A stretch of 64,000 nucleotides of DNA from Methanocorpusculum sp. (lineage in GTDB: Archaea > Halobacteriota > Methanomicrobia > Methanomicrobiales > Methanocorpusculaceae): assembly GCA_017408885.1 (NCBI GenBank), contig JAFQTT010000002.1, positions 1 through 64,000 of the forward strand, written 5' to 3'. The stretch's first letter is position 1. Every line of letters starts with the position of its first letter. This document shows, piece after piece, positions 1 to 64,000 of the stretch. The notes beneath the pieces are model-generated. The model was not told where the DNA came from. It ran no database searches and saw nothing but the letters and a program-made list of their open reading frames with translations. The position numbers were made by a program, and so were the translations under genes.

Positions 1-429
1 GAAAGTATCCTCATTTAACTTCTGCTTCACAAAATATGCGATACCAAGCTTTTCGGGGCTCGTCTGGTGAGAGTACACCTTAAAGCGCGGATCAGTATCA
101 GAACCTCTGTGAATTCCCGGGAAAGCAACAGCCGGAATTCCGGATGCTGCAATCTCATCGAACACCTTTGTTCCTCCGCCAATATGCTGTCCTGCCCCGT
201 CACGTGTAATAACACCACGGTTCTTCAGCTTTTTCACATCAGTGATTTTTGTGAAGTTATCCCCCATCGAATAACAAAGCGCAATGCCCTCGATTTCATC
301 TAACGGACACAGACGCTCAAGCATCTGAACGGTGAACTCCTTTGCCTCCTCACGGGTGATTTTAAAATACTCGCCGGTATCTGCCGCAAAACGAAGCGAA
401 GTCGTACCGTGATCAATGCCTATATACAT
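1..429 (-). CDS. Methanogenesis marker protein 12 (partial, N-terminal 143 residues)
   Basis: The reading frame is open from an ATG at 429 to the left edge of the window, so the C-terminal part lies outside. The N-terminus MYIGIDHGTTSLRFA carries the phosphate-loop pattern (D-x-G-T-T-S) of the ASKHA (actin/Hsp70/sugar kinase) fold. Further on, a VYSHQTSPEKLGIAY segment matches what I recall of methanogenesis marker 12. This family occurs almost only in organisms with methyl-coenzyme M reductase; its biochemical role is not settled. A TATA-like box (taatatag on the minus strand, 454-461) lies about 28 bases before the ATG, which fits a leaderless transcript. It is divergent from the J-domain gene and shares a 37-base promoter region with it. 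Confidence 0.82.
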   Translation of the reverse strand, partial: MYIGIDHGTTSLRFAADTGEYFKITREEAKEFTVQMLERLCPLDEIEGIALCYSMGDNFTKITDVKKLKNRGVITRDGAGQHIGGGTKVFDEIAASGIPAVAFPGIHRGSDTDPRFKVYSHQTSPEKLGIAYFVKQKLNEDTF

Positions 430-466
430 AGAAGATATTTATGTGTCTGCCTCCTATATTAGCTAA
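430..466. promoter_or_regulatory. Bidirectional promoter with two TATA-like boxes
   Basis: Only 37 bases separate two divergent start codons. A box gatatttat at 434-442 sits about 29 bases before the plus-strand ATG at 467. A box taatatag (minus strand, 454-461) sits about 28 bases before the minus-strand ATG at 429. Both spacings fit leaderless archaeal transcription. Confidence 0.6.
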
Positions 467-1237
467 ATGGGCGAAGACAGCCATTATCAGGTTTTAGGGG
501 TTGAAAAAGATGCCTCTGCTGAAGATATCAAAAAAGCCTACGTGTCTTTAGTAAAACAATATCACCCAGACAAAGCTGGAGACAATGAGGCAAAAAAGGA
601 TGAGTATAACGAGCGTCTGCTCAAAATAATGGCCGCATACGAGATATTATCGGATGACAGCGCACGCGCATCATATGATGCAGAACTAAACCATGATCTG
701 GAAGGAACATCATCACATACAGGTCCGCGCGGAAAGAAGATGTCTGGTATGGCAAAGAAAAGCGGAGACATCGAAACGGATTATCCAATCTCATTAGCTC
801 TTGCAGCATACGGCAAAGGCAAAATTCCTATGAAGGTTGCAGGAGAGCACGTGGCTGTCAAAGTCTATCCTGGTGTTCGAAGATACCGTGTCGAAGGATT
901 CGGCGTTCCGATTGACGGAAAACCAAGAGGCGACCTGTATGTAAATCTAAAGATTGTTCCGGAAGAGAACTGGGAGATGGATGAGGCAACAAACAATCTT
1001 ATCCACAAAATGACAATCCCAAAGAAGGTCGCAGAAAACGGAGGCCAGATTCCGCTGGACCTGCTCTTCAAAAAGACAATCAGGATAACAGTCCCGGCAG
1101 GAATCAAAACGGGCGATCGCTTTGCACCGCCGGAAGGAAAAGGACTTGGTGTGATGTCTCCGAAGAAGAAGGGAAATATCATCATCGAAGCTGTGGTTGC
1201 AGAGAAGAAGGGGCTTTTTGGATTTTTGAGACGCTGA
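467..1237 (+). CDS. DnaJ-like co-chaperone (J domain plus DnaJ C-terminal domain)
   Basis: The 256-residue protein starts with a J domain (about residues 5-70) with the HPD signature at residues 33-35, which stimulates the Hsp70 ATPase. Residues from about 105 to 245 resemble the beta-rich substrate-binding C-terminal domain of DnaJ (GDLYVNLKI, DLLFKKTIRITVPAGIKTG). There is no cysteine-rich zinc finger and no Gly/Phe-rich linker, so it is a type II/III (CbpA-like) J protein and not the canonical DnaJ. The start ATG at 467 follows a TATA-like box at proper leaderless spacing. The next gene starts two bases after its stop codon, so the two are probably co-transcribed. No Hsp70 or GrpE gene is adjacent. 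Confidence 0.85.
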   Translation: MGEDSHYQVLGVEKDASAEDIKKAYVSLVKQYHPDKAGDNEAKKDEYNERLLKIMAAYEILSDDSARASYDAELNHDLEGTSSHTGPRGKKMSGMAKKSGDIETDYPISLALAAYGKGKIPMKVAGEHVAVKVYPGVRRYRVEGFGVPIDGKPRGDLYVNLKIVPEENWEMDEATNNLIHKMTIPKKVAENGGQIPLDLLFKKTIRITVPAGIKTGDRFAPPEGKGLGVMSPKKKGNIIIEAVVAEKKGLFGFLRR

Positions 1238-1238
1238 A

Positions 1239-1787
1239 ATGACTGTCATTGATTCCCTGGAACGGATTGCCTCATTTAGGGTGCGTGTTCTGCTTCTTTC
1301 AGTAGGTCTCTTCTGCATCCTCTTTCCAACAACCTTTTGCGACTTTATTCCGCTGATTGTCGGCATATCTATGATACTTGCCGGGGGCTTTGGCATCTTT
1401 GTCGGATTTGAAACCCGTAATTATCGCTTACCGGGCATGTCAGGTCTTGGAGAATCCATAGTTCTGACACTACTTGGACTGGTGATTATTATCTCGCAAA
1501 ATGCATCTCTTCTTCTCTTAGGAGTTATCTGGGGACTGCTTGGTCTTGGAAAAGGAGCAAAAGAGATTAACACCTTCCTCTACCGGCTGACCAATAAAGA
1601 GAACTTCCTCTTCCCGCTGATTATGGGTATTCTGGAAGTTATATTCGGTCTGATTCTCATCTTGGAGCCGACAGAACACATTGCATTCCACGTGATAATT
1701 CTTGGAATCAACATGATTCTCTACTCAATCAAAGATCCTGCTCCGCACAGAAAACACCCGCATGAAATTCTGCGGGAAGTTCTGTAA
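1239..1787 (+). CDS. DUF308 (HdeD-like) multi-spanning membrane protein
   Basis: A 182-residue, very hydrophobic protein with about six membrane segments, beginning near residues 14-50 (LLLSVGLFCILFPTTFC, IVGISMILAGGFGIF). The repeated pattern of paired helices with small glycine turns resembles the DUF308/HdeD family, which in enterobacteria is linked to acid resistance; that function cannot be assumed here. It starts one base after the J-domain gene and probably forms a two-gene operon with it. The C-terminus is short, polar and cytosolic-looking (HRKHPHEILREVL). The family assignment is by pattern and is moderate. Confidence 0.65.
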   Translation: MTVIDSLERIASFRVRVLLLSVGLFCILFPTTFCDFIPLIVGISMILAGGFGIFVGFETRNYRLPGMSGLGESIVLTLLGLVIIISQNASLLLLGVIWGLLGLGKGAKEINTFLYRLTNKENFLFPLIMGILEVIFGLILILEPTEHIAFHVIILGINMILYSIKDPAPHRKHPHEILREVL

Positions 1788-1789
1788 TT

Positions 1790-1812
1790 ATTTTTTTAAA
1801 AAAAAAGGGGTT
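1790..1812. terminator. T-rich/A-rich terminator between convergent genes
   Basis: A run of seven T followed by nine or more A separates the convergent stop codons at 1787 and 1813. The T-run serves the plus-strand operon and the A-run (T on the minus strand) serves purC. Oligo-T is the usual archaeal termination signal. Confidence 0.5.
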
Positions 1813-2493
1813 TTATTCGTCTAATACCATGCGGCATAAATCGAGCGGCATAATGTGTTTGCCGTCTTTGAATGCACGCATGTTTCCGCCGGAGATTTCG
1901 TCGATTAAGTAGACATCGTCGCCGACTTTTCCGAACTCGAACTTAATGTCGTAGAGTTCGATTCCCTTCTTTGCAAGTTCGTCTTTGATGACGGTTGCGA
2001 TTTCCTGGGTTGCCTTTTTCAGGTTCTCGTAGTCGTCCTCAGACATTACACCAAGAGCCACCAGAGCATCTTTTGTAACAGGCGGGTCTTCTCTTGCGTC
2101 GTCTTTGAAGGTAGTCTCGACGAATGCCGGAAGCGGCATGCCTTCTTCGCAGTAGTCACCGTAACGGCGGAAGAAACTGCCTACAGCACGGAAGCGGCAG
2201 ATGACCTCTAAACCCTTGCCAAATGTTTCAGCCGGCTTGACAGTCATAGTTGCGTTTTCAATGTCTGCACTGACATAGTGGGTCTTGATTCCCTTCTCGT
2301 TTAAGATTTCGAAGAAGTACTGTGTAAGGCGAAGACCTGCTCTTCCTGCTCCGTCAATCTTTAAACCGACAGTATTCATTCCCGGGTCGAACACACCGTC
2401 TGCTCCGGTACAGTCATCTTTAAACTTTAACAGATAGTTACCGTCTTCAAGTGCGAAGACATCCTTGGTTTTACCGGAGTATACCAGATTCAT
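1813..2493 (-). CDS. purC: Phosphoribosylaminoimidazole-succinocarboxamide (SAICAR) synthase
   Basis: PurC joins aspartate to CAIR with ATP in purine synthesis. The 226-residue protein has the expected N-terminal YSGKTKDVF nucleotide-binding strand, the substrate loop around [13 protein letters not shown] and the C-terminal FEFG...[13 protein letters not shown] block. The reading frame is open 24 codons further upstream, but I place the start at the ATG at 2493 because it matches the family N-terminus and because a TATA-like box (aaatataaag, minus strand, about 2514-2524) lies about 27 bases before it. It follows rlmH on the same strand with a gap of about 80 bases and seems to have its own leaderless promoter. 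Confidence 0.93.
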
Positions 2494-2513
2494 ATTTAGA
2501 GGTTTGACAAAAT

Positions 2514-2525
2514 ACTTTATATTTT
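2514..2525 (-). promoter_or_regulatory. TATA-like box of purC
   Basis: The minus strand reads aaaatataaag here, centred about 27 bases before the purC ATG at 2493. The position predicts a transcript starting at or next to the start codon and supports the shorter purC reading frame. Confidence 0.55.
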
Positions 2526-2571
2526 TAATCCCTGTGAAAAAAGTGCCGCGTGGAAAAAAATCCATGCAGAA

Positions 2572-3045
2572 TTATTTGTGATACGGTTCACCGTTTACGA
2601 TACGAAACGCGCGGTAAATCTGCTCGAAGAGAATCAGGCGGCACATGGTATGTGTAAATGTCATCTTAGAAAATGAGACTTTTTTCACCGAAGAAAGAAC
2701 AGCAGGCGAGAGCCCAAGAGGCCCTCCAATTATGAAACAGATATTGTCGCCAACGATTTTTGCATCGCCTATTGTCTTTGCAAGCTCTTCGCTTGAGATA
2801 AGCGGGGCTTTTGGATCAAGAGCGATTGCACGAAATCCGCTTTTGATATTTGAAAGAAGCAGCTCGCCTTCTTTTTCCTTGACACGAATCTCTTCGGCCT
2901 CTGATGCATTATCAGGGATTCTCACCTCGGCAAGCTCAGTTACAAAGACCTTCGCATACGGGCGAAGCCTCTTATCAAACTCAGCAATGCCGGATGCTAT
3001 CCATGAGTCCTTGATTTTTCCGATACAAAGAATCTGAATCTGCAT
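2572..3045 (-). CDS. rlmH: 23S rRNA (pseudouridine-1915-N3) methyltransferase, RlmH/YbeA type
   Basis: RlmH is a small SPOUT-fold (trefoil knot) methyltransferase that uses S-adenosylmethionine to methylate a pseudouridine in helix 69 of large-subunit rRNA. The 157-residue length matches the family. The knot motifs are clear: GGPLGLS at 107-113, SKMTFTHTM at 126-134, EQIYRAF at 141-147, and the conserved C-terminal GEPYHK, which reaches into the active site of the partner subunit. Its ATG lies two bases after the stop of the large TPR gene, so the two are co-transcribed. The family is mostly bacterial but also occurs in some archaea. Confidence 0.92.
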   Translation of the reverse strand: MQIQILCIGKIKDSWIASGIAEFDKRLRPYAKVFVTELAEVRIPDNASEAEEIRVKEKEGELLLSNIKSGFRAIALDPKAPLISSEELAKTIGDAKIVGDNICFIIGGPLGLSPAVLSSVKKVSFSKMTFTHTMCRLILFEQIYRAFRIVNGEPYHK

Positions 3046-3047
3046 GT

Positions 3048-6000
3048 TTAGTTGATTATCATATCGCGGTAGCTGTTCTTCTCTCGGCGCTCACCATAGT
3101 AATCTTCGCTGTATGTCTTCTTCGGCTCTGGCTTTTTCTCTTCCACTTCCGGAAGCGGGAAGTCCTCTTCAGTCTCTTCTGCTTCCAACATCAGGTTGTA
3201 GTAAGAGACAGCCTCCTCAAATCTTCCAAGACCTTCGAGAGCTTTTGCCTTCAGACGAAGAGCAGTTCTGTTTGATGGTCGGATTTTAATCGCTTCAGAG
3301 GCAGCCTTGTCACACATGTCAAAGCGGCTCTGCGAGAGGTAGATAAATGCCCTCGAGCAGTAGAGGTCAACGTCCTTACATCCGGCACTCTCTGCTTTAT
3401 CGAAGAATGAGAGTGCTTCTGTTGGGTGTCCAGATACTGCGTAGAGATAAGCAGTTCCGGCAAGTACGTATGGGTTTTTCGGGTTTACAGCCGCAGAGTC
3501 TTTGAGGGCCGAAAGAATTGCCTCATGGTTTCCGGTCTTCACCGCATTTGCCGCACGCTCAAGGTATGCACGCTCGTTTCTTGGGGCTGCGGAAATAACA
3601 CGGGCATAAGCAGTCTCAGCACGGGCGTAGTCACCGTTTCTTGAAAGAAGATCGGCGTAAGCAAGGAATGCTCCGGCATAATCTCCATTGTTCTTCAGAA
3701 TTGCTGCATACTCTTTCTGAGCTTCTTCGCTCTTTCCTGCATTTGCAAGAGCTTCGGCATAGAGCATGCGGATTCCAAAGTCCTCACCTGATTCAAGAAT
3801 CAATGCGCATACCTCTGCTGCCTCCTCGAACTCGCCTGATGCAAAGAGTGCTTCGGCCTTAAAGCGGAGAGTGAGCTTATCCTGCGGATTTCTTTCGAGA
3901 ATCATCTCGTAACCGTTCAAGGCAGCCTCAGTCTCTCCTCTCATGCGGTAAACTGCGGATGCCTTTCTAAACACTTCCATATTTTCAGTGTTGAGTTCAA
4001 GGTAGCGTCCGTATGTCTCAAGCATGGAGTCATACTCTCCTTTGCGCTCGAAAACATCAGCTAAGAGCAGAAGTGCTGCCTGGTTTTCAGAATCAACCTC
4101 GGTTAAGATGAGAAGAGTCTCTTCTGCTTCGTCAAGTTTTCCGAGATTGATTTCGCAGAGCGCTTTGTCATAGTAGTACTCAGGTTTTGCCGAAGCAGAT
4201 GCTGCACGCTTCAAAAGCGGGAGTGCCTCACGGAACTCACCCCTTAAAATCTGCACATGGGCAAGAGATGCTGAAGCAGAGATGTTCTCAGGCTCGATTT
4301 CGAGCGCCATTGTGTAGTACGAGACTGCTTCATCAATTCTGTCTGAGTTAAGACAGGCATCTCCCCCGAGGCAAAGAAGTGAGAAGCCTGCATCATTTTT
4401 CGAGACCGCGAAAGCGACAGCATCAGCAGCATCAGAGAATCTTCCAAGAGAGAAAGCAAGGCGGGCAACTTCGCCTGCGACCCCTAAAATCTCAGGGTTC
4501 TTTTCGAGAACATCCATGTAGATAGAAACAGCTTCATCTGTTCTTCCTGCCTCTGCAGCAGATTTTGCCTCAAGGATTCGAACACCGGATGCACCGCCAG
4601 CTAAGGCAAAGCTTTCCTTTGCTTCGTCTGCCTTTCCAAGCATTAACTGTGCTTTTCCAAGTCCAATCAACACAGCAGTGTTTTCAGGCTGTAATGCTGC
4701 TGCTTCTGAATAGTACTTCTCGGAATCAGCATAAGCTCCTGCGGCATAGGAGGCGTCTCCTGCTGCAAGAAGAGATATTAAGTCATTTGGAACATCTGAG
4801 AGCAGAAGGTCTGCTGCACGCTTTGCCTCCTCAAAGTCACCCAAGGCCACCGCGGCTTCAACCAGTCTTGAGTATACAAGGGTGTTTCCAGGGCATAAGG
4901 AAAGAAGTTTCTCCCATGTTTCTGCGGCTTTGGCAAACTCACCGGAAAGCATCTGAATCTCTGCATGTTCGAAGAGAATGGAGAAGTCATCAGGATTCTT
5001 TGCTGATACGCGTGCGAAAGCATCGGTTGCCTGACGGTATTTACCCTGACCTGTAAGACAGCGCAGACGAAGAAGCTCCATATCCGAGCGGGATGAGTCG
5101 CTGTCGAGAACAAGGCGTGCTGCTTTGTCAGCTTCGCTGTAGCGTCCAAGGGCGGCGAGTGATACAGCCTGCATGGAAAGAAGACCTGTGTTTGCGGTCT
5201 TGAACTCGACTTTGGCAGGCGATGCCTCCTGAGAGTTGAAGAGAATGTCTCCTTCATCAAACATTGATGACTTGAGAGCTGAAGTGCCACCGGTCATTCT
5301 TCCTGTCTTTTCGAAGCTTTCGACTGCTTCTTTGTACTTTCCAATGAGGAACTCGGCTGTACCTTTCATGTACCAGATAGAAGCAGGGGCAGATCCGATG
5401 CGGATTACTGTGTCAAACGCTTCAACTGCTCTTTTCAAAGAGCCGTTCATGAAGGATGCCGCACCAAGCAGATACCATAAGTCTGACTGGGAGTTGGATC
5501 TGGCGGTGAGTTTTTCGAGAAGGGATGCGGCATCTTTGCTGTTTCCGGAAAACATCAGGGAAAACGCACGGCGAAGTGAGACTGATAAGTCATCTGATGC
5601 AGTTTCCTGCTGTATCTTAGAGTAGGACTGTGCTGCTTCTTTGAACTCTCCTGCGGCTTCTTCGAGGCGTGCCTGACGGTAGCGGGCGACAATATCACTA
5701 TCTTCTGCCTGGCGGTAGCGGAAAAGAGCGCTCTGTGTGTCTCCCATTAATTCACAGCAGAGACCGGCATCTGCCGCATATTTGTTTTCGCTTCTTAAGA
5801 GTTCGTCATAGATTTCCTTTGCTTCGCTGTATCTTCCGGCACGAAGGAGGAGGTCTGCTAATCTTACGCGGTATGTTTTGCTCGACGGGTTTGCAGAACA
5901 AAGCTTCTTTGCGGCCTCTGCGGCCTCGGTGTAGCGGCCAAGTCTTTCGAGCCATTCGCATTTTCTCTCATGCAGGCTTACTTCGTTTTCCGGGACAGCA

Positions 6001-6314
6001 GCGTGTGATAAGGCCTTTAATGCTTCTTCATATTTTCCGCTGTCTCCAAGAAGGATTGAGAGCTGAATCCATGCCTGTCCGGCATCAGGATTTGCTTCGA
6101 CTGCTTTTGTGTATGAACGTTCTGCTGCTTCGTATTTTCCTGTGTATTTTTGTGATGCGGCAAGTTTTATCCAGAGGTTTGCGTTAGCTGGTTCTGCGTC
6201 GAGCGCTTTTGCGAACAGGTCTGCGGCATCTTCATAGAGCCCTTTTTCATATGCCTGTTCTGCTTTTGCTATCCATTGGTTTTGTTTGTCTCCTTTGTTG
6301 AAGAATGCCGCCAT
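3048..6314 (-). CDS. Very large TPR-repeat protein (1,088 residues)
   Basis: The protein is almost entirely tetratricopeptide repeats; roughly thirty 34-residue units can be followed from residue 10 to about 1,050 (repeated W/Y-x-L-G...Y-x-x-A-x-x-x-Y/F-x-x-A patterns). TPR arrays are protein-protein scaffolds, and the partner cannot be read from the sequence. No signal peptide or membrane segment is visible, so it is probably cytosolic. The acidic, Pro/Glu-rich tail (about residues 1,055-1,088) looks disordered. The frame is open 34 codons further upstream, but an AGGAGA ribosome binding site 9 bases before the ATG at 6314 and a TATA-like box near 6353-6359 fix the start. It leads rlmH on the same strand. 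Confidence 0.88.
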   Translation of the reverse strand: MAAFFNKGDKQNQWIAKAEQAYEKGLYEDAADLFAKALDAEPANANLWIKLAASQKYTGKYEAAERSYTKAVEANPDAGQAWIQLSILLGDSGKYEEALKALSHAAVPENEVSLHERKCEWLERLGRYTEAAEAAKKLCSANPSSKTYRVRLADLLLRAGRYSEAKEIYDELLRSENKYAADAGLCCELMGDTQSALFRYRQAEDSDIVARYRQARLEEAAGEFKEAAQSYSKIQQETASDDLSVSLRRAFSLMFSGNSKDAASLLEKLTARSNSQSDLWYLLGAASFMNGSLKRAVEAFDTVIRIGSAPASIWYMKGTAEFLIGKYKEAVESFEKTGRMTGGTSALKSSMFDEGDILFNSQEASPAKVEFKTANTGLLSMQAVSLAALGRYSEADKAARLVLDSDSSRSDMELLRLRCLTGQGKYRQATDAFARVSAKNPDDFSILFEHAEIQMLSGEFAKAAETWEKLLSLCPGNTLVYSRLVEAAVALGDFEEAKRAADLLLSDVPNDLISLLAAGDASYAAGAYADSEKYYSEAAALQPENTAVLIGLGKAQLMLGKADEAKESFALAGGASGVRILEAKSAAEAGRTDEAVSIYMDVLEKNPEILGVAGEVARLAFSLGRFSDAADAVAFAVSKNDAGFSLLCLGGDACLNSDRIDEAVSYYTMALEIEPENISASASLAHVQILRGEFREALPLLKRAASASAKPEYYYDKALCEINLGKLDEAEETLLILTEVDSENQAALLLLADVFERKGEYDSMLETYGRYLELNTENMEVFRKASAVYRMRGETEAALNGYEMILERNPQDKLTLRFKAEALFASGEFEEAAEVCALILESGEDFGIRMLYAEALANAGKSEEAQKEYAAILKNNGDYAGAFLAYADLLSRNGDYARAETAYARVISAAPRNERAYLERAANAVKTGNHEAILSALKDSAAVNPKNPYVLAGTAYLYAVSGHPTEALSFFDKAESAGCKDVDLYCSRAFIYLSQSRFDMCDKAASEAIKIRPSNRTALRLKAKALEGLGRFEEAVSYYNLMLEAEETEEDFPLPEVEEKKPEPKKTYSEDYYGERREKNSYRDMIIN

Positions 6315-6424
6315 TTTGGTATCTCCTAATGTGTAAGTATTTCGTGTGCAGGTATATAGAGTATCTCCTGGGGTTAGCAAAAGAACCAATAGTTTTGAGA
6401 CACAATGTATTACCAATGTCTTAT
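6315..6424. promoter_or_regulatory. Divergent intergenic promoter, TPR gene and hisI
   Basis: On the minus strand, ctatatac at about 6352-6359 followed by the AGGAGA site near 6323-6329 forms a promoter plus Shine-Dalgarno for the TPR gene. No equally clear TATA box is seen for hisI on the plus strand. Confidence 0.45.
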
Positions 6425-6811
6425 ATGTCAGTCGCAGATGAGAATGCTCTTTTTGAGAAGCTGACTTTTTCTGCTGAGGGTTTAATCCCGGTTATTGTGC
6501 AGGATGCAAAATCCAAAGATGTTTTGATGTTTGCATTTGCAAACCGTGAGGCTGTGTCTTTGACGCTTGAAACTGGTTTTGCACATTACTTCAGCAGGTC
6601 CCGCGCTAAGCTCTGGAAAAAGGGGGAGGAGTCTGGACATTTGCAGACTGTGCATGATGTTTTGACAGACTGTGATGAGGATGTTCTGATTTATCTGGTG
6701 TCTCAGGAGGGCTGTGCATGCCATGAGGGATACAGAAGCTGTTTCTTCCGCGATATTTCAGGGAATGTGATTCTTCCGCGGTTGAAAGATCCGAAGGAGA
6801 TATATAAATAA
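6425..6811 (+). CDS. hisI: Phosphoribosyl-AMP cyclohydrolase
   Basis: HisI opens the purine ring of phosphoribosyl-AMP in the third step of histidine synthesis. The protein, 128 residues from the ATG at 6425, has the conserved order: LIPVIVQDAKSKDVLMFA, YFSRSRAKLWKKGEESGH (substrate loop), the metal-binding D82-x-D84-x-D86, and zinc-ligand cysteines C97, C99 and C106 in GCACHEGYRSCFF. It stands alone, without the HisE pyrophosphatase that is fused in bacteria. An alternative ATG three codons upstream (6416) is possible; the frame is open further, but that stretch is not family-like. No other his gene is in the window. Confidence 0.93.
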   Translation: MSVADENALFEKLTFSAEGLIPVIVQDAKSKDVLMFAFANREAVSLTLETGFAHYFSRSRAKLWKKGEESGHLQTVHDVLTDCDEDVLIYLVSQEGCACHEGYRSCFFRDISGNVILPRLKDPKEIYK

Positions 6812-6915
6812 ACTCTTTTTTTCCAATAGTTTCTTAACTCATATATAATTACTTCAGACAATCAAGACAGTAGTATAATATCAGATGGAAACCCCATAAT
6901 ATAGATGAATATCTC

Positions 6916-8946
6916 ATGATACTCGTACCAGATACCAGCGTCGTCATCGACGGCCGCGTCACTGCCTTAATCGAGAAAGGCGAATATCGTGACGCCACAA
7001 TAATTATACCCGAGGCAGTCTTTGCAGAACTCGAAGCACAGGCTAACCAGGGACGTGAAATAGGATTCTCCGGACTCTCAGAACTCCAGAAACTCTGCAA
7101 ACTTGCTGATGAAAACCTCATCACGCTAAAATATGTAGGAGAACGCCCGAAACTCGACCAGATCAAACTCGCCGGAGGCGGAGAGATTGACTCCATGATA
7201 AGAGCAATCGCTATCGAATATAATGCAACCTTCCTAACGAGCGACTACGTTCAGGCCGAAGTGGCAAAAGCAAAAGGACTTGACGTTGTCTTCTTAAAAT
7301 CCGAGACCATCGACAACTTCGCACCATTACTCATCGACGAATTCTTCGACGAAAACACCTTTGCAGTATACTTAAAAGAGCGCGTCTCCCCGTATGCAAG
7401 AAAAGGAAACATTCGCGAATCCAAACTCGTCACCATCCGCGACGCACCATGCACCGAGTACGAACTCCGCGCAATCTCACAGGAGTGCCTCGAGCGTGCA
7501 AAACGCCACCCGGACGGATTTGTCGAAGTAGAACTCCCGGGCGTTACCGTCTCCCAGATCGGCTCGATGAGAATCACCACCACCAGACCGCCGTTCTCTG
7601 ATGGAATTGAGGTCACAATTGTCAGACCAACCCGCGAAGTCTCCTTCGAATCCTACAACTTCGCAGCAGCATTAAAAGACCGCTTAAAGGAAAGCGCAGG
7701 CGGCATGCTCATCGTTGGAACCCCGGGCTCTGGAAAATCCACACTTGAGCAGAACATCGCAACATACCTCTCAAGCGAAAACTACATCGTCAAAACCATC
7801 GAATCCCCGCGTGACTTAATGGTGACTGACAAAATCACCCAGTACACCTCGCTTGACGGAAGCATCGCAGCCGCAGGCGAAGTCATAACCTTACTCCGCC
7901 CGGACTATGTCGTCTTCGATGAAATGAGAAGAAGCGAAGAACTTGCAGTCTTCGCAGACCTCCGCTTATCCGGAATCAAAGTCATCGGAGGACTTCACGC
8001 AAAATCCGCACTTGACGCATTAATCAGACTTGCAAGCCTCGTCGACTTAAACCTCATCCCGCAGATTGTAGCCACCATGGTCTTTGTAAAAGGCGGAGAC
8101 ATCTCCGAGATTTACAACGTATCTACCGGATTTGGAGTTCCAAAAGCATTAGAGCAGATTGGAGACCCGCAGGTCAGACCAGTTGTCAGACTTACCAATA
8201 TCATAACAACCGAAACCGTTGCCGAAGCATTCCGCTATGAAGGCGAAGTCATGGTAACACCTGCCTCCGGCCTTCCAAAAGCCCCGCCTGTAAAAACCAT
8301 CGAACAGGCAAAGGCCGAAGCAAAAGAAAGGGAAGCCGCAAAGATTGAACAGCAGAAACCAAAGGCAGAACCAGCACCTGCACAATCACAGGCACAGGCA
8401 GATGCCGAGCGTCAGGCCCCGCCAATCCACTCCATGCCGACCTATGAAGTAACAGAAGACAACCCTGCATGGGTAGTTCTGGAAAAGGAAATCCAGAACG
8501 AAATCTGCCGCTTCACCGAAGGTGACATCATTGTCCGCATGATTTCAGATACCAAAGCCGCAGTCTACATCGACGACACTGATGTACCGGCAGCCATCGG
8601 AAAAGCAGGCAAAAACATCGCCGCTGTCGTAAGCAAGGTTGGAATTGGAATTGATGTTCGTCCACTATCAGACCTGCCGGGGAGGGAGACCCTAACTGAA
8701 ATCCAGGCTCCTGCAACCCGCAGCGGCCCGGGATTCAAAATCAGAAGCGAGAAAAAACAGCTCTCGATCATCTGCCCTGAACACTCAGGAAAGATTGTTG
8801 ACCTCTTCTCCGGCAAAGAGTACCTCTTCACCGCAACGGTGGATGCTCACGGGGAAATCCACCTCGCAAGAAACTCAAGTATCGCTGTAGAAATGGTGCG
8901 CCGTTACGGCGCCGGCGAAGACCTCAAACTCCGCCCCGTAGATTAA
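6916..8946 (+). CDS. PIN domain-ATPase-KH domain protein (COG1855, PilT-like)
   Basis: A 676-residue archaeal three-part protein. Residues 1-140 form a PIN nuclease-like domain (DTSVVIDGR near the start, [16 protein letters not shown] near 115), with acidic residues typical of metal-dependent RNases. A VirB11/PilT-like ATPase follows, with Walker [10 protein letters not shown] near residue 268. A Pro/Gln/Ala-rich linker (about 450-510) leads to a KH RNA-binding domain with GKAGKN near residue 558. The set suggests an RNA-handling ATPase, possibly an RNase that remodels its substrate; the family is conserved in archaea, and its exact role is not known to me. leuS starts 19 bases downstream. 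Confidence 0.88.
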
Positions 8947-8965
8947 ATACAATATAGGAAAAATC

Positions 8966-11767
8966 ATGACAGAAAATCTCGTAATGAGCGAAATCGAACC
9001 TGCAATCCGCGAAAACTGGATTCCGCAGTTTGAATCAAACCCGAACCCGGAAAAAGACAAGCTGTACGTAAACGTAGCATTCCCGTACCCGTCTGGTGCA
9101 ATGCACGTCGGACACGGAAGAACCTACATCATCCCGGATGTCGTTGCCCGCTTCTGGAGAATGAGAGGAAAGCAGGTCCTCTTCCCAATGGCATTCCACG
9201 TCACCGGAGCACCGGTTCTTGGAATTGCAAAGCGTATCGCAAACAAAGATGAAAAGACCTTAAAGCTCTACGGAGGACTCTACCGTGTCCCGGCAGAAAC
9301 CTTAGAGAAGTTCACTGACCCGATTACAATCGTCAACTACTTCGCAGACGAATATCAGCGCGTCATGCAGCAGCTCGGTCTTTCCATCGACTGGAGACGC
9401 AGATTCACCACAATCATCCCGCAGTACAGCAAATTCATCGAATGGCAGTACACCCACATCCACGGACAGGGCAAAGTCCAGAAAGGCGAGTACCCGGTCA
9501 GATACTGCCCGCACTGTGATCAGCCGGTCGGAGACCACGACCTCCTTGAAGGCGACAGCGCAGAAGTCATGCACTTCGTCTTTGTCATGTACGAGTTCGG
9601 CGAGTACAAGATCCCGTGCGCAACACTCCGCCCTGAGACCATCTTCGGTGTCACCAACCTCTGGGCAAACCCGGAGACCAACTACCTCAAAGCAGAAGTC
9701 GACGGACAGAAGTGGATCATCTCCGAGGAAGCTGCAGAGAAGCTTCGCATGCAGAAGCACACCGTCACCGAGCTTGGCAGAATCATGGGAACCGAGCTCA
9801 TCGACCAGAACGCTGTAAACCCGTACACCGGAGCAGCCGTCCCAATCCTTCCGGCATCATTCGTCGACTCTGACATGGGTTCAGGACTTGTCATGTCCGT
9901 TCCGGCCCACGCACCGTTCGACTACATTGCACTCCGCGACTTACAGCAGCAGGGCAAATACACTGACATCGTCCCAATCCCGCTCGTCACCGTCCCGAAC
10001 TATGGAAAGATTCCGGCTCAGGACATCGTCGAGAAGAACAAGATTCCAAACCAGGACGACCCGAGAATGGACGAGCTCACCCAGGAGCTCTACACTGCTG
10101 AGTTCTCCAAGGGCAAGCTCAACGAAAACTGCGGAGAACACGCAGGAAAGTCCGTCCGCCAGGCAAGAGAGGACGTCACCAAAGAGTTCGTCGAGAGCCG
10201 CGGATCTATCATGTTCCACGAGATGAGCCAGAAGCGTGTCATCTGCCGCTGCGGAAACCGTGTCTATGTCAGAATCTTAGACGACCAGTGGTTCATCAAC
10301 TACGGTGACGCCGAGTGGAAGAAGGCAGTTCACGAGGAACTCCCGAACTTAGAGCTCGTTCCGGCAGAGGTCAGAGCAGAGTTCGAGAGAACCACCGACT
10401 GGCTCCGCGAGTGGCCGTGCTCCCGCCGTGTCGGTCTTGGAACCCATGTCCCGTGGGATCCAAAGTGGCTCTTTGAACCGCTCTCCGACTCCACCATCTA
10501 CATGGCATACTACACCATCTCTCACAAGATTGAGAAGATTGATGCAGAAAAGCTTGTTCCGGAAGTCTTTGACTACATCTTCCTTGGAAAAGGAGACGCA
10601 GCAAACCTGCCGGTTGACGAGGCAACCTTAAAGGACCTCAGAGCTGAGTTCCTCTACTGGTACCCGTACGACTACCGCTTCAGTGCAAAGGACTTAATCT
10701 CCAACCACTTAACCTTCCAGCTCTTCCACCACAAGGCAATCTTCCCGGCAGAGCTTCAGCCGAAGGGAATGGTCGTCTTCGGTATGGGTCTCTTAAACGG
10801 TATGAAGATGTCATCCTCCAAAGGAAACGTCTTCCTGTTAGAGGATGCAGCAAACGAGTTTGGAGCAGACACTGTCCGTATGTTCTTAGTCGGCTCTGCT
10901 GAACCGTGGCAGGACTTCGACTGGAGAAACGAGCTTGTCTTATCCGTCAAGAAGCAGATTGAGCGTATGTGGCAGCTTGTCCTCGACGCAGAGTCCGCAG
11001 AAGGCGAGACTCCGATTGACGCATGGCTTGTCTCCCGCATGCAGCAGAGAATTGCAGCAGCCACCAAATGCCTTACCGCATTCCAGACCAGACAGGCACT
11101 TCAGGAGGCATACAACGGTGTTGTATCCGATCTTGCATGGTACCGCAAGCGCTTAGCCGGAGCACAGCAGGGAGCAGTCGTTAAAGACGTCATGTCCCAG
11201 TGGATCCGCTTAATGGCTCCGGTCATCCCGTACACCACAGAAGAGCTCTGGAAGAAGACCGGACGCGACGCAAACGGTCTCGTCTCCTTTGCAGAATGGC
11301 CGGTTGCAGACGAATCCAAGATCAACAAGGCAGTCGAAGTCTCTGAAGAACTTCTCCAGAGAACCGTTGAAGACATCCAGTCAATCTTAAAGCTCGTCCA
11401 GATTGAGGCAAAGAAGGTCACTCTCTGCATCGCACCGGAGTGGAAGAAGGAAGTCTTCAAGATTGTTGCAGGCGCAGAAGACAAGCGCAATGTGGTCAAG
11501 ACCGTCATGGCAAACGAAGCACTCCGTGCAAAGGGCAAGGAAGCAACTGATGCTGCACAGCAGACCGTAAAGCTTGTCCACTCCCTTGCACCGGAACTCG
11601 TCTCCGCAATTGCTGAAGGCGTTGACGAAGAAGCAGTCTTTACCGCTGCAAAAGAGTTCATCGAGAAAGAGACCGGACTTACCGTCGAAGTTGTCGCAGC
11701 AGAGACCTCCGGACACGCAAAGGCAAAGTCCGCATTACCATTCAAGCCGGCAATTGTTGTCGAGTAA
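8966..11767 (+). CDS. leuS: Leucyl-tRNA synthetase
   Basis: A class Ia aminoacyl-tRNA synthetase of 933 residues, the usual archaeal length. The HIGH-type motif is HVGH at 47-50 within [15 protein letters not shown], and the KMSKS loop is KMSSSKGN at 614-621. Between them lies the CP1 editing insertion with a zinc-type CPHC motif. After the KMSKS loop come the anticodon-binding helical domain and the archaeal C-terminal extension. The ATG at 8966 is preceded by an AGGAAA stretch. The gene follows the PIN-ATPase-KH gene closely. A tRNA-Leu(UAA) gene lies about 7 kb away, at 18.8 kb. Confidence 0.97.
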
Positions 11768-11792
11768 GAATCCTTTAAGGATTCCTTTTTTT
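11768..11792 (+). terminator. Hairpin terminator of leuS
   Basis: A perfect hairpin (GAATCCT, loop TTA, AGGATTC) starts immediately after the leuS stop codon and is followed by a run of seven to eight T. It is one of the clearest intrinsic-like terminators in the window. Confidence 0.65.
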
Positions 11793-11802
11793 AAAAAAGA
11801 AT

Positions 11803-12480
11803 TTACTGAAGGATATTCCCGTCAGTAGATATAGTCACAACACGAAGCGGAATCTCTTTTCCGCTTGCATCAAGAGCTCTTCGCACCGCATTTTCAAGTC
11901 CTCCGCAGCATGGAACAGACATTCTTGCAACAGTCACAGAGCGGATATCGTTTTTAGAAAAGATACTCTCAAGCTTTTCTGCATAATCAATACCGTCAAG
12001 CTTCGGACACCCGATTATAGTAACCCTGCCTTTGATAAACTCAGCATGGAAGTTTCCATAGGCAAATGCAGTACAGTCTGCGGCAACAAGCAAATCAGCA
12101 CCCGCAAAGTACGGAGCAGCAGCAGGAACCAGTTTAATCTGAACCGGCCACTGGGAAAGCTCACTTGGAGCAGAAACTCTGCCCTCAGTTCTCTCCCGCT
12201 GAATCATCTTCGCCTGCATACCAGGACAGCCATGTGTGTGAGATGCCTTCTTTGCCGCAAGAACTGCTGAGGCATTGTACTTTGGGGCATCTCTTTCTTC
12301 AAAAGATATTGCATCCTCCGGACACGCCGGAAGACAGTCGCCTAAGCCGTCACAGAAGTCTTCTCTAAGAAGCTTTGCCTTATTATTCACCATACCAATT
12401 GCCCCTTCATGACATGCCGCAGCACAAAGACCGCAGCCCGTGCACTTCTCCTCATCTATTTTGATTATTTTCCGAAGCAT
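11803..12480 (-). CDS. Ferredoxin-domain iron-sulfur protein
   Basis: A 225-residue protein. Residues 10-60 form a bacterial-type 2[4Fe-4S] domain: CTGCGLCAAAC binds the first cluster and a CDGLGDCLPACP block provides the second. The remaining 160 residues have conserved-looking cysteines, including CPKLDG and a VPCCGG pair. Such ferredoxin-plus-C-terminal-domain proteins are common in strict anaerobes and methanogens and probably pass electrons to an unknown partner. A strong TATA-like box (minus strand, 12501-12512) lies about 26 bases before the ATG at 12480, so the transcript is probably leaderless. No partner gene is adjacent. Confidence 0.75.
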   Translation of the reverse strand: MLRKIIKIDEEKCTGCGLCAAACHEGAIGMVNNKAKLLREDFCDGLGDCLPACPEDAISFEERDAPKYNASAVLAAKKASHTHGCPGMQAKMIQRERTEGRVSAPSELSQWPVQIKLVPAAAPYFAGADLLVAADCTAFAYGNFHAEFIKGRVTIIGCPKLDGIDYAEKLESIFSKNDIRSVTVARMSVPCCGGLENAVRRALDASGKEIPLRVVTISTDGNILQ

Positions 12481-12500
12481 GATTCATCTATACATTTTTC

Positions 12501-12512
12501 TATATTTATAAA
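12501..12512 (-). promoter_or_regulatory. TATA-like box of the ferredoxin-domain gene
   Basis: tttataaatata on the minus strand is centred about 26 bases before the ATG at 12480. This is the spacing expected for a leaderless transcript. Confidence 0.55.
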
Positions 12513-12513
12513 C

Positions 12514-13032
12514 CTACTCTTCAAGGACAAAACGCCATTTACAGCTGCATGTATCATCTGTTACATCTGGAAAACAGCTAATGCACTCGCAGGTAAAACG
12601 CGGGTCGATGGTTTTTGCAAATCCTTCGTACTCCACAAATCCCACAGACTTGCATGGATGAAACGGCATCCCTTTTTCTTTTCTTGCAGACTGTACTCTG
12701 CATGTTTTAACAGTACAGGTCACTGTATTTCCATCAACTTCTACGATATTCTCATTTACACTTGCATTGAATCTAAGAAGAAGAGCCTTTTTAAGTCCCT
12801 CAACTCCTGCAAACTCCAAAAGTCCAAGGAACTTCTTAAGCCGCCTTGCTTCGGTTACTGTATACCGCTTCCATGCCTCGGCATCATGAAACATCGCATC
12901 ATCCATACCGCATGTGCGTTCCACTGACTGGAACCACACACCATCCAATGCTAAGAAGTTTTTAGAGTGGATGTCGATTAATTCAATAAGCTCCTCCTTT
13001 GATAACTTGGAGAGAACATCGTAATTATACAT
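12514..13032 (-). CDS. DUF6125-like cysteine-rich protein
   Basis: A 172-residue soluble protein with an alpha-helical first half (EELIELIDIHSKNFLALDG, WFQSVERTCGMDDAM) and a second half rich in cysteines (CTVKTCRVQ, CECISCFPD, CSCKW near the end). The layout recalls DUF6125 / L-2-amino-thiazoline-4-carboxylate hydrolase-like proteins found in anaerobes. This is a family resemblance from memory, and no substrate can be inferred. It lies 33 bases upstream of the ferredoxin-domain gene on the same strand, but that gene has its own TATA box. No clear TATA box is seen before its own ATG. Confidence 0.6.
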   Translation of the reverse strand: MYNYDVLSKLSKEELIELIDIHSKNFLALDGVWFQSVERTCGMDDAMFHDAEAWKRYTVTEARRLKKFLGLLEFAGVEGLKKALLLRFNASVNENIVEVDGNTVTCTVKTCRVQSARKEKGMPFHPCKSVGFVEYEGFAKTIDPRFTCECISCFPDVTDDTCSCKWRFVLEE

Positions 13033-13120
13033 AGAATATCATAGGTTTTTCCGGGCAAAAGGAATTTTGACTATTCACCCGTTCAAACTATATCCTAAAA
13101 CATCATATATATTTTACAAC

Positions 13121-14998
13121 ATGGAGGAAACGAAAACATTCGCGGAGTTCGCGATTTCTGAAGATGTTCTTCAGGCAATCAGCGACATGGGATTTGAAGA
13201 GCCAACCCCAATTCAGGTCATGGCTATACCGCAGATTCTTGAGGGAAATGATGTAACGGGACAGGCGCAGACGGGAACTGGAAAAACTGCGGCCTTTGGT
13301 ATTCCAATTATCGAGAGACTCGATCCGGAGAACAAGAACGTACAGGCAATCGTTCTGTCTCCAACCAGAGAACTAACTATCCAGACGGCAGAGGAATTCT
13401 CCCGTCTCATGAAATACAAAAACGGCTTAAATGTCGTTCCAATCTATGGAGGACAGCCGATTGAGCGTCAGCTTAGAGCACTTCGCGGGCCGGTTCAGGT
13501 TGTAATCGGAACTCCGGGACGTGTGATTGACCACATCAACCGCGGAACCCTTCACTTAGAAGATGTTTCAATGTTCGTCCTTGACGAAGCAGACCAGATG
13601 CTTGATATGGGATTCCGTGAGGATATTGAGGCAATCTTCCACGAGACCTCTGACGACAGACAGACCATTCTCTTCTCGGCAACAATGCCGGGACCAATCT
13701 TAGACATCACCAAGCGCTTCCAGAAAGATCCGGTCTTTGTCAAGATTACCAGAAGAGAGCTTACCGTCCCTCAGATTGAGCAGACCTATATTGAAGTCCG
13801 CGAGCGTGACAAGCTTGAAGCACTCTGCCGTATGCTTGATATGAACAACCCTGAGCTTGCAATTGTCTTCTGCAACACCAAGAGAACTGTTGATGACTTA
13901 ATGTCGCGCATGCAGGCTCGCGGCTACTTCGTCGAAGCACTCCACGGAGACATGAAGCAGATTCAGCGTGACCGTGTCATGGCACGCTTCAGAGCAGGTT
14001 CCATCGATGTACTGATAGCAACTGATGTCGCAGCACGCGGAATTGATGTGGATGATGTTGACATCGTCTTCAACTATGATGTACCGCAGGATGTTGAGTA
14101 CTATGTTCACAGAATCGGCAGAACCGGCCGTGCAGGAAGAACCGGTAAATCTGTGACCTTTGTCGCCCCGCGTGAGATTTACAAGCTCCGCGATATCCAG
14201 CGCTATGCAAAGATTAAGATTGCAAAGACTCCTATCCCGTCCTTAGATGATGTCGCAGAGATGAAGCAGCAGCTCTTCCTCGACAAAGTACGCGATGTAA
14301 TGAAGGCTGGGGAGCTTGAGCTTTATCTGCCGCTTGTCGAGCAACTCTTAGAAACCGAGACCGAAGGAGAGGAGCAGGAAGTAACAAGTATTGAAGTCGC
14401 AGCAGCACTTCTTAAGATGCACTTAGAAGACAGCAAGACTTCCATGAGCGAGGAGATTGTTGAGCTTCAGCCAAGAGCAGAGCCGGTTCCGTTCAAGGGC
14501 GAGGTTGAGGAAGGAACCTACGAGAACTGCGGAGCAGAACCGGGCATGGTTCGTTTCAGAATCACTCTTGGTAAGAACCAGCAGATTCGTCCAAAAGATA
14601 TTGTCGGCGCATTCGCCGGAGAATGTGATATCCCGGGCTCTGCTATTGGAAGAATTGACCTCTACAGCAACTACTCCTTTGTCGAAGTACCTCTTGAACA
14701 CGCAGATCATGTAGCAGAAGTTATGTCCGGGGCTACCATTCGCGGAAAGGAGCTCCAGATTTCCGTTGCAACACCGAGACCTGAACGTGATGGAAATGAT
14801 TTCCGCCGCGACAGAAGAGGAGGAGGCGACCGCGGAGGATACAGAGAGCGCAAATCATACAACAATAACCGCGGCTCTTATGGAAACAAAGGCGGAAACA
14901 ACTACAGAAGAGACGGCGGAGATCGTCGCGGAGGCGACAGAAGAGGCGGCGAGAGAAGAAACTTCCGTCGTGAACCCTCCCACGACTTCTACGACTAA
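13121..14998 (+). CDS. DEAD-box RNA helicase with DbpA-type RNA-binding domain and Arg/Gly-rich tail
   Basis: The 625-residue helicase has all the core motifs: Q motif around EEPTPIQ, motif I AQTGTGKT at 49-56, PTRELT, GTPGR, DEAD at 155-158, SAT, ARGID and HRIGRTGRAGRTG. A DbpA/CsdA-like RNA-binding domain follows (about 480-560). The last 65 residues are an Arg/Gly/Asp/Asn-rich disordered tail (RRDRRGGGDRGG). These helicases remodel structured RNA in ribosome assembly and cold adaptation. The frame is open 18 codons further upstream, but MEETKTFAEF at 13121 matches the usual N-terminus. An oligo-T terminator begins at about 15003. Confidence 0.93.
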   Translation: MEETKTFAEFAISEDVLQAISDMGFEEPTPIQVMAIPQILEGNDVTGQAQTGTGKTAAFGIPIIERLDPENKNVQAIVLSPTRELTIQTAEEFSRLMKYKNGLNVVPIYGGQPIERQLRALRGPVQVVIGTPGRVIDHINRGTLHLEDVSMFVLDEADQMLDMGFREDIEAIFHETSDDRQTILFSATMPGPILDITKRFQKDPVFVKITRRELTVPQIEQTYIEVRERDKLEALCRMLDMNNPELAIVFCNTKRTVDDLMSRMQARGYFVEALHGDMKQIQRDRVMARFRAGSIDVLIATDVAARGIDVDDVDIVFNYDVPQDVEYYVHRIGRTGRAGRTGKSVTFVAPREIYKLRDIQRYAKIKIAKTPIPSLDDVAEMKQQLFLDKVRDVMKAGELELYLPLVEQLLETETEGEEQEVTSIEVAAALLKMHLEDSKTSMSEEIVELQPRAEPVPFKGEVEEGTYENCGAEPGMVRFRITLGKNQQIRPKDIVGAFAGECDIPGSAIGRIDLYSNYSFVEVPLEHADHVAEVMSGATIRGKELQISVATPRPERDGNDFRRDRRGGGDRGGYRERKSYNNNRGSYGNKGGNNYRRDGGDRRGGDRRGGERRNFRREPSHDFYD

Positions 14999-14999
14999 A

Positions 15000-15014
15000 C
15001 CCTTCTTTTTTTCC
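15000..15014 (+). terminator. Oligo-T terminator after the DEAD-box gene
   Basis: cccttctttttttcc follows the stop codon at 14998 and fits an archaeal oligo-T terminator. Confidence 0.4.
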
Positions 15015-15068
15015 TGAGTATCAATTCTTGCGGAAAAGATACCAGACAAACATTCATTATCTCACAGC

Positions 15069-15213
15069 ACCAATAATATACCGTTTCCTATGGAAACAAG
15101 GACTGCGTAATTTACGCATATCCTGACCTGCGGGACGGACAAAGAAATACTATGGGGATTCACCTCCCTGAGTTTTGTCCTGAGTGCAGAAAACCTCAAA
15201 AGGTGAATATAAA
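15069..15213 (+). promoter_or_regulatory. Promoter and structured leader of rpl30e-nusA
   Basis: A TATA-like taatatacc at about 15073-15081 is followed by several hairpins before the L30e start codon: GTTTCC/GGAAAC near 15082-15096, TGCGTAA/TTACGCA near 15104-15118, and an outer GGACAAA/TTTTGTCC stem at about 15138-15180. The outer stem encloses GGGG...CCTCCC, and a CTGC/GCAG pair may extend it. GGTGA just before the ATG is the ribosome binding site. If transcription starts near 15103, the leader is about 110 bases. That is unusually long for this window, where leaderless genes are common, and it suggests autoregulation by a ribosomal protein (inference). Confidence 0.5.
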
Positions 15214-15504
15214 ATGGATTTCAACTTATCCTTAAAGAGAGCAATGAAGACCGGTAATGTTGCACTCGGTCAGAACACTGTTGAAAAGGTTGTTGCAGAG
15301 AACAAAGCACAGCTCGTAATCGTCGCAAAGAACGCACCGGCAAAGGTCCGCGCAATCATTGCAGGCGCAGAGAACCTCTCTGTCTACGAATTCAACGGCA
15401 GCTCCCGTCAGCTCGGCAAAGATATTGGTCGTGACCACATGGTCAGCATCCTCGCAATCGTCGACGCAGGCGAGTCCGACATTCTCTCCCTCAAGAGTGA
15501 ATAA
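15214..15504 (+). CDS. rpl30e: 50S ribosomal protein L30e
   Basis: A 96-residue protein of the L7Ae/L30e/Gadd45 RNA-binding fold, with the typical LKRAMKTGNVALGQNTVEK N-terminus and the central QLVIVAKNAPAK strand. It is a large-subunit protein and in eukaryotes regulates its own transcript by binding a kink-turn. The start at 15214 is set by a GGTGA ribosome binding site and by family alignment; an upstream in-frame ATG at 15184 is not family-like. nusA starts two bases after its stop codon, the classic archaeal pairing. The folded leader upstream may be its target. Confidence 0.95.
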   Translation: MDFNLSLKRAMKTGNVALGQNTVEKVVAENKAQLVIVAKNAPAKVRAIIAGAENLSVYEFNGSSRQLGKDIGRDHMVSILAIVDAGESDILSLKSE

Positions 15505-15506
15505 AT

Positions 15507-15962
15507 ATGGGCGAAATTACCATTTCAGAAGACGATATGCGTCTTATTGCCCAGTTTGAGAACTTAACCGGCGCAGGAGCACGCGACTGCGTTGTTGATG
15601 AGAAATTCTCAAGAATTCTCTTTGTAATCAACCCTGGGGAAATGGGCCTTGCCATTGGAAAGAAGGGTGCTAGCGTAAAGAAAGCATCTGATGCATTCGG
15701 AAAAAAGGTTGAGGTTGTCGAGTACAACCCAGATAAAGTTCAGTTCTTAAGAAACTGTTTCCTCCCGGTTCAGATTCAGACTGTAACCTTCGAGCAGAAC
15801 GAAGATGGCGACGAAATCGCATACATCGAAGTTCAGCCGGAAGACAGAGGTCTTGCAATCGGAAAGGAAGGAAAGAACATCATCAAAGCAAAGAAGCTTG
15901 CTCTGCGCCAGTTCGACATCGTAAATGTTGAAATGGTTCAGGAAGAAGAAGCAGAGGAGTAA
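15507..15962 (+). CDS. nusA: Archaeal NusA-like transcription factor (two KH domains)
   Basis: The 151-residue archaeal NusA consists only of the two KH domains of bacterial NusA, without the N-terminal polymerase-binding and S1 domains. The KH loops are GKKG within GEMGLAIGKKGASVKKASD (first domain) and GKEG within DRGLAIGKEGKNIIKAKK (second domain). It presumably binds nascent RNA in transcription or rRNA antitermination. It directly follows rpl30e. In many archaea rps12 comes next; here that gene is absent and a secreted protein gene with its own promoter follows. Confidence 0.93.
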   Translation: MGEITISEDDMRLIAQFENLTGAGARDCVVDEKFSRILFVINPGEMGLAIGKKGASVKKASDAFGKKVEVVEYNPDKVQFLRNCFLPVQIQTVTFEQNEDGDEIAYIEVQPEDRGLAIGKEGKNIIKAKKLALRQFDIVNVEMVQEEEAEE

Positions 15963-16009
15963 ATCCTCTTATTTTGCTTTTCGCTGTTTTCAGATTTTTT
16001 GCCGGAAAA

Positions 16010-16019
16010 TATTTATTTT
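16010..16019 (+). promoter_or_regulatory. TATA-like box of the small secreted protein gene
   Basis: atatttattt is centred about 26 bases before the ATG at 16040, leaderless spacing. It separates this gene from the rpl30e-nusA unit and supports the chosen start. Confidence 0.5.
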
Positions 16020-16039
16020 CTCTGTGCGATTACTTCTGT

Positions 16040-16381
16040 ATGAAAAAGATTCTGGCAGTGCTTCTTGTAATCTTTTGTGTCGCAGGAGGTCTGACTGGCT
16101 TTGCTTTAGCAACTGAGGCAGAAACACCTGATTTAGCACCTCCGCTTAGTGCACCCGTTACTGAGGATTCATATTTTAATTACGGAATACCATCTGAGAT
16201 GAAAGTATATCATCCGCTCTCGATGATCTTCTTTGAAACAGATGTAACACCGCTTGAGGTATTCTCATCGCTTATCTGGCTTCCGGCAGAGATGACGGAT
16301 GGAAATCCCGGACTGTATTATGAAAAGACCTTAATTATCAATGTAATCCCGGATAGTGTCTCATACTTCTCGGCATTCTAA
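16040..16381 (+). CDS. Small secreted protein of unknown function
   Basis: A 113-residue protein that I do not recognise. It begins with a signal peptide: MKK, then a hydrophobic core (ILAVLLVIFCVAGGLTGFA) and a likely cleavage site after ALA near residue 25. The mature part is short, rich in Pro, acidic and aromatic residues, and has no cysteine. I start it at 16040 because of the signal peptide and the TATA-like box 26 bases upstream; the frame is open further upstream. It is followed by an oligo-T terminator shared with the convergent DUF5611 gene. Confidence 0.6.
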   Translation: MKKILAVLLVIFCVAGGLTGFALATEAETPDLAPPLSAPVTEDSYFNYGIPSEMKVYHPLSMIFFETDVTPLEVFSSLIWLPAEMTDGNPGLYYEKTLIINVIPDSVSYFSAF

Positions 16382-16402
16382 GCCGGGATTCTTTTTTAAT
16401 CA
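16382..16402 (+). terminator. Terminator between convergent genes
   Basis: CCGGGATT followed by six T comes directly after the stop codon. The CCGGGATT could pair with AATCCCGG at the end of the coding region (about 16345-16352). Confidence 0.45.
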
Positions 16403-16418
16403 GTAAAAAAAGATAGTG

Positions 16419-16763
16419 TTATTCAGACTTCTCTGCTGCCTTCTTGGCACGCTTAACGCGCTCTTTTGTCGTAAAGCAGGTAACTAAATCAAGATACTGT
16501 CTGAACTTCTTATTTGTATCAAGGATGATACCGTCTGCCTCCTCATCCGGCATGGCAAGAACAGCTTCGTCAGTAACTGTATCAACAAAAACAGTCTTGT
16601 TCTTCTCGCCTGCCCATACTTCAAGCAGTTTCATGCTGCCGTAGGAAATGGAATAGTGACCTTCCTTGACTTCCGGTTCAGTCTGGAAGATATCAGCAAA
16701 ACCTGCTTTGATTCTGTCTTCAAGGTCCTTGGTGTTGCCGCGTTTTACTTCGTATTCCTGCAT
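16419..16763 (-). CDS. DUF5611-like protein
   Basis: A 114-residue soluble alpha/beta protein: MQEYEVKRGNTKDL at the start, a central ISYGSMKLLEVWAGEKNKTVFV strand region, and a Lys/Arg/Ala-rich C-terminal helix. It resembles the small DUF5611 family that I recall mainly from methanogens; the function is unknown. It is convergent with the secreted-protein gene and divergent from the PAC2 gene, so it is probably a single-gene transcript. Confidence 0.6.
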   Translation of the reverse strand: MQEYEVKRGNTKDLEDRIKAGFADIFQTEPEVKEGHYSISYGSMKLLEVWAGEKNKTVFVDTVTDEAVLAMPDEEADGIILDTNKKFRQYLDLVTCFTTKERVKRAKKAAEKSE

Positions 16764-16818
16764 GTTGTATATGTTCGCCGTTTTCTCATAATTACTTGCC
16801 GTTTGCAGGCATCACATA

Positions 16819-16826
16819 GATATATC
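16819..16826 (+). promoter_or_regulatory. TATA-like box of the PAC2 gene
   Basis: gatatatc is centred about 29 bases before the ATG at 16851. This supports starting the PAC2 gene there and not at the ATG at 16656, which lies inside the convergent DUF5611 coding region. Confidence 0.5.
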
Positions 16827-16850
16827 TTGCATAAGAAACTATCATTAATT

Positions 16851-17579
16851 ATGAGTTCATCTGATATTGTGCGTATAGCATCATATGCCCCAACCGCGCG
16901 TGAAGTCATTCTTGTCGCAGGATTCCCGGGCTCAGGACTTGTCGGAAGTATCGCAGTGAACTACTTAACCGAGAAGTTCGGATTCACATACCTTGGATGT
17001 GTCAGCTCTCCGCTTCTTACATCAACATCCGCCGCCGTAAATGGTCTTGCACGTCCGTCTGTCAGATTATATGAGAAGGGAAATATCGTGGCTTTGGTAT
17101 CTGACGTTCCAATACCGGATGAAGCAGCTTATGAAATACCTCTTGCAGTTATCGACTGGATTCTTGAGCGTGCAAGAATCACAGAGATTGCAGTACTTGG
17201 AGGAGTTGTAACAGGCGGGGAGGGTGAACGCGTATTTGGTGTTGCAACAACGCCGGGTGTTCTTGAGAGACTTAAATCCGCAGCAGAGATTCTTCCTGCA
17301 TTAAATATCACAGGAATTACCGGCGGCATCTTAAACGAAGCAGCATTCAGAAACATTCCAGCATACGGACTTTTAATCGAAACAAACTTTGACGTAGATC
17401 CACGCGCGTCTGCTGCAGGACTGTCTGTCTTTGCATCTCTTTACGGCCTCTCACTGGATACAGAAGATTTAATCAAACAGGCAGACACTGTAGAACCAAT
17501 GCTTCAGCAGCTTGCAGAAGATGTTAAAAACAGCGATATGACGCCAATTACATACGAAGGAGATATCATGTTTGGATAA
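16851..17579 (+). CDS. PAC2-family protein (proteasome assembly chaperone-like)
   Basis: A 242-residue archaeal protein of the PAC2/COG2047 type. Diagnostic segments are LVAGFPGSGLVGSIAVNYL near residue 22, VALVSDVPIPDEAAYEI, the glycine-rich VLGGVVTGGEGE and the C-terminal DVDPRASAAGL. Eukaryotic PAC2 helps assemble proteasome alpha rings, and archaeal PAC2-fold proteins are suspected to act likewise; the proteasome alpha subunit gene is at 45.7 kb. The start at 16851 follows the leaderless TATA spacing. A tRNA-Arg gene follows 57 bases after its stop codon. Confidence 0.82.
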   Translation: MSSSDIVRIASYAPTAREVILVAGFPGSGLVGSIAVNYLTEKFGFTYLGCVSSPLLTSTSAAVNGLARPSVRLYEKGNIVALVSDVPIPDEAAYEIPLAVIDWILERARITEIAVLGGVVTGGEGERVFGVATTPGVLERLKSAAEILPALNITGITGGILNEAAFRNIPAYGLLIETNFDVDPRASAAGLSVFASLYGLSLDTEDLIKQADTVEPMLQQLAEDVKNSDMTPITYEGDIMFG

Positions 17580-17636
17580 CACCAAACATCACATTTATCT
17601 ATTATAAAATCACATAGTATAAGGCATCACACCTGC

Positions 17637-17711
17637 GGGCTTGTGGCTTAGCCAGGATATAGCGTCGGGCTTCTAACCCGAATGCCGGGGGTTCGAATCC
17701 CTCCAGGCCCG
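17637..17711 (+). tRNA. tRNA-Arg (anticodon TCT)
   Basis: The sequence folds as a cloverleaf: acceptor GGGCTTG/CAGGCCC with a G discriminator, anticodon stem TCGGG/CCCGA with loop CTTCTAA (anticodon TCT, reading AGA/AGG), and T-loop GTTCGAATC. CCA is not encoded and no intron is seen. Confidence 0.93.
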
Positions 17712-17744
17712 TTTCTTTTCAGATTTTATTTAATCAATCAATAG

Positions 17745-17833
17745 ATTTATATACTCTCGAGTAGATTTTATTATAAGACAGTTCGCGGAGGTGAACTGCC
17801 AAGAAAACGTGATAGTTCTGTAAGGGTTATACA
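17745..17833 (+). promoter_or_regulatory. Promoter and hairpin leader of a possible small transcript
   Basis: A TATA-like tttatatac at about 17747-17756 would start a transcript near 17777. There a hairpin CAGTTC/GAACTG presents GGAGGT in its loop, followed by a four-codon GTG frame and then the 18-codon frame at 17834. The layout looks like a regulated leader or a small RNA; this is inference. Confidence 0.3.
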
Positions 17834-17890
17834 ATGAGCGCTTCTGAAAAAAAAAAGAAGCATGTGCCGCCTGTTGAAGTTCTGTTTTGA
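17834..17890 (+). CDS. Possible 18-residue small protein
   Basis: ATG to TGA encodes MSASEKKKKHVPPVEVLF, a very basic peptide. It lies between tRNA-Arg and the next gene, behind a TATA-like box and a hairpin with a Shine-Dalgarno-like loop. The only ribosome binding sequence near the ATG is a weak AAGGG. Coding is not proven, and the region may be a small RNA instead. Confidence 0.25.
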   Translation: MSASEKKKKHVPPVEVLF

Positions 17891-17940
17891 TTCCTTTTGC
17901 GATATTTTATTTTCTCTGACACCATACATGCTATTATTCT

Positions 17941-18723
17941 ATGCCAGATGACGCTGATGTAAGATTAAACCAGGCAGAGATTTATTTATCTGAAGGTGAC
18001 CAGACAAAAGCAGCTGCCGAACTGCTTGAAGCAGTAAGGATTCTGGCTTTGGAAGGTTCTAAGCTTTTATCATCTGTTTCTGTATCTGAGTTTGAAAAAC
18101 CTGTGTTTACGATACTGCGCCGCATATCAGCAATTTTTGAAAATCTCCCGAATACAACTGAATTAATATCCCTTGTACCCGAACTGCAAAAAGATATCCC
18201 TGACACATCTGCATCTCCTGCAGAACTGCTTGAAGCTGTTTCAGGAATTTATGAAAAAGCGGAGATGAACTGTGAAGAGACAAATGCACCGTCATTTGGT
18301 GTGATTGATACTCTTATTGCTCTTCTGTCAGGTCAGCAGACGCTGCGCAGTATGATTTTTGCAGAGGACGGTATCTACACCTCGGCTGCATCTGCAGCAG
18401 CACCATATCTTGCAGGAGCATTTGCATTCGCAGGAGATGATTTTGAAGAGGCAGTAAACAAAGCAGACGGAATGCTTTTCGGACCGCTTCAGAGACTTGC
18501 AGAGCTGTTCTATTCGCTTCTGACATCTTCCCTTACAGCAGGACTTCTCCTTCTGCTCATCCGCCGTGCAATCCCATTCATGCGCCCGTCAAAGAAGCAG
18601 ACCGCAGTCGATGCGGTTATGCTTACTGCATCAAATATACCGCAGATAATCAAAGGTCTTCGAGCAGTTGCCGCAGAACTTTCCGCTCTTCGCGAAATTA
18701 TCAGAAGAAAAGACACGGCCTGA
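17941..18723 (+). CDS. Hypothetical protein with TPR-like N-terminus and one membrane segment
   Basis: A 260-residue protein that I do not recognise. Residues 1-45 resemble a TPR-like helical pair (DADVRLNQAEIYLSEGDQT, KAAAELLEAVRILALEG). The middle is helical and acidic. A hydrophobic stretch at about 190-212 (LTSSLTAGLLLLLI) looks like a single membrane segment, followed by a basic stretch and a cytosolic tail. An AT-rich gatattttattt about 35 bases before the ATG may be its TATA box. It stands between the tRNA-Arg and tRNA-Leu genes. Confidence 0.6.
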   Translation: MPDDADVRLNQAEIYLSEGDQTKAAAELLEAVRILALEGSKLLSSVSVSEFEKPVFTILRRISAIFENLPNTTELISLVPELQKDIPDTSASPAELLEAVSGIYEKAEMNCEETNAPSFGVIDTLIALLSGQQTLRSMIFAEDGIYTSAASAAAPYLAGAFAFAGDDFEEAVNKADGMLFGPLQRLAELFYSLLTSSLTAGLLLLLIRRAIPFMRPSKKQTAVDAVMLTASNIPQIIKGLRAVAAELSALREIIRRKDTA

Positions 18724-18818
18724 ACAAACGAAGTGAAAAGAAGAATTATGCGAGGTTCGAGCGGCACAAAGTGACGCGAAGATTGAGCATGGATTTTTGA
18801 ACGAAGTGAAAAAAGACA
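18724..18818 (-). repeat. Degenerate copy of the tRNA-Leu 3' end and its downstream flank
   Basis: On the minus strand tRNA-Leu ends TTCGAATCCCACCCCTCGCA and runs into TGTCTTTTTTCACTTCGTTCA. About 70 bases further, CTCGAACCTCGCA followed by TAATTCTTCTTTTCACTTCGTTTGTTCA repeats the same order with small gaps. This looks like an old partial duplication, possibly an attachment-site scar. Confidence 0.4.
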
Positions 18819-18903
18819 TGCGAGGGGTGGGATTCGAACCCATGAACTACTTATAGACCAGATCTTAAGTCTGGCGCCGTTGGCCTGGCTTGGCTACCCT
18901 CGC
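18819..18903 (-). tRNA. tRNA-Leu (anticodon TAA)
   Basis: An 85-base class II tRNA with a long variable arm: acceptor GCGAGGG/CCCTCGC, A discriminator, anticodon stem CCAGA/TCTGG with loop CTTAAGA (anticodon TAA, reading UUA/UUG), and T-loop GTTCGAATC. No intron and no encoded CCA. Confidence 0.93.
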
Positions 18904-19074
18904 CCAACTACCTTATTACATTGTACCTACAAGATATAAAACTAAGTGGTTGGCACCTGTAAAAAGTGTCCGAAAATGCCGCAGAGCTCACCTCCACATG
19001 GAACGGCGCGGGAAAACGCATCACCGTATTCAAAAATCTACAAATACTATGCAGACCGAAAATATATGGAAAGA

Positions 19075-19147
19075 ACTCCTATAGTGTAGTGGTCAATCAT
19101 TCCAGCCTTTGGAGCCGGAGACGGCGGTTCGAACCCGCCTAGGAGTA
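19075..19147 (+). tRNA. tRNA-Gln (anticodon TTG)
   Basis: A 73-base cloverleaf with acceptor ACTCCTA/TAGGAGT, A discriminator, anticodon loop CTTTGGA (anticodon TTG, reading CAA/CAG) and T-loop GTTCGAACC. The anticodon stem CCAGC/GCCGG has one A-C mismatch. It sits about 50 bases before the first palindromic repeat of the McrBC cassette. Confidence 0.85.
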
Positions 19148-19197
19148 TTCTATTTTGGTTAGATCCCGTTTGTCAGATTGATATTTTTTTGAATTTC

Positions 19198-19256
19198 GGG
19201 GTGCGGAGCCGCGACTTCGGCGCGGAGCGGCTCGCGGTGGAGATATCTTCTGCAGG
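19198..19256 (+). repeat. GC-rich palindromic repeat, copy A
   Basis: GTGCGGAGCCGCGACTTCGG followed by CGCGGAGCGGCTCGCGGTGG forms a hairpin with a seven-base-pair core stem GAGCCGC/GCGGCTC and a C(TTCG)G loop element, then GAGATATCTTCTGCAGG. Copies B (22582-22645, inverted) and C (51774-51830) are close relatives. Relative to C, two positions in each arm differ and pairing is kept. The copy lies upstream of mcrB. Confidence 0.8.
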
Positions 19257-19374
19257 TAAGTGCGGCATCTCACGTCCGTTTTTGTACGTATACACCAAGA
19301 CTGACCCTTCGATATCCTTATTGTTTCAGATATCCTATTACCTATCATCTGAGCTTTGGAGTAAGTATTTCATC

Positions 19375-21531
19375 ATGGAAAATACAAAATTATCATGGGT
19401 TGATTTCTATATGGAGTTTGCAGATAAACTCCGTCCGTTTGCGGAAAATCGCATCTTTCTTATTGAAAAAATCAAGCAGGTATTTGATGCCGCAGGGATG
19501 ACCCTTCCAAAACTTGAGGTTGATGGAAATCCTGTTGATATTGACCCATTTACCGTATTTGGGTTATTCAATAAACATATCCGACACAATAATCGACTGG
19601 CTTTGGTGTCAGTTTTTGCTCAGGAGTTTGATGTCACATCCACTATTCCAAAAGACTTTGATGGTGTACCTTGTGTAAATAATCAGAAGGCAACATTCTA
19701 TTTCTTCCTTGGTGAACGTAACGCAGATGATATTGATAATCTCTGGCGTATTTTCCTTGCAGCTCTTGATTATGCAGATACACACTCCGCTGAAAGTCGT
19801 TTGTCCTTCATAGAATATTTCGATAAGGCAATTCAACAGAAGGGAGTAAAATGGAATCTCACCATGGGATTATTCTGGATTCGTCCCTATGAATATTTGA
19901 ATCTGGATTCCAGAAACCGTTGGTATCTGGTGAACCCAGAGATTATTCCTGCCTCCTTTGCTCAGAAATACCATGACTTCTCAACTCCACTCTCCGGTAC
20001 CGAATATCTTGAAATGATACATGAGTGTCGGACATACTTTGCAGAGGGTTCTTTCAAGTACAAGAGTTTCCCGGAGTTCTCAAGTTCTGCATGGGAAGTA
20101 TCTGAAGCTGTAAATGAACAGGAGAGATATCGTGGAAAACAATTGGATCGTACAGAGGTTGGGGAAGCCATTGGGGATAAAGATGTGACGTCCGTACATT
20201 ACTGGATTTATTCTCCATATGATGACTGGGATGAGATGTATGAGGATGGAATAATCACTATTGGCAGAGATTATCTTGGAGATCCATTACAATATGCCAC
20301 AAAAAGTGCTATGCAGGCAAAAATGCTCGAATGCGGAACGGAGAAATATACCACCTCATACAGAAACGCCTCATTGGAGGTTTGGCAGTTCGTTCATGAC
20401 ATCAAACCTGGAGATGTTATCTTCGCCAAAAGGGGTATGAGCTCTGTAATTGGGCGCGGTGTTGTTACTTCAGAGTTCATTTACGATGATACAAAACCAA
20501 CAGAGTTCAAGTATTATCGTAGGATAAAGTGGACGCACAAAGGTGAGTGGGAACACCCAGGTAAAGCTGTTACGAAGAGACTTACGGATATTACGCAATA
20601 TACTGACTACATCGAGAAATTAAAGACTCTCTTTGAGGAAGAAGGAGAAGAGGAAATCGAAGAAACATCTCCTCAACATCCATCTTACACCGAAGAAGAC
20701 TTCCTCAAAGAAGTCTACATGGGCAAATCCGATTATGAAATTCTCACCACCCTCCTGAGAAACAAAAAGAATGTCATTCTGCAGGGAGCTCCGGGAGTTG
20801 GTAAAACCTTTGCCGCCAAACGGCTGGCATATTCTTTGATGGGCATCAAAGACCCGAATCGGGTAATGATGGTACAGTTCCACCAGAACTACAGTTATGA
20901 AGATTTTATCATGGGATTCCGCCCGTCAGCTTCCGGCTTTGAATTGAAGAAAGGACCATTCTACAACTTCTGTAAGAAAGCAAATGAGGACAAAGAGAAT
21001 GATTACTTCTTCATCATCGATGAAATCAACAGAGGAAATCTGAGCAAGATTTTCGGTGAGCTCTTCATGCTTATCGAAAATGACAAACGCGGAGTATCTC
21101 TCCAACTTCTCTACTCTGATGAGAAATTTGATGTCCCGGAGAACGTGTACATAATCGGTATGATGAATACGGCAGACCGAAGTCTTGCCATCCTTGATTA
21201 TGCTCTGCGTCGTCGGTTTGCCTTCTATGAACTGTCTCCGGCATTCTCATCAGAAGGATTTAGAAAATATCGTGAAGAGATAGATAATCCGAAGTTTGAC
21301 CGCCTGATTGATTCTATCGAAAATCTGAACAAAGTAATTGAGAATGATGACTCACTTGGACGCGGATTCCGTATTGGTCACAGCTACTTCTGCACGAAAC
21401 AGGATGTTGATGACATGTGGCTGAACTCAGTCATCACCTATGAGATTCTACCACTCTTAAGCGAATATTGGTTTGATGAGCCAAGTAAGGTGAAAAGTTG
21501 GGAGCACACTCTTAGAAGTTCCATTCAATGA
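19375..21531 (+). CDS. McrB-like AAA+ GTPase/ATPase of a type IV restriction system, with EVE-like domain
   Basis: A 718-residue protein. Residues 1-250 are a helical N-terminal region of the kind found in McrB-like proteins. About 265-390 resembles an EVE/PUA-like modified-base-binding domain (VHYWIYSPYDDWDEMYEDG, KPGDVIFAKRGMSSVIGRG). The AAA+ motor has Walker A GAPGVGKT near 471, Walker B FFIIDEINRG near 546, a sensor region GMMNTADRSL and an arginine stretch ALRRRF. McrB-type motors bind modified cytosine DNA, translocate and activate McrC. The start at 19375 has a GGAG about 13 bases upstream; the frame is open further, through the palindrome, which is unlikely to be coding. mcrC overlaps its stop codon by four bases. 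Confidence 0.88.
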   Translation: MENTKLSWVDFYMEFADKLRPFAENRIFLIEKIKQVFDAAGMTLPKLEVDGNPVDIDPFTVFGLFNKHIRHNNRLALVSVFAQEFDVTSTIPKDFDGVPCVNNQKATFYFFLGERNADDIDNLWRIFLAALDYADTHSAESRLSFIEYFDKAIQQKGVKWNLTMGLFWIRPYEYLNLDSRNRWYLVNPEIIPASFAQKYHDFSTPLSGTEYLEMIHECRTYFAEGSFKYKSFPEFSSSAWEVSEAVNEQERYRGKQLDRTEVGEAIGDKDVTSVHYWIYSPYDDWDEMYEDGIITIGRDYLGDPLQYATKSAMQAKMLECGTEKYTTSYRNASLEVWQFVHDIKPGDVIFAKRGMSSVIGRGVVTSEFIYDDTKPTEFKYYRRIKWTHKGEWEHPGKAVTKRLTDITQYTDYIEKLKTLFEEEGEEEIEETSPQHPSYTEEDFLKEVYMGKSDYEILTTLLRNKKNVILQGAPGVGKTFAAKRLAYSLMGIKDPNRVMMVQFHQNYSYEDFIMGFRPSASGFELKKGPFYNFCKKANEDKENDYFFIIDEINRGNLSKIFGELFMLIENDKRGVSLQLLYSDEKFDVPENVYIIGMMNTADRSLAILDYALRRRFAFYELSPAFSSEGFRKYREEIDNPKFDRLIDSIENLNKVIENDDSLGRGFRIGHSYFCTKQDVDDMWLNSVITYEILPLLSEYWFDEPSKVKSWEHTLRSSIQ

Positions 21532-22544
21532 TTCGTATTCAGAATATCTACTACATGCTAAGCTATGCCTTTCAGATTCTGAAAGAAGGTGGATATACGA
21601 GCTGTGCGGCTGAAGAGTTTGAAAATACTGCTGACCTTCTCTCGGCAATTCTTACCAAAGGAATTACCACACAGATTAAGCGCGGGCTTGTCCGTGAGTA
21701 CAAAGAACAGCATGATTCCCTAAGTTGTATTCGCGGAAAGATTTCGTTATCTGAATCGATTAAACAGCAGAGCATAACAAAGCAACAGTTGGTATGCAGA
21801 TTCGATGACTTCTCTGCTGACTCCTATCATAATAGGATTCTTAAAACAACACTTGAATCACTGCTGAAAGCGGATATCCCCAAGCAACGGAAGAAGGGAT
21901 TGCGGAATCTGTTGATTTACTTTAAGGATATAGGAACACTTCAACCCCATGAGATAGACTGGAATCTACACTTTAACCGGCAGAATCAGACATACCAGAT
22001 GCTTCTTTCTATCTGTTATCTGGTACTGAAAGGACTTCTCCAAACAACAACAGACGGCTCAGTAAAGATGATGCAGTTCTTGGATGAACAACGCATGTCT
22101 CGTCTTTACGAGAAGTTTATTCTGGAATACTACAGGAAAGAACACCCGGAAATTCACGTCTCAGCATCACAGATTCCCTGGGCATTGGATGATGGAATGA
22201 ATTTCATGCTTCCAACAATGCAGTCTGATATCATGCTGTCATCAAATGAGAAAACACTCATTGTCGATGCAAAATACTACAGTCGTACTACACAGGTTCA
22301 GTATGATGTCCACACGCTTCATTCCGGAAATCTCTACCAGATTTTCACCTATGTTAAAAACAAAGCTGAGGGTGGTGGAGATGTATCAGGAATGCTCCTG
22401 TATGCAAAAACAGATGAAGTAATTCTTCCGGACACTGTCTACCAAATGAGCGGAAATAAAATCAGTGTTCGTACATTGAATCTGGATTGCGGTTTTTCAG
22501 AGATTGCAAAACAGCTTGATGATATTGTAGATGAGCATTTTTAA
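21528..22544 (+). CDS. McrC-like nuclease subunit of a type IV restriction system
   Basis: A 338-residue McrC-family (5-methylcytosine restriction component) protein. The PD-(D/E)xK nuclease core is visible: D234 in MQSDIML, then D247-A-K249 in IVDAKYY, followed by helices with a YQIFTYV segment. The N-terminal part (IYYMLSYAFQIL, then the CIRGKISLSESI block) is typical for McrC. ATGA overlap with mcrB shows translational coupling. Together the two genes should restrict foreign DNA with modified cytosines. Right after the stop codon lies inverted palindrome copy B, so the pair forms a bracketed cassette. Confidence 0.88.
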   Translation: MIRIQNIYYMLSYAFQILKEGGYTSCAAEEFENTADLLSAILTKGITTQIKRGLVREYKEQHDSLSCIRGKISLSESIKQQSITKQQLVCRFDDFSADSYHNRILKTTLESLLKADIPKQRKKGLRNLLIYFKDIGTLQPHEIDWNLHFNRQNQTYQMLLSICYLVLKGLLQTTTDGSVKMMQFLDEQRMSRLYEKFILEYYRKEHPEIHVSASQIPWALDDGMNFMLPTMQSDIMLSSNEKTLIVDAKYYSRTTQVQYDVHTLHSGNLYQIFTYVKNKAEGGGDVSGMLLYAKTDEVILPDTVYQMSGNKISVRTLNLDCGFSEIAKQLDDIVDEHF

Positions 22545-22581
22545 TCTGAGATGAGGGAGATAAGAGTCTAATCTTAGCTTT

Positions 22582-22645
22582 GCAGAAGATATCCCCACCG
22601 CGGGCGGCTCCGCGCCGGAGTCGCCGCCCCGCACCCCTATTTTCC
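22582..22645 (-). repeat. GC-rich palindromic repeat, copy B (inverted)
   Basis: On the minus strand this reads GGAAAATAGGGGTGCGGGGC, then the core hairpin GGGCGGC...GCCGCCC, and ends GCGGTGGGGATATCTTCTGC. It is nearly identical to copy C over the core and shares the GATATCTTCTGCA end with copy A. It lies just after mcrC, inverted relative to copy A. Confidence 0.8.
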
Positions 22646-22743
22646 AAAAAGTATTGACAAAATATCTGATATAAATACAAAAAAGAGAACTCCCTCACAA
22701 CAAGATATCATATTCTGGAAAAAAGGAGTAGGAGAGATAAAAA

Positions 22744-22932
22744 TTACTTCCTCTCGCCTTCCAGAAACTCTGCCGGTACATTGTGGTCAAACGTTGCCCG
22801 GACATCCGCTGCCCTAAGATATTTTACAAGCACTGGCACCGAACAGTCCTTCCACTCGGCATCCCACCACATACATCCTTCAGCAGAACAGGTATTGCCC
22901 GACATAGGACAGGTCAGAAGTGATTTAGTCAT
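22744..22932 (-). CDS. Small cysteine-rich protein of unknown function
   Basis: A 62-residue protein with cysteines at 8, 15, 20 and 30 (C-x6-C-x4-C-x9-C) followed by a short acidic tail. Four spaced cysteines suggest a bound zinc or iron-sulfur cluster. I do not recognise the family. The ATG at 22932 lies 25 bases after the UPF0029 gene on the same strand, so it is probably the last gene of the ycaO operon. The longer open frame overlaps that gene and is not used. Confidence 0.55.
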   Translation of the reverse strand: MTKSLLTCPMSGNTCSAEGCMWWDAEWKDCSVPVLVKYLRAADVRATFDHNVPAEFLEGERK

Positions 22933-22957
22933 ACAGAAAAATAGGTGAAAAAAGAAT

Positions 22958-23335
22958 TTATAACTTCGGTCTGTGAGCCTGATACTCAACCACAGCCCCG
23001 TTGCCTGCCTCACGAAACGCACGGGCAACACCGGCTGGACCAAGCTTAATGCCTCCGAAAATTCGAGACACCATCAGCACGTGAGATCCTAAATTATGCC
23101 GCTCCATAACTTCAGCTAAAGCACGCCCCGGTGAACCGACCTCACCGTCTGCTCTGCTGTCAGTAAAGTTTCCGCACACAACCGCATAACAGTGGTGTGC
23201 CGCCTTCTTGTAGAGCTTATCGTGGATTGCCCGAACCTCCATCACATCATCCGGCGTATCAATCTCATAGAGATGTGCATAGAACTTCGACTTCTTCTCA
23301 TCAAGCCTGACTACTGATACCTCACGAACTGCCAT
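22958..23335 (-). CDS. UPF0029 / IMPACT-family protein (YigZ-like)
   Basis: A 125-residue protein matching the N-terminal IMPACT domain: KKSKFYAHLYEIDTPDDV, the CYAVVCG strand, DGEVGSPGRALAEVMERHNL (the most conserved block) and VSRIFGGIKLGPAGVARAF. Bacterial relatives are about 200 residues because of an added C-terminal domain, which is missing here. The family binds ribosomes or regulates translation in eukaryotes; its role in archaea is not known. It lies one base after the DUF5591 gene on the minus strand. Confidence 0.85.
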   Translation of the reverse strand: MAVREVSVVRLDEKKSKFYAHLYEIDTPDDVMEVRAIHDKLYKKAAHHCYAVVCGNFTDSRADGEVGSPGRALAEVMERHNLGSHVLMVSRIFGGIKLGPAGVARAFREAGNGAVVEYQAHRPKL

Positions 23336-23336
23336 A

Positions 23337-23942
23337 TTATCTATCCCTCATCTCTGTCAGCGCCTCGCGGAACTCATCTAAATATGCCTGCATCGAAAGG
23401 CTTCCCTCAGGAAACGGACAGTCCGCATCATAGAGCTTATCGATTACCGGCTGGGTTGGATAAATCTCCACATTGATTCCGGTCGCCTCAACCGCTGCCT
23501 CCATAGCTCTCCGGAAAACACCTATACAGTATGCAATCCGGTGCGTGTAGGTTTCCCTCGTCTTTTCCAGATAACCGATGAGACGCCGCGTCTCGATTTC
23601 CAAGAAATCATCCTTTATCTTCTGATCTTTGACGTTTCCAAGCATATAATGATAGTGCGCAAACGGATACATCAGCTCAAGCTCTGCCGGAACAGTCCCG
23701 CAGGTGCCGAAAATCGTCACATGATACTTTGACGAATCAGGAAAAACCTGTGCGAAAAGCTTATTGAAGAGCTGATGTGAAGGGCTTGCACTGTACGGTT
23801 TTCGAACAGCACATGGAATAAAGATTCCTACATCACGGGGAGATATCTCATATTTGTCGATGATGTAGCGGTAAGCCTCTTCAAACTGAGGAAGATAAAA
23901 CGGAGGATCCGTTAAATCATTCTCATCGGACGGCGGTCTCAC
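23337..23942 (-). CDS. Stand-alone DUF5591 protein (archaeosine synthase-related domain)
   Basis: A 201-residue protein with the DUF5591 signature PCAVRKPYSASPSHQ near residue 44 and the later GTCGTVPAELELMYPFAHY block. In euryarchaea this domain is usually the middle part of archaeosine synthase ArcS, next to a TGT-like domain and a PUA domain. Here neither partner domain is present, so it is either a separate subunit or a relative with another substrate. It starts with GTG and overlaps the stop codon of the PspC gene (GTGA), which indicates coupled translation. Confidence 0.78.
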   Translation of the reverse strand: MRPPSDENDLTDPPFYLPQFEEAYRYIIDKYEISPRDVGIFIPCAVRKPYSASPSHQLFNKLFAQVFPDSSKYHVTIFGTCGTVPAELELMYPFAHYHYMLGNVKDQKIKDDFLEIETRRLIGYLEKTRETYTHRIAYCIGVFRRAMEAAVEATGINVEIYPTQPVIDKLYDADCPFPEGSLSMQAYLDEFREALTEMRDR

Positions 23943-24190
23943 TCTTTGACCTCAAACTCCGCATCAATTGTGTTCGGGTCAAGCTGTTTCTTTGGAGTGC
24001 CGAGCGGAATAAGCGCCCAAAGTACAATATAGATTAGGAAGACCAGTATAAACGGAAGTGGAGGAAGGAACAGGAGAACCACAGCAATAACACGGATAAG
24101 CCATGCAGGCGCCCCGGTGTACTCTGCAATACCTCCGCAGACTCCGCCTAAAAAGCGGTTAGTCGGAGAACGGGTGAGTTTTTTTGCCAT
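23939..24190 (-). CDS. PspC-domain membrane protein
   Basis: An 83-residue protein with the PspC signature: NRFLGGVCGGIAEYTGAPAW followed by two hydrophobic segments (LIRVIAVVLLFLPPLPFIL and VFLIYIVLWALIPLG) and a short charged tail. PspC proteins sit in the membrane and in bacteria sense membrane stress; in archaea their role is unknown. It lies in the middle of the ycaO operon, 23 bases after the ThiF-like gene and overlapping DUF5591. Confidence 0.88.
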   Translation of the reverse strand: MAKKLTRSPTNRFLGGVCGGIAEYTGAPAWLIRVIAVVLLFLPPLPFILVFLIYIVLWALIPLGTPKKQLDPNTIDAEFEVKE

Positions 24191-24213
24191 ACCTTACTAT
24201 TTTCCCCCTGAGA

Positions 24214-24930
24214 CTATAAGTTTTCAGTTTCTCCGCAAACAATACAGCGCGGACTTTTCTTCACCGAAAAGATATCAACCGAGTTTGACGCACCGTCATA
24301 GAGCAGAAGCTTTCCGGCAAGCGTTGGTTTTCCAATCAGAAAGCGGACCGCCTCCAATGCCTGCATACTTCCAACAACACCCGCTGAGGCGCCAATTATA
24401 GGAGCAGAAGAAGTGGTCTCTGCTCTTGGGAATATGCAGGAAAGACACGGCGTCTCATTCGGGATGATAAGTGTAATCTGTCCTGAAAATCCGGTAACTG
24501 CTCCATGAAGGAGCGGGATATTCAGCTTCTTAGATGCTTCATTTAAGATATACCGCGTCTCGAAGTTGTCCATACAGTCAACGATAAGGTCAGCACCTTC
24601 TGCCATCCTGAGGATGGAGTCCGCATCAATCTTCTCCGCAAAGGAAACAACCCGGCATTCAGGATTGAGAGCAGAAAGCGTCTTCTTTGCCGACTCAGCC
24701 TTAGACATTCCAATGCGTGATTCTGGATGCAGAATCTGGCGGTTTAAGTTTGACTCATCAACCACATCCAAATCAGCGATACGAATCTCGCCGACACCTG
24801 CTTCTGCCAGATACACCGAAACCGGAGAACCAAGCCCGCCTGCTCCGGCGATAAATACCACCGAATCTTCGAGGCGGCGCTGTCCGTCCTCACCAATCAG
24901 CGGAATCTGGCGTGCATACCGCTCAGACAT
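24214..24930 (-). CDS. HesA/MoeB/ThiF-family adenylyltransferase (E1-like)
   Basis: A 238-residue E1-like enzyme. The nucleotide-binding motif is GAGGLGSPVSVYLA near residue 30, with the acidic DLDVVDESNLNRQ loop, the DCMDNFETRY block near 115 and two zinc-binding pairs, CLSC and CIVC. Such enzymes adenylate the C-terminal Gly-Gly of ubiquitin-like sulfur carriers for thiamin, molybdopterin or tRNA thiolation. No cysteine is visible in the crossover-loop region (APIIGASAGVVGSMQALEA), so a persulfide at the ThiF position is unlikely. It overlaps tfuA by eight bases, which hints at a role in sulfur delivery to the YcaO-TfuA reaction (inference). Confidence 0.88.
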   Translation of the reverse strand: MSERYARQIPLIGEDGQRRLEDSVVFIAGAGGLGSPVSVYLAEAGVGEIRIADLDVVDESNLNRQILHPESRIGMSKAESAKKTLSALNPECRVVSFAEKIDADSILRMAEGADLIVDCMDNFETRYILNEASKKLNIPLLHGAVTGFSGQITLIIPNETPCLSCIFPRAETTSSAPIIGASAGVVGSMQALEAVRFLIGKPTLAGKLLLYDGASNSVDIFSVKKSPRCIVCGETENL

Positions 24931-25564
24931 AGGTGTCCCTCACGAGAGCCAGACAGGCTTTTGCATCCTCATGCTTCTGGTCAACTGCATTCGTCTTCAG
25001 CCATGAAAGAAGCGCCTTCTTCTTTTCGTCATCGAGCGGAGACTCCTTTACAACACGGCGGTAGGTTCTGTCAGGATAGTAGATTCCCTTACAGGTCTTG
25101 AGAAGCGCTGCCTCTTCCTCAGAAGAAAGGAAACCTTCCTCCACACCGCGGGCAAAGCTTGCACGCATGTTAACCATAGGATCCGACAAGGCCATACCTG
25201 ACTCAGGATCATAGAGAAGACCTACCTCATCGTCTGCAACAATCTTTCCAGACTTGTAGGCCTCAAAGATTTTACCGACACCAACCATCCCGAATGGCTC
25301 CATCTCTGCGGCACGAAGCGCCCCCATAGATGACGAACCGAAGAACTTGACACCGGAGCGTAGAGCTGCTAAAATCTCCTTGTGTCCAACCGACTCGTTC
25401 TGGAAGAAGACTCCATCTATGATGACGATAACCTCAGCCCCTTCGGCGGCTGCGGCTGTTACATCTCCGCGTTTTGCAGGCGGTCTGATATCTGCATCCG
25501 GCAGATACTCTCTGGCTTCCTCAGGCGGAAGACTTGGAGCGGTGAAAATGACGATATTCGGCAT
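24923..25564 (-). CDS. tfuA: TfuA-like protein (thioamidation partner of YcaO)
   Basis: The 213-residue protein has the TfuA core: DGVFFQNESVGHKEILAAL near residue 55, then SSSMGALRAAEMEPFGM. In methanogens TfuA works with YcaO to convert a glycine of the methyl-coenzyme M reductase alpha subunit into thioglycine, probably by helping to deliver sulfide. The open frame begins 16 codons upstream, but MPNIVIFTAPSLPPEEAR at 25564 fits the family. Either start overlaps the end of ycaO, so translation is coupled. This pair is a strong methanogen marker. Confidence 0.9.
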   Translation of the reverse strand: MPNIVIFTAPSLPPEEAREYLPDADIRPPAKRGDVTAAAAEGAEVIVIIDGVFFQNESVGHKEILAALRSGVKFFGSSSMGALRAAEMEPFGMVGVGKIFEAYKSGKIVADDEVGLLYDPESGMALSDPMVNMRASFARGVEEGFLSSEEEAALLKTCKGIYYPDRTYRRVVKESPLDDEKKKALLSWLKTNAVDQKHEDAKACLALVRDTYV

Positions 25565-26741
25565 CACGGCACCTCTGGCCTCTTCTTTCGTTATCAATCG
25601 TGAAGCATTCAAGACCCGGCACGATTACGCGGACAACCGGAATCTGAATCTCAGGGTCAGTTAAATCGCAGACAATGACACGGTCAAGGCCGCAGGCTGC
25701 GAGGCGGGATACAATCTCTTCGATATCGGTCTTGAAGTCATCAGTTGCGCAGGATTCAACAGCAGATGCCGGTTCGTACTCGTCTCCTTTGAACCAGTAA
25801 GCATTCATGCGCTTGACTCTGTCATAACCCATCATTTCACGGAACTGAGCAATCGTTGCATCCTCGCGTGCTCCGTGAATCTGTGTTGCACGGCTCTGTG
25901 CAACCTCGGAAAGAGCCCGGATCATCGCGATTTCAGGATTCGTGTGAGTTCCCATACCAATCATCAAAAGACGCGGATCTTTCATCTGCACATCATCTGC
26001 GACCGCCGCAATTGTTGGAATGCCTGTGTCTGAGGTGACGTTTCGAAGAGTTACCTCAACTCCTGCTTTTGCAAACTTTTCCGCCATCTCGGCTGCTCTC
26101 GGCGGAAGGTCGGTGAGCTTCTTTCCGGTATTTCTTGTAGTCTCCACCAGAGACCATGCGTCACGCTCGATTACTTCAGTTAAGGCATAGAAAATTGCCT
26201 CCTCAAGAGTGTTTCCAGAGGCAACACCGTTTGAACTTGTGCGGAAGAGAGTCGGCATATAGTATGGATTCGGATGCACAACGGCACAGAAAGGAACACT
26301 TACCTCTTCCTTATCAACCAGGTCAAAGCCTTTTACCCATGGAATCTCCTGCGTAGAATCGGTTGTTGCCGGCAGAATCAGGGATTCAGGATCAATCGGT
26401 TTTTCTCCGCGAAGCCTCATATCCGCATAGGAGTACGGTGCCAGATCGCGTGGGACAGCCTCGGCACTGTACCGCTCGATTCCCTCCATAATTCCGGCAA
26501 CCTTTGCCTCTGCCTCGGTTCCGCCTTTTCCATTGTACACAGAAATAGCTCCTTCGGCAGCAGCAGGTCTGATACAGGAGTAGACCGGGATTCCAATGCG
26601 GTCAAGGTCAGTGATGTCTGCCACACGGGTGATTCCTGCATCAGGTACAAACTGTTCGATGCGTTTGAGTGTCTCTTCGGGAGTACAGCTCCGCTCGGTC
26701 CATCCACGGTAGACCTTCGGAGACGAATGCAGCTCTATCAT
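25521..26741 (-). CDS. ycaO: YcaO-family protein (methyl-coenzyme M reductase thioamidation)
   Basis: A 406-residue YcaO enzyme. YcaO proteins phosphorylate a backbone amide with ATP and allow sulfur insertion. The ATP/Mg-binding helix with spaced glutamates is visible in LEEAIFYALTEVIERDAW; RTSSNGVASGN and PEIAMIRALSEVAQSRATQ are other conserved blocks. The partner tfuA overlaps its 3' end by 44 bases, which marks this as the McrA thioglycine type and not a bacteriocin enzyme. It is the first gene of a seven-gene minus-strand unit. A tRNA-Thr gene lies just upstream on the same strand. Confidence 0.92.
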   Translation of the reverse strand: MIELHSSPKVYRGWTERSCTPEETLKRIEQFVPDAGITRVADITDLDRIGIPVYSCIRPAAAEGAISVYNGKGGTEAEAKVAGIMEGIERYSAEAVPRDLAPYSYADMRLRGEKPIDPESLILPATTDSTQEIPWVKGFDLVDKEEVSVPFCAVVHPNPYYMPTLFRTSSNGVASGNTLEEAIFYALTEVIERDAWSLVETTRNTGKKLTDLPPRAAEMAEKFAKAGVEVTLRNVTSDTGIPTIAAVADDVQMKDPRLLMIGMGTHTNPEIAMIRALSEVAQSRATQIHGAREDATIAQFREMMGYDRVKRMNAYWFKGDEYEPASAVESCATDDFKTDIEEIVSRLAACGLDRVIVCDLTDPEIQIPVVRVIVPGLECFTIDNERRGQRCRDAEYRHFHRSKSSA

Positions 26742-26802
26742 TACTAGTAATATTTGTCTGTGATGTATTGTAGGTTTCCCTTTGAAAAGAATACAGAAAA
26801 GA

Positions 26803-26874
26803 AGCCGCTGGGGGGACTTGAACCCCCGGCCTGCTGATTACGAATCAGCCGCTATACCGCTAAGCCACAACGGC
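26803..26874 (-). tRNA. tRNA-Thr (anticodon CGT)
   Basis: A 72-base cloverleaf with acceptor GCCGTTG/CAGCGGC, T discriminator (usual for archaeal tRNA-Thr), anticodon stem GCTGA/TCAGC with loop TTCGTAA (anticodon CGT, reading ACG) and T-loop GTTCAAGTC. No intron. Confidence 0.92.
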
Positions 26875-26987
26875 GAAAAGTTGCTTATATCAATTAACTC
26901 CAAGAGGATAAATAGATTGCCTAAATCAAAAACAGCCCCCTCCAAAATCATTAATACCCCAAAGCGAGTAAAATATCATCATTGGAT

Positions 26988-27668
26988 ATGCCTGCCAACT
27001 CCGTCTCCGTCAGTGATATCATCAGAGCGTCTGTCTGCCCAATGCAGCTCTATCTTGCAAAGTCATCTCCTGCGAATTTCTCCGAACCGCTTCGCTACTC
27101 TGTTGCAAAACAGCTCTCCTACCACCTAGGAGATGAGTTCGACCGCGAAAAAATCAGAGAGGAACTAAAGCTCACCCTCCCAAACTGCGGAGAGGAAGCA
27201 TTCCGCGTCCTTGACGAAATGATAGAGGTATGCAGTAAAGTCATGTGGCGGCAGGCACTGACCTATGACATGCAGGTCGACTCTGGAAAATACAACATTC
27301 ACGGAAGAGTTGACAGAGTTTTTGACGACAGCTTCTCAATTATCAAAGGCGGAAAAGCACCAACCCATGGAGTGTACACATCAGACAGACTTCAGGCAGT
27401 CTGTTACTCCATCTGCTTAGAGGAGATGTATGGAAAAGAGTTCTACGGCAGAATCGAATACTTAGGATCCGGCACCGTCAGAAGCGTTGTGCTGTCGCCG
27501 TCGGACAAACGGCTCTTTTTAACCGCGCTCAAGGAAGTCGAAAAAGTCCGGCGCGGAGAAATCCCACGCCCCGTCAGGGGAGATAAATGCAGGCGATGCA
27601 GATTTGCGGAAAGCTGCAAGCCTCTGGAGCGTCCGCACACACTTCTCGACCGGCTGAAAAAGAAGTAA
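26988..27668 (+). CDS. Cas4/Dna2-like (DUF83) protein, catalytic site degenerate
   Basis: A 226-residue protein with Cas4 layout: an N-terminal SVSDIIRASVCPMQLYL block with one cysteine (C17) and a C-terminal CRRCRFAESC cluster giving three more, together a likely [4Fe-4S] site. The nuclease core HGRVDRVF keeps the first aspartate, and DRLQAVCYS keeps the Q-x3-Y motif. Where an active enzyme has D/E-x-K, the sequence reads SIIKGGKAP, so the acid seems replaced by a hydrophobic residue. It may bind DNA without cutting it. No CRISPR array or other cas gene is near. The frame also opens at a TTG six bases earlier; I use the ATG. Confidence 0.75.
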   Translation: MPANSVSVSDIIRASVCPMQLYLAKSSPANFSEPLRYSVAKQLSYHLGDEFDREKIREELKLTLPNCGEEAFRVLDEMIEVCSKVMWRQALTYDMQVDSGKYNIHGRVDRVFDDSFSIIKGGKAPTHGVYTSDRLQAVCYSICLEEMYGKEFYGRIEYLGSGTVRSVVLSPSDKRLFLTALKEVEKVRRGEIPRPVRGDKCRRCRFAESCKPLERPHTLLDRLKKK

Positions 27669-27709
27669 CAGCAACATAAAAAAAGGATTCTAACGAATAT
27701 ATACTCATT

Positions 27710-28354
27710 ATGAGGGCTGACCTCCCCGAAGATATATTAGAAGAAATCCTGAACCTCAAAAAGGAGCGTACAAGCAGGGCAGACCTTGCTGAACTCGAAT
27801 CCCGCGGGAAAGAAGCATTCGACTCCGCACTGTCCAGGCTCAAGGAAAACGGCTGCCTCCTCGAAGACGACAGAGGACTGTATCTAAGTGAAACCGGACA
27901 GAAAAAAGCAGAATCCGTTGCCAGAAAACATGCGGTTCTCGAAAACTTCCTGACAAACGTCCTTGGCCACAAACCTGATGCCGCATCAGAAGAAGCCTGC
28001 CGTCTCGAACACAAAATATCTACTGAAACCATCAACAAACTCGACTCCTTCCTCGACAAAACAGTTCCCCAGAATACGGATGCCGAGTTTACCAGCCACA
28101 AAAAACTCACCGAAAAAAGCCCGATGATTCCGCTTGTGGAATGCAGCGAAGGCTCTCTTTTACATGTCGCATCCATTAAGGAGTTTGGAAAACACAGCAG
28201 ACTTCTTGACATGGGAATCATCCCCGGAGAACTGATTACCTTGCGCCGCAGGCTTGGAAACAATGCAGTGGTCGTCAAAGTCAAAGAGTGCGAAATCGCA
28301 CTAAGTCCCGAGGTTGCCTCCAGTATCATGGTCGAGAGGTGCTCTGCTCCATGA
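27710..28354 (+). CDS. DtxR-type metal regulator fused to a FeoA domain
   Basis: A 214-residue fusion. Residues 1-65 form a winged helix with a DtxR-like layout (DILEEILNLKKERTSRADLA, then a wing near DDRGLYLSETG). About 70-125 resembles the DtxR dimerisation and metal-binding helices (KHAVLENFLTNVLG, CRLEHKISTETI). Residues 140-211 are a FeoA/SH3-like domain (FGKHSRLLDMGIIPGELITL). It probably represses ferrous iron uptake when iron is ample. feoB begins inside its stop codon (ATGA), so regulator and transporter are translated together and the operon is likely autoregulated. Confidence 0.87.
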   Translation: MRADLPEDILEEILNLKKERTSRADLAELESRGKEAFDSALSRLKENGCLLEDDRGLYLSETGQKKAESVARKHAVLENFLTNVLGHKPDAASEEACRLEHKISTETINKLDSFLDKTVPQNTDAEFTSHKKLTEKSPMIPLVECSEGSLLHVASIKEFGKHSRLLDMGIIPGELITLRRRLGNNAVVVKVKECEIALSPEVASSIMVERCSAP

Positions 28355-30225
28355 AAAAAGCAGTCCTCCTTGGAAACCCGAATGTTGGAAAATCGCTCAT
28401 CTTCAATGCCTTAACCGGACTTGGCGTTGAAATCAGTAATTACCCTGGAACAACCGTCACTGTCCAGACAGGACCTGTCAAACATGCCGGAAAAGAGTTC
28501 ACTGTAACAGACCTTCCGGGAGCATACTCACTTGCCGGAGACTCGGTTGAAGAACAGATGGTCAGAGAGTATCTGGCATCGGAAAATCCAGACCTCTTCG
28601 TTGTCATCCTCAACTCTGCAACGCTCGAAAAGGGCCTCTTCCTGCTCCTTCAGATTGCAGACTTTGGAAAACCGGTATTAGCTGTTCTCAACATGACCGA
28701 TGACGCGGAAAAGGAAGGCAGACTGATTGATGCAGACCGACTGTCTGAAATCTTCGGCATCCCTTTCATCAAAACGGTTGCAACAGAGGGAAAGAACCTG
28801 GATGTCTTAGCGGAAACCATTCTCAAAGGAAATATCCCGCCGGCAAAATCGGTCACCAGCCTTGATGAGCACATCAAAGCGGCAAAAGACCTCCTTCAGG
28901 AAGGAACTTCCCTCTCCGACGGAGAAGTACTGTTTGCTCTGGAAGGAATCCGCATCTCCACCGTGCCGGATGAGATAATGGAGACCGCAGAAGCCTTAGG
29001 CGGGGAGATAGAACGTCTCCATGCCATGTCCCCGCTTCAGATTGTCCGCGAAAACAGACACTACACAGCCTCCAGGATTGCAAAAGAGGTGACATCAGAC
29101 ATCCCGAAAAAGAAACGCCGGGACCTTGACTCGCTTCTGACCAGAAGCTTCCCGGGCATTCCGATTCTGATAATCACCATGCTTGCCATCCTGCTGATTG
29201 TATTCAAACTCGGCGGATTTTTAGAGGAAAGCATTGTTACGCTCATGACAACCTACATAGAAGAGCCGTTCCATGCGTTAGGACTTCCTGCGATTGTTGA
29301 CACGGTCGGGGGCTCTGTGATTCTTGCAGTCACAGCAGGTCTTGGAATTGCATTTCCGTATGTGTTCCTGTTCTTTATCTTCATCTCAATTCTTGAAGAC
29401 ACAGGCTATCTGACGCGTGCAGCATTTTTAGCAGACCGTTTCATGCACCGCTTAGGTCTGCACGGACAGGGAGTGATTCCGTTTGTTCTCTCATTCGGCT
29501 GTACTGTGCCGGCTGTAATGAGCACAAGCCTTCTTCCAACAAAACGAGGCAGATTTATCTCCTCGGTTCTGGTCACCATGCTTCCCTGCTCAGCAAGAAC
29601 TGTTGTTATCTCAGGTGTTGTCGCATCCTTTGTCGGAATCGGTGCAGCATTTTCGATTTACGCAATCGTGTTTATTCTGGTGTTTATCGTTGGATGTATC
29701 TTATCGAAGGTGACACCAGGTGAGCAGTTCGGTATGATTCTTGAGATGTCAAAGCTTCGCCGCCCGATTCCAAAGTATGTCTTCAAGAAGGCATGGCTGA
29801 GGCTGAAGGAGTTCTTGTACATCGCAATGCCTCTTCTTCTGGTGAGCAGTATCTTCCTTGGTCTCTTTGAGTACTGGGGATGGGTTGACCTCTTCGAGTC
29901 ATTCATAGGACCTGTATCCGAGGCGGTCTTAGGTATTCCGGGCTTTGCATTTACTGCTCTGCTGTTTGGAATTCTTCGAAAAGAGATGGCATTCGAAACC
30001 CTGGCAGTCATGGGAGGAAGTGCTGATCTGCTGACAATTATGACCGCCCCGCAGCTCTATATCTTTGCACTGGTCTGCGTGCTGTTTGTTCCGTGCGTCT
30101 CCACAATTGCTGTTCTTGCAAAACAGAACGGGGTAAAGACGGCGGTTGGAATTTCTCTCTTTACCGTGACACTTGGTATTGTGATGGGAGTGCTGTTTAA
30201 TTTAGGATTTATGCTGTTTCTCTAA
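28351..30225 (+). CDS. feoB: Ferrous iron transport protein B
   Basis: A 624-residue FeoB. The N-terminal GTPase domain has G1 GNPNVGKS at 8-15, the G2/G3 region with TDLPGAYSL, and LNMTDD as G4. A helical GDI-like segment follows, then a membrane part of about eight helices with two Gly/Cys-containing gates: SFGCTVPAVMSTSLLPTKRG and VTMLPCSARTVVISG. FeoB imports Fe(II), essential for the many iron-sulfur enzymes of methanogenesis. The ATG at 28351 overlaps the upstream regulator; the longer open frame is not family-like. A T-rich stretch follows the stop codon. Confidence 0.95.
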   Translation: MKKAVLLGNPNVGKSLIFNALTGLGVEISNYPGTTVTVQTGPVKHAGKEFTVTDLPGAYSLAGDSVEEQMVREYLASENPDLFVVILNSATLEKGLFLLLQIADFGKPVLAVLNMTDDAEKEGRLIDADRLSEIFGIPFIKTVATEGKNLDVLAETILKGNIPPAKSVTSLDEHIKAAKDLLQEGTSLSDGEVLFALEGIRISTVPDEIMETAEALGGEIERLHAMSPLQIVRENRHYTASRIAKEVTSDIPKKKRRDLDSLLTRSFPGIPILIITMLAILLIVFKLGGFLEESIVTLMTTYIEEPFHALGLPAIVDTVGGSVILAVTAGLGIAFPYVFLFFIFISILEDTGYLTRAAFLADRFMHRLGLHGQGVIPFVLSFGCTVPAVMSTSLLPTKRGRFISSVLVTMLPCSARTVVISGVVASFVGIGAAFSIYAIVFILVFIVGCILSKVTPGEQFGMILEMSKLRRPIPKYVFKKAWLRLKEFLYIAMPLLLVSSIFLGLFEYWGWVDLFESFIGPVSEAVLGIPGFAFTALLFGILRKEMAFETLAVMGGSADLLTIMTAPQLYIFALVCVLFVPCVSTIAVLAKQNGVKTAVGISLFTVTLGIVMGVLFNLGFMLFL

Positions 30226-30257
30226 ACAGCTTCTTTTTTCCTGAGCAAGATACAATT

Positions 30258-30267
30258 CATTATATAC
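30258..30267 (+). promoter_or_regulatory. TATA-like box of aIF2-beta
   Basis: cattatatac is centred about 32 bases before the ATG at 30294. A transcript would start a few bases before the start codon. Confidence 0.5.
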
Positions 30268-30293
30268 GTTCAAACATCCAAATGTATTGTATT

Positions 30294-30911
30294 ATGGTAG
30301 CGTCATACGAAGAAATGCTGCAGAAGGCATATGCAGGAATCGATGAGCCGACTGACACCGGCGAACGTTTCCAGGTCCCAAAAACCCGTGTCTATCTTGA
30401 GGGTAAGACCACTGTTCTGGAAAACTTCGGAGACATTGTTGATACCTTAAACCGTGAGCCTGACCATTTCATGAAGTACATCTTAGGTGAGCTTGGAACG
30501 GCAGGAAAGATTGACGGAGCACGTGCCGTCTTCAACGGTAAGTTCGAGCTTTCCCAGTTTGAGGCAATTCTGAAGGGATATGTCGCAGACTATGTTATCT
30601 GTTCAGAGTGCGGCAGACCGGATACCATTCTCGTCAAAGATGAGCGTGTGTTAATGCTTCTCTGTGAGGCATGCGGTTCTAAGCGTCCGATTAGAAAGAG
30701 AAAGGGTAAGATTGACACCTCTGCCGCCTCGGCTGTTGAGGAAGGAAAGGAGATGGAGGTCAACATTGACTCTATCAGTAAGAAGGGAGACGGTGTTGCA
30801 CACGTTGGAAAATATATTCTCTACGTTTCCGGCGTAAAGGTCGGACAGAAGGTAAAGGTCAGAATCACCAGAATCTCCGGTCAGGTAGCATTTACCCAGA
30901 AGATATTATAA
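30294..30911 (+). CDS. Translation initiation factor aIF2 beta subunit with C-terminal TRAM domain
   Basis: The 205-residue protein has the aIF2-beta N-terminal helix, the alpha/beta core (HFMKYILGELGTAGKIDG) and the zinc ribbon with C103, C106, C124 and C127. Residues 150-205 add a TRAM domain (ISKKGDGVAHVGKYILYVSG, GQKVKVRITRI), a small RNA-binding beta barrel absent from most aIF2-beta proteins, which end near 140. aIF2 carries initiator tRNA to the ribosome; the TRAM domain may add RNA contact. Such fusions occur, as I recall, in Methanomicrobia. The start ATG has a TATA box about 32 bases upstream. Confidence 0.92.
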   Translation: MVASYEEMLQKAYAGIDEPTDTGERFQVPKTRVYLEGKTTVLENFGDIVDTLNREPDHFMKYILGELGTAGKIDGARAVFNGKFELSQFEAILKGYVADYVICSECGRPDTILVKDERVLMLLCEACGSKRPIRKRKGKIDTSAASAVEEGKEMEVNIDSISKKGDGVAHVGKYILYVSGVKVGQKVKVRITRISGQVAFTQKIL

Positions 30912-30937
30912 CCGGGATTTCCCCGCTCTTTTTTTAT
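30912..30937 (+). terminator. Terminator between convergent genes
   Basis: A short hairpin (CGGGA, TTT, CCCCG region) is followed by seven T right after the aIF2-beta stop codon and before the convergent EamA stop codon at 30938. Confidence 0.45.
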
Positions 30938-31840
30938 TTAGTTCCCGTTTTCCAAAGTACGCTTTGAAAGCGCCGGATAGAGGAAGTAGATTGCAAGTCC
31001 TGTGAGAATCACGCAGATTCCCGCAAACTGCTGAAGCGAGACAACATCTCCGAAAATAAAGTACGCTAAGATACAGGTGCCGACCGGCTCACCTAAGATA
31101 CTCATAGTCACAGCCGTCGCCGAGACACACTTTAAGAGGATGTTGAACAGGAACTGCCCGCCGACCGTTGCCACGAGGGCGAGACCGAACAGTGCTGCCC
31201 ATGTCGAGAGAGAAAAGCCTGACAGGGCATCTCCGCGAAGCAGGGCGTAGACAAGGAGAAACGCAGTTCCGATTCCATAACTGAACACTGTATAAGTAAC
31301 CGCCCCGGTGGTTTTGCGGACTGCCTGCCCTGCGATAAAATACAAAGCGACAACCCCTGCAGCAAGGAAGGCTAAGATGTCGCCGAAGAGAGCCATGCCG
31401 CCAATCTGAAAATCTGTCATGCCGATAATTACACAGCCGGATATTGAGACTAGGCATCCGACAACTGCACTTTTCCTTGGCACTTCGCGGAAAAGCAGAA
31501 GCGCAAAGACCAGAGAAAACAGCGGCTGAAGACAGACCAGAACAATCGAACTGGCAATAGATGTGTAGCGAAGAGATTCAAACCACATCACATAATGCAC
31601 ACCTAAAAGAATTCCTGAACAGGCGATTAAGAGAAACTGCTTTTTTGAAAGTGACGCTGCTTCTCTAAGACGCTTCCTGCTGAAGAGAAGAGACGGCAGA
31701 AGAACAAGGGCAGTTATTCCCAGGCGGTAAAAGGCGATGGCTGAAGACGGCGCGTCTGCGAACTTCACAAAGATAGCAGATGTTGAGATGGCAAGGACGC
31801 CGAGGAAAAGAGCCGCATAGACTGCCGGAGTGTTCTTCAT
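30938..31840 (-). CDS. EamA/DMT-superfamily transporter
   Basis: A 300-residue, highly hydrophobic protein with about ten membrane segments in two five-helix halves, the pattern of EamA (RhaT/drug-metabolite) transporters. Landmarks are SAIAFYRLGITALVLLP near the start, YTSIASSIVLVCLQPLFSLV, and ISGCVIIG; the second half has the equivalent VTMSILGEPVGTCILAY and GICVILTGLAIYFL. The substrate cannot be inferred. Stop and start are isolated: it ends at the convergent aIF2-beta gene and begins 142 bases downstream of pheT. Confidence 0.85.
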   Translation of the reverse strand: MKNTPAVYAALFLGVLAISTSAIFVKFADAPSSAIAFYRLGITALVLLPSLLFSRKRLREAASLSKKQFLLIACSGILLGVHYVMWFESLRYTSIASSIVLVCLQPLFSLVFALLLFREVPRKSAVVGCLVSISGCVIIGMTDFQIGGMALFGDILAFLAAGVVALYFIAGQAVRKTTGAVTYTVFSYGIGTAFLLVYALLRGDALSGFSLSTWAALFGLALVATVGGQFLFNILLKCVSATAVTMSILGEPVGTCILAYFIFGDVVSLQQFAGICVILTGLAIYFLYPALSKRTLENGN

Positions 31841-31906
31841 GAGGTATTCTTTATAGATTCGCTGTGCAGAGGTAAATAGGGTTTGAGATTACTGTTTCAT
31901 CTTCTC

Positions 31907-31968
31907 TGACAAACACTGATGAGCACGGATTTCTTCAGATGAAAATCAGTGCCGATCAGTGTTTGTCA
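31907..31968. repeat. Long imperfect hairpin upstream of the EamA gene
   Basis: TGACAAACACTGAT (31907-31920) is perfectly complementary to ATCAGTGTTTGTCA (31955-31968). A three-base mismatch, CAC/GTG and an inner GATTT/AAAATC pair extend the stem to about 60 bases. It lies after the oligo-T of pheT and before the EamA promoter. It may be a small palindromic element or a regulatory RNA hairpin. Confidence 0.6.
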
Positions 31969-31981
31969 AAAAAAAAAGAGA
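31969..31981 (-). terminator. Oligo-T terminator of the endA-trpS-pheS-pheT operon
   Basis: On the minus strand a run of more than ten T follows the pheT stop codon almost directly. It is followed by the long hairpin at 31907-31968. Confidence 0.5.
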
Positions 31982-31982
31982 T

Positions 31983-33608
31983 TTATTCAGTCTCCACGAA
32001 TCCGCGGAGGTCAAGCTCGAATGCGCAGGTCGGCTGTTCTAATCCGAATGCGTTGAGCACGACAGGGCTGATTTCGCCAAAGACACCAATCTGCTTACCC
32101 TCACAGAAGACAGCACCGCATCTTCCCGGGATAAATGCCGGGTCGTTTCCTTCCTTTACCTCGTAGGAGATGGACATCATCTGGCAGAAGCTGTCGACGA
32201 CTGCGTAAATCTCCGAGAAGTCAGCGCCTGCGTGGATGGAGGCCGCTGCCATCTTCGGGTAGGTCTCCATGTCCTCGACAACATCTCCGCAGGCGAAAAT
32301 TTTCTGCGGCAGTTCGCGGGAACGGTTGATGGATAAGGACTCCATCAGCATCGGGAGGATGTCGGTTCTGATAATCGTCTGGTCCTCGCTGATTGGGTGG
32401 AGAACGTGGAGCGCCTTCTTGTTCTCCTCGCGGTTCATCATTGCATAGGATACCGTCTCACTCGTTAAGGTGAACGGGGTGTTTTCGATGAACTGCAGGC
32501 CCACCATCACGTTTCTGACCGTCGAGTACAGCTTCTGAACCGGGTGCGGCTTGCCGACGGTGAAGCTCGGCGGAAGGGTTGCCGGGATTTTATCGTATCC
32601 GTATGCGATTGCGACATCCTCATAGATATCACAGTCATGCATGATATCCGAGCGGTAGCACGGAACAAAGACGCGGACTGCATCCTCGTCGATTACTTCG
32701 CAGCCGAAACGCATCTTCTCCAAAAGCTCTGCCATCATTGGAGCAGTCAGCTCAAAGATACCTGTAAGCTTCTTACACTCGTCAACAGAGACCACACGCT
32801 CTGCCGGAGTCATAGTCGGCATGACAACGCCGTCGACCTCAACGGTCTCGACATCTGCGCCCATCTCAACGAATGCCGCACAGAGAATGTTTACAGCAAC
32901 CATGACAGCCCTCGGCTCAATACCTGTTACATCGAGTAAGATGTTGTGCGTCTCTTCGGTGACGCGGGTGAGTTCTCCGTTGATGATTGGCGGGAAGGAG
33001 CAGACATTTCCTTTTGCATCAGCGATTAACGGATAGAGCGGGAAGTCGCGGACGATTTTTGCGTATGCCTTTCCCTTCGGGTGCTCATCTAAAATCTGCT
33101 CCATGGACATGGGGACATCATAGTCGAGCGGGACAAACTCCAAGGACTTCTCGGCTGCCTTGTAGAAGAACGGTGCTTCGATTTTGTCAAGGTCGTGGAT
33201 TCCAATTGCGACCTTCTTTCTGCCGCGGCCCACTGCCCAGTGGAGTGACTCCTGCAGTCCCATGATGGACTCAATCATGTGCGTGTCCATGTTGACGTTG
33301 CGGATAACTGCCGAACCTAAGTACGGGCGGATGTCTTTCAGATTTTCATCAACCGTGAAGGTGATTCCGGACGGTTTGACTGTGTACTGAGGAAGACCGG
33401 TTTCGATGCCTAAGTATCCGCGAAGGGCACGGGCTGTTCCTTCTGCACTGTATAAATCCGGGCGGTTTGGGAAGTACTGGACGTCGGTCTGCTCCTCTTC
33501 CTCGCGCTCGACTTCAGAGCCCATCATCGGCAGGTTGTCGCGGATGGTCTGGATGTCGGCTCTGGTGAGTCTGGTTAAGTATTCGTTGTTGAGTTTTACA
33601 ATCGGCAT
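31983..33608 (-). CDS. pheT: Phenylalanyl-tRNA synthetase beta subunit
   Basis: A 541-residue archaeal-type PheT, shorter than the bacterial subunit because the N-terminal EMAP/tRNA-binding and C-terminal anticodon-binding domains are missing. The B3/B4 editing domain carries LYPLIADAKGNVCSFPPIIN; the B5 DNA-binding-like domain covers VVSVDECKKLTGIFEL; the catalytic-like core has YEDVAIAYGYDKIP. It assembles with PheS as an (alpha-beta)2 enzyme. It begins two bases after the pheS stop codon in an operon with trpS and endA. Confidence 0.95.
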   Translation of the reverse strand: MPIVKLNNEYLTRLTRADIQTIRDNLPMMGSEVEREEEEQTDVQYFPNRPDLYSAEGTARALRGYLGIETGLPQYTVKPSGITFTVDENLKDIRPYLGSAVIRNVNMDTHMIESIMGLQESLHWAVGRGRKKVAIGIHDLDKIEAPFFYKAAEKSLEFVPLDYDVPMSMEQILDEHPKGKAYAKIVRDFPLYPLIADAKGNVCSFPPIINGELTRVTEETHNILLDVTGIEPRAVMVAVNILCAAFVEMGADVETVEVDGVVMPTMTPAERVVSVDECKKLTGIFELTAPMMAELLEKMRFGCEVIDEDAVRVFVPCYRSDIMHDCDIYEDVAIAYGYDKIPATLPPSFTVGKPHPVQKLYSTVRNVMVGLQFIENTPFTLTSETVSYAMMNREENKKALHVLHPISEDQTIIRTDILPMLMESLSINRSRELPQKIFACGDVVEDMETYPKMAAASIHAGADFSEIYAVVDSFCQMMSISYEVKEGNDPAFIPGRCGAVFCEGKQIGVFGEISPVVLNAFGLEQPTCAFELDLRGFVETE

Positions 33609-33610
33609 AA

Positions 33611-35041
33611 TTACACCCTCCGTGCCGGACTGTTTCTAATCCAGTCGATATCGCTCTTGTAAAGCTGGCGCAGGTCTTTTAAGCCCATTCTAAGCATAGA
33701 CACACGGGAAACGCCAAGTCCCCATGCAAGAACCGGACATTTGATGCCCCATGGTTCGGTGACTTCCTTTCTAAAGATACCGGCTCCTCCAAGTTCAACC
33801 CAGCCGAGACCGTCAACCCAGACCTCCGGCTCGACGGACGGCTCGGTGTACGGGAAGTATCCTGGGCGGAAGCGGACCTCTTCGAATCCCATTCTTCCAA
33901 AGAACTCTTTGAAGAATCCAAGGAGGTGACCGAAGGTTAAGCCTTCGTCCATGACGATTCCTTCGAGCTGTTCGAACTCCGGAAGGTGTGTCGGGTCGAT
34001 GGTCTCGCGGCGGTAAACGCGGGAGATGGAGAATGCTTTCAGAGGCGGGTTCGGGTTCTTTGCGAGGTGCTGGATGGATAAGGAGGTGGAGTGGGTTCGA
34101 AGAACGCATTTCTTCGAAATCTCCGGGTTCCAGTCTCCGCCCCATCCGGTAGAGCCGGTTGAGCCTCCGTTCATGTGAATCTCGCGAACCTGTTCCCAGC
34201 CTTCGGGGAGCGGAAGCTCTTCGGCTAAATGGAAGGTGTCCTGCATCTCACGTGCCGGGTGGTCCTGCGGCTGGAAGAGTGCATCGAAGTTCCAGAAGGC
34301 ATTCTGGACAATAGAGCCGTGGAACTCGGTAAAGCCCATCTCGAAGAGGAGGTCGCGGATTTCATCTAAAATCTGCTGGTTCGGATGTACGCGGCCTCCG
34401 TAGATTCTCTTCGGGAGCTTGTCGACGCTGTATCTTCTAAGCGGTAAGTCCTTCCACTCGCCGGATAAAATCTGGTCGCGGGTTAAGGTTCCAACCTCTT
34501 CGCGGAGGTCGAGACCTGCGTCTGCCAGGGCTTTGCCCTCAGGTGTGATTTTGATGGTCCAGGAAACCGTCTCTTCGATGACTGCAAGGCCGCGTTTTAC
34601 TAACTCTGCGGTGCCTTTGGCGTCTGCTGTCAGGTTTTTGAGTGCTGCTTCGTCATCGCCGATGACATCTGCTGCCTCGTGGTTGACGGAGACCATGCCT
34701 TTGTCCATGACAATCCAGTTCTTCTTGCGAAGCCATCCGATAGCAATACGCGACAGCGGGTGAGCAGTCAGCTCCTTCATCGGAATAGTGCCGTTGATGA
34801 CGGATAAGACCTGGCGTTCCGGAAGGCCTTCTGCTGCATATTTCTCTCCTTCCTCGGTGAGTTTGGCGGTCTTTTCGACCTGCTTTTCGACTACCGCAAG
34901 ACCGCGGTCTGCACATAAATGGGACCACTGGACAGCAGATTCTGCCGGGGATTCCAGAAGGGCCGCAAGTTCTGCGTCTGTGCAGGAGGTTTTTCCTGCA
35001 AGAACAGAGAGAACACGTTTTTCGTTAACTGTTAAATCCAT
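33611..35041 (-). CDS. pheS: Phenylalanyl-tRNA synthetase alpha subunit
   Basis: A 476-residue class II synthetase subunit. The first 170 residues are winged-helix domains (LTVNEKRVLSVLAG at the start). The catalytic core has motif 1 around EMGFTEFHGSIVQ, motif 2 with RTHSTSLSIQHLA and RVYRRETIDPTHLPEFEQLEG, and motif 3 CPVLAWGLGVSRVSMLRMG. It binds phenylalanine and ATP. The order endA-trpS-pheS-pheT with gaps of two to fourteen bases makes this a compact tRNA-metabolism operon. Confidence 0.96.
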   Translation of the reverse strand: MDLTVNEKRVLSVLAGKTSCTDAELAALLESPAESAVQWSHLCADRGLAVVEKQVEKTAKLTEEGEKYAAEGLPERQVLSVINGTIPMKELTAHPLSRIAIGWLRKKNWIVMDKGMVSVNHEAADVIGDDEAALKNLTADAKGTAELVKRGLAVIEETVSWTIKITPEGKALADAGLDLREEVGTLTRDQILSGEWKDLPLRRYSVDKLPKRIYGGRVHPNQQILDEIRDLLFEMGFTEFHGSIVQNAFWNFDALFQPQDHPAREMQDTFHLAEELPLPEGWEQVREIHMNGGSTGSTGWGGDWNPEISKKCVLRTHSTSLSIQHLAKNPNPPLKAFSISRVYRRETIDPTHLPEFEQLEGIVMDEGLTFGHLLGFFKEFFGRMGFEEVRFRPGYFPYTEPSVEPEVWVDGLGWVELGGAGIFRKEVTEPWGIKCPVLAWGLGVSRVSMLRMGLKDLRQLYKSDIDWIRNSPARRV

Positions 35042-35044
35042 TGT

Positions 35045-36301
35045 TTACCACTCAATCATATGGGCTGTTTCGTCACGCTTTTCTTTGAACTCGGCAAGGA
35101 AGGCGCGGACACGCTCTAAGGTTTCCTTCTTGCAGGTGCCGCACATCAACTCTCCTGCTTTGCATGCCTCGCACATGGTCTTGAGTTCTTTGTCATCCTC
35201 CATCATATGGAATTTATTGAGCTGGAAGATTGAACACTTCTCAGGCTCGCCGCCGAGCTTTTTCTGTTCCTCTAAGGTCTGGCGGCCGCCGGTGACAGCG
35301 CTCATGATTTTCTTTTTGACATCCTTTTCTGCGTCATCGAACCAGACTAAGCTGTCCGGGACAGATGAGGACATTTTGCCGCCCTGAAGTCCCATTAAGA
35401 AGCTGTGGTAGGTGGATGACGGAAGCATGAAGCCGAATCCTCCAAACTCCTGCTCGATGCGGCGTACAACGGTCTCGACTTCGTCAACGGTAAATCCTGC
35501 CGGAAGGTCGATGTGTCCTTCATACTTCTTCGAGCCTTTGAATGCTTTGGCAACCGCGGAGATTGCCTCAGGGGAAGCATTCTTGGCGCGGATGCTGATG
35601 TGCGTTTTTCTGTCCTCGACAAAGAACATGCGAAGGGCGTTTGTGACATCGCGGGTTAAGCGGATGTGCGGGTCCTGATCAATTCCAACCGGGACAATGG
35701 TCGGGGCGATGCCTGCGGTAAGCTGCGGGTAGAGGATGTCTGCTACCTGCGTTGAAACACTCATAGCGTGGGCAAGCTCGGTGTCTGCCCCGAATCCGTA
35801 GATGGCAGAAAGGTTTGAGAAGTTGATTTTGCATGCTGCCTCAAAGGACAGGTCTTTTAATGCGTTGTTTCTTCTCTGAGAGTAGATTTCGCCTTTGAAG
35901 CCTAAGGCATAGAGGCAGCTCATGTATTCTCTTGCGTATTCGTCGCATTTTTCCCATGAGAGTCCGCGAACAGCGTGTGCTTCGCGGTCTGCCATGGAGA
36001 TAAAGCCCTGACCTCCCTGGTTGATGTGCCAGACAACTTCCTTCATGACCATTAAGTGTCCAAAGTGCGGATGTCCGGACGGCATGAATCCGGTTAGGAC
36101 GTGGAAGGGTTTTTTATTGGTGATTGCGTCAGAGATTGCATCATATCCGCGGTGTCCCTGGATGATGTCCCGGCGGATGAATGCCGGAAGGTCGCCTAAG
36201 CGCTCTTTCTGCGGTTCAAACGGGTCAATGCCGAAATCCTCGAAGAGCCGGTTCATGTTGACCTTCGGGGTGCTTGACCATGGATTTATTTGTTCTGCCA
36301 T
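35045..36301 (-). CDS. trpS: Tryptophanyl-tRNA synthetase
   Basis: A 418-residue archaeal/eukaryotic-type TrpRS of class Ic. The HIGH-type motif is PSGHPHFGH near residue 73 and the KMSKS loop is KMSSSVPDS starting at K309. The C-terminal region has two close cysteine pairs (CEACKAGELMCGTC), a likely zinc site. It begins 14 bases after endA on the minus strand and is followed by pheS after three bases, so it is co-transcribed with both. Confidence 0.95.
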   Translation of the reverse strand: MAEQINPWSSTPKVNMNRLFEDFGIDPFEPQKERLGDLPAFIRRDIIQGHRGYDAISDAITNKKPFHVLTGFMPSGHPHFGHLMVMKEVVWHINQGGQGFISMADREAHAVRGLSWEKCDEYAREYMSCLYALGFKGEIYSQRRNNALKDLSFEAACKINFSNLSAIYGFGADTELAHAMSVSTQVADILYPQLTAGIAPTIVPVGIDQDPHIRLTRDVTNALRMFFVEDRKTHISIRAKNASPEAISAVAKAFKGSKKYEGHIDLPAGFTVDEVETVVRRIEQEFGGFGFMLPSSTYHSFLMGLQGGKMSSSVPDSLVWFDDAEKDVKKKIMSAVTGGRQTLEEQKKLGGEPEKCSIFQLNKFHMMEDDKELKTMCEACKAGELMCGTCKKETLERVRAFLAEFKEKRDETAHMIEW

Positions 36302-36315
36302 AGTGTTTCCTGATA

Positions 36316-37326
36316 TTACATTTTGAGTCGTGCAAATTCGATTGCTGTGATTTCTTCTCCTAAAAGAGATGCGAAGAGCATCTTCTTTCTGACGCTGTGG
36401 GCAAGACGGACTGAGCGTGAGATTTCACTCATGGAAAGCTTTGTGCCGGCAGGCACTGCATGTGCGAGCATCTCAGAGTGAGCTCCTTTTGCTGTGTAGA
36501 CACGGAAGTGGTGTCCGTATTTGTATCCTGAGCGCGGATAGACGCCTAAGTCTTTGAACCAGCGGTATAAGGTGAGCTTTTCCTGGAACTCGGAGTCACC
36601 TTTACGGGCAAGCGCAATGTACTCTTCGGCAGACATTCCTGTGTCAAGGGTGAGTTTTCCCTGTTCCAGAAGCCACGCTGTTTCAAGCGGGGCGAGGAAG
36701 AGGCGGGATGAATCCATCATGGTGCCGAACCAGTTTTCCATGAGGTAGGCTGTTGTGCCTTCTCCGGTTTCGGTGACGTAGGCAGGGATTCCTGCAAGTT
36801 TTGCGGAGAATCCTCCGCGAAGCTCCTCGCATTCGCGGGTTTCCTGATGGGTAAGCCTTACTTCGTAGTAGGTGAGTTCGTGTTCGTCGTCTAAGACGGC
36901 GATGACGAAGAGTTTTCGCATGTTGGCGGCAGCTTTTGCGTCTGCAATGACGGAGGCAAAATCAATGACGTCCCGCTCGGATAATACCCGCATTAAGTAT
37001 CGCGAGTTTCCTTTTCCGGGGCGCTGACCGCGTGGGAAGATTCTAAAGTCCTGAGGGCCTGTTGTGATTACATAGCCTCGTTCTCTGATGTCACGGTATA
37101 CGATGAAGTTCCGGAGAAATCCTTCTGTCTTCGCGCATTCTGCAAGGAGTTTGTCGAAGGTGTATCCGGGGATTTCGAGTTTGCCGCGGGCTATTAAGTA
37201 GAGGGCTTCTTTTGTGTCTAAACGAAGCGTTCCGTCCTTTTCTTTGCGTCCATAGCCGTTTTGCTCATAAAGAGAGATGGCTTCTTTTGGAGCGTAACAA
37301 TACTTCCCGTCGAATTTTGCTTTCAC
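36316..37326 (-). CDS. endA: tRNA-intron endonuclease
   Basis: A 336-residue splicing endonuclease of the two-unit (fused, homodimeric) euryarchaeal form: the N-terminal half is a degenerate structural copy and the C-terminal half is catalytic. The catalytic tyrosine lies in GVYPRSGYKYGHHFRVY, the histidine in GAHSEMLAH and the lysine in SVRKKMLFA. The enzyme cuts bulge-helix-bulge motifs; a substrate, tRNA-Tyr with a 33-base intron, is at 41.7 kb. The start is GTG at 37326 (VKAKFDGKYCYAP fits the family). It heads the endA-trpS-pheS-pheT operon. Confidence 0.94.
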   Translation of the reverse strand: MKAKFDGKYCYAPKEAISLYEQNGYGRKEKDGTLRLDTKEALYLIARGKLEIPGYTFDKLLAECAKTEGFLRNFIVYRDIRERGYVITTGPQDFRIFPRGQRPGKGNSRYLMRVLSERDVIDFASVIADAKAAANMRKLFVIAVLDDEHELTYYEVRLTHQETRECEELRGGFSAKLAGIPAYVTETGEGTTAYLMENWFGTMMDSSRLFLAPLETAWLLEQGKLTLDTGMSAEEYIALARKGDSEFQEKLTLYRWFKDLGVYPRSGYKYGHHFRVYTAKGAHSEMLAHAVPAGTKLSMSEISRSVRLAHSVRKKMLFASLLGEEITAIEFARLKM

Positions 37327-37430
37327 GCGGGGTATATATTTGTCATTTATGCAACATAAACACGGCGCTTCTTAGTGGGTGTGCAGGGTGTTCTGGAAAA
37401 GACAAAAGAGATATTGTAAACCAGGGAAAA

Positions 37431-38195
37431 TCAGAGCATTTTCGGTTTTATCTCAAACCGACAGAACTCTGAACCCTCGGTCATACAGGCAACTTCCTTT
37501 ACAACAACCGGACAGTGGAAGAATGCCGAAAACAATGAACTAAGGATGCCCTTCGAAATAATACAGCCGCCGGCAATTCCCTTTGGAAGCGTCATGCACT
37601 CATAACACTTATAGACATCGAGAACAACCGGAGCTGTGGATACAACCTTAACATCTCCGAAACCATAGTGTTCCCAGAACTCCTGAATGTTCTCAAGTGT
37701 CTTATCCAGAGAGTCCGATACAACATACGGAGCAACTGCTTCGCCTAAGATATTTCCTCCACGCTTTAAGACAGGGTCAATACGGATACCAGACTCAGCG
37801 AGAGCTACGCGGAAGATGTGTGGAAGCATCTCCTTGTAGTCAATGCGGTCATAGTTTGTATATGTCTGGCGGATAAGCTCACGGTATTCTGTCGGAGCTG
37901 CATAGGTTGCAGGGTCAATCTGACCAAGATAAGTTGCTGAAAGACGGTAAATCTTACGCCTGGCATCTGACGGGTCTGGTACTCTGACAATCAGACCTGC
38001 ATCATCAAGCGAATTCAGATAACTTGAAACAGTGGACTTAGAAAGGCCTGTAGCTTCCTGAATCTCCGAAAAAGAAACATCCTCCTCTTCGCGGAGAAGA
38101 CGGAGAATCTGAATCCGGATAGGGCTTCTAACAGAGGTCACACGACCATCACGCGAATACAACTCCAGTTCTTTAGTACTGTCTGACTCCGGCAT
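37431..38195 (-). CDS. MsvR-like redox regulator (winged helix plus V4R domain)
   Basis: A 254-residue protein with an ArsR-type winged helix (residues 20-85; IRIQILRLLREEEDVSFSEI, then GLSKSTVSSYLNSL) and a V4R domain (about 120-250). Cysteines at 197, 200, 211, 228, 237 and 245 lie in the V4R domain, as in MsvR, the methanogen-specific redox-sensing repressor. MsvR is known to bind DNA when reduced and to control its own gene and an oxidative-stress operon. A TATA-like box lies only about ten bases before the ATG, with a second candidate further upstream. The neighbours are not obvious targets. Confidence 0.85.
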   Translation of the reverse strand: MPESDSTKELELYSRDGRVTSVRSPIRIQILRLLREEEDVSFSEIQEATGLSKSTVSSYLNSLDDAGLIVRVPDPSDARRKIYRLSATYLGQIDPATYAAPTEYRELIRQTYTNYDRIDYKEMLPHIFRVALAESGIRIDPVLKRGGNILGEAVAPYVVSDSLDKTLENIQEFWEHYGFGDVKVVSTAPVVLDVYKCYECMTLPKGIAGGCIISKGILSSLFSAFFHCPVVVKEVACMTEGSEFCRFEIKPKML

Positions 38196-38317
38196 TTCTT
38201 AGTATATAATTCCCCTAAATTAATTACACTTTATGCATTCACAGTATATCAAAGTATGTTATGGGGCAAAAAATGCATTAAGATAATTCTTAAAAAAAGA
38301 ACCCAAAAAGAGACTGT
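38196..38317 (-). promoter_or_regulatory. Upstream region of the MsvR-like gene
   Basis: On the minus strand gcataaagtg (about 38228-38235) and attatatacta (about 38201-38211) are both TATA-like; only the first has room for a leader before the ATG at 38195. The region is AT-rich, with A-runs near 38265-38305 that also serve as the T-rich 3' end of RNase Z. I cannot identify an MsvR operator with confidence. Confidence 0.35.
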
Positions 38318-39256
38318 TTAATTGTCTCTATACTGGATTTCCAAGGTCGTTAGATCATTTGGCGCAACGACTTCACCGTCAAATACTTCCTTTGCATCCT
38401 TTACGTGATTTGCAGATGAAGTATAACGGGAACTTATATGCACCAGAGCAAGTTTTTTCGGACAGACAGATGCCGCAACCTCGCCTGCTTCGCGGGCTGT
38501 TGAGTGCCAGACCTCACGTGCGCGTTCTGCTCCCTCCTCCTCATCAAATGTTGCCTCATGGATTAAGAGGTCTGCTCCTGATAACAGATCGTTTCTGTTC
38601 CTGACAGGGCGTGTGTCTCCTGTGTAGACAATCTTTCTTCCAGGTCTTCTCTCACCCATAACCATGTCAGGGGTGATAGTGACAGTCTCACCGTCCCGTT
38701 CAACAGTCACAGATTGTCCGCGCTGAAGTTTTCCAAAAAGCGGCCCAGGCTTTACACCAAGAGAGATTGCACCTTCGCGGTCGAAGCGCCCTGGGCGCAT
38801 GTCTTCCTCTAAAACATAACCAACGCTTTCCATTCCATGGTGGGTACGGAATGCCATAACCGAGTATCCGTCAAATATTGCAACATCACCGTCACACATC
38901 TCAACTGCATGAAGCGGGAACGGGATTTTTGGAGTTAGCTGACGGATGATATCGACATACTTCTCAACTCCGTGCGGACCATAGATGGTCATGGGTTCTG
39001 TTCTGCCGTTAAAAGACATTGTCTCGATAAGGCCGAAGATTCCAAGATAGTGATCAGCGTGCCAGTGTGAGATGAAAATGGCATTAACCACAAATCCGGT
39101 TTTAAGCCTCATCATCTGCTGCTGTGCTCCTTCTCCGCAATCGAACAGAAGTGTGTCAGAACCTCGGCGAATCATAACACATGACGGGTTTCTGTTTGGA
39201 GTTGGAAGTGCTCCGGCAGTTCCAAGGAAGTGTACAAAGAGAGTTTCACCTGCCAT
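38318..39256 (-). CDS. rnz: Ribonuclease Z
   Basis: A 312-residue metallo-beta-lactamase-fold tRNA 3' endonuclease. The zinc motif is HWHADHYLGIFGL near residue 63, with upstream LLFDCGEGAQQQMM and later VYTGDTRPVRN and LLIHEATFDEE blocks that supply further ligands. The length matches the short RNase Z form. It trims tRNA precursors; in this window most tRNA genes lack an encoded CCA, so the enzyme is needed for them. It starts directly after the stop codon of the sugar-phosphate isomerase-like gene (no gap). Confidence 0.95.
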   Translation of the reverse strand: MAGETLFVHFLGTAGALPTPNRNPSCVMIRRGSDTLLFDCGEGAQQQMMRLKTGFVVNAIFISHWHADHYLGIFGLIETMSFNGRTEPMTIYGPHGVEKYVDIIRQLTPKIPFPLHAVEMCDGDVAIFDGYSVMAFRTHHGMESVGYVLEEDMRPGRFDREGAISLGVKPGPLFGKLQRGQSVTVERDGETVTITPDMVMGERRPGRKIVYTGDTRPVRNRNDLLSGADLLIHEATFDEEEGAERAREVWHSTAREAGEVAASVCPKKLALVHISSRYTSSANHVKDAKEVFDGEVVAPNDLTTLEIQYRDN

Positions 39257-40024
39257 TTAGAACCACCTCTTCAAAAACTCAAGACTTTTTCTTCCCTCTT
39301 CAGGGTTTCTTCCTTCGACCACAATAATATCTCCATGATACTCTTTTACGATTTTCGGCATGATTTTATCCCATGGTATGCTTCCTTCACCAAGCGGCAG
39401 GTGTTCATCGCGGACACCGTTGTTGTCGTGGATGTGGAGATGTGAAGCATTCGGGAGGATTATTTTGCAGAAGTCATTCAGATTTCCGTTTGTGTTTGCA
39501 TGACCTACATCAAATACTATTCCCATTCCGGTTCCATCCACAAGTCCGTCCTGTTCATATGGGTCGCGGCAGAAGAAGTCGTCTAAGTTCGGCATGTTTT
39601 CAAGAGAGGCCTTGACACCGACGGATTCTGCAACCTCTCCTAAGCGGATGCAGGCTTGTTTGTGATTCTGCCATGCAAGGGTTGTGTCATATCTGCTGAC
39701 TGGAGATAAGTATCCGGGGTGGATTACTACTTTGTCTGCGATTTCTGCTGCCTTTTTGATTGTTACTGCGAGCTGGTTTACGGTCTCTTCCCATATCGGC
39801 TGGTTGATTGATGCCGGATTTAAGTCGCTGAATGGTGCATGCACAGATACTGGAAGTCCTGTTTCTTCCATTGTACGCTTTACTGATGCGAATGTTGTTT
39901 CATTGTCCAGGCGGTAGTTTCCGTCAGCTGAGATTTCCCATCCGTCAAATCCAACCTCTGCGATTCCTGCAACCCATGCCGGGTCTTCCCAGACTTTCGA
40001 TGATGATGCGAAGTAGAACTTCAT
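39257..40024 (-). CDS. Sugar phosphate isomerase/epimerase-like TIM-barrel protein
   Basis: A 255-residue protein of the AP endonuclease 2/xylose isomerase-like TIM-barrel family. Metal-site residues are suggested by VHAPFSDLNP, VIHPGYLSPV, LENMPNLDDFF, VFDVGHANTNG and HLHIHDNNGVRDEHLPLGEG. The reaction cannot be fixed; the family includes epimerases, endonuclease IV-like enzymes and inositol enzymes. It overlaps the UPF0200 gene by four bases and abuts rnz, so it belongs to a four-gene operon. Confidence 0.85.
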   Translation of the reverse strand: MKFYFASSSKVWEDPAWVAGIAEVGFDGWEISADGNYRLDNETTFASVKRTMEETGLPVSVHAPFSDLNPASINQPIWEETVNQLAVTIKKAAEIADKVVIHPGYLSPVSRYDTTLAWQNHKQACIRLGEVAESVGVKASLENMPNLDDFFCRDPYEQDGLVDGTGMGIVFDVGHANTNGNLNDFCKIILPNASHLHIHDNNGVRDEHLPLGEGSIPWDKIMPKIVKEYHGDIIVVEGRNPEEGRKSLEFLKRWF

Positions 40025-40560
40025 GCAAGGCTCCTGATGGTGTTTCTGATTTCTTCTTCGAATGATTCGCGGTCGGTTTCGTTGACGAGGGTGATGTCTG
40101 CGGCAGATACTGCTCTGGCAAGTCCGAAGGATTCTTCGCGTGCGTCACGAGCTAAAAGTGCTTCGGATGTTGTTGAGTCATCAGCGCGGCCTCTGCCCTG
40201 CATGCGCGATAAGCGGATTTCGAAGTCTGCTTTGATGAAGATGAGGGTGAACTTTTCAAAGACCGAGCGGAAGTAGGAGACCTCGGCGTCTCCTCTGATT
40301 CCGTCGATTACTGCTGTTTCGGTGTCGAGGGCTTTTACTTCTTCAGCGGTTAAAATTGCGACAGCATCCATTCCAAGCTCTGCTCGAAGTTCGCGGGCTG
40401 TTGCTCCGACATGCTCATCGGTCAGTTCAAGCCCTTTGGCTTTTGTGCGGTTTCGGATGATGTCGCCCATGACAACTACCGGGATTTTGTTTTCCGAGGC
40501 AATACGCGAGAACTCGCCTTTGCCGCTTGCAGGATATCCTACGATTCCAATGACGTTCAT
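40021..40560 (-). CDS. UPF0200 nucleotide kinase-like protein
   Basis: A 179-residue P-loop protein with Walker A GYPASGKGEFS near residue 7, related to dephospho-CoA and nucleotide kinases (VVVMGDIIRNRTKAKG, then IDGIRGDAEVSYFR). The family is archaeal and its substrate is not known to me. The start at 40560 gives MNVIGIVGYPASGKG, the expected N-terminus, and overlaps the stop codon of the upstream gene (ATGA); the longer frame is not family-like. The downstream isomerase gene also overlaps it by four bases. Confidence 0.85.
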   Translation of the reverse strand: MNVIGIVGYPASGKGEFSRIASENKIPVVVMGDIIRNRTKAKGLELTDEHVGATARELRAELGMDAVAILTAEEVKALDTETAVIDGIRGDAEVSYFRSVFEKFTLIFIKADFEIRLSRMQGRGRADDSTTSEALLARDAREESFGLARAVSAADITLVNETDRESFEEEIRNTIRSLA

Positions 40561-40955
40561 CTGTGTCTCACAAGCATGGTCTTTGCTTCGGCGGCTGTTC
40601 TGATGCATTCCATGTAGGTAAGACATCTGGATGCGTCAGGTTCGGCGTGAGCGCGCTGAATGAACTCGTGAATGAGGGTGTCGATTTCGTCTCCGATTGG
40701 AGTTGACGGGAGAGGTGTTTCTTTTGCGTATGCGGGCATGATGACGCGGACTTCATCAGCTTTTGTTTCTACAGTCTCTTTTTTTTCGGCAGGGATTTCT
40801 TTTGGTTCTTCTTTTGCAGCTTCAGCACAGACTACGCACTGTTTTACGCCTTTTATTTCAAAGAGGGGGGCACCGCATTTCAGGCAGGCTTCAGAGAGCA
40901 TCTTTCCTCCGGTTAAGAGATGCTCTGCCATTATGTCATCAGGATTTCTGGTCAT
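40557..40955 (-). CDS. Sjogren's syndrome/scleroderma autoantigen 1 (SSSCA1) family zinc protein
   Basis: A 132-residue protein with a zinc ribbon near residues 24-43 (CLKCGAPLFE...CVVC) and an N-terminal helix (DIMAEHLLTGGKMLSEA) typical of archaeal homologues of the human autoantigen p27 (ZNRD2). The middle is Glu/Lys-rich and likely disordered, and the end is helical. The function in archaea is unknown. It is the first gene of the operon with UPF0200, the isomerase-like protein and RNase Z. Confidence 0.8.
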   Translation of the reverse strand: MTRNPDDIMAEHLLTGGKMLSEACLKCGAPLFEIKGVKQCVVCAEAAKEEPKEIPAEKKETVETKADEVRVIMPAYAKETPLPSTPIGDEIDTLIHEFIQRAHAEPDASRCLTYMECIRTAAEAKTMLVRHR

Positions 40956-41078
40956 GGTATTTTTCTATATTGTTGAGTATTTGTTTGTTCTCTGAGTATA
41001 TATTTTGGGCGAGACGGAGGGGAGTCTTTATTGCATCATAGGTCTAACATGTGTACAACTATTGGGGAGGAAATAGAT

Positions 41079-41342
41079 ATGGCAAACCCGGAAGATATGA
41101 TTAAGCAGTGTGTTATGATGCTGCAGATGATGAACGAGGATCCGACTATCCCGCGCAACATCCGCCGCGCTGCAGATGAGACTCTCAAGATTTTACTTGA
41201 TGAAAAGAAGTCCTTAAGCCTTCGTGCGGCAACTGCTCTTTCCAAGATTGATGAGGTCAGCAGTGATTCCAATATGCCGATGCACGCAAGAACAAAGGTC
41301 TGGGAGATTGCATCTACTTTAGAAGCAATCCCGCTTGACTAA
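41079..41342 (+). CDS. UPF0147 family protein
   Basis: An 87-residue all-helical archaeal protein ([56 protein letters not shown]) that matches UPF0147. The function is unknown. A strong GGGGAGG ribosome binding site at 41064-41070 precedes the ATG at 41079 and rules out the upstream in-frame ATGs. It is convergent with the DUF1922 gene. Confidence 0.9.
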
Positions 41343-41353
41343 TTTTTTTTATT

Positions 41354-41599
41354 TTATTCGTTATTCAATGGTCTGCTGTACTCAGCAGCAGAAGTGAATC
41401 CAGTGTTTTTTCTTTCCTGCATCTGCATGACTGCCTGCGCGGCATCTTCTGCTGATGCAAATACTGCGAGAAGTTTGGTTTTTTTGAGGTCTAGTTTGTG
41501 CCCGCACTGGCAGGTTTTGGTGGCGTAAGATAGGTCGGCAGACATTATTCTGCGGCATTTACTGCATCCGATTACGGCAAATCCGGTTAATTCTGGCAT
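41354..41599 (-). CDS. DUF1922 zinc-ribbon-like protein
   Basis: An 81-residue protein with CSKCRRI near the start and TCQCGHKLDLKK about 18 residues later, the four-cysteine rubredoxin-like knuckle pattern of DUF1922, a small archaeal family. The rest is a helix (SAEDAAQAVMQMQERK) and a polar tail. Its role is not known. It is convergent with UPF0147 and stands alone. Confidence 0.82.
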   Translation of the reverse strand: MPELTGFAVIGCSKCRRIMSADLSYATKTCQCGHKLDLKKTKLLAVFASAEDAAQAVMQMQERKNTGFTSAAEYSRPLNNE

Positions 41600-41713
41600 T
41601 GATGATTCTCTCTATTACTGATTGTCTCTGAGATGATATGAGGGTTTGGTATGTTCGACATAATTCCGACAGGTTTATATTTTCAAACATCATTGTTATT
41701 AGAGCAGTCATAA

Positions 41714-41822
41714 CCCGACTTAACTCAGATGGTAGAGTGCGCGGCTGTAGTAAGATTAATGCCTGCGGGCATACTGCGCGGCTACCGCGATGTCCCCGGT
41801 TCGAATCCGGGAGTCGGGACCA
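41714..41822 (+). tRNA. tRNA-Tyr (anticodon GTA) with a 33-base intron and encoded CCA
   Basis: Acceptor CCCGACT/AGTCGGG (C1-G72, typical for archaeal Tyr), A discriminator at 41819 and an encoded CCA at 41820-41822. The anticodon GTA is at 41747-41749 in stem CGCGG/CCGCG. An intron at about 41751-41783 interrupts the loop between positions 37 and 38, the canonical site. EndA at 36.3 kb should excise it. Confidence 0.92.
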
Positions 41823-41849
41823 TTTTCCAATGACGCACAAGCAAAACTT

Positions 41850-41922
41850 GCCCAAATAGTGTAGTGGCCTATCATGCAGCCCTGTCACGGCTGCGACTCG
41901 GATTCGAATTCCGATTTGGGCG
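41850..41922 (+). tRNA. tRNA-Asp (anticodon GTC), copy 1
   Basis: A 73-base cloverleaf with acceptor GCCCAAA/TTTGGGC, G discriminator, anticodon stem CAGCC/GGCTG with loop CTGTCAC (anticodon GTC) and T-loop ATTCGAATT. It is identical to copy 2. No encoded CCA. Confidence 0.93.
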
Positions 41923-41975
41923 CTTCCTTTTTCTGGTTTTGCGGTGCAAAGCGGTTATGATTGTGATGTAATCTT

Positions 41976-42048
41976 GCCCAAATAGTGTAGTGGCCTATCA
42001 TGCAGCCCTGTCACGGCTGCGACTCGGATTCGAATTCCGATTTGGGCG
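41976..42048 (+). tRNA. tRNA-Asp (anticodon GTC), copy 2
   Basis: Identical to copy 1 over all 73 bases. The downstream flanks are also similar (tcctttttctg and a later gcggt), so this is a recent tandem duplication of a unit of about 126 bases. Confidence 0.93.
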
Positions 42049-42306
42049 TTTTCCTTTTTCTGATTTTTTGTGAGTAATGCGGTTGTGTATGTCCCCATAT
42101 ACGAACCAAAGTTTCAAAACAGATTGTGATTCAAGACTGTCTACTTATCTAAAGAAAATATCAACACATTATTTTCAGAACAAGAGATGTTTGAAGTAAA
42201 CCCAAGCACCCACACAAGAAATCAAAGTGCTGTTAAAAGAAAGTAAAAAAGATTGGGTGTTATTTCTCGCAGGACAAAAACCCTGCTGAGTATTTATTTC
42301 ACGAAC
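42049..42306. other. AT-rich intergenic region without a recognisable gene
   Basis: The region between tRNA-Asp copy 2 and the META lipoprotein gene is AT-rich. It holds the decayed flank of the tRNA-Asp duplication and a small GTAT/ATAC hairpin near 42088-42103. I see no coding frame or RNA gene. Confidence 0.4.
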
Positions 42307-43209
42307 TTATGCGCGGATGAAGGTGATTCCGTCTGCAGTGAGGAACTGACCTGCTTCAAAGGTGTTCTCTTCAAGTGCCTTGAAGAATACATCATCTGCC
42401 TCAGTATCTTCCACTGGACCTGCCATGTAGGTATGACCAACCTGCGTGAAATCAACCTCACCACCCACAACTTCATACTTGCCGAAGTAGTTGTTAACCT
42501 GTGCCTGACCTGCAAAGGTTCCATCCTCTGCGAGGGTGAGGGTGATGCCGTCAACAGTCATCCAGTTGCCGACAACAGATGCGGTTAAGGTGAGCTTTCC
42601 AAGGGTGAGTTTTCCGTTCTCAACAGAGAAGGTCTTTGCTTCTGCAAGTGCTGCAAGGAGTGCTGCTTCTGCTGCCATGTCTTCCTCAGAGCCGAATGCC
42701 ATGGTGTATGGACCAAGAATGAACTCGATACCGTCTTCGGTGAATGCGAACTCGCCGGAGATAATGTTAACCGGACCCTGTGCGGTGAAGGTCATGTCTC
42801 TGTTGAATGTGACAACAATTCCGTCTTCAGTGACAAAGGTACCAAAGATTGCCTTTGCGAAGGTTAAGACCTCTTTACCCTCGGACATGAGAACAAGCTT
42901 TCCGTTCTCGACCTTGAAGGAGTCAACGGAGTTCAGTGCTGCAAAGAATGCTCTCTCTTCTTCAGAGTCGGTCATAAGGGTTGAGACGATTTCAAAGAGA
43001 TGGTCACCAGTCATGTTGCAGAAACCGGAGAAGATGTTCTGCGGTGCCTGTCCAGAAACAGATCCTTCCGGAGTGATAGTCATAGTAATATCAGTACCTG
43101 GAACATACCAGTCGCCTGCCGGAGACTGGGTCTCAGTGCTGATGCAGCCTGCAGCTGCAACGATGCCAACAAGGGCAAGTGCTAAAACAACGAATGCTGT
43201 CTTTCTCAT
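42307..43209 (-). CDS. Lipoprotein with three META (HslJ-like) repeats
   Basis: A 300-residue exported protein. The signal peptide MRKTAFVVLALALVGIVAAA ends in a lipobox with C22, so it should be lipid-anchored outside the cell. The mature part has three tandem repeats of about 85-90 residues (about 30-117, 118-210, 211-300), each with G-x-W/F-x-x-x-D/G-I-x-x-T-F at the start and FFxAL...F.VENGKL near the end, the META/HslJ pattern. Function unknown; META domains occur in heat-shock and adhesion-related lipoproteins. A TATA-like box at 43231-43240 is 26 bases before the ATG (leaderless). Confidence 0.8.
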   Translation of the reverse strand: MRKTAFVVLALALVGIVAAAGCISTETQSPAGDWYVPGTDITMTITPEGSVSGQAPQNIFSGFCNMTGDHLFEIVSTLMTDSEEERAFFAALNSVDSFKVENGKLVLMSEGKEVLTFAKAIFGTFVTEDGIVVTFNRDMTFTAQGPVNIISGEFAFTEDGIEFILGPYTMAFGSEEDMAAEAALLAALAEAKTFSVENGKLTLGKLTLTASVVGNWMTVDGITLTLAEDGTFAGQAQVNNYFGKYEVVGGEVDFTQVGHTYMAGPVEDTEADDVFFKALEENTFEAGQFLTADGITFIRA

Positions 43210-43230
43210 ACTACATCATTGGATGCCTGA

Positions 43231-43240
43231 GTATATATAC
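43231..43240 (-). promoter_or_regulatory. TATA-like box of the META lipoprotein gene
   Basis: gtatatatac is centred about 26 bases before the ATG at 43209 on the minus strand. This is an ideal TATA sequence at leaderless spacing. Confidence 0.6.
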
Positions 43241-43460
43241 CTGGCTTAAGTTACGAAAAATTTTGCACCTATAATACACGCAAAATTGAAAAATAACTCC
43301 AAATAATGGTTTTTGAAAATCGCACAAATAGAGTTCCCTGCTCTCGCGCGTAAGAATTACTCTTATCTTTGTCAGAACATTATACCTCAGCGAAAACCAC
43401 TCTGCAGAAATGTATACTAATACACATTATTACAAAATAGCTGAAGTGAAAAAAAAAGAA

Positions 43461-43835
43461 TTACTGGGCGGTTGGTGCGCCGCCGGAAATTGCATCCTGA
43501 ATCTGCTTCTGAAGCTGAGAGGCCTTCTGTGCCATGGCCTTCTCCTGCTTGTCAAGGGAGCTGATACGGAGCTCAAGAGAGTCTGCCTTGTCAGTTAACT
43601 CCTTCTTAACAGTCTCCTTGTCCTTCTGAATCATGATAGATCCGACTGAAGAGAAAACTGCTGCGTCATCTTTGACAGCCTCAAGCTCTTCAACTGCACG
43701 CTTGGTTTCGCGAAGAGTCATTTCGTACTGCATTTTCTGAGACGATACCTGCTGAAGCTGCTGCTGAATCTGCTGAAACATAGCAAGCTGCTGCTGAATC
43801 TGCGGTGGGATTGCCGCCTGTGGGTTCATTGCCAT
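43461..43835 (-). CDS. pfdB: Prefoldin beta subunit
   Basis: A 124-residue coiled-coil protein: Gln-rich first helix (PQIQQQLAMFQQIQQQLQQV), a central beta-hairpin region (VFSSVGSIMIQKDKETVKKE) and a second helix (LDKQEKAMAQKASQLQKQI). Prefoldin is an alpha2-beta4 jellyfish-shaped chaperone that hands unfolded proteins to the thermosome. It is the last gene of the ribosome/RNase P/proteasome superoperon, three bases after pcc1. Confidence 0.94.
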   Translation of the reverse strand: MAMNPQAAIPPQIQQQLAMFQQIQQQLQQVSSQKMQYEMTLRETKRAVEELEAVKDDAAVFSSVGSIMIQKDKETVKKELTDKADSLELRISSLDKQEKAMAQKASQLQKQIQDAISGGAPTAQ

Positions 43836-43838
43836 TTT

Positions 43839-44075
43839 TTACAACTCCAATACTTCAATTGATACATTAATCAGGCGCAGCCACATATTCAAAGACGCAC
43901 GCATCGAAGACACATCCTCGGTTTCTACAAAGAGTGTCAGTGACGAGTCGTCATAGGATAACTGCACCAGTGATTTTTCACCCGGATCAGATCCTTCTTC
44001 CGGGGAGAGAGCCGCATACAGCATCTCTGCAAACGGCGTTTCAAATACAAACCGCGCTGAATGATTCGGCTTCAT
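43839..44075 (-). CDS. KEOPS complex subunit Pcc1
   Basis: A 78-residue protein that matches the small Pcc1 fold (SARFVFETPFAEMLYAALSP, SLTLFVETEDVSSMRASLNMWLRL, without the gap between). KEOPS makes N6-threonylcarbamoyladenosine at tRNA position 37, and Pcc1 is its dimerising subunit. It overlaps the Brix gene (ATGA) and precedes prefoldin beta, the usual archaeal order. No other KEOPS gene is in the window. Confidence 0.88.
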   Translation of the reverse strand: MKPNHSARFVFETPFAEMLYAALSPEEGSDPGEKSLVQLSYDDSSLTLFVETEDVSSMRASLNMWLRLINVSIEVLEL

Positions 44076-44473
44076 ACCATGACCTGGAAAACATACCGCA
44101 TCTTCTGTGTGCCGCAGAAGCAGATTGGCCCTTCGACCGATGTGTCGAGAGTGATTGGCACATACGGCTTTAAGCGTTCATAGAGCTCCTCTTCGCGAGT
44201 CACAAAACCCTTATGGAACTCTGCAGTTCTCTCAGATACAGTAATGTTGGTAATCAGCATGGAAAAGACAATTTCGCCTTTCACCGTCAGATCGAAAATC
44301 GGACCTTTCCGCTTCGAACCTGAGATAAAAATGATATTGGGGTCGTCTTCCCCAAAGTCGCGGAGCCCGGATTTCCCCCGCTGTACGTATGGGAAGTCTA
44401 AAGCAAAAGCTATCTCTTTTGCCAGCTTCCGAACCTCCGGCTGTGGTTTGCGCGATGAAGTAACTATTGTCAT
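44072..44473 (-). CDS. Brix-domain ribosome biogenesis protein (Imp4-like)
   Basis: A 133-residue single Brix domain: [38 protein letters not shown], and [16 protein letters not shown]. Archaeal Brix proteins are related to Imp4/Rpf1 and bind pre-rRNA. It overlaps rpoP by four bases at its start and pcc1 at its end, so it is tightly coupled within the superoperon. Confidence 0.88.
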
Positions 44474-44601
44474 CGAGCTTTCAGTACTTTAGTGCCGGCC
44501 CCGCGAGTCTTGAAGAGAATACGGTGACCACAGTATGGACATCTGACATTGTTGTCGATTTCCACCATCTGTTTACAGCGGGCACACTTGTAACTGACCA
44601 T
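44470..44601 (-). CDS. rpoP: DNA-directed RNA polymerase subunit P (Rpb12-like)
   Basis: A 43-residue zinc-ribbon protein starting [16 protein letters not shown]. The zinc ligands are C6, C9, C21 and C24, followed by [19 protein letters not shown], the standard archaeal RpoP. It starts at the ATG at 44601, five bases after rpl37Ae, and its stop codon overlaps the start of the Brix gene. It is too short to be noticed in most frame scans but is certain from motif and context. Confidence 0.94.
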
Positions 44602-44606
44602 TAAAT

Positions 44607-44891
44607 TTATGCTCCTTTGGTCTCAATTGCGCGAAGGACAACCTTCAGGGATGGGGTCTGCGGGGTGTATGCTCCACCTGCGTACTTGTATCCGCATTTC
44701 TTGCATTCCCAGATTCCGGTTCCAACACGCTTTACAGCAACAGTGTCACAGACCGGACAGAGGTGCTTTGCGCGGGAAATCTTCTCGCTCTCATTTACCA
44801 GTTTACGGCCGAAGCGACCGTATCTCGGGCCAAAGCGTCCGGCACTGCCGGTGACGCGTCCCTTTGCTACATGCTTGCTCTTGGATGCCAT
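44607..44891 (-). CDS. rpl37ae: 50S ribosomal protein L37Ae
   Basis: A 94-residue ribosomal protein with the family start ([20 protein letters not shown]) and a zinc ribbon [22 protein letters not shown] written here as two C-x2-C pairs about 15 residues apart. In most archaea it follows the exosome genes rrp4-rrp41-rrp42; here it directly follows SBDS after a 69-base gap. rpoP follows. Confidence 0.95.
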
Positions 44892-44960
44892 TTTTTATTT
44901 CTCCAGAAATATCTAATAATGTTAGTCTTCAACTAATTTAATAGTTGTGTGTGTCCTGCC

Positions 44961-45665
44961 TCACTCAAGGATTTTGAGCAGTGCATCTCCTTTTGCTGCG
45001 GCATTTGCGAGGTTGAAGAATTCCTCCTGCATTCCTGCCGGAATTGAGACAACGCAAATCCATGAGCCGTCATTCTGCCACTCGTTCTTTTCCATCTTGA
45101 CATAGGATGCACCAGAGACCGCGCCGTAAGCGCGTGCCGCATAATCCATCGGGAACTTTGCAGCAATGCGCCTCTCTTCGAAGCTGATTGGAAGAACCGG
45201 GCGCAGAGCTTTGACTGTTTCTTTTACAAGATCATCAACGGACTTGAACGGATCGAAGTTAACGCGAACCTGTTCTAAGGCAAGTTCAATGCGCGTTACC
45301 GGATGCGGCAGACCGTTTTGCGGATTTACCGCATTTCTTGCAATATATGTGATTACACGGTTTCTCTTCTCTTCCGTTAAGCGTCTTCTCTGCTCGGTTG
45401 TTAAGTGGATCTCTCCTTTTAAGATAATCTGCTTTGCAACCTCTTCGAAGTTTGTGGACTTAAAAACCTTGAGTAAATCCTCATCAGGAGATTTCTCACC
45501 GTGGGAAGCATTCTCATAAACATTGAGGGCTGCAACCGCATCCTCAATATCGATGCCCTCTGCCCCGTGGCGCATCTTGTCTGCAAGCTCAGGATCAACT
45601 AAAATCTCAAAGCGCAGACCATGACTTTCAAGTCTTGCGGTTACTGCATTGTCGAGTGGAATCAT
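44961..45665 (-). CDS. Ribosome maturation protein SBDS homologue
   Basis: A 234-residue three-domain protein: FYSH domain with EDAVAALNVYENASHGEKSP, a helical middle with TTEQRRRLTEEKRNRVI, and a ferredoxin-like C-terminal domain. SBDS helps release the anti-association factor aIF6 from new large subunits. It lies four bases after psmA. The exosome genes that usually follow it are missing. Confidence 0.95.
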   Translation of the reverse strand: MIPLDNAVTARLESHGLRFEILVDPELADKMRHGAEGIDIEDAVAALNVYENASHGEKSPDEDLLKVFKSTNFEEVAKQIILKGEIHLTTEQRRRLTEEKRNRVITYIARNAVNPQNGLPHPVTRIELALEQVRVNFDPFKSVDDLVKETVKALRPVLPISFEERRIAAKFPMDYAARAYGAVSGASYVKMEKNEWQNDGSWICVVSIPAGMQEEFFNLANAAAKGDALLKILE

Positions 45666-45669
45666 GAAC

Positions 45670-46497
45670 TTACTCCGCCTTCTCTTCCTTCTTTACAGTC
45701 TTGGAAAACTTAGCAACGGCAGATTTGACTTCTTCTGCGGTAAGTTTTCTAAAGGACAGAATCTGAGTAGTGCTTCCGGTTGGAGACTCAACAACCTTCT
45801 TTACTGCGCGCTTCTTTGAGTATTCGCCTGCGACACCAATCTCGACGGTGTTCATATCAAACTTACCCTCAGTTGCTGTGTAGAGTGCTTTGAGACCTAA
45901 GAGGACAGCCTCTTCTGCGGATAAGCCTTCTTTGTACTCTTCTTCGAAGAGTTTCATGACTGCCTGTCTGCCGATTCCAATGCCGGTCGCCATATATTCA
46001 AGAAGAGTTCCGGATGGATCAGTCTCAAAGAGGCGGTAGTGTGCTTTGCCGTCTGCACCTATGTCAACACCTGCGAGGAGAAGGGCAGTTCCATACGGAC
46101 GTGCACCTCCAAAGAGAGTGTAGGTCTGCATGTGGTCGCAGAGTTTCTTGGCTAAGGTTTCTACATCAATCGGCTCGCCGTAGGTGATTCTGTTGCTCTG
46201 TGCCTCAACGCGTGCACGTTCGACAAGAGCGCGTGCATCACCCACAAGACCAGAGGAAGCGACACCAATGTGTTCATCAATCTTGAAAATCTTTTCAATC
46301 GAGGATGGTTCAAGCAGGCGTGAGCCCACTCTTTTATCAACGAGCAGAACAACACCTGAGCGGCACTTAATACCGACGGCAGTGGTTCCGCGTTTGACAG
46401 CCTCACGTGCGTACTCTACCTGATAGAGTCTTCCGTCAGGTGAGAACATAGTAATAGTGCGGTCGTAGCCGCCCATCTGATATTGCTGTGGCTGCAT
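45670..46497 (-). CDS. psmA: Proteasome alpha subunit
   Basis: A 275-residue alpha-type 20S proteasome subunit. The N-terminal gating segment ([20 protein letters not shown], with the conserved YAREAVKRG after it) is diagnostic. The fold continues with [20 protein letters not shown] and [13 protein letters not shown]. It lacks a catalytic N-terminal threonine, as expected. The C-terminal 45 residues are longer than usual and Lys/Glu-rich. The beta subunit gene is not in this window. Confidence 0.96.
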
Positions 46498-46515
46498 AGT
46501 TACTCCTTACTATAT

Positions 46516-46866
46516 TCAATCTTCATGAAGATATCTCTTCTCAACGGAGATACCTTTTTTCGCGCCGAGAACAGTTCCCGACGTTTTTACTGTCCTAAAC
46601 ACCGCAGGATTTCCGCCCGCTTTTGTAACACAGGCAAGTGCGGCAGTCATTTCAAGTTCATGACCTCTGCTGCAGCGGACAATTGCAAAATCGCCCTCTG
46701 ACCAGATAACCGCCGGATGAATTTTTGAAGCTCCGACATCTCCAAAGAGGTCGCGTACAGAGTCTGCTGCGGCACGATAGATGTCTTTTTGCGTTATCTC
46801 GCCTGCTTCAATCTTAATCAGAATGTAACGGCGGTTCTCACGAAGAGTTGGCGGAAGCGGCCTCAT
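46516..46866 (-). CDS. rnp2: Ribonuclease P protein component 2 (Pop5-like)
   Basis: A 116-residue Pop5 homologue (LPPTLRENRRYILIKIEAGE at the start, VIWSEGDFAIVRCSRGHE in the middle). With Rpp30 it forms the protein pair that activates the catalytic domain of RNase P RNA for tRNA 5' maturation. Its ATG overlaps the stop codon of the Rpp30 gene, so the two partners are translated together. Confidence 0.9.
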   Translation of the reverse strand: MRPLPPTLRENRRYILIKIEAGEITQKDIYRAAADSVRDLFGDVGASKIHPAVIWSEGDFAIVRCSRGHELEMTAALACVTKAGGNPAVFRTVKTSGTVLGAKKGISVEKRYLHED

Positions 46867-47489
46867 TCAACAACCTCCACAGTTTGCTTTGGATACAGGA
46901 TGCCATCCAATGCATTCAGTGCTGAATAGACCTCTGCACGCTCCATTCCGAAAAGAGAACAGAGTGCAACAGTTTCATAAAGGTTTTTCAGACCGCTCGG
47001 GCTTTTTGCAGATGATGCAATCACCAGCGGGAAGCGGTATTTGCGCTGCAATTTTAGGATGTCTGCGTAGTGCGAGAGAGCACTTCTGCGGGTTTTTGGA
47101 TCAATGATTTTTCCAAGCTCTATAACCAGTCCAACATTATGCTGTGCTGCCATTTTTGCAGTGATGTGCTCAAAACCGGCTTTTGGAAGAGCGTCCAGAC
47201 CTGCGAGCAGGTGAATCCCTTTTGTTGTGATGGCCGTTCTGTTAAATGAGTTGTCTCCCACATCAGCAATAACAAGGGCTCCTTTTGGTGCTTTGCGTGC
47301 GGATGTCATGAGCTCTTTTGCAGTCTTTGCTGTGATTCGAACCCCGCGGATAACTTCGCAGGAGACAGCTTTAGGCTCTGCATCGCAGACTACAATTCTT
47401 CGATATCCGTTTTTGAATGCAGTATCAGAAAAGTCAGTGAGCGAAAAGGAAGACGACTCATTTACACAAATGCATGCGTCGGAAATCAT
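46863..47489 (-). CDS. rnp3: Ribonuclease P protein component 3 (Rpp30-like)
   Basis: A 208-residue TIM-barrel-like protein with the PHP-related Rpp30 pattern: DACICVNESSSFSLTDFSD, HNVGLVIELGKIIDPKTRRS, and SSAKSPSGLKNLYETVALC, each typical for archaeal Rpp30. It partners Pop5, encoded by the overlapping next gene. It follows rpl15e after 37 bases within the superoperon. Confidence 0.9.
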   Translation of the reverse strand: MISDACICVNESSSFSLTDFSDTAFKNGYRRIVVCDAEPKAVSCEVIRGVRITAKTAKELMTSARKAPKGALVIADVGDNSFNRTAITTKGIHLLAGLDALPKAGFEHITAKMAAQHNVGLVIELGKIIDPKTRRSALSHYADILKLQRKYRFPLVIASSAKSPSGLKNLYETVALCSLFGMERAEVYSALNALDGILYPKQTVEVVE

Positions 47490-47526
47490 AGATTATAAGA
47501 GTTAAGAAAAGATTGGGTTTGAGGGT

Positions 47527-48111
47527 TTATTTACCCTGGTTGTTGTGGCAGCGGATGGATGGGCGGCACTTTTCAGTTCCGATTCCACGCTTGTGCTGTC
47601 CACGTCCCTTTCTTCCAGCGGAGGTCTTTCCGCGGTAGACACGTCCCTTGGAGTTTGCAATCCATGCGAGGTTCTTGTCTGCAAGAACTGCAGGTGCTGC
47701 ACGGTCTACAAGGATGACTTCAAAGTATTTTGCTTTTCCGTCCTGTCCAACCCAGTAGGAGTTTAAAACTTCCATGTTCGGGTAGCGGTTCTGTGCACGC
47801 TCTTCTGCGATGGACTTAAGGTTCTTACCTGGGGTTGCCTTGCGCATTCCCATGCGGTTGGTTCTGCGTCCACGGATGTAACGGGACTTTCTGCGGCCAC
47901 CGCGGCGGACTGCTGCACGAACGACGATGATTCCCTGCTTTGCTTTGTAGCCGAGGGAACGTGCTCTGTCAATACGAGTTGGGCGTTCGATACGAACAAC
48001 AGCGCCCTGCTTGCGCCAGGTCTGCATTCTCTCCCAGAGGAGTTTCTTTACACCGGATGCTGCTGGCTTCTTCCATGCATCGCGGACATATCCATACATT
48101 GATTTAGACAT
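47527..48111 (-). CDS. rpl15e: 50S ribosomal protein L15e
   Basis: A 194-residue ribosomal protein ([16 protein letters not shown] at the start, [20 protein letters not shown] in the middle, [16 protein letters not shown] near the end), strongly basic. The open frame begins four codons earlier at a GTG, but the ATG at 48111 fits the family and has GGTGA about ten bases upstream. It is the first gene of the ten-gene superoperon. Confidence 0.95.
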
Positions 48112-48160
48112 TTGTAGTTTCACCTCAAGGTTCAGCCGTAGTGTTTACTATGTCGGCTAC
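48112..48160 (-). promoter_or_regulatory. Hairpin leader and ribosome binding site of rpl15e
   Basis: On the minus strand AGCCG, an A-rich loop with TAG/CTA pairing, and CGGCT form a hairpin just before GAGGTGA and the start codon. A stem ending about 8 bases before the ribosome binding site could modulate translation of the superoperon. Confidence 0.35.
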
Positions 48161-48276
48161 ATTCCTTTTGATATGTTTAAGCGTGTACAGCTGTAAACTC
48201 TATATTATTGGGTCGAGGTTGTATATAACACTCTCGCGGATATGTGTATTTACAGCCCTAAATGCTCAACGAGGTT

Positions 48277-48286
48277 ATTTATAATA
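48277..48286 (+). promoter_or_regulatory. TATA-like box of the secreted protein gene at 48306
   Basis: atttataata is centred about 25 bases before the ATG at 48306. This is leaderless spacing and supports the chosen start. Confidence 0.55.
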
Positions 48287-48305
48287 TAGTGTCCCAGTAT
48301 CTCTC

Positions 48306-48716
48306 ATGAAGAAATATCACATTGTTATGGTTCTGCTTCTGGCATGCCTCTGCATTGCTCCGGCAGCAGCTGCAGATGCAGACCCGATTGTCGGCGAATG
48401 GGGAGGAATCGGTTCCATGCCGTTCCTGTTCTTTACGATAGACTGTGCATCTGCAATCGCAGAAATGTATGAAGACGGCACTGGAACAGTCACCGGCAGT
48501 GCGAGAATATTGTTCCTGGATATACTTTCAGTTCAAAATGAGCCGCTGACATGGAAGAAGACCGGAGAAAACCAGTATGCCGTAACCGCCTGCGGAGTTA
48601 CTGTCCCTGTGATCTACAATCCCGACATGGACATGCTGACCGGTTCAGTATCTACCGCAGAGCTTGGCGCAGAATTTGACCTCACCATTTCCGGAATGGC
48701 AGTCCGGCACGTCTAA
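48306..48716 (+). CDS. Secreted protein of unknown function
   Basis: A 136-residue exported protein. The signal peptide (MKKYHIVMVLLLACLCIAPA) probably ends after AAAA near residue 23. The mature part starts DADPIVGEWGGIG and seems all beta: a lipocalin- or META-like small barrel is possible (DGTGTVTGSARILF, ENQYAVTACGVTVPV). Only two mature cysteines are seen, which may form a disulfide. I do not recognise the family. It stands alone, between the rpl15e promoter and alaS. Confidence 0.6.
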   Translation: MKKYHIVMVLLLACLCIAPAAAADADPIVGEWGGIGSMPFLFFTIDCASAIAEMYEDGTGTVTGSARILFLDILSVQNEPLTWKKTGENQYAVTACGVTVPVIYNPDMDMLTGSVSTAELGAEFDLTISGMAVRHV

Positions 48717-48837
48717 GCAAATCACTCCTTCTTTTTTTTTCATTCATAAACTTCTGCGGAGTACCCCCTGCACCATACAGAAGAAATATACATTCCAACG
48801 CCCAATATAAACCCCATATTTACCTCGGGGTAATTCA

Positions 48838-51573
48838 ATGCTCGAAAACGAATATCAGCTTGATTTCTTCAAAGAAAACGGATTTGTCAGAAAAATCTGT
48901 AAAAAGTGCGGAAGTCCGTTCTGGACTCTTGACCCAAGCCGTGAGGTTTGCGGTGACGCACCATGTGAACCATACCAGTTCATTGGAAACCCAATCTTTA
49001 AAAAGCACACCTTACCGGAGATGCGCGAGGCATACCTCTCCTTCTTCGAGAAGAATGGACACACCAGAATAAACCGTTATCCGGTTGCCGCCCGCTGGAG
49101 AGATGACATCTACTTAACCATCGCCTCCATTGCAGACTTCCAGCCGTTTGTAACAAGCGGTGTCTGCCCGCCGCCGGCAAACCCATTAACCATCTCCCAG
49201 CCGTGTATCCGCTTAAACGATCTCGACAATGTCGGACGTTCCGGCAGACATTTCACCTGCTTCGAGATGATGGCACACCACGCCTTCAATACAGATGAGC
49301 AGCCGATTTACTGGAAGGACAGATGCCTTGAGCTCTGTACCGGATTTGTTAACTCCGTTGGTGGGGACGTAACACAGCTTACCTTCAAGGAGAACCCATG
49401 GTTCGGCGGAGGAAATGCAGGAGCATCTGTTGAAGTATTAATGGGTGGTCTCGAGGTTGCAACACTCGTCTTCATGAACCTCTCCCGCAAGAACTCCGGA
49501 AAACCGCCGGTGATGATTGACGGCAAGGATTACTATGAGATGCCGCTTCGTATCGTCGATACAGGATACGGTCTTGAGCGTTTCACCTGGGCATCCTGCG
49601 GAACCCCGACCGCATATGATGCAGTCTTCCCGGAGATGATTTCCCGTCTCTTAAACAATGCGGGAATGGAACACTACCTCGACAATCCTGAGATTGAGCA
49701 CATCTTAGGAAAGAACGCAGAGTTCGCCGGCTTAATGGATATCAGAGGAGAGAAGATCAGCGAGCTTAGAAAGCAGGTGGCAGACTACACAGGAATTTCC
49801 GTTGGAAAGCTCGAAGAGATTATTGTTCCAATGGAGAACATCTACGCGCTCTGTGACCACACCAGATGTCTTGCATATATGCTCGGTGACTTAATTGTCC
49901 CGTCCAATGTTCGCGATGGATACTTAGCACGTATGGTGCTTCGCAGAAGCATCAGAATGATGCAGGAAGCAAAGGTCGATGACGATTTAGGTGAGTTAAT
50001 CGTTGCTCAGATGGAGGCAATCGGTCTTTCTAACTTCGAGCAGGAGCCGTCAATCGTTCGCGAGATTATCTCACGTGAGGTCGAGAAGTACGAGGCAACA
50101 ATTGCCCGCGGAACCAGAACCGTTCAGCGTCTTGGTCAGAACTATGTCAAGAAGAACGAGGAAGTCCCGCTTGCAGAGCTTATCACTCTCTACGATTCAC
50201 ACGGAATTCCGGTTGACACCATCAATAAAGTCTTAACCGAGACCGGTGCAAAGTTCGAAATCCCTGATGACTTCGAGTCCCAGATTGCCGATATGCACTC
50301 CGAAAACGAAGGCGAGAAGGCTCCAAGCCCGCTTGCAAAGTACGAGGAGCGCATCGCAAAGCTTCCGGCAACCCACAAAACCTACTATGAGCGTCCGACC
50401 GATATGGAGTTCGAGGCAATTGTACTCGATATCTTAGACGAGTATGTTGTTCTTGATGCAACTCTCTTCTATCCGGAGGGAGGAGGTCAGCCGTCAGATA
50501 CTGGTATGCTCGTTACCGCAAACAGTATGGTGAGAGTAGAGAATGTTGTCAAATCAGGCGATGTTATTCTCCACAAGGTAAATGAGTCAAGCTTAAAGCG
50601 CGGAGACCGCGTAAAGGGCATTCTCGATGAGGAGCGCCGCTGGGCTTTAATGAGACATCACTCCGGAACCCACATGGTTCTTCGTGCAGCAAAGGAAGTT
50701 TTAGGTCCGCACATCCACCAGGCAGGTTCACAGCTTTCTCCGGAGACTGCACGCTTAGACATCAGACACTATACTCACATTACTCCTGAGCAGATGAAGG
50801 AGATTGAGGTCAAAGCAAACCGTCTCGTGATGGAGAATCTCCCGACTGTAATCAAGGTCGAGCCGCGTGTTAAAGCTGAGCAGAAGTTCGGTTTCGCGCT
50901 GTACCAGGGAGGAGTTCCGCCAGGAAAGGAGCTTCGTGTTGTCCAGATGGGTGCAGAGACTCAGGCCTGTGCAGGTACACACTGTACTACGACTGGTGAA
51001 ATTGGTCCAATTAAGCTGCTTCGTTTAGAGCACATTCAGGACGGTGTTGAGCGTATTGAGTTTGCATGCGGTTTTGCAGCTCTTGATGCAATGCAGCACA
51101 TCCAGTCTCTGTTAAACACTTCCGCAGATGCACTCTCTGTCCAGACCGAGAATCTTCCGGCAACTGTCGAGCGTTTCTTCTCCGAGTGGAAGGATCAGAG
51201 AAAGGAGATCGAAAAGCTCCGTGCAAAGATTGCCGAGCTTGAGCTTTCCCGCCTTGAGGGCATTGATGTAAACGGTGTCGAGGTTGTTGTAAAGCAGATT
51301 GATGTGTCCCGTAAGGAGCTTGTAAGTGTTGCAGGCGCTGTTGGTGAACGCGGCGGTGTTGCTCTGCTGATTACAGCAGCAGACGGTATCGGTGTTGTTG
51401 CGGCATCCGGTTCTGATAAGGTTAAAGCAGGACAGCTTGTCTCTGCTGTCTGTGCTGAGCTCGGCGGTAAGGGTGGAGGTAAGGACACTATGGCACAGGG
51501 TGCAGGTGTTGATGCTTCCAAGATTGGCGCTGCTTTAGTTAAGGCTGAAGAGCTTATCCGCGAAGCACTCTGA
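48838..51573 (+). CDS. alaS: Alanyl-tRNA synthetase
   Basis: A 911-residue archaeal AlaRS. The archaeal N-terminal zinc extension (CKKCGSPFWTLDPSR) precedes the class II catalytic core (motif 1-2 region RWRDDIYLTIASI, then RSGRHFTCFEMMAHHAF). The editing domain has HHSGTH near 607 and CAGTHC near 711, the zinc ligands that deacylate Ser- and Gly-tRNA-Ala. The C-terminal domain is a coiled coil followed by a glycine-rich DHHA1-like part. A TATA-like caatataaa lies about 32 bases before the ATG. It ends in a clear hairpin terminator. Confidence 0.97.
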   Translation: MLENEYQLDFFKENGFVRKICKKCGSPFWTLDPSREVCGDAPCEPYQFIGNPIFKKHTLPEMREAYLSFFEKNGHTRINRYPVAARWRDDIYLTIASIADFQPFVTSGVCPPPANPLTISQPCIRLNDLDNVGRSGRHFTCFEMMAHHAFNTDEQPIYWKDRCLELCTGFVNSVGGDVTQLTFKENPWFGGGNAGASVEVLMGGLEVATLVFMNLSRKNSGKPPVMIDGKDYYEMPLRIVDTGYGLERFTWASCGTPTAYDAVFPEMISRLLNNAGMEHYLDNPEIEHILGKNAEFAGLMDIRGEKISELRKQVADYTGISVGKLEEIIVPMENIYALCDHTRCLAYMLGDLIVPSNVRDGYLARMVLRRSIRMMQEAKVDDDLGELIVAQMEAIGLSNFEQEPSIVREIISREVEKYEATIARGTRTVQRLGQNYVKKNEEVPLAELITLYDSHGIPVDTINKVLTETGAKFEIPDDFESQIADMHSENEGEKAPSPLAKYEERIAKLPATHKTYYERPTDMEFEAIVLDILDEYVVLDATLFYPEGGGQPSDTGMLVTANSMVRVENVVKSGDVILHKVNESSLKRGDRVKGILDEERRWALMRHHSGTHMVLRAAKEVLGPHIHQAGSQLSPETARLDIRHYTHITPEQMKEIEVKANRLVMENLPTVIKVEPRVKAEQKFGFALYQGGVPPGKELRVVQMGAETQACAGTHCTTTGEIGPIKLLRLEHIQDGVERIEFACGFAALDAMQHIQSLLNTSADALSVQTENLPATVERFFSEWKDQRKEIEKLRAKIAELELSRLEGIDVNGVEVVVKQIDVSRKELVSVAGAVGERGGVALLITAADGIGVVAASGSDKVKAGQLVSAVCAELGGKGGGKDTMAQGAGVDASKIGAALVKAEELIREAL

Positions 51574-51610
51574 GTTTTTTAACTCAGGGTAATTCTTTTT
51601 ACTTTTTTTT
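51570..51610 (+). terminator. Hairpin terminator of alaS
   Basis: CTGAGTT, loop TTTT, AACTCAG forms a perfect hairpin that includes the stop codon. Two T-runs follow (five and eight T). Confidence 0.65.
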
Positions 51611-51612
51611 GA

Positions 51613-51928
51613 GATTTGTTGAATTGTCTGCAAAAGTCATCAGCACCATATATTTTAAACCGCAGACCACACAGACGTGCCTTCTGCACAGCGACCAGTC
51701 GTTCTCGCTCGTAAACTCGCGAGCAACTACCGCAGAGACTTTGTGGTTGCTAAAAGAGATGAGCAAATCTTATTTCTAAAATAGGGGTGCGGGGCGGCGA
51801 CTTCGGCGCGGAGCCGCCCGCGGTGGAAACATCCTATTTTGTTTTCAAAAAGGATAGAACTTTTTGAAATTTAAAATATCCGGAATTGTCTTTTTAAAAA
51901 TATGGTGATGGTAAAATACCCAACCTGG
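51613..51928. other. Intergenic island edge with repeat copy C
   Basis: The 355 bases between alaS and the zinc finger-SPFH gene hold the alaS terminator, a CTCGC/GCGAG hairpin near 51697-51725, palindromic repeat copy C at 51774-51830 and an AT-rich stretch after it. The base composition changes from mixed to AT-rich here. No coding frame is supported. Confidence 0.5.
51774..51830 (+). repeat. GC-rich palindromic repeat, copy C
   Basis: TAAAATAGGGGTGCGGGGCG continues as GCGACTTCGGCGCGGAGCCG and ends CCCGCGGTGG. The stem is GGGCGGC/GCCGCCC around a C(TTCG)G loop element. Relative to copy A, stem positions change in complementary pairs. It lies at the 3' side of the AT-rich SPFH gene. Confidence 0.8.
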
Positions 51929-54100
51929 TTAATGCATCCCACACATCTCTGAGAATGCATCATTTAAAACACAAATCATCTCACCAGAATACTCACCATA
52001 GAGTTCAGACATCATTGATTCAAAAGCCGTACAATCTTCGTCCATGAAATTCTTTAATTGTGTTAAACTTTCAAAATTGCACTTTGAAGCCAATATGTTT
52101 CCTGCAATAAGTGAGTTCTTTCCGCTGATAGAAATGATATCATCAGGAGTTACTAGAATTGCTCTTCTAACCAATTCTTTACTGACAATTTCTCTAACAC
52201 TACTATTTTCACTATTCATCAAAGACATAAGCGCAGGTTGAATTGGAAGATCCATTGGATTATGTAACACCATTCTCTCCATTTCAGATTGGAAATTCCC
52301 AGATGGATAGGACTGTTCGAAGTAAAAACGCTCTTTTGAAAGATGTGATTTGCGAGCATACTCTGAAGCAAGAGCGCGTTTGTATTCATCACTCTCAAAT
52401 TCTTCTTTACCTCTCTCCGTATTAGGGGTGACGTTGGGTTTCTCTGCTATAGACGATTCTAAATTTGATTCATGATTGAAATCAGCCAATTCACTTTCAA
52501 AATCATGAGGACGAATATTAGGAAGACCAAATTTAAATTCTGCAGAAAAAGTGGCAACCAATCCATGAGAATTAAGTAAATCATTTAGGTAATTCTTCAA
52601 ACTATCCTTAACAATAGAATCAAGATATGAATATCTCTCAAACTCATATTCCTCATATCGACGGAAAATATCGTTTGCACATTTTCCAAATATTGAAAGG
52701 ATGTCAGTGAAAATTATCTCCACGGTTGTTTCTGAGACATCATTCAGATAATGAGAACTAAATCTAACACCATCTTTAATTGAGAAGGATAGATTCCCAG
52801 AGACAGTTACCTCAATGTCATCCTTAGTCTTAATATTCTCTGAGATTACAAATGGCAAGTAGATAAATGTAGTTCCAACAACGAGAATCGATGTATAATT
52901 ATCCAATATCTGATTATTTTTATTCAATGAGTTATTAAAAGATGACAGAGATTTATAGCTCCTAGGCTTAAATGTTGTTTTAAGAGTTGATTTAAGAACT
53001 CCATTCTGGATAAAGAAAACATTCAGACTAGCAGGCACTTTAAACCCACTTTCGAATAATGCCTGGAGATTCTCAAAGTCATATTTCTGAGCATAGAGCC
53101 CCTGTTTAAGTTCAAATGTAATGGGCTCAACTGATTGAGATTTGGTAGGAAGATGAGGTTCAAAACTAGGAATAGTTTTGTCTAATTGAGAAATAATGAC
53201 ATCTTCTTCATTTAGGAAACTATTATGAGACACTGAAAATGATTCCAAGCTGAAATCGGACGATTCACTTTCAAAATCATGAGCGCTAACATTGGGAAGA
53301 CTAACCTTAAAATCAACAGTGAATGTGATTACATTTAATCCATGAACATTAAGACAATCATTTAGATAATCCTTCAAATTATCCTTAATGACAGAATGAA
53401 GATATGAATAATTCTCAAATTCTTGCTCATCATATCGAGCAAATGTATCTACAGCACATTTTTCCAGAATTGAGAGTACATCAGTAGAGATTATATCCAC
53501 TTTTGTCTCAGGAATATCACTAAGATAATGAGAGCCAAATCTCACAGCGTCATTAATTGAGAGAGACAGATTCCCAGTGATATCCACCCCAACACCATCT
53601 TTAGTTTTAACACTGATTTCCGGGATTGCAAACGGCAAGGAGATAAATGTAGTATCAGTGATGATGATTGTAGTATAATCATCCAGAATAAGTTTATTTT
53701 TGCCCGATGAATCGTTTACAGATGACAGGGATTTGTAACTCCCAGGTCTGAGAGTTATTTTAGGAATGCCATTCTGGATAAAGAAAACTTTCAAACCAGA
53801 GGGTATCTTAAACCCTCTTTCAAACAATCCTTGAAGATTCTCAAAATCATGCCTCTGAGCATAAAGTCCATATTTAAGATTTAATGTGATGGGAGTTGCT
53901 GGTTGAGATATAACAGAAAGAGATGATTCTATATTGGGTGTTGTCGTCTGATGTTCAGAGGGTAGATACTCTTTGTTTTCCGGAGAACATTTATGAAATA
54001 GTCTGCATTTGAAACACAGAATTTGACCGCATGTTTGACATTTCTTTAATTTTGACTTTGGAAATTTTTTCCCGCATTTATCACACAAAATCAAATCCAT
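51929..54100 (-). CDS. AN1-like zinc finger plus two SPFH-like domains, AT-rich orphan gene
   Basis: A 723-residue protein that I cannot name. Residues 6-38 have C6-x2-C9-x11-C21-x2-C24-x4-C29-x2-C32-x3-H36-x-C38, an AN1-like cross-brace zinc finger. Residues 71-288 and 327-543 are two related copies of about 215 residues (both with GLYAQ..DFENLQ.LFE.GFK, VFFIQNG and SYKSLSS). Each resembles an SPFH/band 7 domain: a beta sandwich with TKDG.....GNLS.SI.D..RF, then helices. The last 145 residues are helical. No membrane segment is visible. GGAGGGG shortly before the ATG at 54100 decides the start; a TATA-like box is at 54158-54166. Much more AT-rich than its neighbours, it looks acquired. Confidence 0.7.
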   Translation of the reverse strand: MDLILCDKCGKKFPKSKLKKCQTCGQILCFKCRLFHKCSPENKEYLPSEHQTTTPNIESSLSVISQPATPITLNLKYGLYAQRHDFENLQGLFERGFKIPSGLKVFFIQNGIPKITLRPGSYKSLSSVNDSSGKNKLILDDYTTIIITDTTFISLPFAIPEISVKTKDGVGVDITGNLSLSINDAVRFGSHYLSDIPETKVDIISTDVLSILEKCAVDTFARYDEQEFENYSYLHSVIKDNLKDYLNDCLNVHGLNVITFTVDFKVSLPNVSAHDFESESSDFSLESFSVSHNSFLNEEDVIISQLDKTIPSFEPHLPTKSQSVEPITFELKQGLYAQKYDFENLQALFESGFKVPASLNVFFIQNGVLKSTLKTTFKPRSYKSLSSFNNSLNKNNQILDNYTSILVVGTTFIYLPFVISENIKTKDDIEVTVSGNLSFSIKDGVRFSSHYLNDVSETTVEIIFTDILSIFGKCANDIFRRYEEYEFERYSYLDSIVKDSLKNYLNDLLNSHGLVATFSAEFKFGLPNIRPHDFESELADFNHESNLESSIAEKPNVTPNTERGKEEFESDEYKRALASEYARKSHLSKERFYFEQSYPSGNFQSEMERMVLHNPMDLPIQPALMSLMNSENSSVREIVSKELVRRAILVTPDDIISISGKNSLIAGNILASKCNFESLTQLKNFMDEDCTAFESMMSELYGEYSGEMICVLNDAFSEMCGMH

Positions 54101-54166
54101 ATTAGATGCCCCTCCAAAAGACAGATGGTGATTCAGTATAGTTAATACATCACTCATCATTATAAA
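54101..54166 (-). promoter_or_regulatory. Promoter, leader and Shine-Dalgarno of the zinc finger-SPFH gene
   Basis: On the minus strand tttataatg (54158-54166) is followed, about 60 bases later, by TTGGAGGGG and then the ATG at 54100. The predicted transcript starts near 54140. The strong ribosome binding site differs from the leaderless style of many neighbours and rules out the two upstream ATGs as main starts. Confidence 0.55.
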
Positions 54167-54235
54167 AGAATATTACTGAGTGATACAAGCCCAACACGAA
54201 TTTATCCAAACAAACCCAATATCAATACAACATCT

Positions 54236-55876
54236 ATGCTCTTCCTCGACTTCGCAAACACCTGCCGGGAAATCGAAAAAATCTCCTCCCGCCTGGCAAT
54301 GACAGACCTCCTCGCAGAAGTCTTCCCGCAAATCCCTGACGAAGAACTCGCAATCTTCGTCCGCTTCGCACGAGGCAAACTCTTTCCCGACTGGTCCGCC
54401 GAAAAACTCAACTTCGGGCCGTCACTCCTCTACGAAGCATTGGCCTATGTCATCGGCAAAAAACGCGAAGACGTCGTACGCGCAATCAACAGCTCCGGAG
54501 ACGCCGGAGAAGTCGTAGAAGAACTCCTCAACAAAAAACAGCAGACAACATTCTTCACCGAAGACTTAGAACTCTCAGACGTCTATGCACGCTTCATGCA
54601 GATGGCAAAAAGTTCTGGAAGAAAATCCCAGCAGGAACGCCTCAGATCCGCACAATACCTCTTCTCCAACGCATCACCCATAGAAGGACGCTACATTGCC
54701 CGCCTCATGCTCGAAGAAATGAGAATCGGCGTAGGTGAAGGCGTAGTCAAAGACGCAGTTGCAAAAGCCTTCGACGTCCCGCAGGAAATCGTCGAACACG
54801 CACACCAGGCATTAAACGACTTAGGCGAAGTCGCCCTCCTTGCAAAAACCAATCCTGAAAAACTCGCAGAAGTCACAATAACCCCCTTCAAGCCCGTCAA
54901 AATGATGCTCGCACAGGCAGGCTCCATCTCCGGCATGGTAGAAACCCACGGAACACTTGCTGCCGAAAACAAATATGACGGAAGCAGATTCCAGTTCCAC
55001 AAAGTAGGAGAGCGCTGTGCAATCTACTCGCGCAGACTCGAAGAGATGACTGCATCCCTTCCAGACGTCGTCGAACAGCTCAAAAATGCAACAACACACG
55101 ACGTCATAATCGACGGAGAAGTAATCGCCATCCTAAACGGCAAACCAATGCCCTTCCAGACAGTCCTTCGAAGAATCAGAAGAAAACACGGTGTCGAAGA
55201 AGCAAAAGAAGAGATAGAGCTTCGCCCGTGCGTCTTTGACATCCTCGTCTGTGACGGAGAAACCTTAATCGACCTGCCGTTTACAAAACGCCGCGAAATC
55301 CTCGAATCGGTCATGACAGACTTCGTTGCCCCGCAGCTTGTAAGCAGCTCCGCAGAGGAAATTGAAGCCTACTACCACGAAGCCTTGGACGCCGGAAACG
55401 AAGGCATCATGCTCAAAGTAATCGATGCGCCCTACCTCCCCGGAAACCGCGGAAAGCTCTGGATTAAAATCAAGCCGGAGGTTGACACCATTGACTTAGT
55501 CGTCACTGGAGCCGAATGGGGAGAAGGAAAACGTGCCAAAGTATTCGGCTCATTTGTCCTCGCATGCCAAGACGAATCAGGAGAACTTCTCGAAATATCA
55601 AGGGTTGCAACAGGTATCGATGACGCCATGCTTGCCCACTTACACGAACTCTTCAAAGACAAAATAATCTCCGAAAAGGGAAAAAGCGTCACATTCGAGC
55701 CGGACGTAATCTTCGAAGTAGGATACGCAGAACTTCAGAGAAGCACAAACTACGAAGCAGGATACGCACTTCGCTTCCCTCGCTTTGTAAGACTTCGTGA
55801 CGACAAAGACGTCTCCGAAATCGAAACAATGGAGAGCCTTTCAAGACGCTACTCCATGCAGAACAAAGAAGAGTAA
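54236..55876 (+). CDS. lig: ATP-dependent DNA ligase
   Basis: A 546-residue archaeal/eukaryotic-type DNA ligase. The N-terminal helical DNA-binding domain covers residues 1-190. The adenylation domain has the active-site lysine K246 in ENKYDGSR, with DGEVIAI and EGIMLKV as later motifs. The OB domain carries LWIKIKPEVDTIDLVV at its start and RFPRFVRLRDDK near the end. It seals nicks in replication and repair. It starts about 135 bases from the divergent SPFH gene. Strong use of GAA/CTC-type codons sets it apart from that AT-rich neighbour. Confidence 0.96.
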   Translation: MLFLDFANTCREIEKISSRLAMTDLLAEVFPQIPDEELAIFVRFARGKLFPDWSAEKLNFGPSLLYEALAYVIGKKREDVVRAINSSGDAGEVVEELLNKKQQTTFFTEDLELSDVYARFMQMAKSSGRKSQQERLRSAQYLFSNASPIEGRYIARLMLEEMRIGVGEGVVKDAVAKAFDVPQEIVEHAHQALNDLGEVALLAKTNPEKLAEVTITPFKPVKMMLAQAGSISGMVETHGTLAAENKYDGSRFQFHKVGERCAIYSRRLEEMTASLPDVVEQLKNATTHDVIIDGEVIAILNGKPMPFQTVLRRIRRKHGVEEAKEEIELRPCVFDILVCDGETLIDLPFTKRREILESVMTDFVAPQLVSSSAEEIEAYYHEALDAGNEGIMLKVIDAPYLPGNRGKLWIKIKPEVDTIDLVVTGAEWGEGKRAKVFGSFVLACQDESGELLEISRVATGIDDAMLAHLHELFKDKIISEKGKSVTFEPDVIFEVGYAELQRSTNYEAGYALRFPRFVRLRDDKDVSEIETMESLSRRYSMQNKEE

Positions 55877-55990
55877 GTACAAAGTCAGACAGGCTGTTTA
55901 TTTATAGTCAACCGCCCTATAATGATTTATCAATAGGTATTTGGAGGTAAGTAGTATGTTTATCATTATCAAAGGGGGAGATACTAATTG

Positions 55991-57472
55991 ATGCGTAAGA
56001 TGAAGGAGGAGCTTTTCGGCTTCGAACCACGCCGGGCGCTGATTGCAGCGATCTGCATCATAGTTGTAACCTGGCTGTTATCTTTTCTTATGCCGACCGA
56101 GGCCTCGGAGTTTGGAGCCTGGTCACTGTTACCCGCAACATTTCTGATTGTATACATTTTTATCACCAAGAGAATCTTAGAATCCCTGGTACTTTCCTGT
56201 CTCATGGGTCTGATTATGGCAGCAAAGACAGTAAACGTCTTTGGCGAGTTCAGCACTCTGCTGACAGACACCATGCTCGACCCGGACATGGCATGGCTGA
56301 TTATCGTCTGCGGTCTCATGGGAAGTATCATTGCCTTAATCGAGCGCGCAGGCGGTGCAATTGCCTTTGGAAACTGGGCAGCCAAACACGCAAAAGGAGA
56401 AAAGTCATCTCTGGTCTGGACCTGGATTATGGGTATTGCCATCTTCCTCGATGACTACTTAAACTCTATGGCAGTAGGTTCCTGTATGCGTTCCTTAACT
56501 GACAAGTTCAAGGTCCCGCGTGAGATGCTCGCATACGTGGTTGACTCAACAGCAGCCCCGATTTGCGTTCTTATCCCGATTTCCACCTGGGCAGTCTTTG
56601 CCGGAGGACTTCTTGAAGTAAACGGATGGGCACCGGAAGGCATGGGTCTTGTCTACTTCATCCAGACAATTCCGTACAACTTCTATGCGTGGGTTGCCGC
56701 AATCATGGTGCTTCTGGTAATCTTCAGAATCATACCGATCTTCGGTCCGATGAAGAAGGCATACGCAAGAGTTGCCGCAGGTGGACCGCTCGCTCCGGAA
56801 GGTTCTGAAAAGATTGACCTCTACAGCGGAGACGCTCTCACCTTCGCAAAGACCCCGCGGATTATCAATCTCGTAATCCCGATTATCAGTTTAGTGGTCT
56901 TTACCCTTATCTTTGACATCGACCTTCAGATGGGTGTCATCTGTACGATTCCGGTCATGTTCATCCTCTACCTGGCACAGGGAATCATGAATGCCGAAGA
57001 GTTCGCAGACTGTGTGGTAAAGGGCCTGCAGAACATGATTATGCCGCTTCTCTTAATGGTTCTCGCATGGGTGTTTGCCGCAATGTCTGAACAGATTGGA
57101 TTTACCCAGTATGTTATCGACACGGTCGCTGCAAACGTCGGCGTTGCCCTTCTGCCGTTTGTGGTCTTCGTGGCTCTTGCAATCACTCAGTTCGTTACCG
57201 GAACCAACTGGGGACTCTACATCATCGCGTTACCGATTGTGATCCCGTTAGCCATCCAGATGGATGCAAACATCGCACTCTCTGTCGGAGCAGTCATCTC
57301 TGCCGGTGTTTTAGGCAGCCACTGCTGCTTCTACTCTGATGCAACAGTCTTAACCTCTGCTGCCTGCGGTTGTGATAACTTCCGCCACGCAGTAACGCAG
57401 ATGCCGTATGGAATCCTCGCAGGTGTTATTGCTGCGATAATGTTCCTGGTCTGCGGATTCATCATGGGATAA
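55991..57472 (+). CDS. NhaC-family Na+/H+ antiporter-like membrane protein
   Basis: A 493-residue transporter with about twelve membrane helices. Features of the NhaC/YfmR-like antiporter family are FLDDYLNSMAVGSCMRSLTD with the conserved DDY motif, STAAPICVLIPISTWAVFAG, and GVLGSHCCFYSDATVLTSAA near the end. It probably exchanges Na+ or an organic cation/amino acid for H+. GGGGGA at about 55974-55979 is a plausible ribosome binding site for the ATG at 55991; a TTG three bases earlier is also open. It precedes the acyl-CoA synthetase gene, with an oligo-T between them. Confidence 0.85.
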   Translation: MRKMKEELFGFEPRRALIAAICIIVVTWLLSFLMPTEASEFGAWSLLPATFLIVYIFITKRILESLVLSCLMGLIMAAKTVNVFGEFSTLLTDTMLDPDMAWLIIVCGLMGSIIALIERAGGAIAFGNWAAKHAKGEKSSLVWTWIMGIAIFLDDYLNSMAVGSCMRSLTDKFKVPREMLAYVVDSTAAPICVLIPISTWAVFAGGLLEVNGWAPEGMGLVYFIQTIPYNFYAWVAAIMVLLVIFRIIPIFGPMKKAYARVAAGGPLAPEGSEKIDLYSGDALTFAKTPRIINLVIPIISLVVFTLIFDIDLQMGVICTIPVMFILYLAQGIMNAEEFADCVVKGLQNMIMPLLLMVLAWVFAAMSEQIGFTQYVIDTVAANVGVALLPFVVFVALAITQFVTGTNWGLYIIALPIVIPLAIQMDANIALSVGAVISAGVLGSHCCFYSDATVLTSAACGCDNFRHAVTQMPYGILAGVIAAIMFLVCGFIMG

Positions 57473-57567
57473 CTCCCCTCTTTTTTTGCATACAATTTCA
57501 TCTCAGTTTCCGATACTTTCCGCGAATGAATATATTCCATGAAGTCCAACATGTAAGGCAGTAATAT

Positions 57568-59247
57568 ATGGAAGAATATACGGGCAACATAGGCAACTAT
57601 GAGGAAACCTACCGGGATTTCCACATTGACGTGCCGAAACACTATAACTTCGCCTTCGATGTAATCGAGAAATGGGCAAAAGAGGACAGAAACCGCCTCG
57701 CAATGATTTGGACCAACCAGGCAGGTGAAGAAAAGAAGTTCACCTTCTGGGACATGATGATCCACTCCAACGAAGCGGCAAACATCTTAATGAAGTTCGG
57801 TATTCAGAAAGGAGACCGCATCCTTCTGATGCTTCACCGCGTTCCGGAATGGTGGATTTTAGTTCTTGGAATCATGAAGCTTGGCGCAGTCTTCTGCCCA
57901 AGTCCGCACATGATGACGGTAAAAGATATCGCATACCGCATCAATGCAGGCGGATTCAAGATGGTCATTACCGACCGCGAAAATATGGCAAAGGTCGACG
58001 AGGTCGCTGCAGAGTGCCCGCACCTTCAGCTCAGAATGGTTGTTGACGACAACCCGCTTGAGCGCCTCTCCTCCCCATGGATTGGATACCAGCATGAACT
58101 CAAATACCCGGCACCGGTATCCACCAAGCTCGTGGCAACCGCAGGACGCAAGGTCCTTGCAACAGACCCGATGCTTATCTACTTCACCTCCGGAACAACC
58201 AAGGACCCGAAAATGGTTCTCCACGACTACGGACACCCGCTCGGACAGACCGTGACAGCCAAATTCTGGCATGACTTAACCGACAAGGATGTGCACTTCA
58301 CCGTTTCCGATACCGGATGGGCAAAGTGCGGATGGGGCAAGATTTACGGTCAGTGGATCTGCGGAGCATGTATCTTCGTCTATGACTACAGAACCAAGTT
58401 CCTCGCAACCGAGCTTCTGCCTCTCATCGAGAAGTACGGAATTACCTCCTTCTGTGCACCACCGACCATCTATCGTATGCTCATCATCGCAGACTTAAAG
58501 AAGTTCTCCTTCTCGGAACTTCGTACCTGTACGAGTGCCGGCGAGCCGCTGAATCCTGAGGTCATCCGCATCTGGAAGGAAGGAACCGGCATTACGATTC
58601 GCGAAGGATACGGTCAGACCGAGACATGCTGCTGTCTTGCAACCATGCCGGGAATGGAGGTCCGCCAGGGTTCTATGGGCAAACCGGTTCCTGGATGGCA
58701 CATCCAGCTCCATGATGACGAGGGCAACGAAGTCCCGCAGGGCGAGATTGGAAGAATCGCCATCTCTTTAAACCCGAGACCGGCAGGTCTTATCCGCGAG
58801 TACTTAGACAATCCGGAAGAAAACGCCGCCATGTTTGTCAACGGCTGGTACTACACCGGAGACAAGGCACGCATGGATGAGGACGGATACTTCTGGTTCG
58901 TTGGAAGAAACGATGATGTCATCAAGTCCTCCGGATACAGAATCTCCCCGTTCGAGGTCGAGTCCGCATTACTCGAGCACCCGGCAGTCAAGGAGTCTGC
59001 GGTCGTCGGCAGCCCGGATGATCTCCGCGGTATGATTATCAAGGCATTCATCGTTTTACACGAGGGATACCAGCCGTCCGAGAGACTGGTTAAGGAGATT
59101 CAGAACCACGTCAAGTCCACGACCGCACCATACAAATATCCGCGCGCAATTGAGTTCGTGACTGAACTTCCAAAGTCCTTCTCCGGCAAAATCAAGCGCG
59201 GTGAACTTCGCGACCGTGAGCTGAAGAAGTACGAAGAAAACAACTAA
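57568..59247 (+). CDS. Medium-chain acyl-CoA synthetase (AMP-forming, ACSM-like)
   Basis: A 559-residue ANL-superfamily ligase. The phosphate loop is YFTSGTTKDPK with SGTT at 208-211. The adenine site has CTSAGEPLNPEV and EGYGQTE, the hinge region is YYTGDKARMDEDGYFWFVGR, and the C-terminal catalytic lysine lies in KSFSGKIKRGEL. It forms an acyl-adenylate and then the CoA thioester. The overall sequence resembles medium-chain/branched acyl-CoA synthetases known from Methanosarcina and not classical acetyl-CoA synthetase. It may activate short or branched acids imported from the medium. A GNAT gene follows. Confidence 0.88.
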   Translation: MEEYTGNIGNYEETYRDFHIDVPKHYNFAFDVIEKWAKEDRNRLAMIWTNQAGEEKKFTFWDMMIHSNEAANILMKFGIQKGDRILLMLHRVPEWWILVLGIMKLGAVFCPSPHMMTVKDIAYRINAGGFKMVITDRENMAKVDEVAAECPHLQLRMVVDDNPLERLSSPWIGYQHELKYPAPVSTKLVATAGRKVLATDPMLIYFTSGTTKDPKMVLHDYGHPLGQTVTAKFWHDLTDKDVHFTVSDTGWAKCGWGKIYGQWICGACIFVYDYRTKFLATELLPLIEKYGITSFCAPPTIYRMLIIADLKKFSFSELRTCTSAGEPLNPEVIRIWKEGTGITIREGYGQTETCCCLATMPGMEVRQGSMGKPVPGWHIQLHDDEGNEVPQGEIGRIAISLNPRPAGLIREYLDNPEENAAMFVNGWYYTGDKARMDEDGYFWFVGRNDDVIKSSGYRISPFEVESALLEHPAVKESAVVGSPDDLRGMIIKAFIVLHEGYQPSERLVKEIQNHVKSTTAPYKYPRAIEFVTELPKSFSGKIKRGELRDRELKKYEENN

Positions 59248-59258
59248 CCCTTTTTTTT

Positions 59259-59696
59259 ATGCAGCTTTTGGTAAAGCACTTCACAGAGCTCTCAGCAGCA
59301 GAGCTGTATGCAATTCTTCGAGCACGGCAGGATGTGTTTGTGGTTGAGCAGAACTGCCCGTTCCCGGAGATTGACGGCAAAGACCTTGATGCATATCATC
59401 TCTGGTTTGAAGAGAATGGAGAAATTCTTGCATACGCACGGGTGCTGGACCGCGGAGTCTCTTTTGAGACACCGGCAGTAGGGCGGGTTATTTCGATTCG
59501 AAGGCGTGAAGGGCTTGGAAGCAGAATCCTAAGCGAAGGCATTCACATTGCACGCGAGAAGTATTCAGCAGAGGCGGTTATGCTTGAAGCCCAGGTCTAT
59601 GCCAGAAAACTCTACGAGAAGCAGGGATTCGTGCAAGTCTCGGAAGAGTTCTTAGAAGACGGCATCCCGCATATTTTAATGCGGATTGACCTGTAA
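59259..59696 (+). CDS. GNAT-family N-acetyltransferase, ElaA type
   Basis: A 145-residue GNAT protein. The start (FTELSAAELYAILRARQDVF, then VVEQNCPFPEIDGKD) is characteristic of the ElaA subfamily, and the acetyl-CoA pyrophosphate site is R-R-E-G-L-G-S-R near residue 85. The substrate is unknown. Its ATG lies 11 bases after the acyl-CoA synthetase gene behind an oligo-T, so co-transcription is possible but not certain. Confidence 0.87.
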   Translation: MQLLVKHFTELSAAELYAILRARQDVFVVEQNCPFPEIDGKDLDAYHLWFEENGEILAYARVLDRGVSFETPAVGRVISIRRREGLGSRILSEGIHIAREKYSAEAVMLEAQVYARKLYEKQGFVQVSEEFLEDGIPHILMRIDL

Positions 59697-59716
59697 AAAA
59701 GAGTATAAAAGAAAAA

Positions 59717-60007
59717 TTAGTTCTTGTGCTCTGATTCCATCTCTTTTAACGTGCGCTCGGCAAGGTCGCGCATACGTGCCGGGATACCGCGGGAGGAGAT
59801 GGTCTCGATTTCCTTCATTGCTGCAGCAATTTCGGAACCTAAGACAAAGATTGCATATTTGTGCTCAAGTTTGCTTCTGTTTACCTGATCTGGAGTAATC
59901 TTTAAAGCAGTGTACTCCGGGAACTTCAGGTCAGCATTTAATGCTCCGTAGTATTCTTTGATATCGTAAAATATCTGATGGAGCTCTAATAATTCTTCCT
60001 TATGCAT
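59717..60007 (-). CDS. UPF0058 family protein
   Basis: A 96-residue helical archaeal protein (MHKEELLELHQIFYDIKEYY at the start, LEHKYAIFVLGSEIAAAMKE in the middle) that matches UPF0058. The function is unknown; the family is common in methanogens and haloarchaea. It is convergent with the GNAT gene and lies 51 bases downstream of pyrE on the same strand. Confidence 0.85.
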   Translation of the reverse strand: MHKEELLELHQIFYDIKEYYGALNADLKFPEYTALKITPDQVNRSKLEHKYAIFVLGSEIAAAMKEIETISSRGIPARMRDLAERTLKEMESEHKN

Positions 60008-60058
60008 AGTCCTATATGATAGGTCATGAGACGAGATAATAATATCTCAAAAAAAAAG

Positions 60059-60568
60059 TTAGTTGAGGAGTTCAGATGCCCGAACAAGCGGGTGAAGGGT
60101 GACTCCTTCCTTGCCTAAAAGATCTGCTGCTCCTCCCTCGCGGTCAACAACAGTTACGACCGATTCAACAATTGCTCCTTCCTTTTTCAGCTCATCTACA
60201 CCATACTTGGAAGAACCGCCTGATGTTGTCACATCCTCAATTAAGAGAACACGCTTGTCTTTAACGGTTCCAATAACCATCTGAGACTTGCCGTGGTCTT
60301 TTGCCTGCGCGCGGATAATTGCGCACGGCTTCTTTGCGGCAAGAGAGACAGCAGTTGCGAGCGGAACTCCGCCTACAGCAACTCCTGCGACAACATCGAA
60401 GTCATACTTTGCGGCAACTTCAGCAGCAATCTCAGAGAGAAGCTCAGGCTGCATGATGGCAGTCTTTACATCAACATAGTACTTACTCTTAGCACCGGAT
60501 GCAAGGGTGAAGTCTCCGAATTCAACTGCTTTGTACTGAATTAATAAATCTAAGATTCTGTTTACCAT
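60059..60568 (-). CDS. pyrE: Orotate phosphoribosyltransferase
   Basis: A 169-residue phosphoribosyltransferase. FTLASGAKSKYYVDVK at the start binds orotate, and the PRPP loop is RVLLIEDVTTSGGS near residue 110. It converts orotate to OMP in pyrimidine synthesis. The longer open frame begins inside carS; the ATG at 60568 gives the standard N-terminus MVNRILDLLIQYKAVEFGDF and overlaps carS by seven bases. Confidence 0.94.
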   Translation of the reverse strand: MVNRILDLLIQYKAVEFGDFTLASGAKSKYYVDVKTAIMQPELLSEIAAEVAAKYDFDVVAGVAVGGVPLATAVSLAAKKPCAIIRAQAKDHGKSQMVIGTVKDKRVLLIEDVTTSGGSSKYGVDELKKEGAIVESVVTVVDREGGAADLLGKEGVTLHPLVRASELLN

Positions 60569-61146
60569 GGTCTGTCCTTTAATCCAAGCATATAGCCAAT
60601 AATATTCGCTCCGCGGTGAAGAACCGGAGAGATAATCATAATGGCGATAAAGACCAGAACACCGAAGAAGATATCTCCAAACTGATCGAACCATCCAAGT
60701 CCCCCGGTGACAGCTAACGCAATCACCATGAGAAGCAGAGAGCCTATCACCATATCATACATGTCCGCAAGCGGCCACTTTGCCCCCCGGTCTTTTCCAA
60801 GACGGCGCTTGAAGTAACTCTTTGTGAGGTCTCCAAGAAGCGCTCCGGTCGCAAGGGAGATGACAGTAACCCATGTGTGCTCAGGGAGGAAATCCCAGTG
60901 GAAGTATGAGGCAAGGAACATCTGTGCAGCTCCAAAGATGATACCGATAAAGATACCTCCAATAAGTCCGCGCCAGGTTTTTCCATCTCCAAAGAGACGG
61001 TTGCCATCCTTAGCACATTTTCCAAAATCAATCGGAGTACCGCCGCCTACAAGAGCTGCGGCAGGGTTTGGAATGTAGGCTGGAATCATAATCCAGAACG
61101 CCCAGAGAAATGCCATTCCAATGCTTACTAGAATCTCTGCTGTCAT
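60562..61146 (-). CDS. carS: CDP-archaeol synthase
   Basis: A 194-residue membrane protein with about five helices, of the CarS (formerly DUF46) family, related to CDP-diacylglycerol synthases. The conserved cytosolic blocks are RLFGDGKTWRGLIGGI, LGDLTKSYFKRRLGKDRGAK and PLADMYDMVIGS. It activates unsaturated archaetidic acid with CTP, a step unique to archaeal ether lipids. The ATG at 61146 is preferred over a TTG two codons earlier. pyrE overlaps its end, so both are probably co-transcribed. Confidence 0.93.
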   Translation of the reverse strand: MTAEILVSIGMAFLWAFWIMIPAYIPNPAAALVGGGTPIDFGKCAKDGNRLFGDGKTWRGLIGGIFIGIIFGAAQMFLASYFHWDFLPEHTWVTVISLATGALLGDLTKSYFKRRLGKDRGAKWPLADMYDMVIGSLLLMVIALAVTGGLGWFDQFGDIFFGVLVFIAIMIISPVLHRGANIIGYMLGLKDRPW

Positions 61147-61251
61147 ACCCAATACGTAGATTACTATTTGCGTTTAGTATGTATCAAGGTTGGTATGTAT
61201 GGGATGCAAAACTGCTAATATCACGCACTCCAACTATATGATAAGTAAGTC

Positions 61252-61869
61252 ATGAGATTCTGGAACCGTTTCGAGAAAAGTCATGCCGTTGACTGGGCAC
61301 GCCTTGGAAGGCGCAGGACGAAAGGTGACCTTCTGGCATTCCTAAAAGAGGAGGCATCACGCTTTACTCCTGATGACCTGAATCTCATGATGATTCACTA
61401 TGATGCAAAGATAAAGGATTTGCCAACAGAGTATCGTTCTGAACTTGCGAGGTGTGCCAGAATCCAGATTACTGACGGATACAATCGTCTAATGACGAGA
61501 ACACTCGAAAGCATACATGCAAAGATGCGAATATCACCTGCCAGGTTTGCAGCGTCTGCAAAGCGCGAGTGTACGAAAGGGACAGCAGGAGACAGACTGC
61601 GTTCACTAAAATACCTGATTGCAGCCTATGTAATCTTCATCGAAAACGAGCCCCCGCACCCTGTAGGAATGCCGTTTCCAGGCGGCGGGATGGTCGAAGT
61701 TTTTGACGGCATATATTACTGCCCTGTAAAGGATGCTTGGACGGATATCGATGATGCACTCTGTTCCTTCTGCCCGGCACAGCAGACACCAAACCTCACA
61801 AAAGAGGAGAGGGACACTGCCGCAAAGGAAGAAAAACTGACAAACTATTTTTATAACTATCATGGATAA
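61252..61869 (+). CDS. DUF2115 family protein
   Basis: A 205-residue soluble protein with a long helical N-terminal part and a conserved-looking C-terminal half: FPGGGMVEVFDGIYYCPVKD and LCSFCPAQQTPN. The three cysteines of this part resemble a metal site, as in DUF2115, a family I recall mainly from methanogens. Function unknown. The ATG at 61252 lies soon after a TATA-like tatatgat. The aIF1 gene follows after 54 bases. Confidence 0.72.
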   Translation: MRFWNRFEKSHAVDWARLGRRRTKGDLLAFLKEEASRFTPDDLNLMMIHYDAKIKDLPTEYRSELARCARIQITDGYNRLMTRTLESIHAKMRISPARFAASAKRECTKGTAGDRLRSLKYLIAAYVIFIENEPPHPVGMPFPGGGMVEVFDGIYYCPVKDAWTDIDDALCSFCPAQQTPNLTKEERDTAAKEEKLTNYFYNYHG

Positions 61870-61923
61870 GTGCAGATATCTATACGCACCTATTTATCTG
61901 CAGGCGTCCAACGTAATAGTGCA

Positions 61924-62229
61924 ATGAACAGCGGCATCTGCCCGAAATGTGGTTTACCAAAAGAGCTCTGTATCTGCGAAGAAGTCGCAAAGGAGCAGCA
62001 GCGAATCAGTGTGAAAGTCAGCAAGAGACGCTACGGCAAGGAAGTAACGGTCGTAGACGGTCTTGACCCCTATGAGATTGACTTAGAGGATTTATCGAAG
62101 TTCCTCAAAGGAAGACTTGCATGCGGAGGAACAGTAAAGGAGAACTCAATTGAACTCCAGGGTAACCACCGTGACAGAGTCAAAGAACTTCTGACCAGCA
62201 GAGGTTACAATATCGACAACATCAACTAA
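61924..62229 (+). CDS. Translation initiation factor aIF1 (SUI1 family)
   Basis: A 101-residue SUI1/YciH-type factor with an N-terminal zinc knuckle [13 protein letters not shown], then the alpha/beta core ([46 protein letters not shown]). aIF1 helps select the start codon on the small subunit. The start at 61924 matches the family; an upstream in-frame GTG at 61870 is not used. With aIF2-beta at 30.3 kb it is the second initiation factor in the window. Confidence 0.94.
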
Positions 62230-62318
62230 TTAATTTCTTTTTTTTGAGATTCTTTTCAGAGTAAAGCAGCGTAAGCTTCATATAGAATCCCTGCAAAAAT
62301 TCACAATAAAAATGAAAA

Positions 62319-63260
62319 TTATTTGGTGCTGTTCTGCATAGCAGATGCTTTCTCTTCCCGTGCACGCTCGATTAAATCACGGTCTTTTGCAACGGACAGG
62401 CAGGCATCAAATGCCTGAACAGCTTCATCATATCGTTCGAGCTTGGATAACTCATAGCCTTTGTTGAACAGTGCATCAGGATTGTTCGGCTGAGCGATTA
62501 AAACACGGCGGAAGCAGTCGTATGCTTCTTTGTGATCTCCAAGACAGCTTAATGCAAGACCTTTGTTGTTCATAGCGCCGGTCATGGTCTTTTCGTATTT
62601 CAAAGCTTTATTATAGCATTCTACCGCTTCCTCATATCTTCCGAGCTTGGATAGGATGTTGCCGCAGTTGAAGTGCGAGACCGAATGTCCTGGTGAGAGC
62701 TCGCGAACCACATAATAATATTTCAGAGCAGCTTCATGTTTTCCTGCGGCAGAGAGGAACTCTGCCCTAGTGAACCAGTGCTCAGGTCCGCGCGGCTCTT
62801 CCTTACAGATGGCATCCATAATTTCATCAGCCTCACGGAATTTTCCATCTCTTGCAAGCATCTTTGCGTGGCTTGTCCTAAACACTACATCTTCGGGATT
62901 GAACTCAAGAGCCTTTCTGAAACATTCATCAGCCTCAGCAAAGCGGCCGAAAGAAACAAGTGCATCTCCTTTGTTGTGATAATATACTCCTACCTCAGGG
63001 CGAAGAGAGATTGCCTTGTCGTAAGCTGCAAGGGACTTCTCCTCACTTTTCATCATAGCTAATATACGACCTTTCTCATGCCATGCAGCAGGATTTTGCG
63101 GATCTGCTTCTATCGCTTTGTCAAAACAGTGAAGAGCTGCATCATACTGGCCGTGACGCAAATGAGCAGTTGCGTTGGAGAACCACATCGCAGAATCAAC
63201 CGAAGAAGGAAGGGACTTCTCCTCCTTCTTCTCTTTTTTAAACCGATCAAAGAATCCCAT
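62319..63260 (-). CDS. TPR-repeat protein (313 residues)
   Basis: After a charged N-terminus (MGFFDRFKKEKKEEKSL), about eight TPR units cover residues 25-295 (HGQYDAALHCFDKAIEADPQ, NPAAWHEKGRIL and similar). It is a cytosolic scaffold whose partner is unknown. Its style is like the 1,088-residue TPR protein at 3.0 kb but much shorter; they may be paralogues. It follows nadK on the minus strand after a 29-base gap. Confidence 0.85.
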   Translation of the reverse strand: MGFFDRFKKEKKEEKSLPSSVDSAMWFSNATAHLRHGQYDAALHCFDKAIEADPQNPAAWHEKGRILAMMKSEEKSLAAYDKAISLRPEVGVYYHNKGDALVSFGRFAEADECFRKALEFNPEDVVFRTSHAKMLARDGKFREADEIMDAICKEEPRGPEHWFTRAEFLSAAGKHEAALKYYYVVRELSPGHSVSHFNCGNILSKLGRYEEAVECYNKALKYEKTMTGAMNNKGLALSCLGDHKEAYDCFRRVLIAQPNNPDALFNKGYELSKLERYDEAVQAFDACLSVAKDRDLIERAREEKASAMQNSTK

Positions 63261-63289
63261 TAGTATATCTATATTGGACCTGCGGGATT

Positions 63290-64000
63290 TTAGTGCTGTC
63301 GGAGTTTCTGCTCAACTTTCTCAAAGAAGGTGCGTCCTGCATCTACAAACAGTGCAGGGGATTCAGCTTTGCGGATTATAATCTCTGCACTCTTTCCAAT
63401 CTCATACTGGTCCTGACCGTCAAGAACCAGCAGGGCTGTTTTGTCTGATGACAGGGTAACTGTTACTTCAGCATCGGAGTTTAAGAGATACGGGCGCGAT
63501 GAGAGCATATACGGAGACATTGGAACAAGAAGCATTGCTTCTACAGCAGGATCAACGATAGGGCCGCCTGCACTCATTGCATATGCAGTAGAACCAGTCG
63601 GAGTGCTTATAATCAGTCCGTCTGAGCGGAACGAGTCAATGATTTTTCCGTTGACTGAAACGTTGAACTCAAGAATTTTTGCAGGACGCGCGGTTACGAT
63701 AACTGCCTCGTTTAATGCCGAACCGCAGTCTCTTCCGTTGCAGGTAATCGAAAGCCGCATGCGTGAATCTATTTTGAGCGGAGAAGAGAGCAGCTCAGGC
63801 AGGCAGGTATCAAGAGTGTCACGTTCTAGATCAGTCAGGAAACCAACGTGTCCCTGATTGATTCCAAGAACCGGAACCTGTGAAGACATCATACGAACTG
63901 CGCGAAGTACGCTGCCGTCCCCTCCAAGAACCAGAAGCAAATCAGCCTCGAGGTTTTTCAGCGAGACACCCTCATATCCAAGTTCAGCAGCCACAGATTC
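63290..64000 (-). CDS. nadK: NAD kinase (partial, N-terminus outside the window)
   Basis: The frame is open to the right edge, so about the last 236 residues are seen. NAD kinase makes NADP from NAD and ATP. Motifs are LVLGGDGSVLRAVR (the GGDG active site), ALNEAVI, DGLIISTPTGSTAYAMSAGG (the catalytic and nucleotide-binding block) and LDGQ near the end. The GTG near the edge is an internal valine codon and not the start. The TPR gene follows it on the same strand. Confidence 0.94.
   Translation of the reverse strand, partial: ESVAAELGYEGVSLKNLEADLLLVLGGDGSVLRAVRMMSSQVPVLGINQGHVGFLTDLERDTLDTCLPELLSSPLKIDSRMRLSITCNGRDCGSALNEAVIVTARPAKILEFNVSVNGKIIDSFRSDGLIISTPTGSTAYAMSAGGPIVDPAVEAMLLVPMSPYMLSSRPYLLNSDAEVTVTLSSDKTALLVLDGQDQYEIGKSAEIIIRKAESPALFVDAGRTFFEKVEQKLRQH

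What the first reader, a model, noticed from the sequence alone, without database searches (positions are those of the whole stretch)
51929..54166. AN1-like zinc finger fused to two SPFH-like domains in an AT-rich acquired gene
The 723-residue protein combines an eight-ligand cross-brace zinc finger (residues 6-38) with two internally duplicated SPFH/band 7-like units (71-288 and 327-543) and a helical tail. I know of no described protein with this order. SPFH proteins build membrane-associated rings or cages, and AN1 fingers bind ubiquitin-like proteins or act in protein quality control. The gene is far more AT-rich than alaS and lig on either side, uses a strong Shine-Dalgarno, and adjoins palindrome copy C. 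It is a good candidate for an undescribed defence or membrane-stress factor.
Basis: partly seen in the sequence, partly recalled or inferred. Interest (0 to 1): 0.75.

Follow-up and report, generated by a model that had tools for sequence, protein, structure and literature searches.

The report
Orphan double-SPFH zinc-finger protein, methanogen
A methane-making archaeon carries an inserted gene for an unusual membrane-scaffold-type protein: a doubled, rebuilt relative of a protein that elsewhere sits in ESCRT-type (membrane-remodelling) gene clusters, here found alone and with a different zinc finger at its front.

Summary
The gene is real, on the minus strand (51929-54100, 723 codons from the ATG behind GGAGGGG). 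Both repeats are SPFH/Band_7 domains: Pfam above cut-off (unit 1), profile matches for both, AlphaFold models matching stomatin/prohibitin for both. The repeats are 62% identical, with constraint kept after duplication (dN/dS about 0.25). The 'helical tail' is a conserved domain. Closest relatives are zinc-ribbon/SPFH/coiled-coil proteins of related methanogens; in 5 of 5 such loci read they follow two coiled-coil genes and lie near a CdvC/Vps4-like AAA ATPase gene, i.e. an ESCRT-type locus (ESCRT-III itself only inferred). The window protein keeps the layout but has another zinc module, a doubled SPFH, a shortened linker and no C-terminal ribbon. Its genome (90.5% complete) shows no ESCRT-III-like, Vps4-like or PspA gene. 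The alaS-lig spacer lacks the gene in three relatives and holds DpnI-type cargo in a fourth: an insertion site. The finger belongs to an eight-ligand family found in several proteins of the genus; AN1 membership is not met. No direct defence evidence. No ortholog among 232 class genomes searched (own included). Verdict: new variant of a known kind.

The parts
51929..54100 (-). coding sequence, 723 codons from the preferred ATG (the first ATG, at 54158-54160, would give 743)
   Evidence: ORF; start chosen by the Shine-Dalgarno read directly
54109..54115 (-). GGAGGGG Shine-Dalgarno, 8 nt before the ATG
   Evidence: sequence
53987..54085 (-). eight-ligand zinc finger C-x2-C-x11-C-x2-C-x4-C-x2-C-x3-H-x-C (residues 26-58), of a finger family found in several proteins of the genus
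53261..53890 (-). SPFH unit 1 (residues 91-300)
   Evidence: Pfam Band_7 27.4 bits vs cut-off 23.6; profile A1 77.7 bits; AlphaFold, Foldseek, VIA-align
52466..53125 (-). SPFH unit 2 (residues 346-565)
   Evidence: profile A1 46.3 bits, E 1.7e-12; AlphaFold and Foldseek
52226..52465 (-). low-confidence linker (residues 566-645) where the relatives have a longer coiled-coil-like region
51938..52225 (-). conserved C-terminal helical domain (residues 646-741) shared with the SPFH proteins of the ESCRT-type loci
   Evidence: profile A1 47.4 bits, E 9.3e-13; phmmer of residues 607-743
51778..51840 (.). palindromic dispersed repeat on the 3' side of the gene (12 places in this genome)

Best explanation
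Shown: the gene encodes an orphan, rebuilt relative of a zinc-module/SPFH/C-terminal-domain protein family whose ordinary members sit in ESCRT-type loci (two coiled-coil genes, CdvC/Vps4-like ATPase) of methanogens of this order, and it lies as an insertion between alaS and lig in one Methanocorpusculum genome. Inferred: like YdjI, the SPFH protein needed to bring the ESCRT-III relative PspA to the membrane in Bacillus, the ordinary members position ESCRT-III-like polymers at the membrane. In the window protein the SPFH unit was duplicated in one chain, much of the coiled coil (which builds the wall of SPFH cages) and the C-terminal ribbon are missing, and the front zinc module is a finger used in several other proteins of the genus. 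Most likely, in my view, it forms a flat SPFH ring or patch at the inner face of the membrane, without a tall cage wall, and uses the zinc finger to bind a client (a membrane-stress or quality-control adaptor), independently of ESCRT-III in this host. Ring, membrane, client and independence are all inferred.
For: SPFH by Pfam, profile and predicted structure. Best relatives of unit 1, unit 2 and tail among the 11 proteins compared are the Methanocorpusculum proteins L005 and L007; the host's own two other SPFH proteins score at or below noise. Loci of the relatives: two coiled-coil genes and an AAA ATPase gene in 5 of 5 read; ATPase best NCBIfam model CdvC, E 2.5e-56, below its cut-off and almost tied with CDC48, E 6.3e-56. 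Beside one relative (G010) lies a gene with the same finger family. dN/dS between units 0.27 (NG86) or 0.24 (YN00). Own genome: no ESCRT-III-like gene (best E 0.09), no Vps4-like match at E 1e-50, no PspA. Papers: YdjI needed for PspA at the membrane (PMC8581546, abstract and passages); SPFH with coiled coil and zinc ribbon in archaeal ESCRT loci (PMC10936438, passages and part 1 of 2 of section 5).
Against: No functional evidence. Identity to the relatives is 17-27% over the SPFH parts and 24-35% over the tail. The coiled-coil family matches CdvB only at E 0.026 and no ESCRT model in Pfam or NCBIfam, so ESCRT-III is inferred from the locus. The own genome is 90.5% complete, so an ESCRT locus could lie in the gap. 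No clear membrane span: the highest 19-residue hydropathy mean is 1.65, about the usual limit of 1.6 (recalled), at residue 425 within SPFH unit 2. The finger's partner is unknown.
Confidence: 0.45

Rival explanations
1. It still works with an ESCRT-III/Vps4 set, encoded in the tenth of the genome that is missing or supplied by a mobile element.
For: Ordinary relatives lie in such loci; the own genome is 90.5% complete.
Against: The ESCRT-III-like gene is found in only 2 of 25 genus genomes, both of which hold an ordinary SPFH gene of the family, and not in the own genome.
Confidence: 0.18
2. Stand-alone defence or anti-mobile-element factor.
For: Inserted, AT-rich, sporadic; the same slot holds a DpnI-type gene in G007; the ATPase of a relative's locus matches PADLOC IetA models (E 2.7e-33) besides CdvC and CDC48.
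Against: No PADLOC match for the protein itself; alaS and lig as neighbours; no match of P0001 in the phage, plasmid or viral collections at the limits used; the IetA match is to a general AAA domain.
Confidence: 0.12
3. A relic on its way out, or cargo without a function for the host.
For: Orphan among 232 class genomes, divergent, partners not found; unit 2 matches L005 less well than unit 1 (33 vs 63 bits).
Against: Open over 723 codons, eight ligands kept, dN/dS between units about 0.25, good Shine-Dalgarno.
Confidence: 0.15
4. Assembly chimera.
For: The genome is a 13-contig draft and no reads could be checked.
Against: On both sides the window's spacer aligns to the spacers of G002 and G007, up to about 51.6 kb and from about 54.19 kb; the gene lies inside a 71-kb contig.
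Confidence: 0.04

Closest known systems
SPFH proteins with coiled coil and zinc ribbon in archaeal ESCRT loci (reported for Meth_adaptin systems of Methanobacteriales, PMC10936438); here the Methanocorpusculum, Methanocalculus and Methanogenium proteins of L005, L007, L006, L011, L066
   Same: N-terminal zinc module, SPFH, C-terminal helical domain; their profile matches both units and the tail
   Different: single SPFH, double zinc ribbon instead of this finger, longer coiled-coil region, C-terminal ribbon, locus with coiled-coil genes and an AAA ATPase. That these are the same family as the paper's SPFH proteins was not tested by sequence
YdjI of Bacillus subtilis (PMC8581546)
   Same: SPFH protein, likely soluble, tied to an ESCRT-III-type polymer (PspA)
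   Different: YdjI's own sequence was not compared here; the host's SPFH protein with C-terminal ribbons (L105), which looks closer to YdjI in layout (recalled), does not match the window units
Stomatin, prohibitin, erlin, flotillin, HflK/C and vault SPFH domains
   Different: prohibitin and erlin have one SPFH1-SPFH2 pair per chain followed by coiled coils (passages of PMC12624060); here two whole units in one chain
Pfam FYVE and zf-AN1 fingers
   Same: eight ligands in cross-brace-like spacing; FYVE models pass their cut-off on two multi-finger proteins of the genus (L010 44.5, L002 31.2 vs 27.8 bits)
   Different: the window finger is below the FYVE cut-off (17.1 bits as a single finger) and has no AN1 hit; the AN1 pattern (recalled) has H where all 14 fingers found have C

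Membership tests
SPFH / Band_7 | Pfam Band_7 above curated cut-off | tested here: met
   27.4 bits vs 23.6 for the whole protein, best stretch in unit 1; in the six-frame genome search 23.1 bits, just below
SPFH / Band_7 | SPFH fold in both units | tested here: met
   Foldseek best E 5.6e-9 (unit 1) and 4.1e-7 (unit 2), probability 1.00; the 50 rows shown for each are SPFH-family or vault proteins. VIA-align was run for unit 1 alone
zinc-ribbon SPFH family of ESCRT-type loci | profile similarity of SPFH and C-terminal domain | tested here: met
   E 4.2e-22 (unit 1), 1.7e-12 (unit 2), 9.3e-13 (tail) with profile A1; phmmer best to L005 and L007
zinc-ribbon SPFH family of ESCRT-type loci | N-terminal double zinc ribbon and C-terminal zinc ribbon | tested here: not met
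   another finger at the front, no ribbon at the end; three relatives tested have the ribbons
zinc-ribbon SPFH family of ESCRT-type loci | gene beside coiled-coil genes and a Vps4-like ATPase | tested here: not met
   neighbours are alaS and lig; no such genes found in the own genome, 90.5% complete
AN1 zinc finger | zf-AN1 model above cut-off | tested here: not met
   no hit for P0001 at E up to 10; 0 of 25 genus genomes over cut-off
FYVE zinc finger | Pfam FYVE above cut-off | tested here: not met
   P0001 15.6 bits, its finger alone 17.1, vs 27.8; two multi-finger relatives pass it
known anti-phage defence protein | PADLOC model match | tested here: not met
   0 families at E up to 10
membrane-bound SPFH ring | oligomer on a membrane | not testable with these tools
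   needs protein work

The most novel reading that the evidence does not exclude
A pre-dimerised SPFH scaffold: an SPFH protein of an ESCRT-type locus left its locus, was duplicated inside one chain, lost most of the cage wall and took a new zinc adaptor, becoming a self-sufficient, horizontally moving membrane-patch factor in an archaeon without ESCRT-III, Vps4 or PspA.
Probability: 0.25. Interest if true: 0.65.

Novelty: new variant of a known kind. Interest (0 to 1): 0.42.

Why it matters
SPFH proteins and ESCRT-III-type polymers are linked in bacteria and in archaeal ESCRT loci (PMC8581546, PMC10936438), and how separable the link is remains open. A natural SPFH protein that seems to have left its ESCRT-type locus and fused two SPFH units in one chain would be a simple test case for ring stoichiometry and for what SPFH proteins do without ESCRT-III. 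It also ties a finger family of this genus to the same loci: the finger gene lies beside the SPFH gene in one genome and is fused to SPFH in another.

Tried and rejected
AN1 label: rejected. FYVE label for the window finger: below cut-off; the PDB profile search of the finger (111 sequences at E up to 1, best 60 shown) returns mixed C2H2, FYVE, RING and ribbon rows and does not decide. Phage, plasmid and viral origin: no match for P0001, nor for the relatives' alignment in the viral collection; near records of the own genome may be left out there. Close relatives of P0001 in genome contigs: none. PspA partner: 0 of 25 genus genomes, control 9 of 14. Coiled-coil genes as ESCRT-III: CdvB only at E 0.026, no ESCRT model for the L005 pair. 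NCBIfam TssE (E 0.012) and PHROG hits (best E 0.0093) for P0001: weak, ignored. Literature: no held paper has both 'AN1 zinc finger' and 'SPFH'; the tandem-SPFH search listed 2 papers, of which I opened one (PMC12624060, passages): there 'tandem' means the SPFH1 and SPFH2 subdomains. 'Methanocorpusculum' with 'zinc finger' listed 3 papers, none opened. PMC9239133 was seen in passages only. Other searches.

Full report
What is there. The better start is the ATG at 54100, 8 nt behind GGAGGGG, giving 723 residues; the first ATG gives 743. The host genus is Methanocorpusculum: G020, of the same genus, has the contig of M. parvum XII (same length and sequence match).

Duplication. The units share 62% aa and 73% nt identity; dN/dS is 0.22/0.83 (NG86) or 0.23/0.97 (YN00) over 220 codons. 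Unit 1 is nearer to L005 than unit 2 (63 vs 33 bits).

Relatives. With P0001, 9 of 61 genomes had a match at E 1e-3 and 10 of 232 class genomes at E 1e-4, the own one included in both. The matches fall into two sorts: SPFH proteins with double zinc ribbon, one SPFH, coiled-coil region, C-terminal domain and ribbon (6 genomes: G010, G020, G025, G032, G033, G115), and finger proteins (for example G002, G022, G024). No second protein with this finger and two SPFH units appears. With profile A1, 26 of 392 phylum genomes match (own included), and the own one alone has more than one match. A genome-contig scan with A1 gave 7 loci: two Methanocorpusculum, two Methanocalculus, one Methanogenium, and two in records labelled as bacterial bins (93% identical to the M. 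parvum protein, and a 98-residue fragment 99% identical).

Locus of the relatives. In 5 of 5 loci read (L059, L060, L061, L062, L063: two Methanocorpusculum, two Methanocalculus, one of another family of the order) the SPFH gene follows two coiled-coil-like genes of 183-204 codons, and divergently from these lie a gene of 181-192 codons and one of 385-401 codons. The latter is an AAA ATPase in the three tested (Pfam AAA E 1.5e-36 to 4.6e-36; Vps4_C below cut-off in two of three); in the other two I go by the similar N-terminus. For the one tested NCBIfam's best model is CdvC (E 2.5e-56, below cut-off), almost tied with CDC48 (E 6.3e-56), and PADLOC gives IetA (E 2.7e-33). The first coiled-coil family hits CdvB in PDB only at E 0.026. 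I therefore call it an ESCRT-type locus, with ESCRT-III inferred. PMC10936438 (passages; part 1 of 2 of section 5) reports SPFH proteins with coiled coil and zinc ribbon in ESCRT loci of Methanobacteriales and places Methanomicrobiales in its main Vps4 clade. PMC8581546 (abstract and passages) shows that YdjI is needed for PspA at the membrane.

What differs in the window protein. Aligned with the relatives: the N-terminal zinc module is another finger; the SPFH is doubled; the coiled-coil region is reduced to an 80-residue low-confidence linker; the C-terminal ribbon is absent. The own genome has two other SPFH proteins (C3, C6), which do not match the window units, and no match for the ESCRT-III-like gene (best E 0.09), the Vps4-like gene at E 1e-50 or PspA. 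The genome is 90.5% complete, so these absences are not final. In the genus the ESCRT-III-like gene is in 2 of 25 genomes and the Vps4-like gene in 4 of 25; several of these genomes are incomplete.

The finger. Fourteen distinct fingers in the window and the loci held share the 33-residue pattern C-x2-C-x11-C-x2-C-x4-C-x2-C-x3-H-x-C; the search pattern would have allowed other spacings and H at the sixth ligand, but most of the loci with fingers had been fetched for their likeness to P0001. They occur singly or in tandem in proteins with other parts. AN1 and FYVE models are not met by the window finger; FYVE is met by two multi-finger proteins. In G010 such a gene lies directly after the SPFH gene.

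Insertion. The ligase gene was found in 24 of 25 genus genomes, own included; I fetched its surroundings in 13 of the 23 others. alaS and lig lie together in 4 of 13, with spacers (stop codon included) of 195 nt (G002), 33 nt (G006), 16 nt (G024) and 3.7 kb (G007); in the other 9 no alaS was found within the stretch fetched. In G007 the slot holds a DpnI-type gene (Pfam DpnI E 1.4e-70) between two PDDEXK_3-type genes in opposite orientation (one tested in Pfam, the other 59% identical to it). Homology of the window's spacer to G002 and G007 ends near 51.6 kb and resumes near 54.19 kb. The gene's GC is 0.346, its parts 0.32-0.41. Three of four finger genes measured are about as AT-rich (0.34-0.36), the fourth is not (0.535), and four of four ordinary SPFH genes measured are not (0.45-0.47), so composition alone does not prove foreign origin. 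The palindrome is a dispersed repeat.

Mechanism. Shown are family, architecture, duplication under constraint, insertion, and that no partner genes were found. Inferred are ring or patch formation at the membrane, loss of the cage wall, client binding by the finger, and independence of ESCRT-III. Defence is possible, with only the slot's other cargo and the IetA likeness of a relative's ATPase leaning that way.

Noticed in passing
L046:3674-7423 (G007) and L060:3439-12903 (G010): A DpnI-type gene in one, the ESCRT-type locus in the other, lies between two GxxExxY (name recalled; Pfam PDDEXK_3) genes in opposite orientation, as if such pairs flank mobile cargo.
   Followed up: partly
window 51778-51840, 22595-22643, 19198-19247: Palindromic dispersed repeat, 12 places in the own genome; also on the 3' side of the other finger gene (G000:C13).
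   Followed up: partly
L002:928-1677 and L012:1432-1752: Another finger gene of this genome, AT-rich, lies near a Lon-type protease gene (name from recall), as does a finger gene of G002.
   Followed up: no
L070 and L075: Contigs in records labelled Bacilli and Acholeplasmataceae hold genes 93% and (fragment) 99% identical at protein level to the M. parvum SPFH gene: probably misbinned archaeal contigs.
   Followed up: no
L020:214-1626: Finger protein with a hydrophobic segment after the finger and a long further part, equally AT-rich.
   Followed up: no
L059, L060 (ATPase genes 4042-5223 and 11442-12596): The AAA ATPase of the ESCRT-type locus matches CdvC and CDC48 and also the anti-phage IetA models (L060 copy), so the relatives' locus itself might be worth a defence test.
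   Followed up: no
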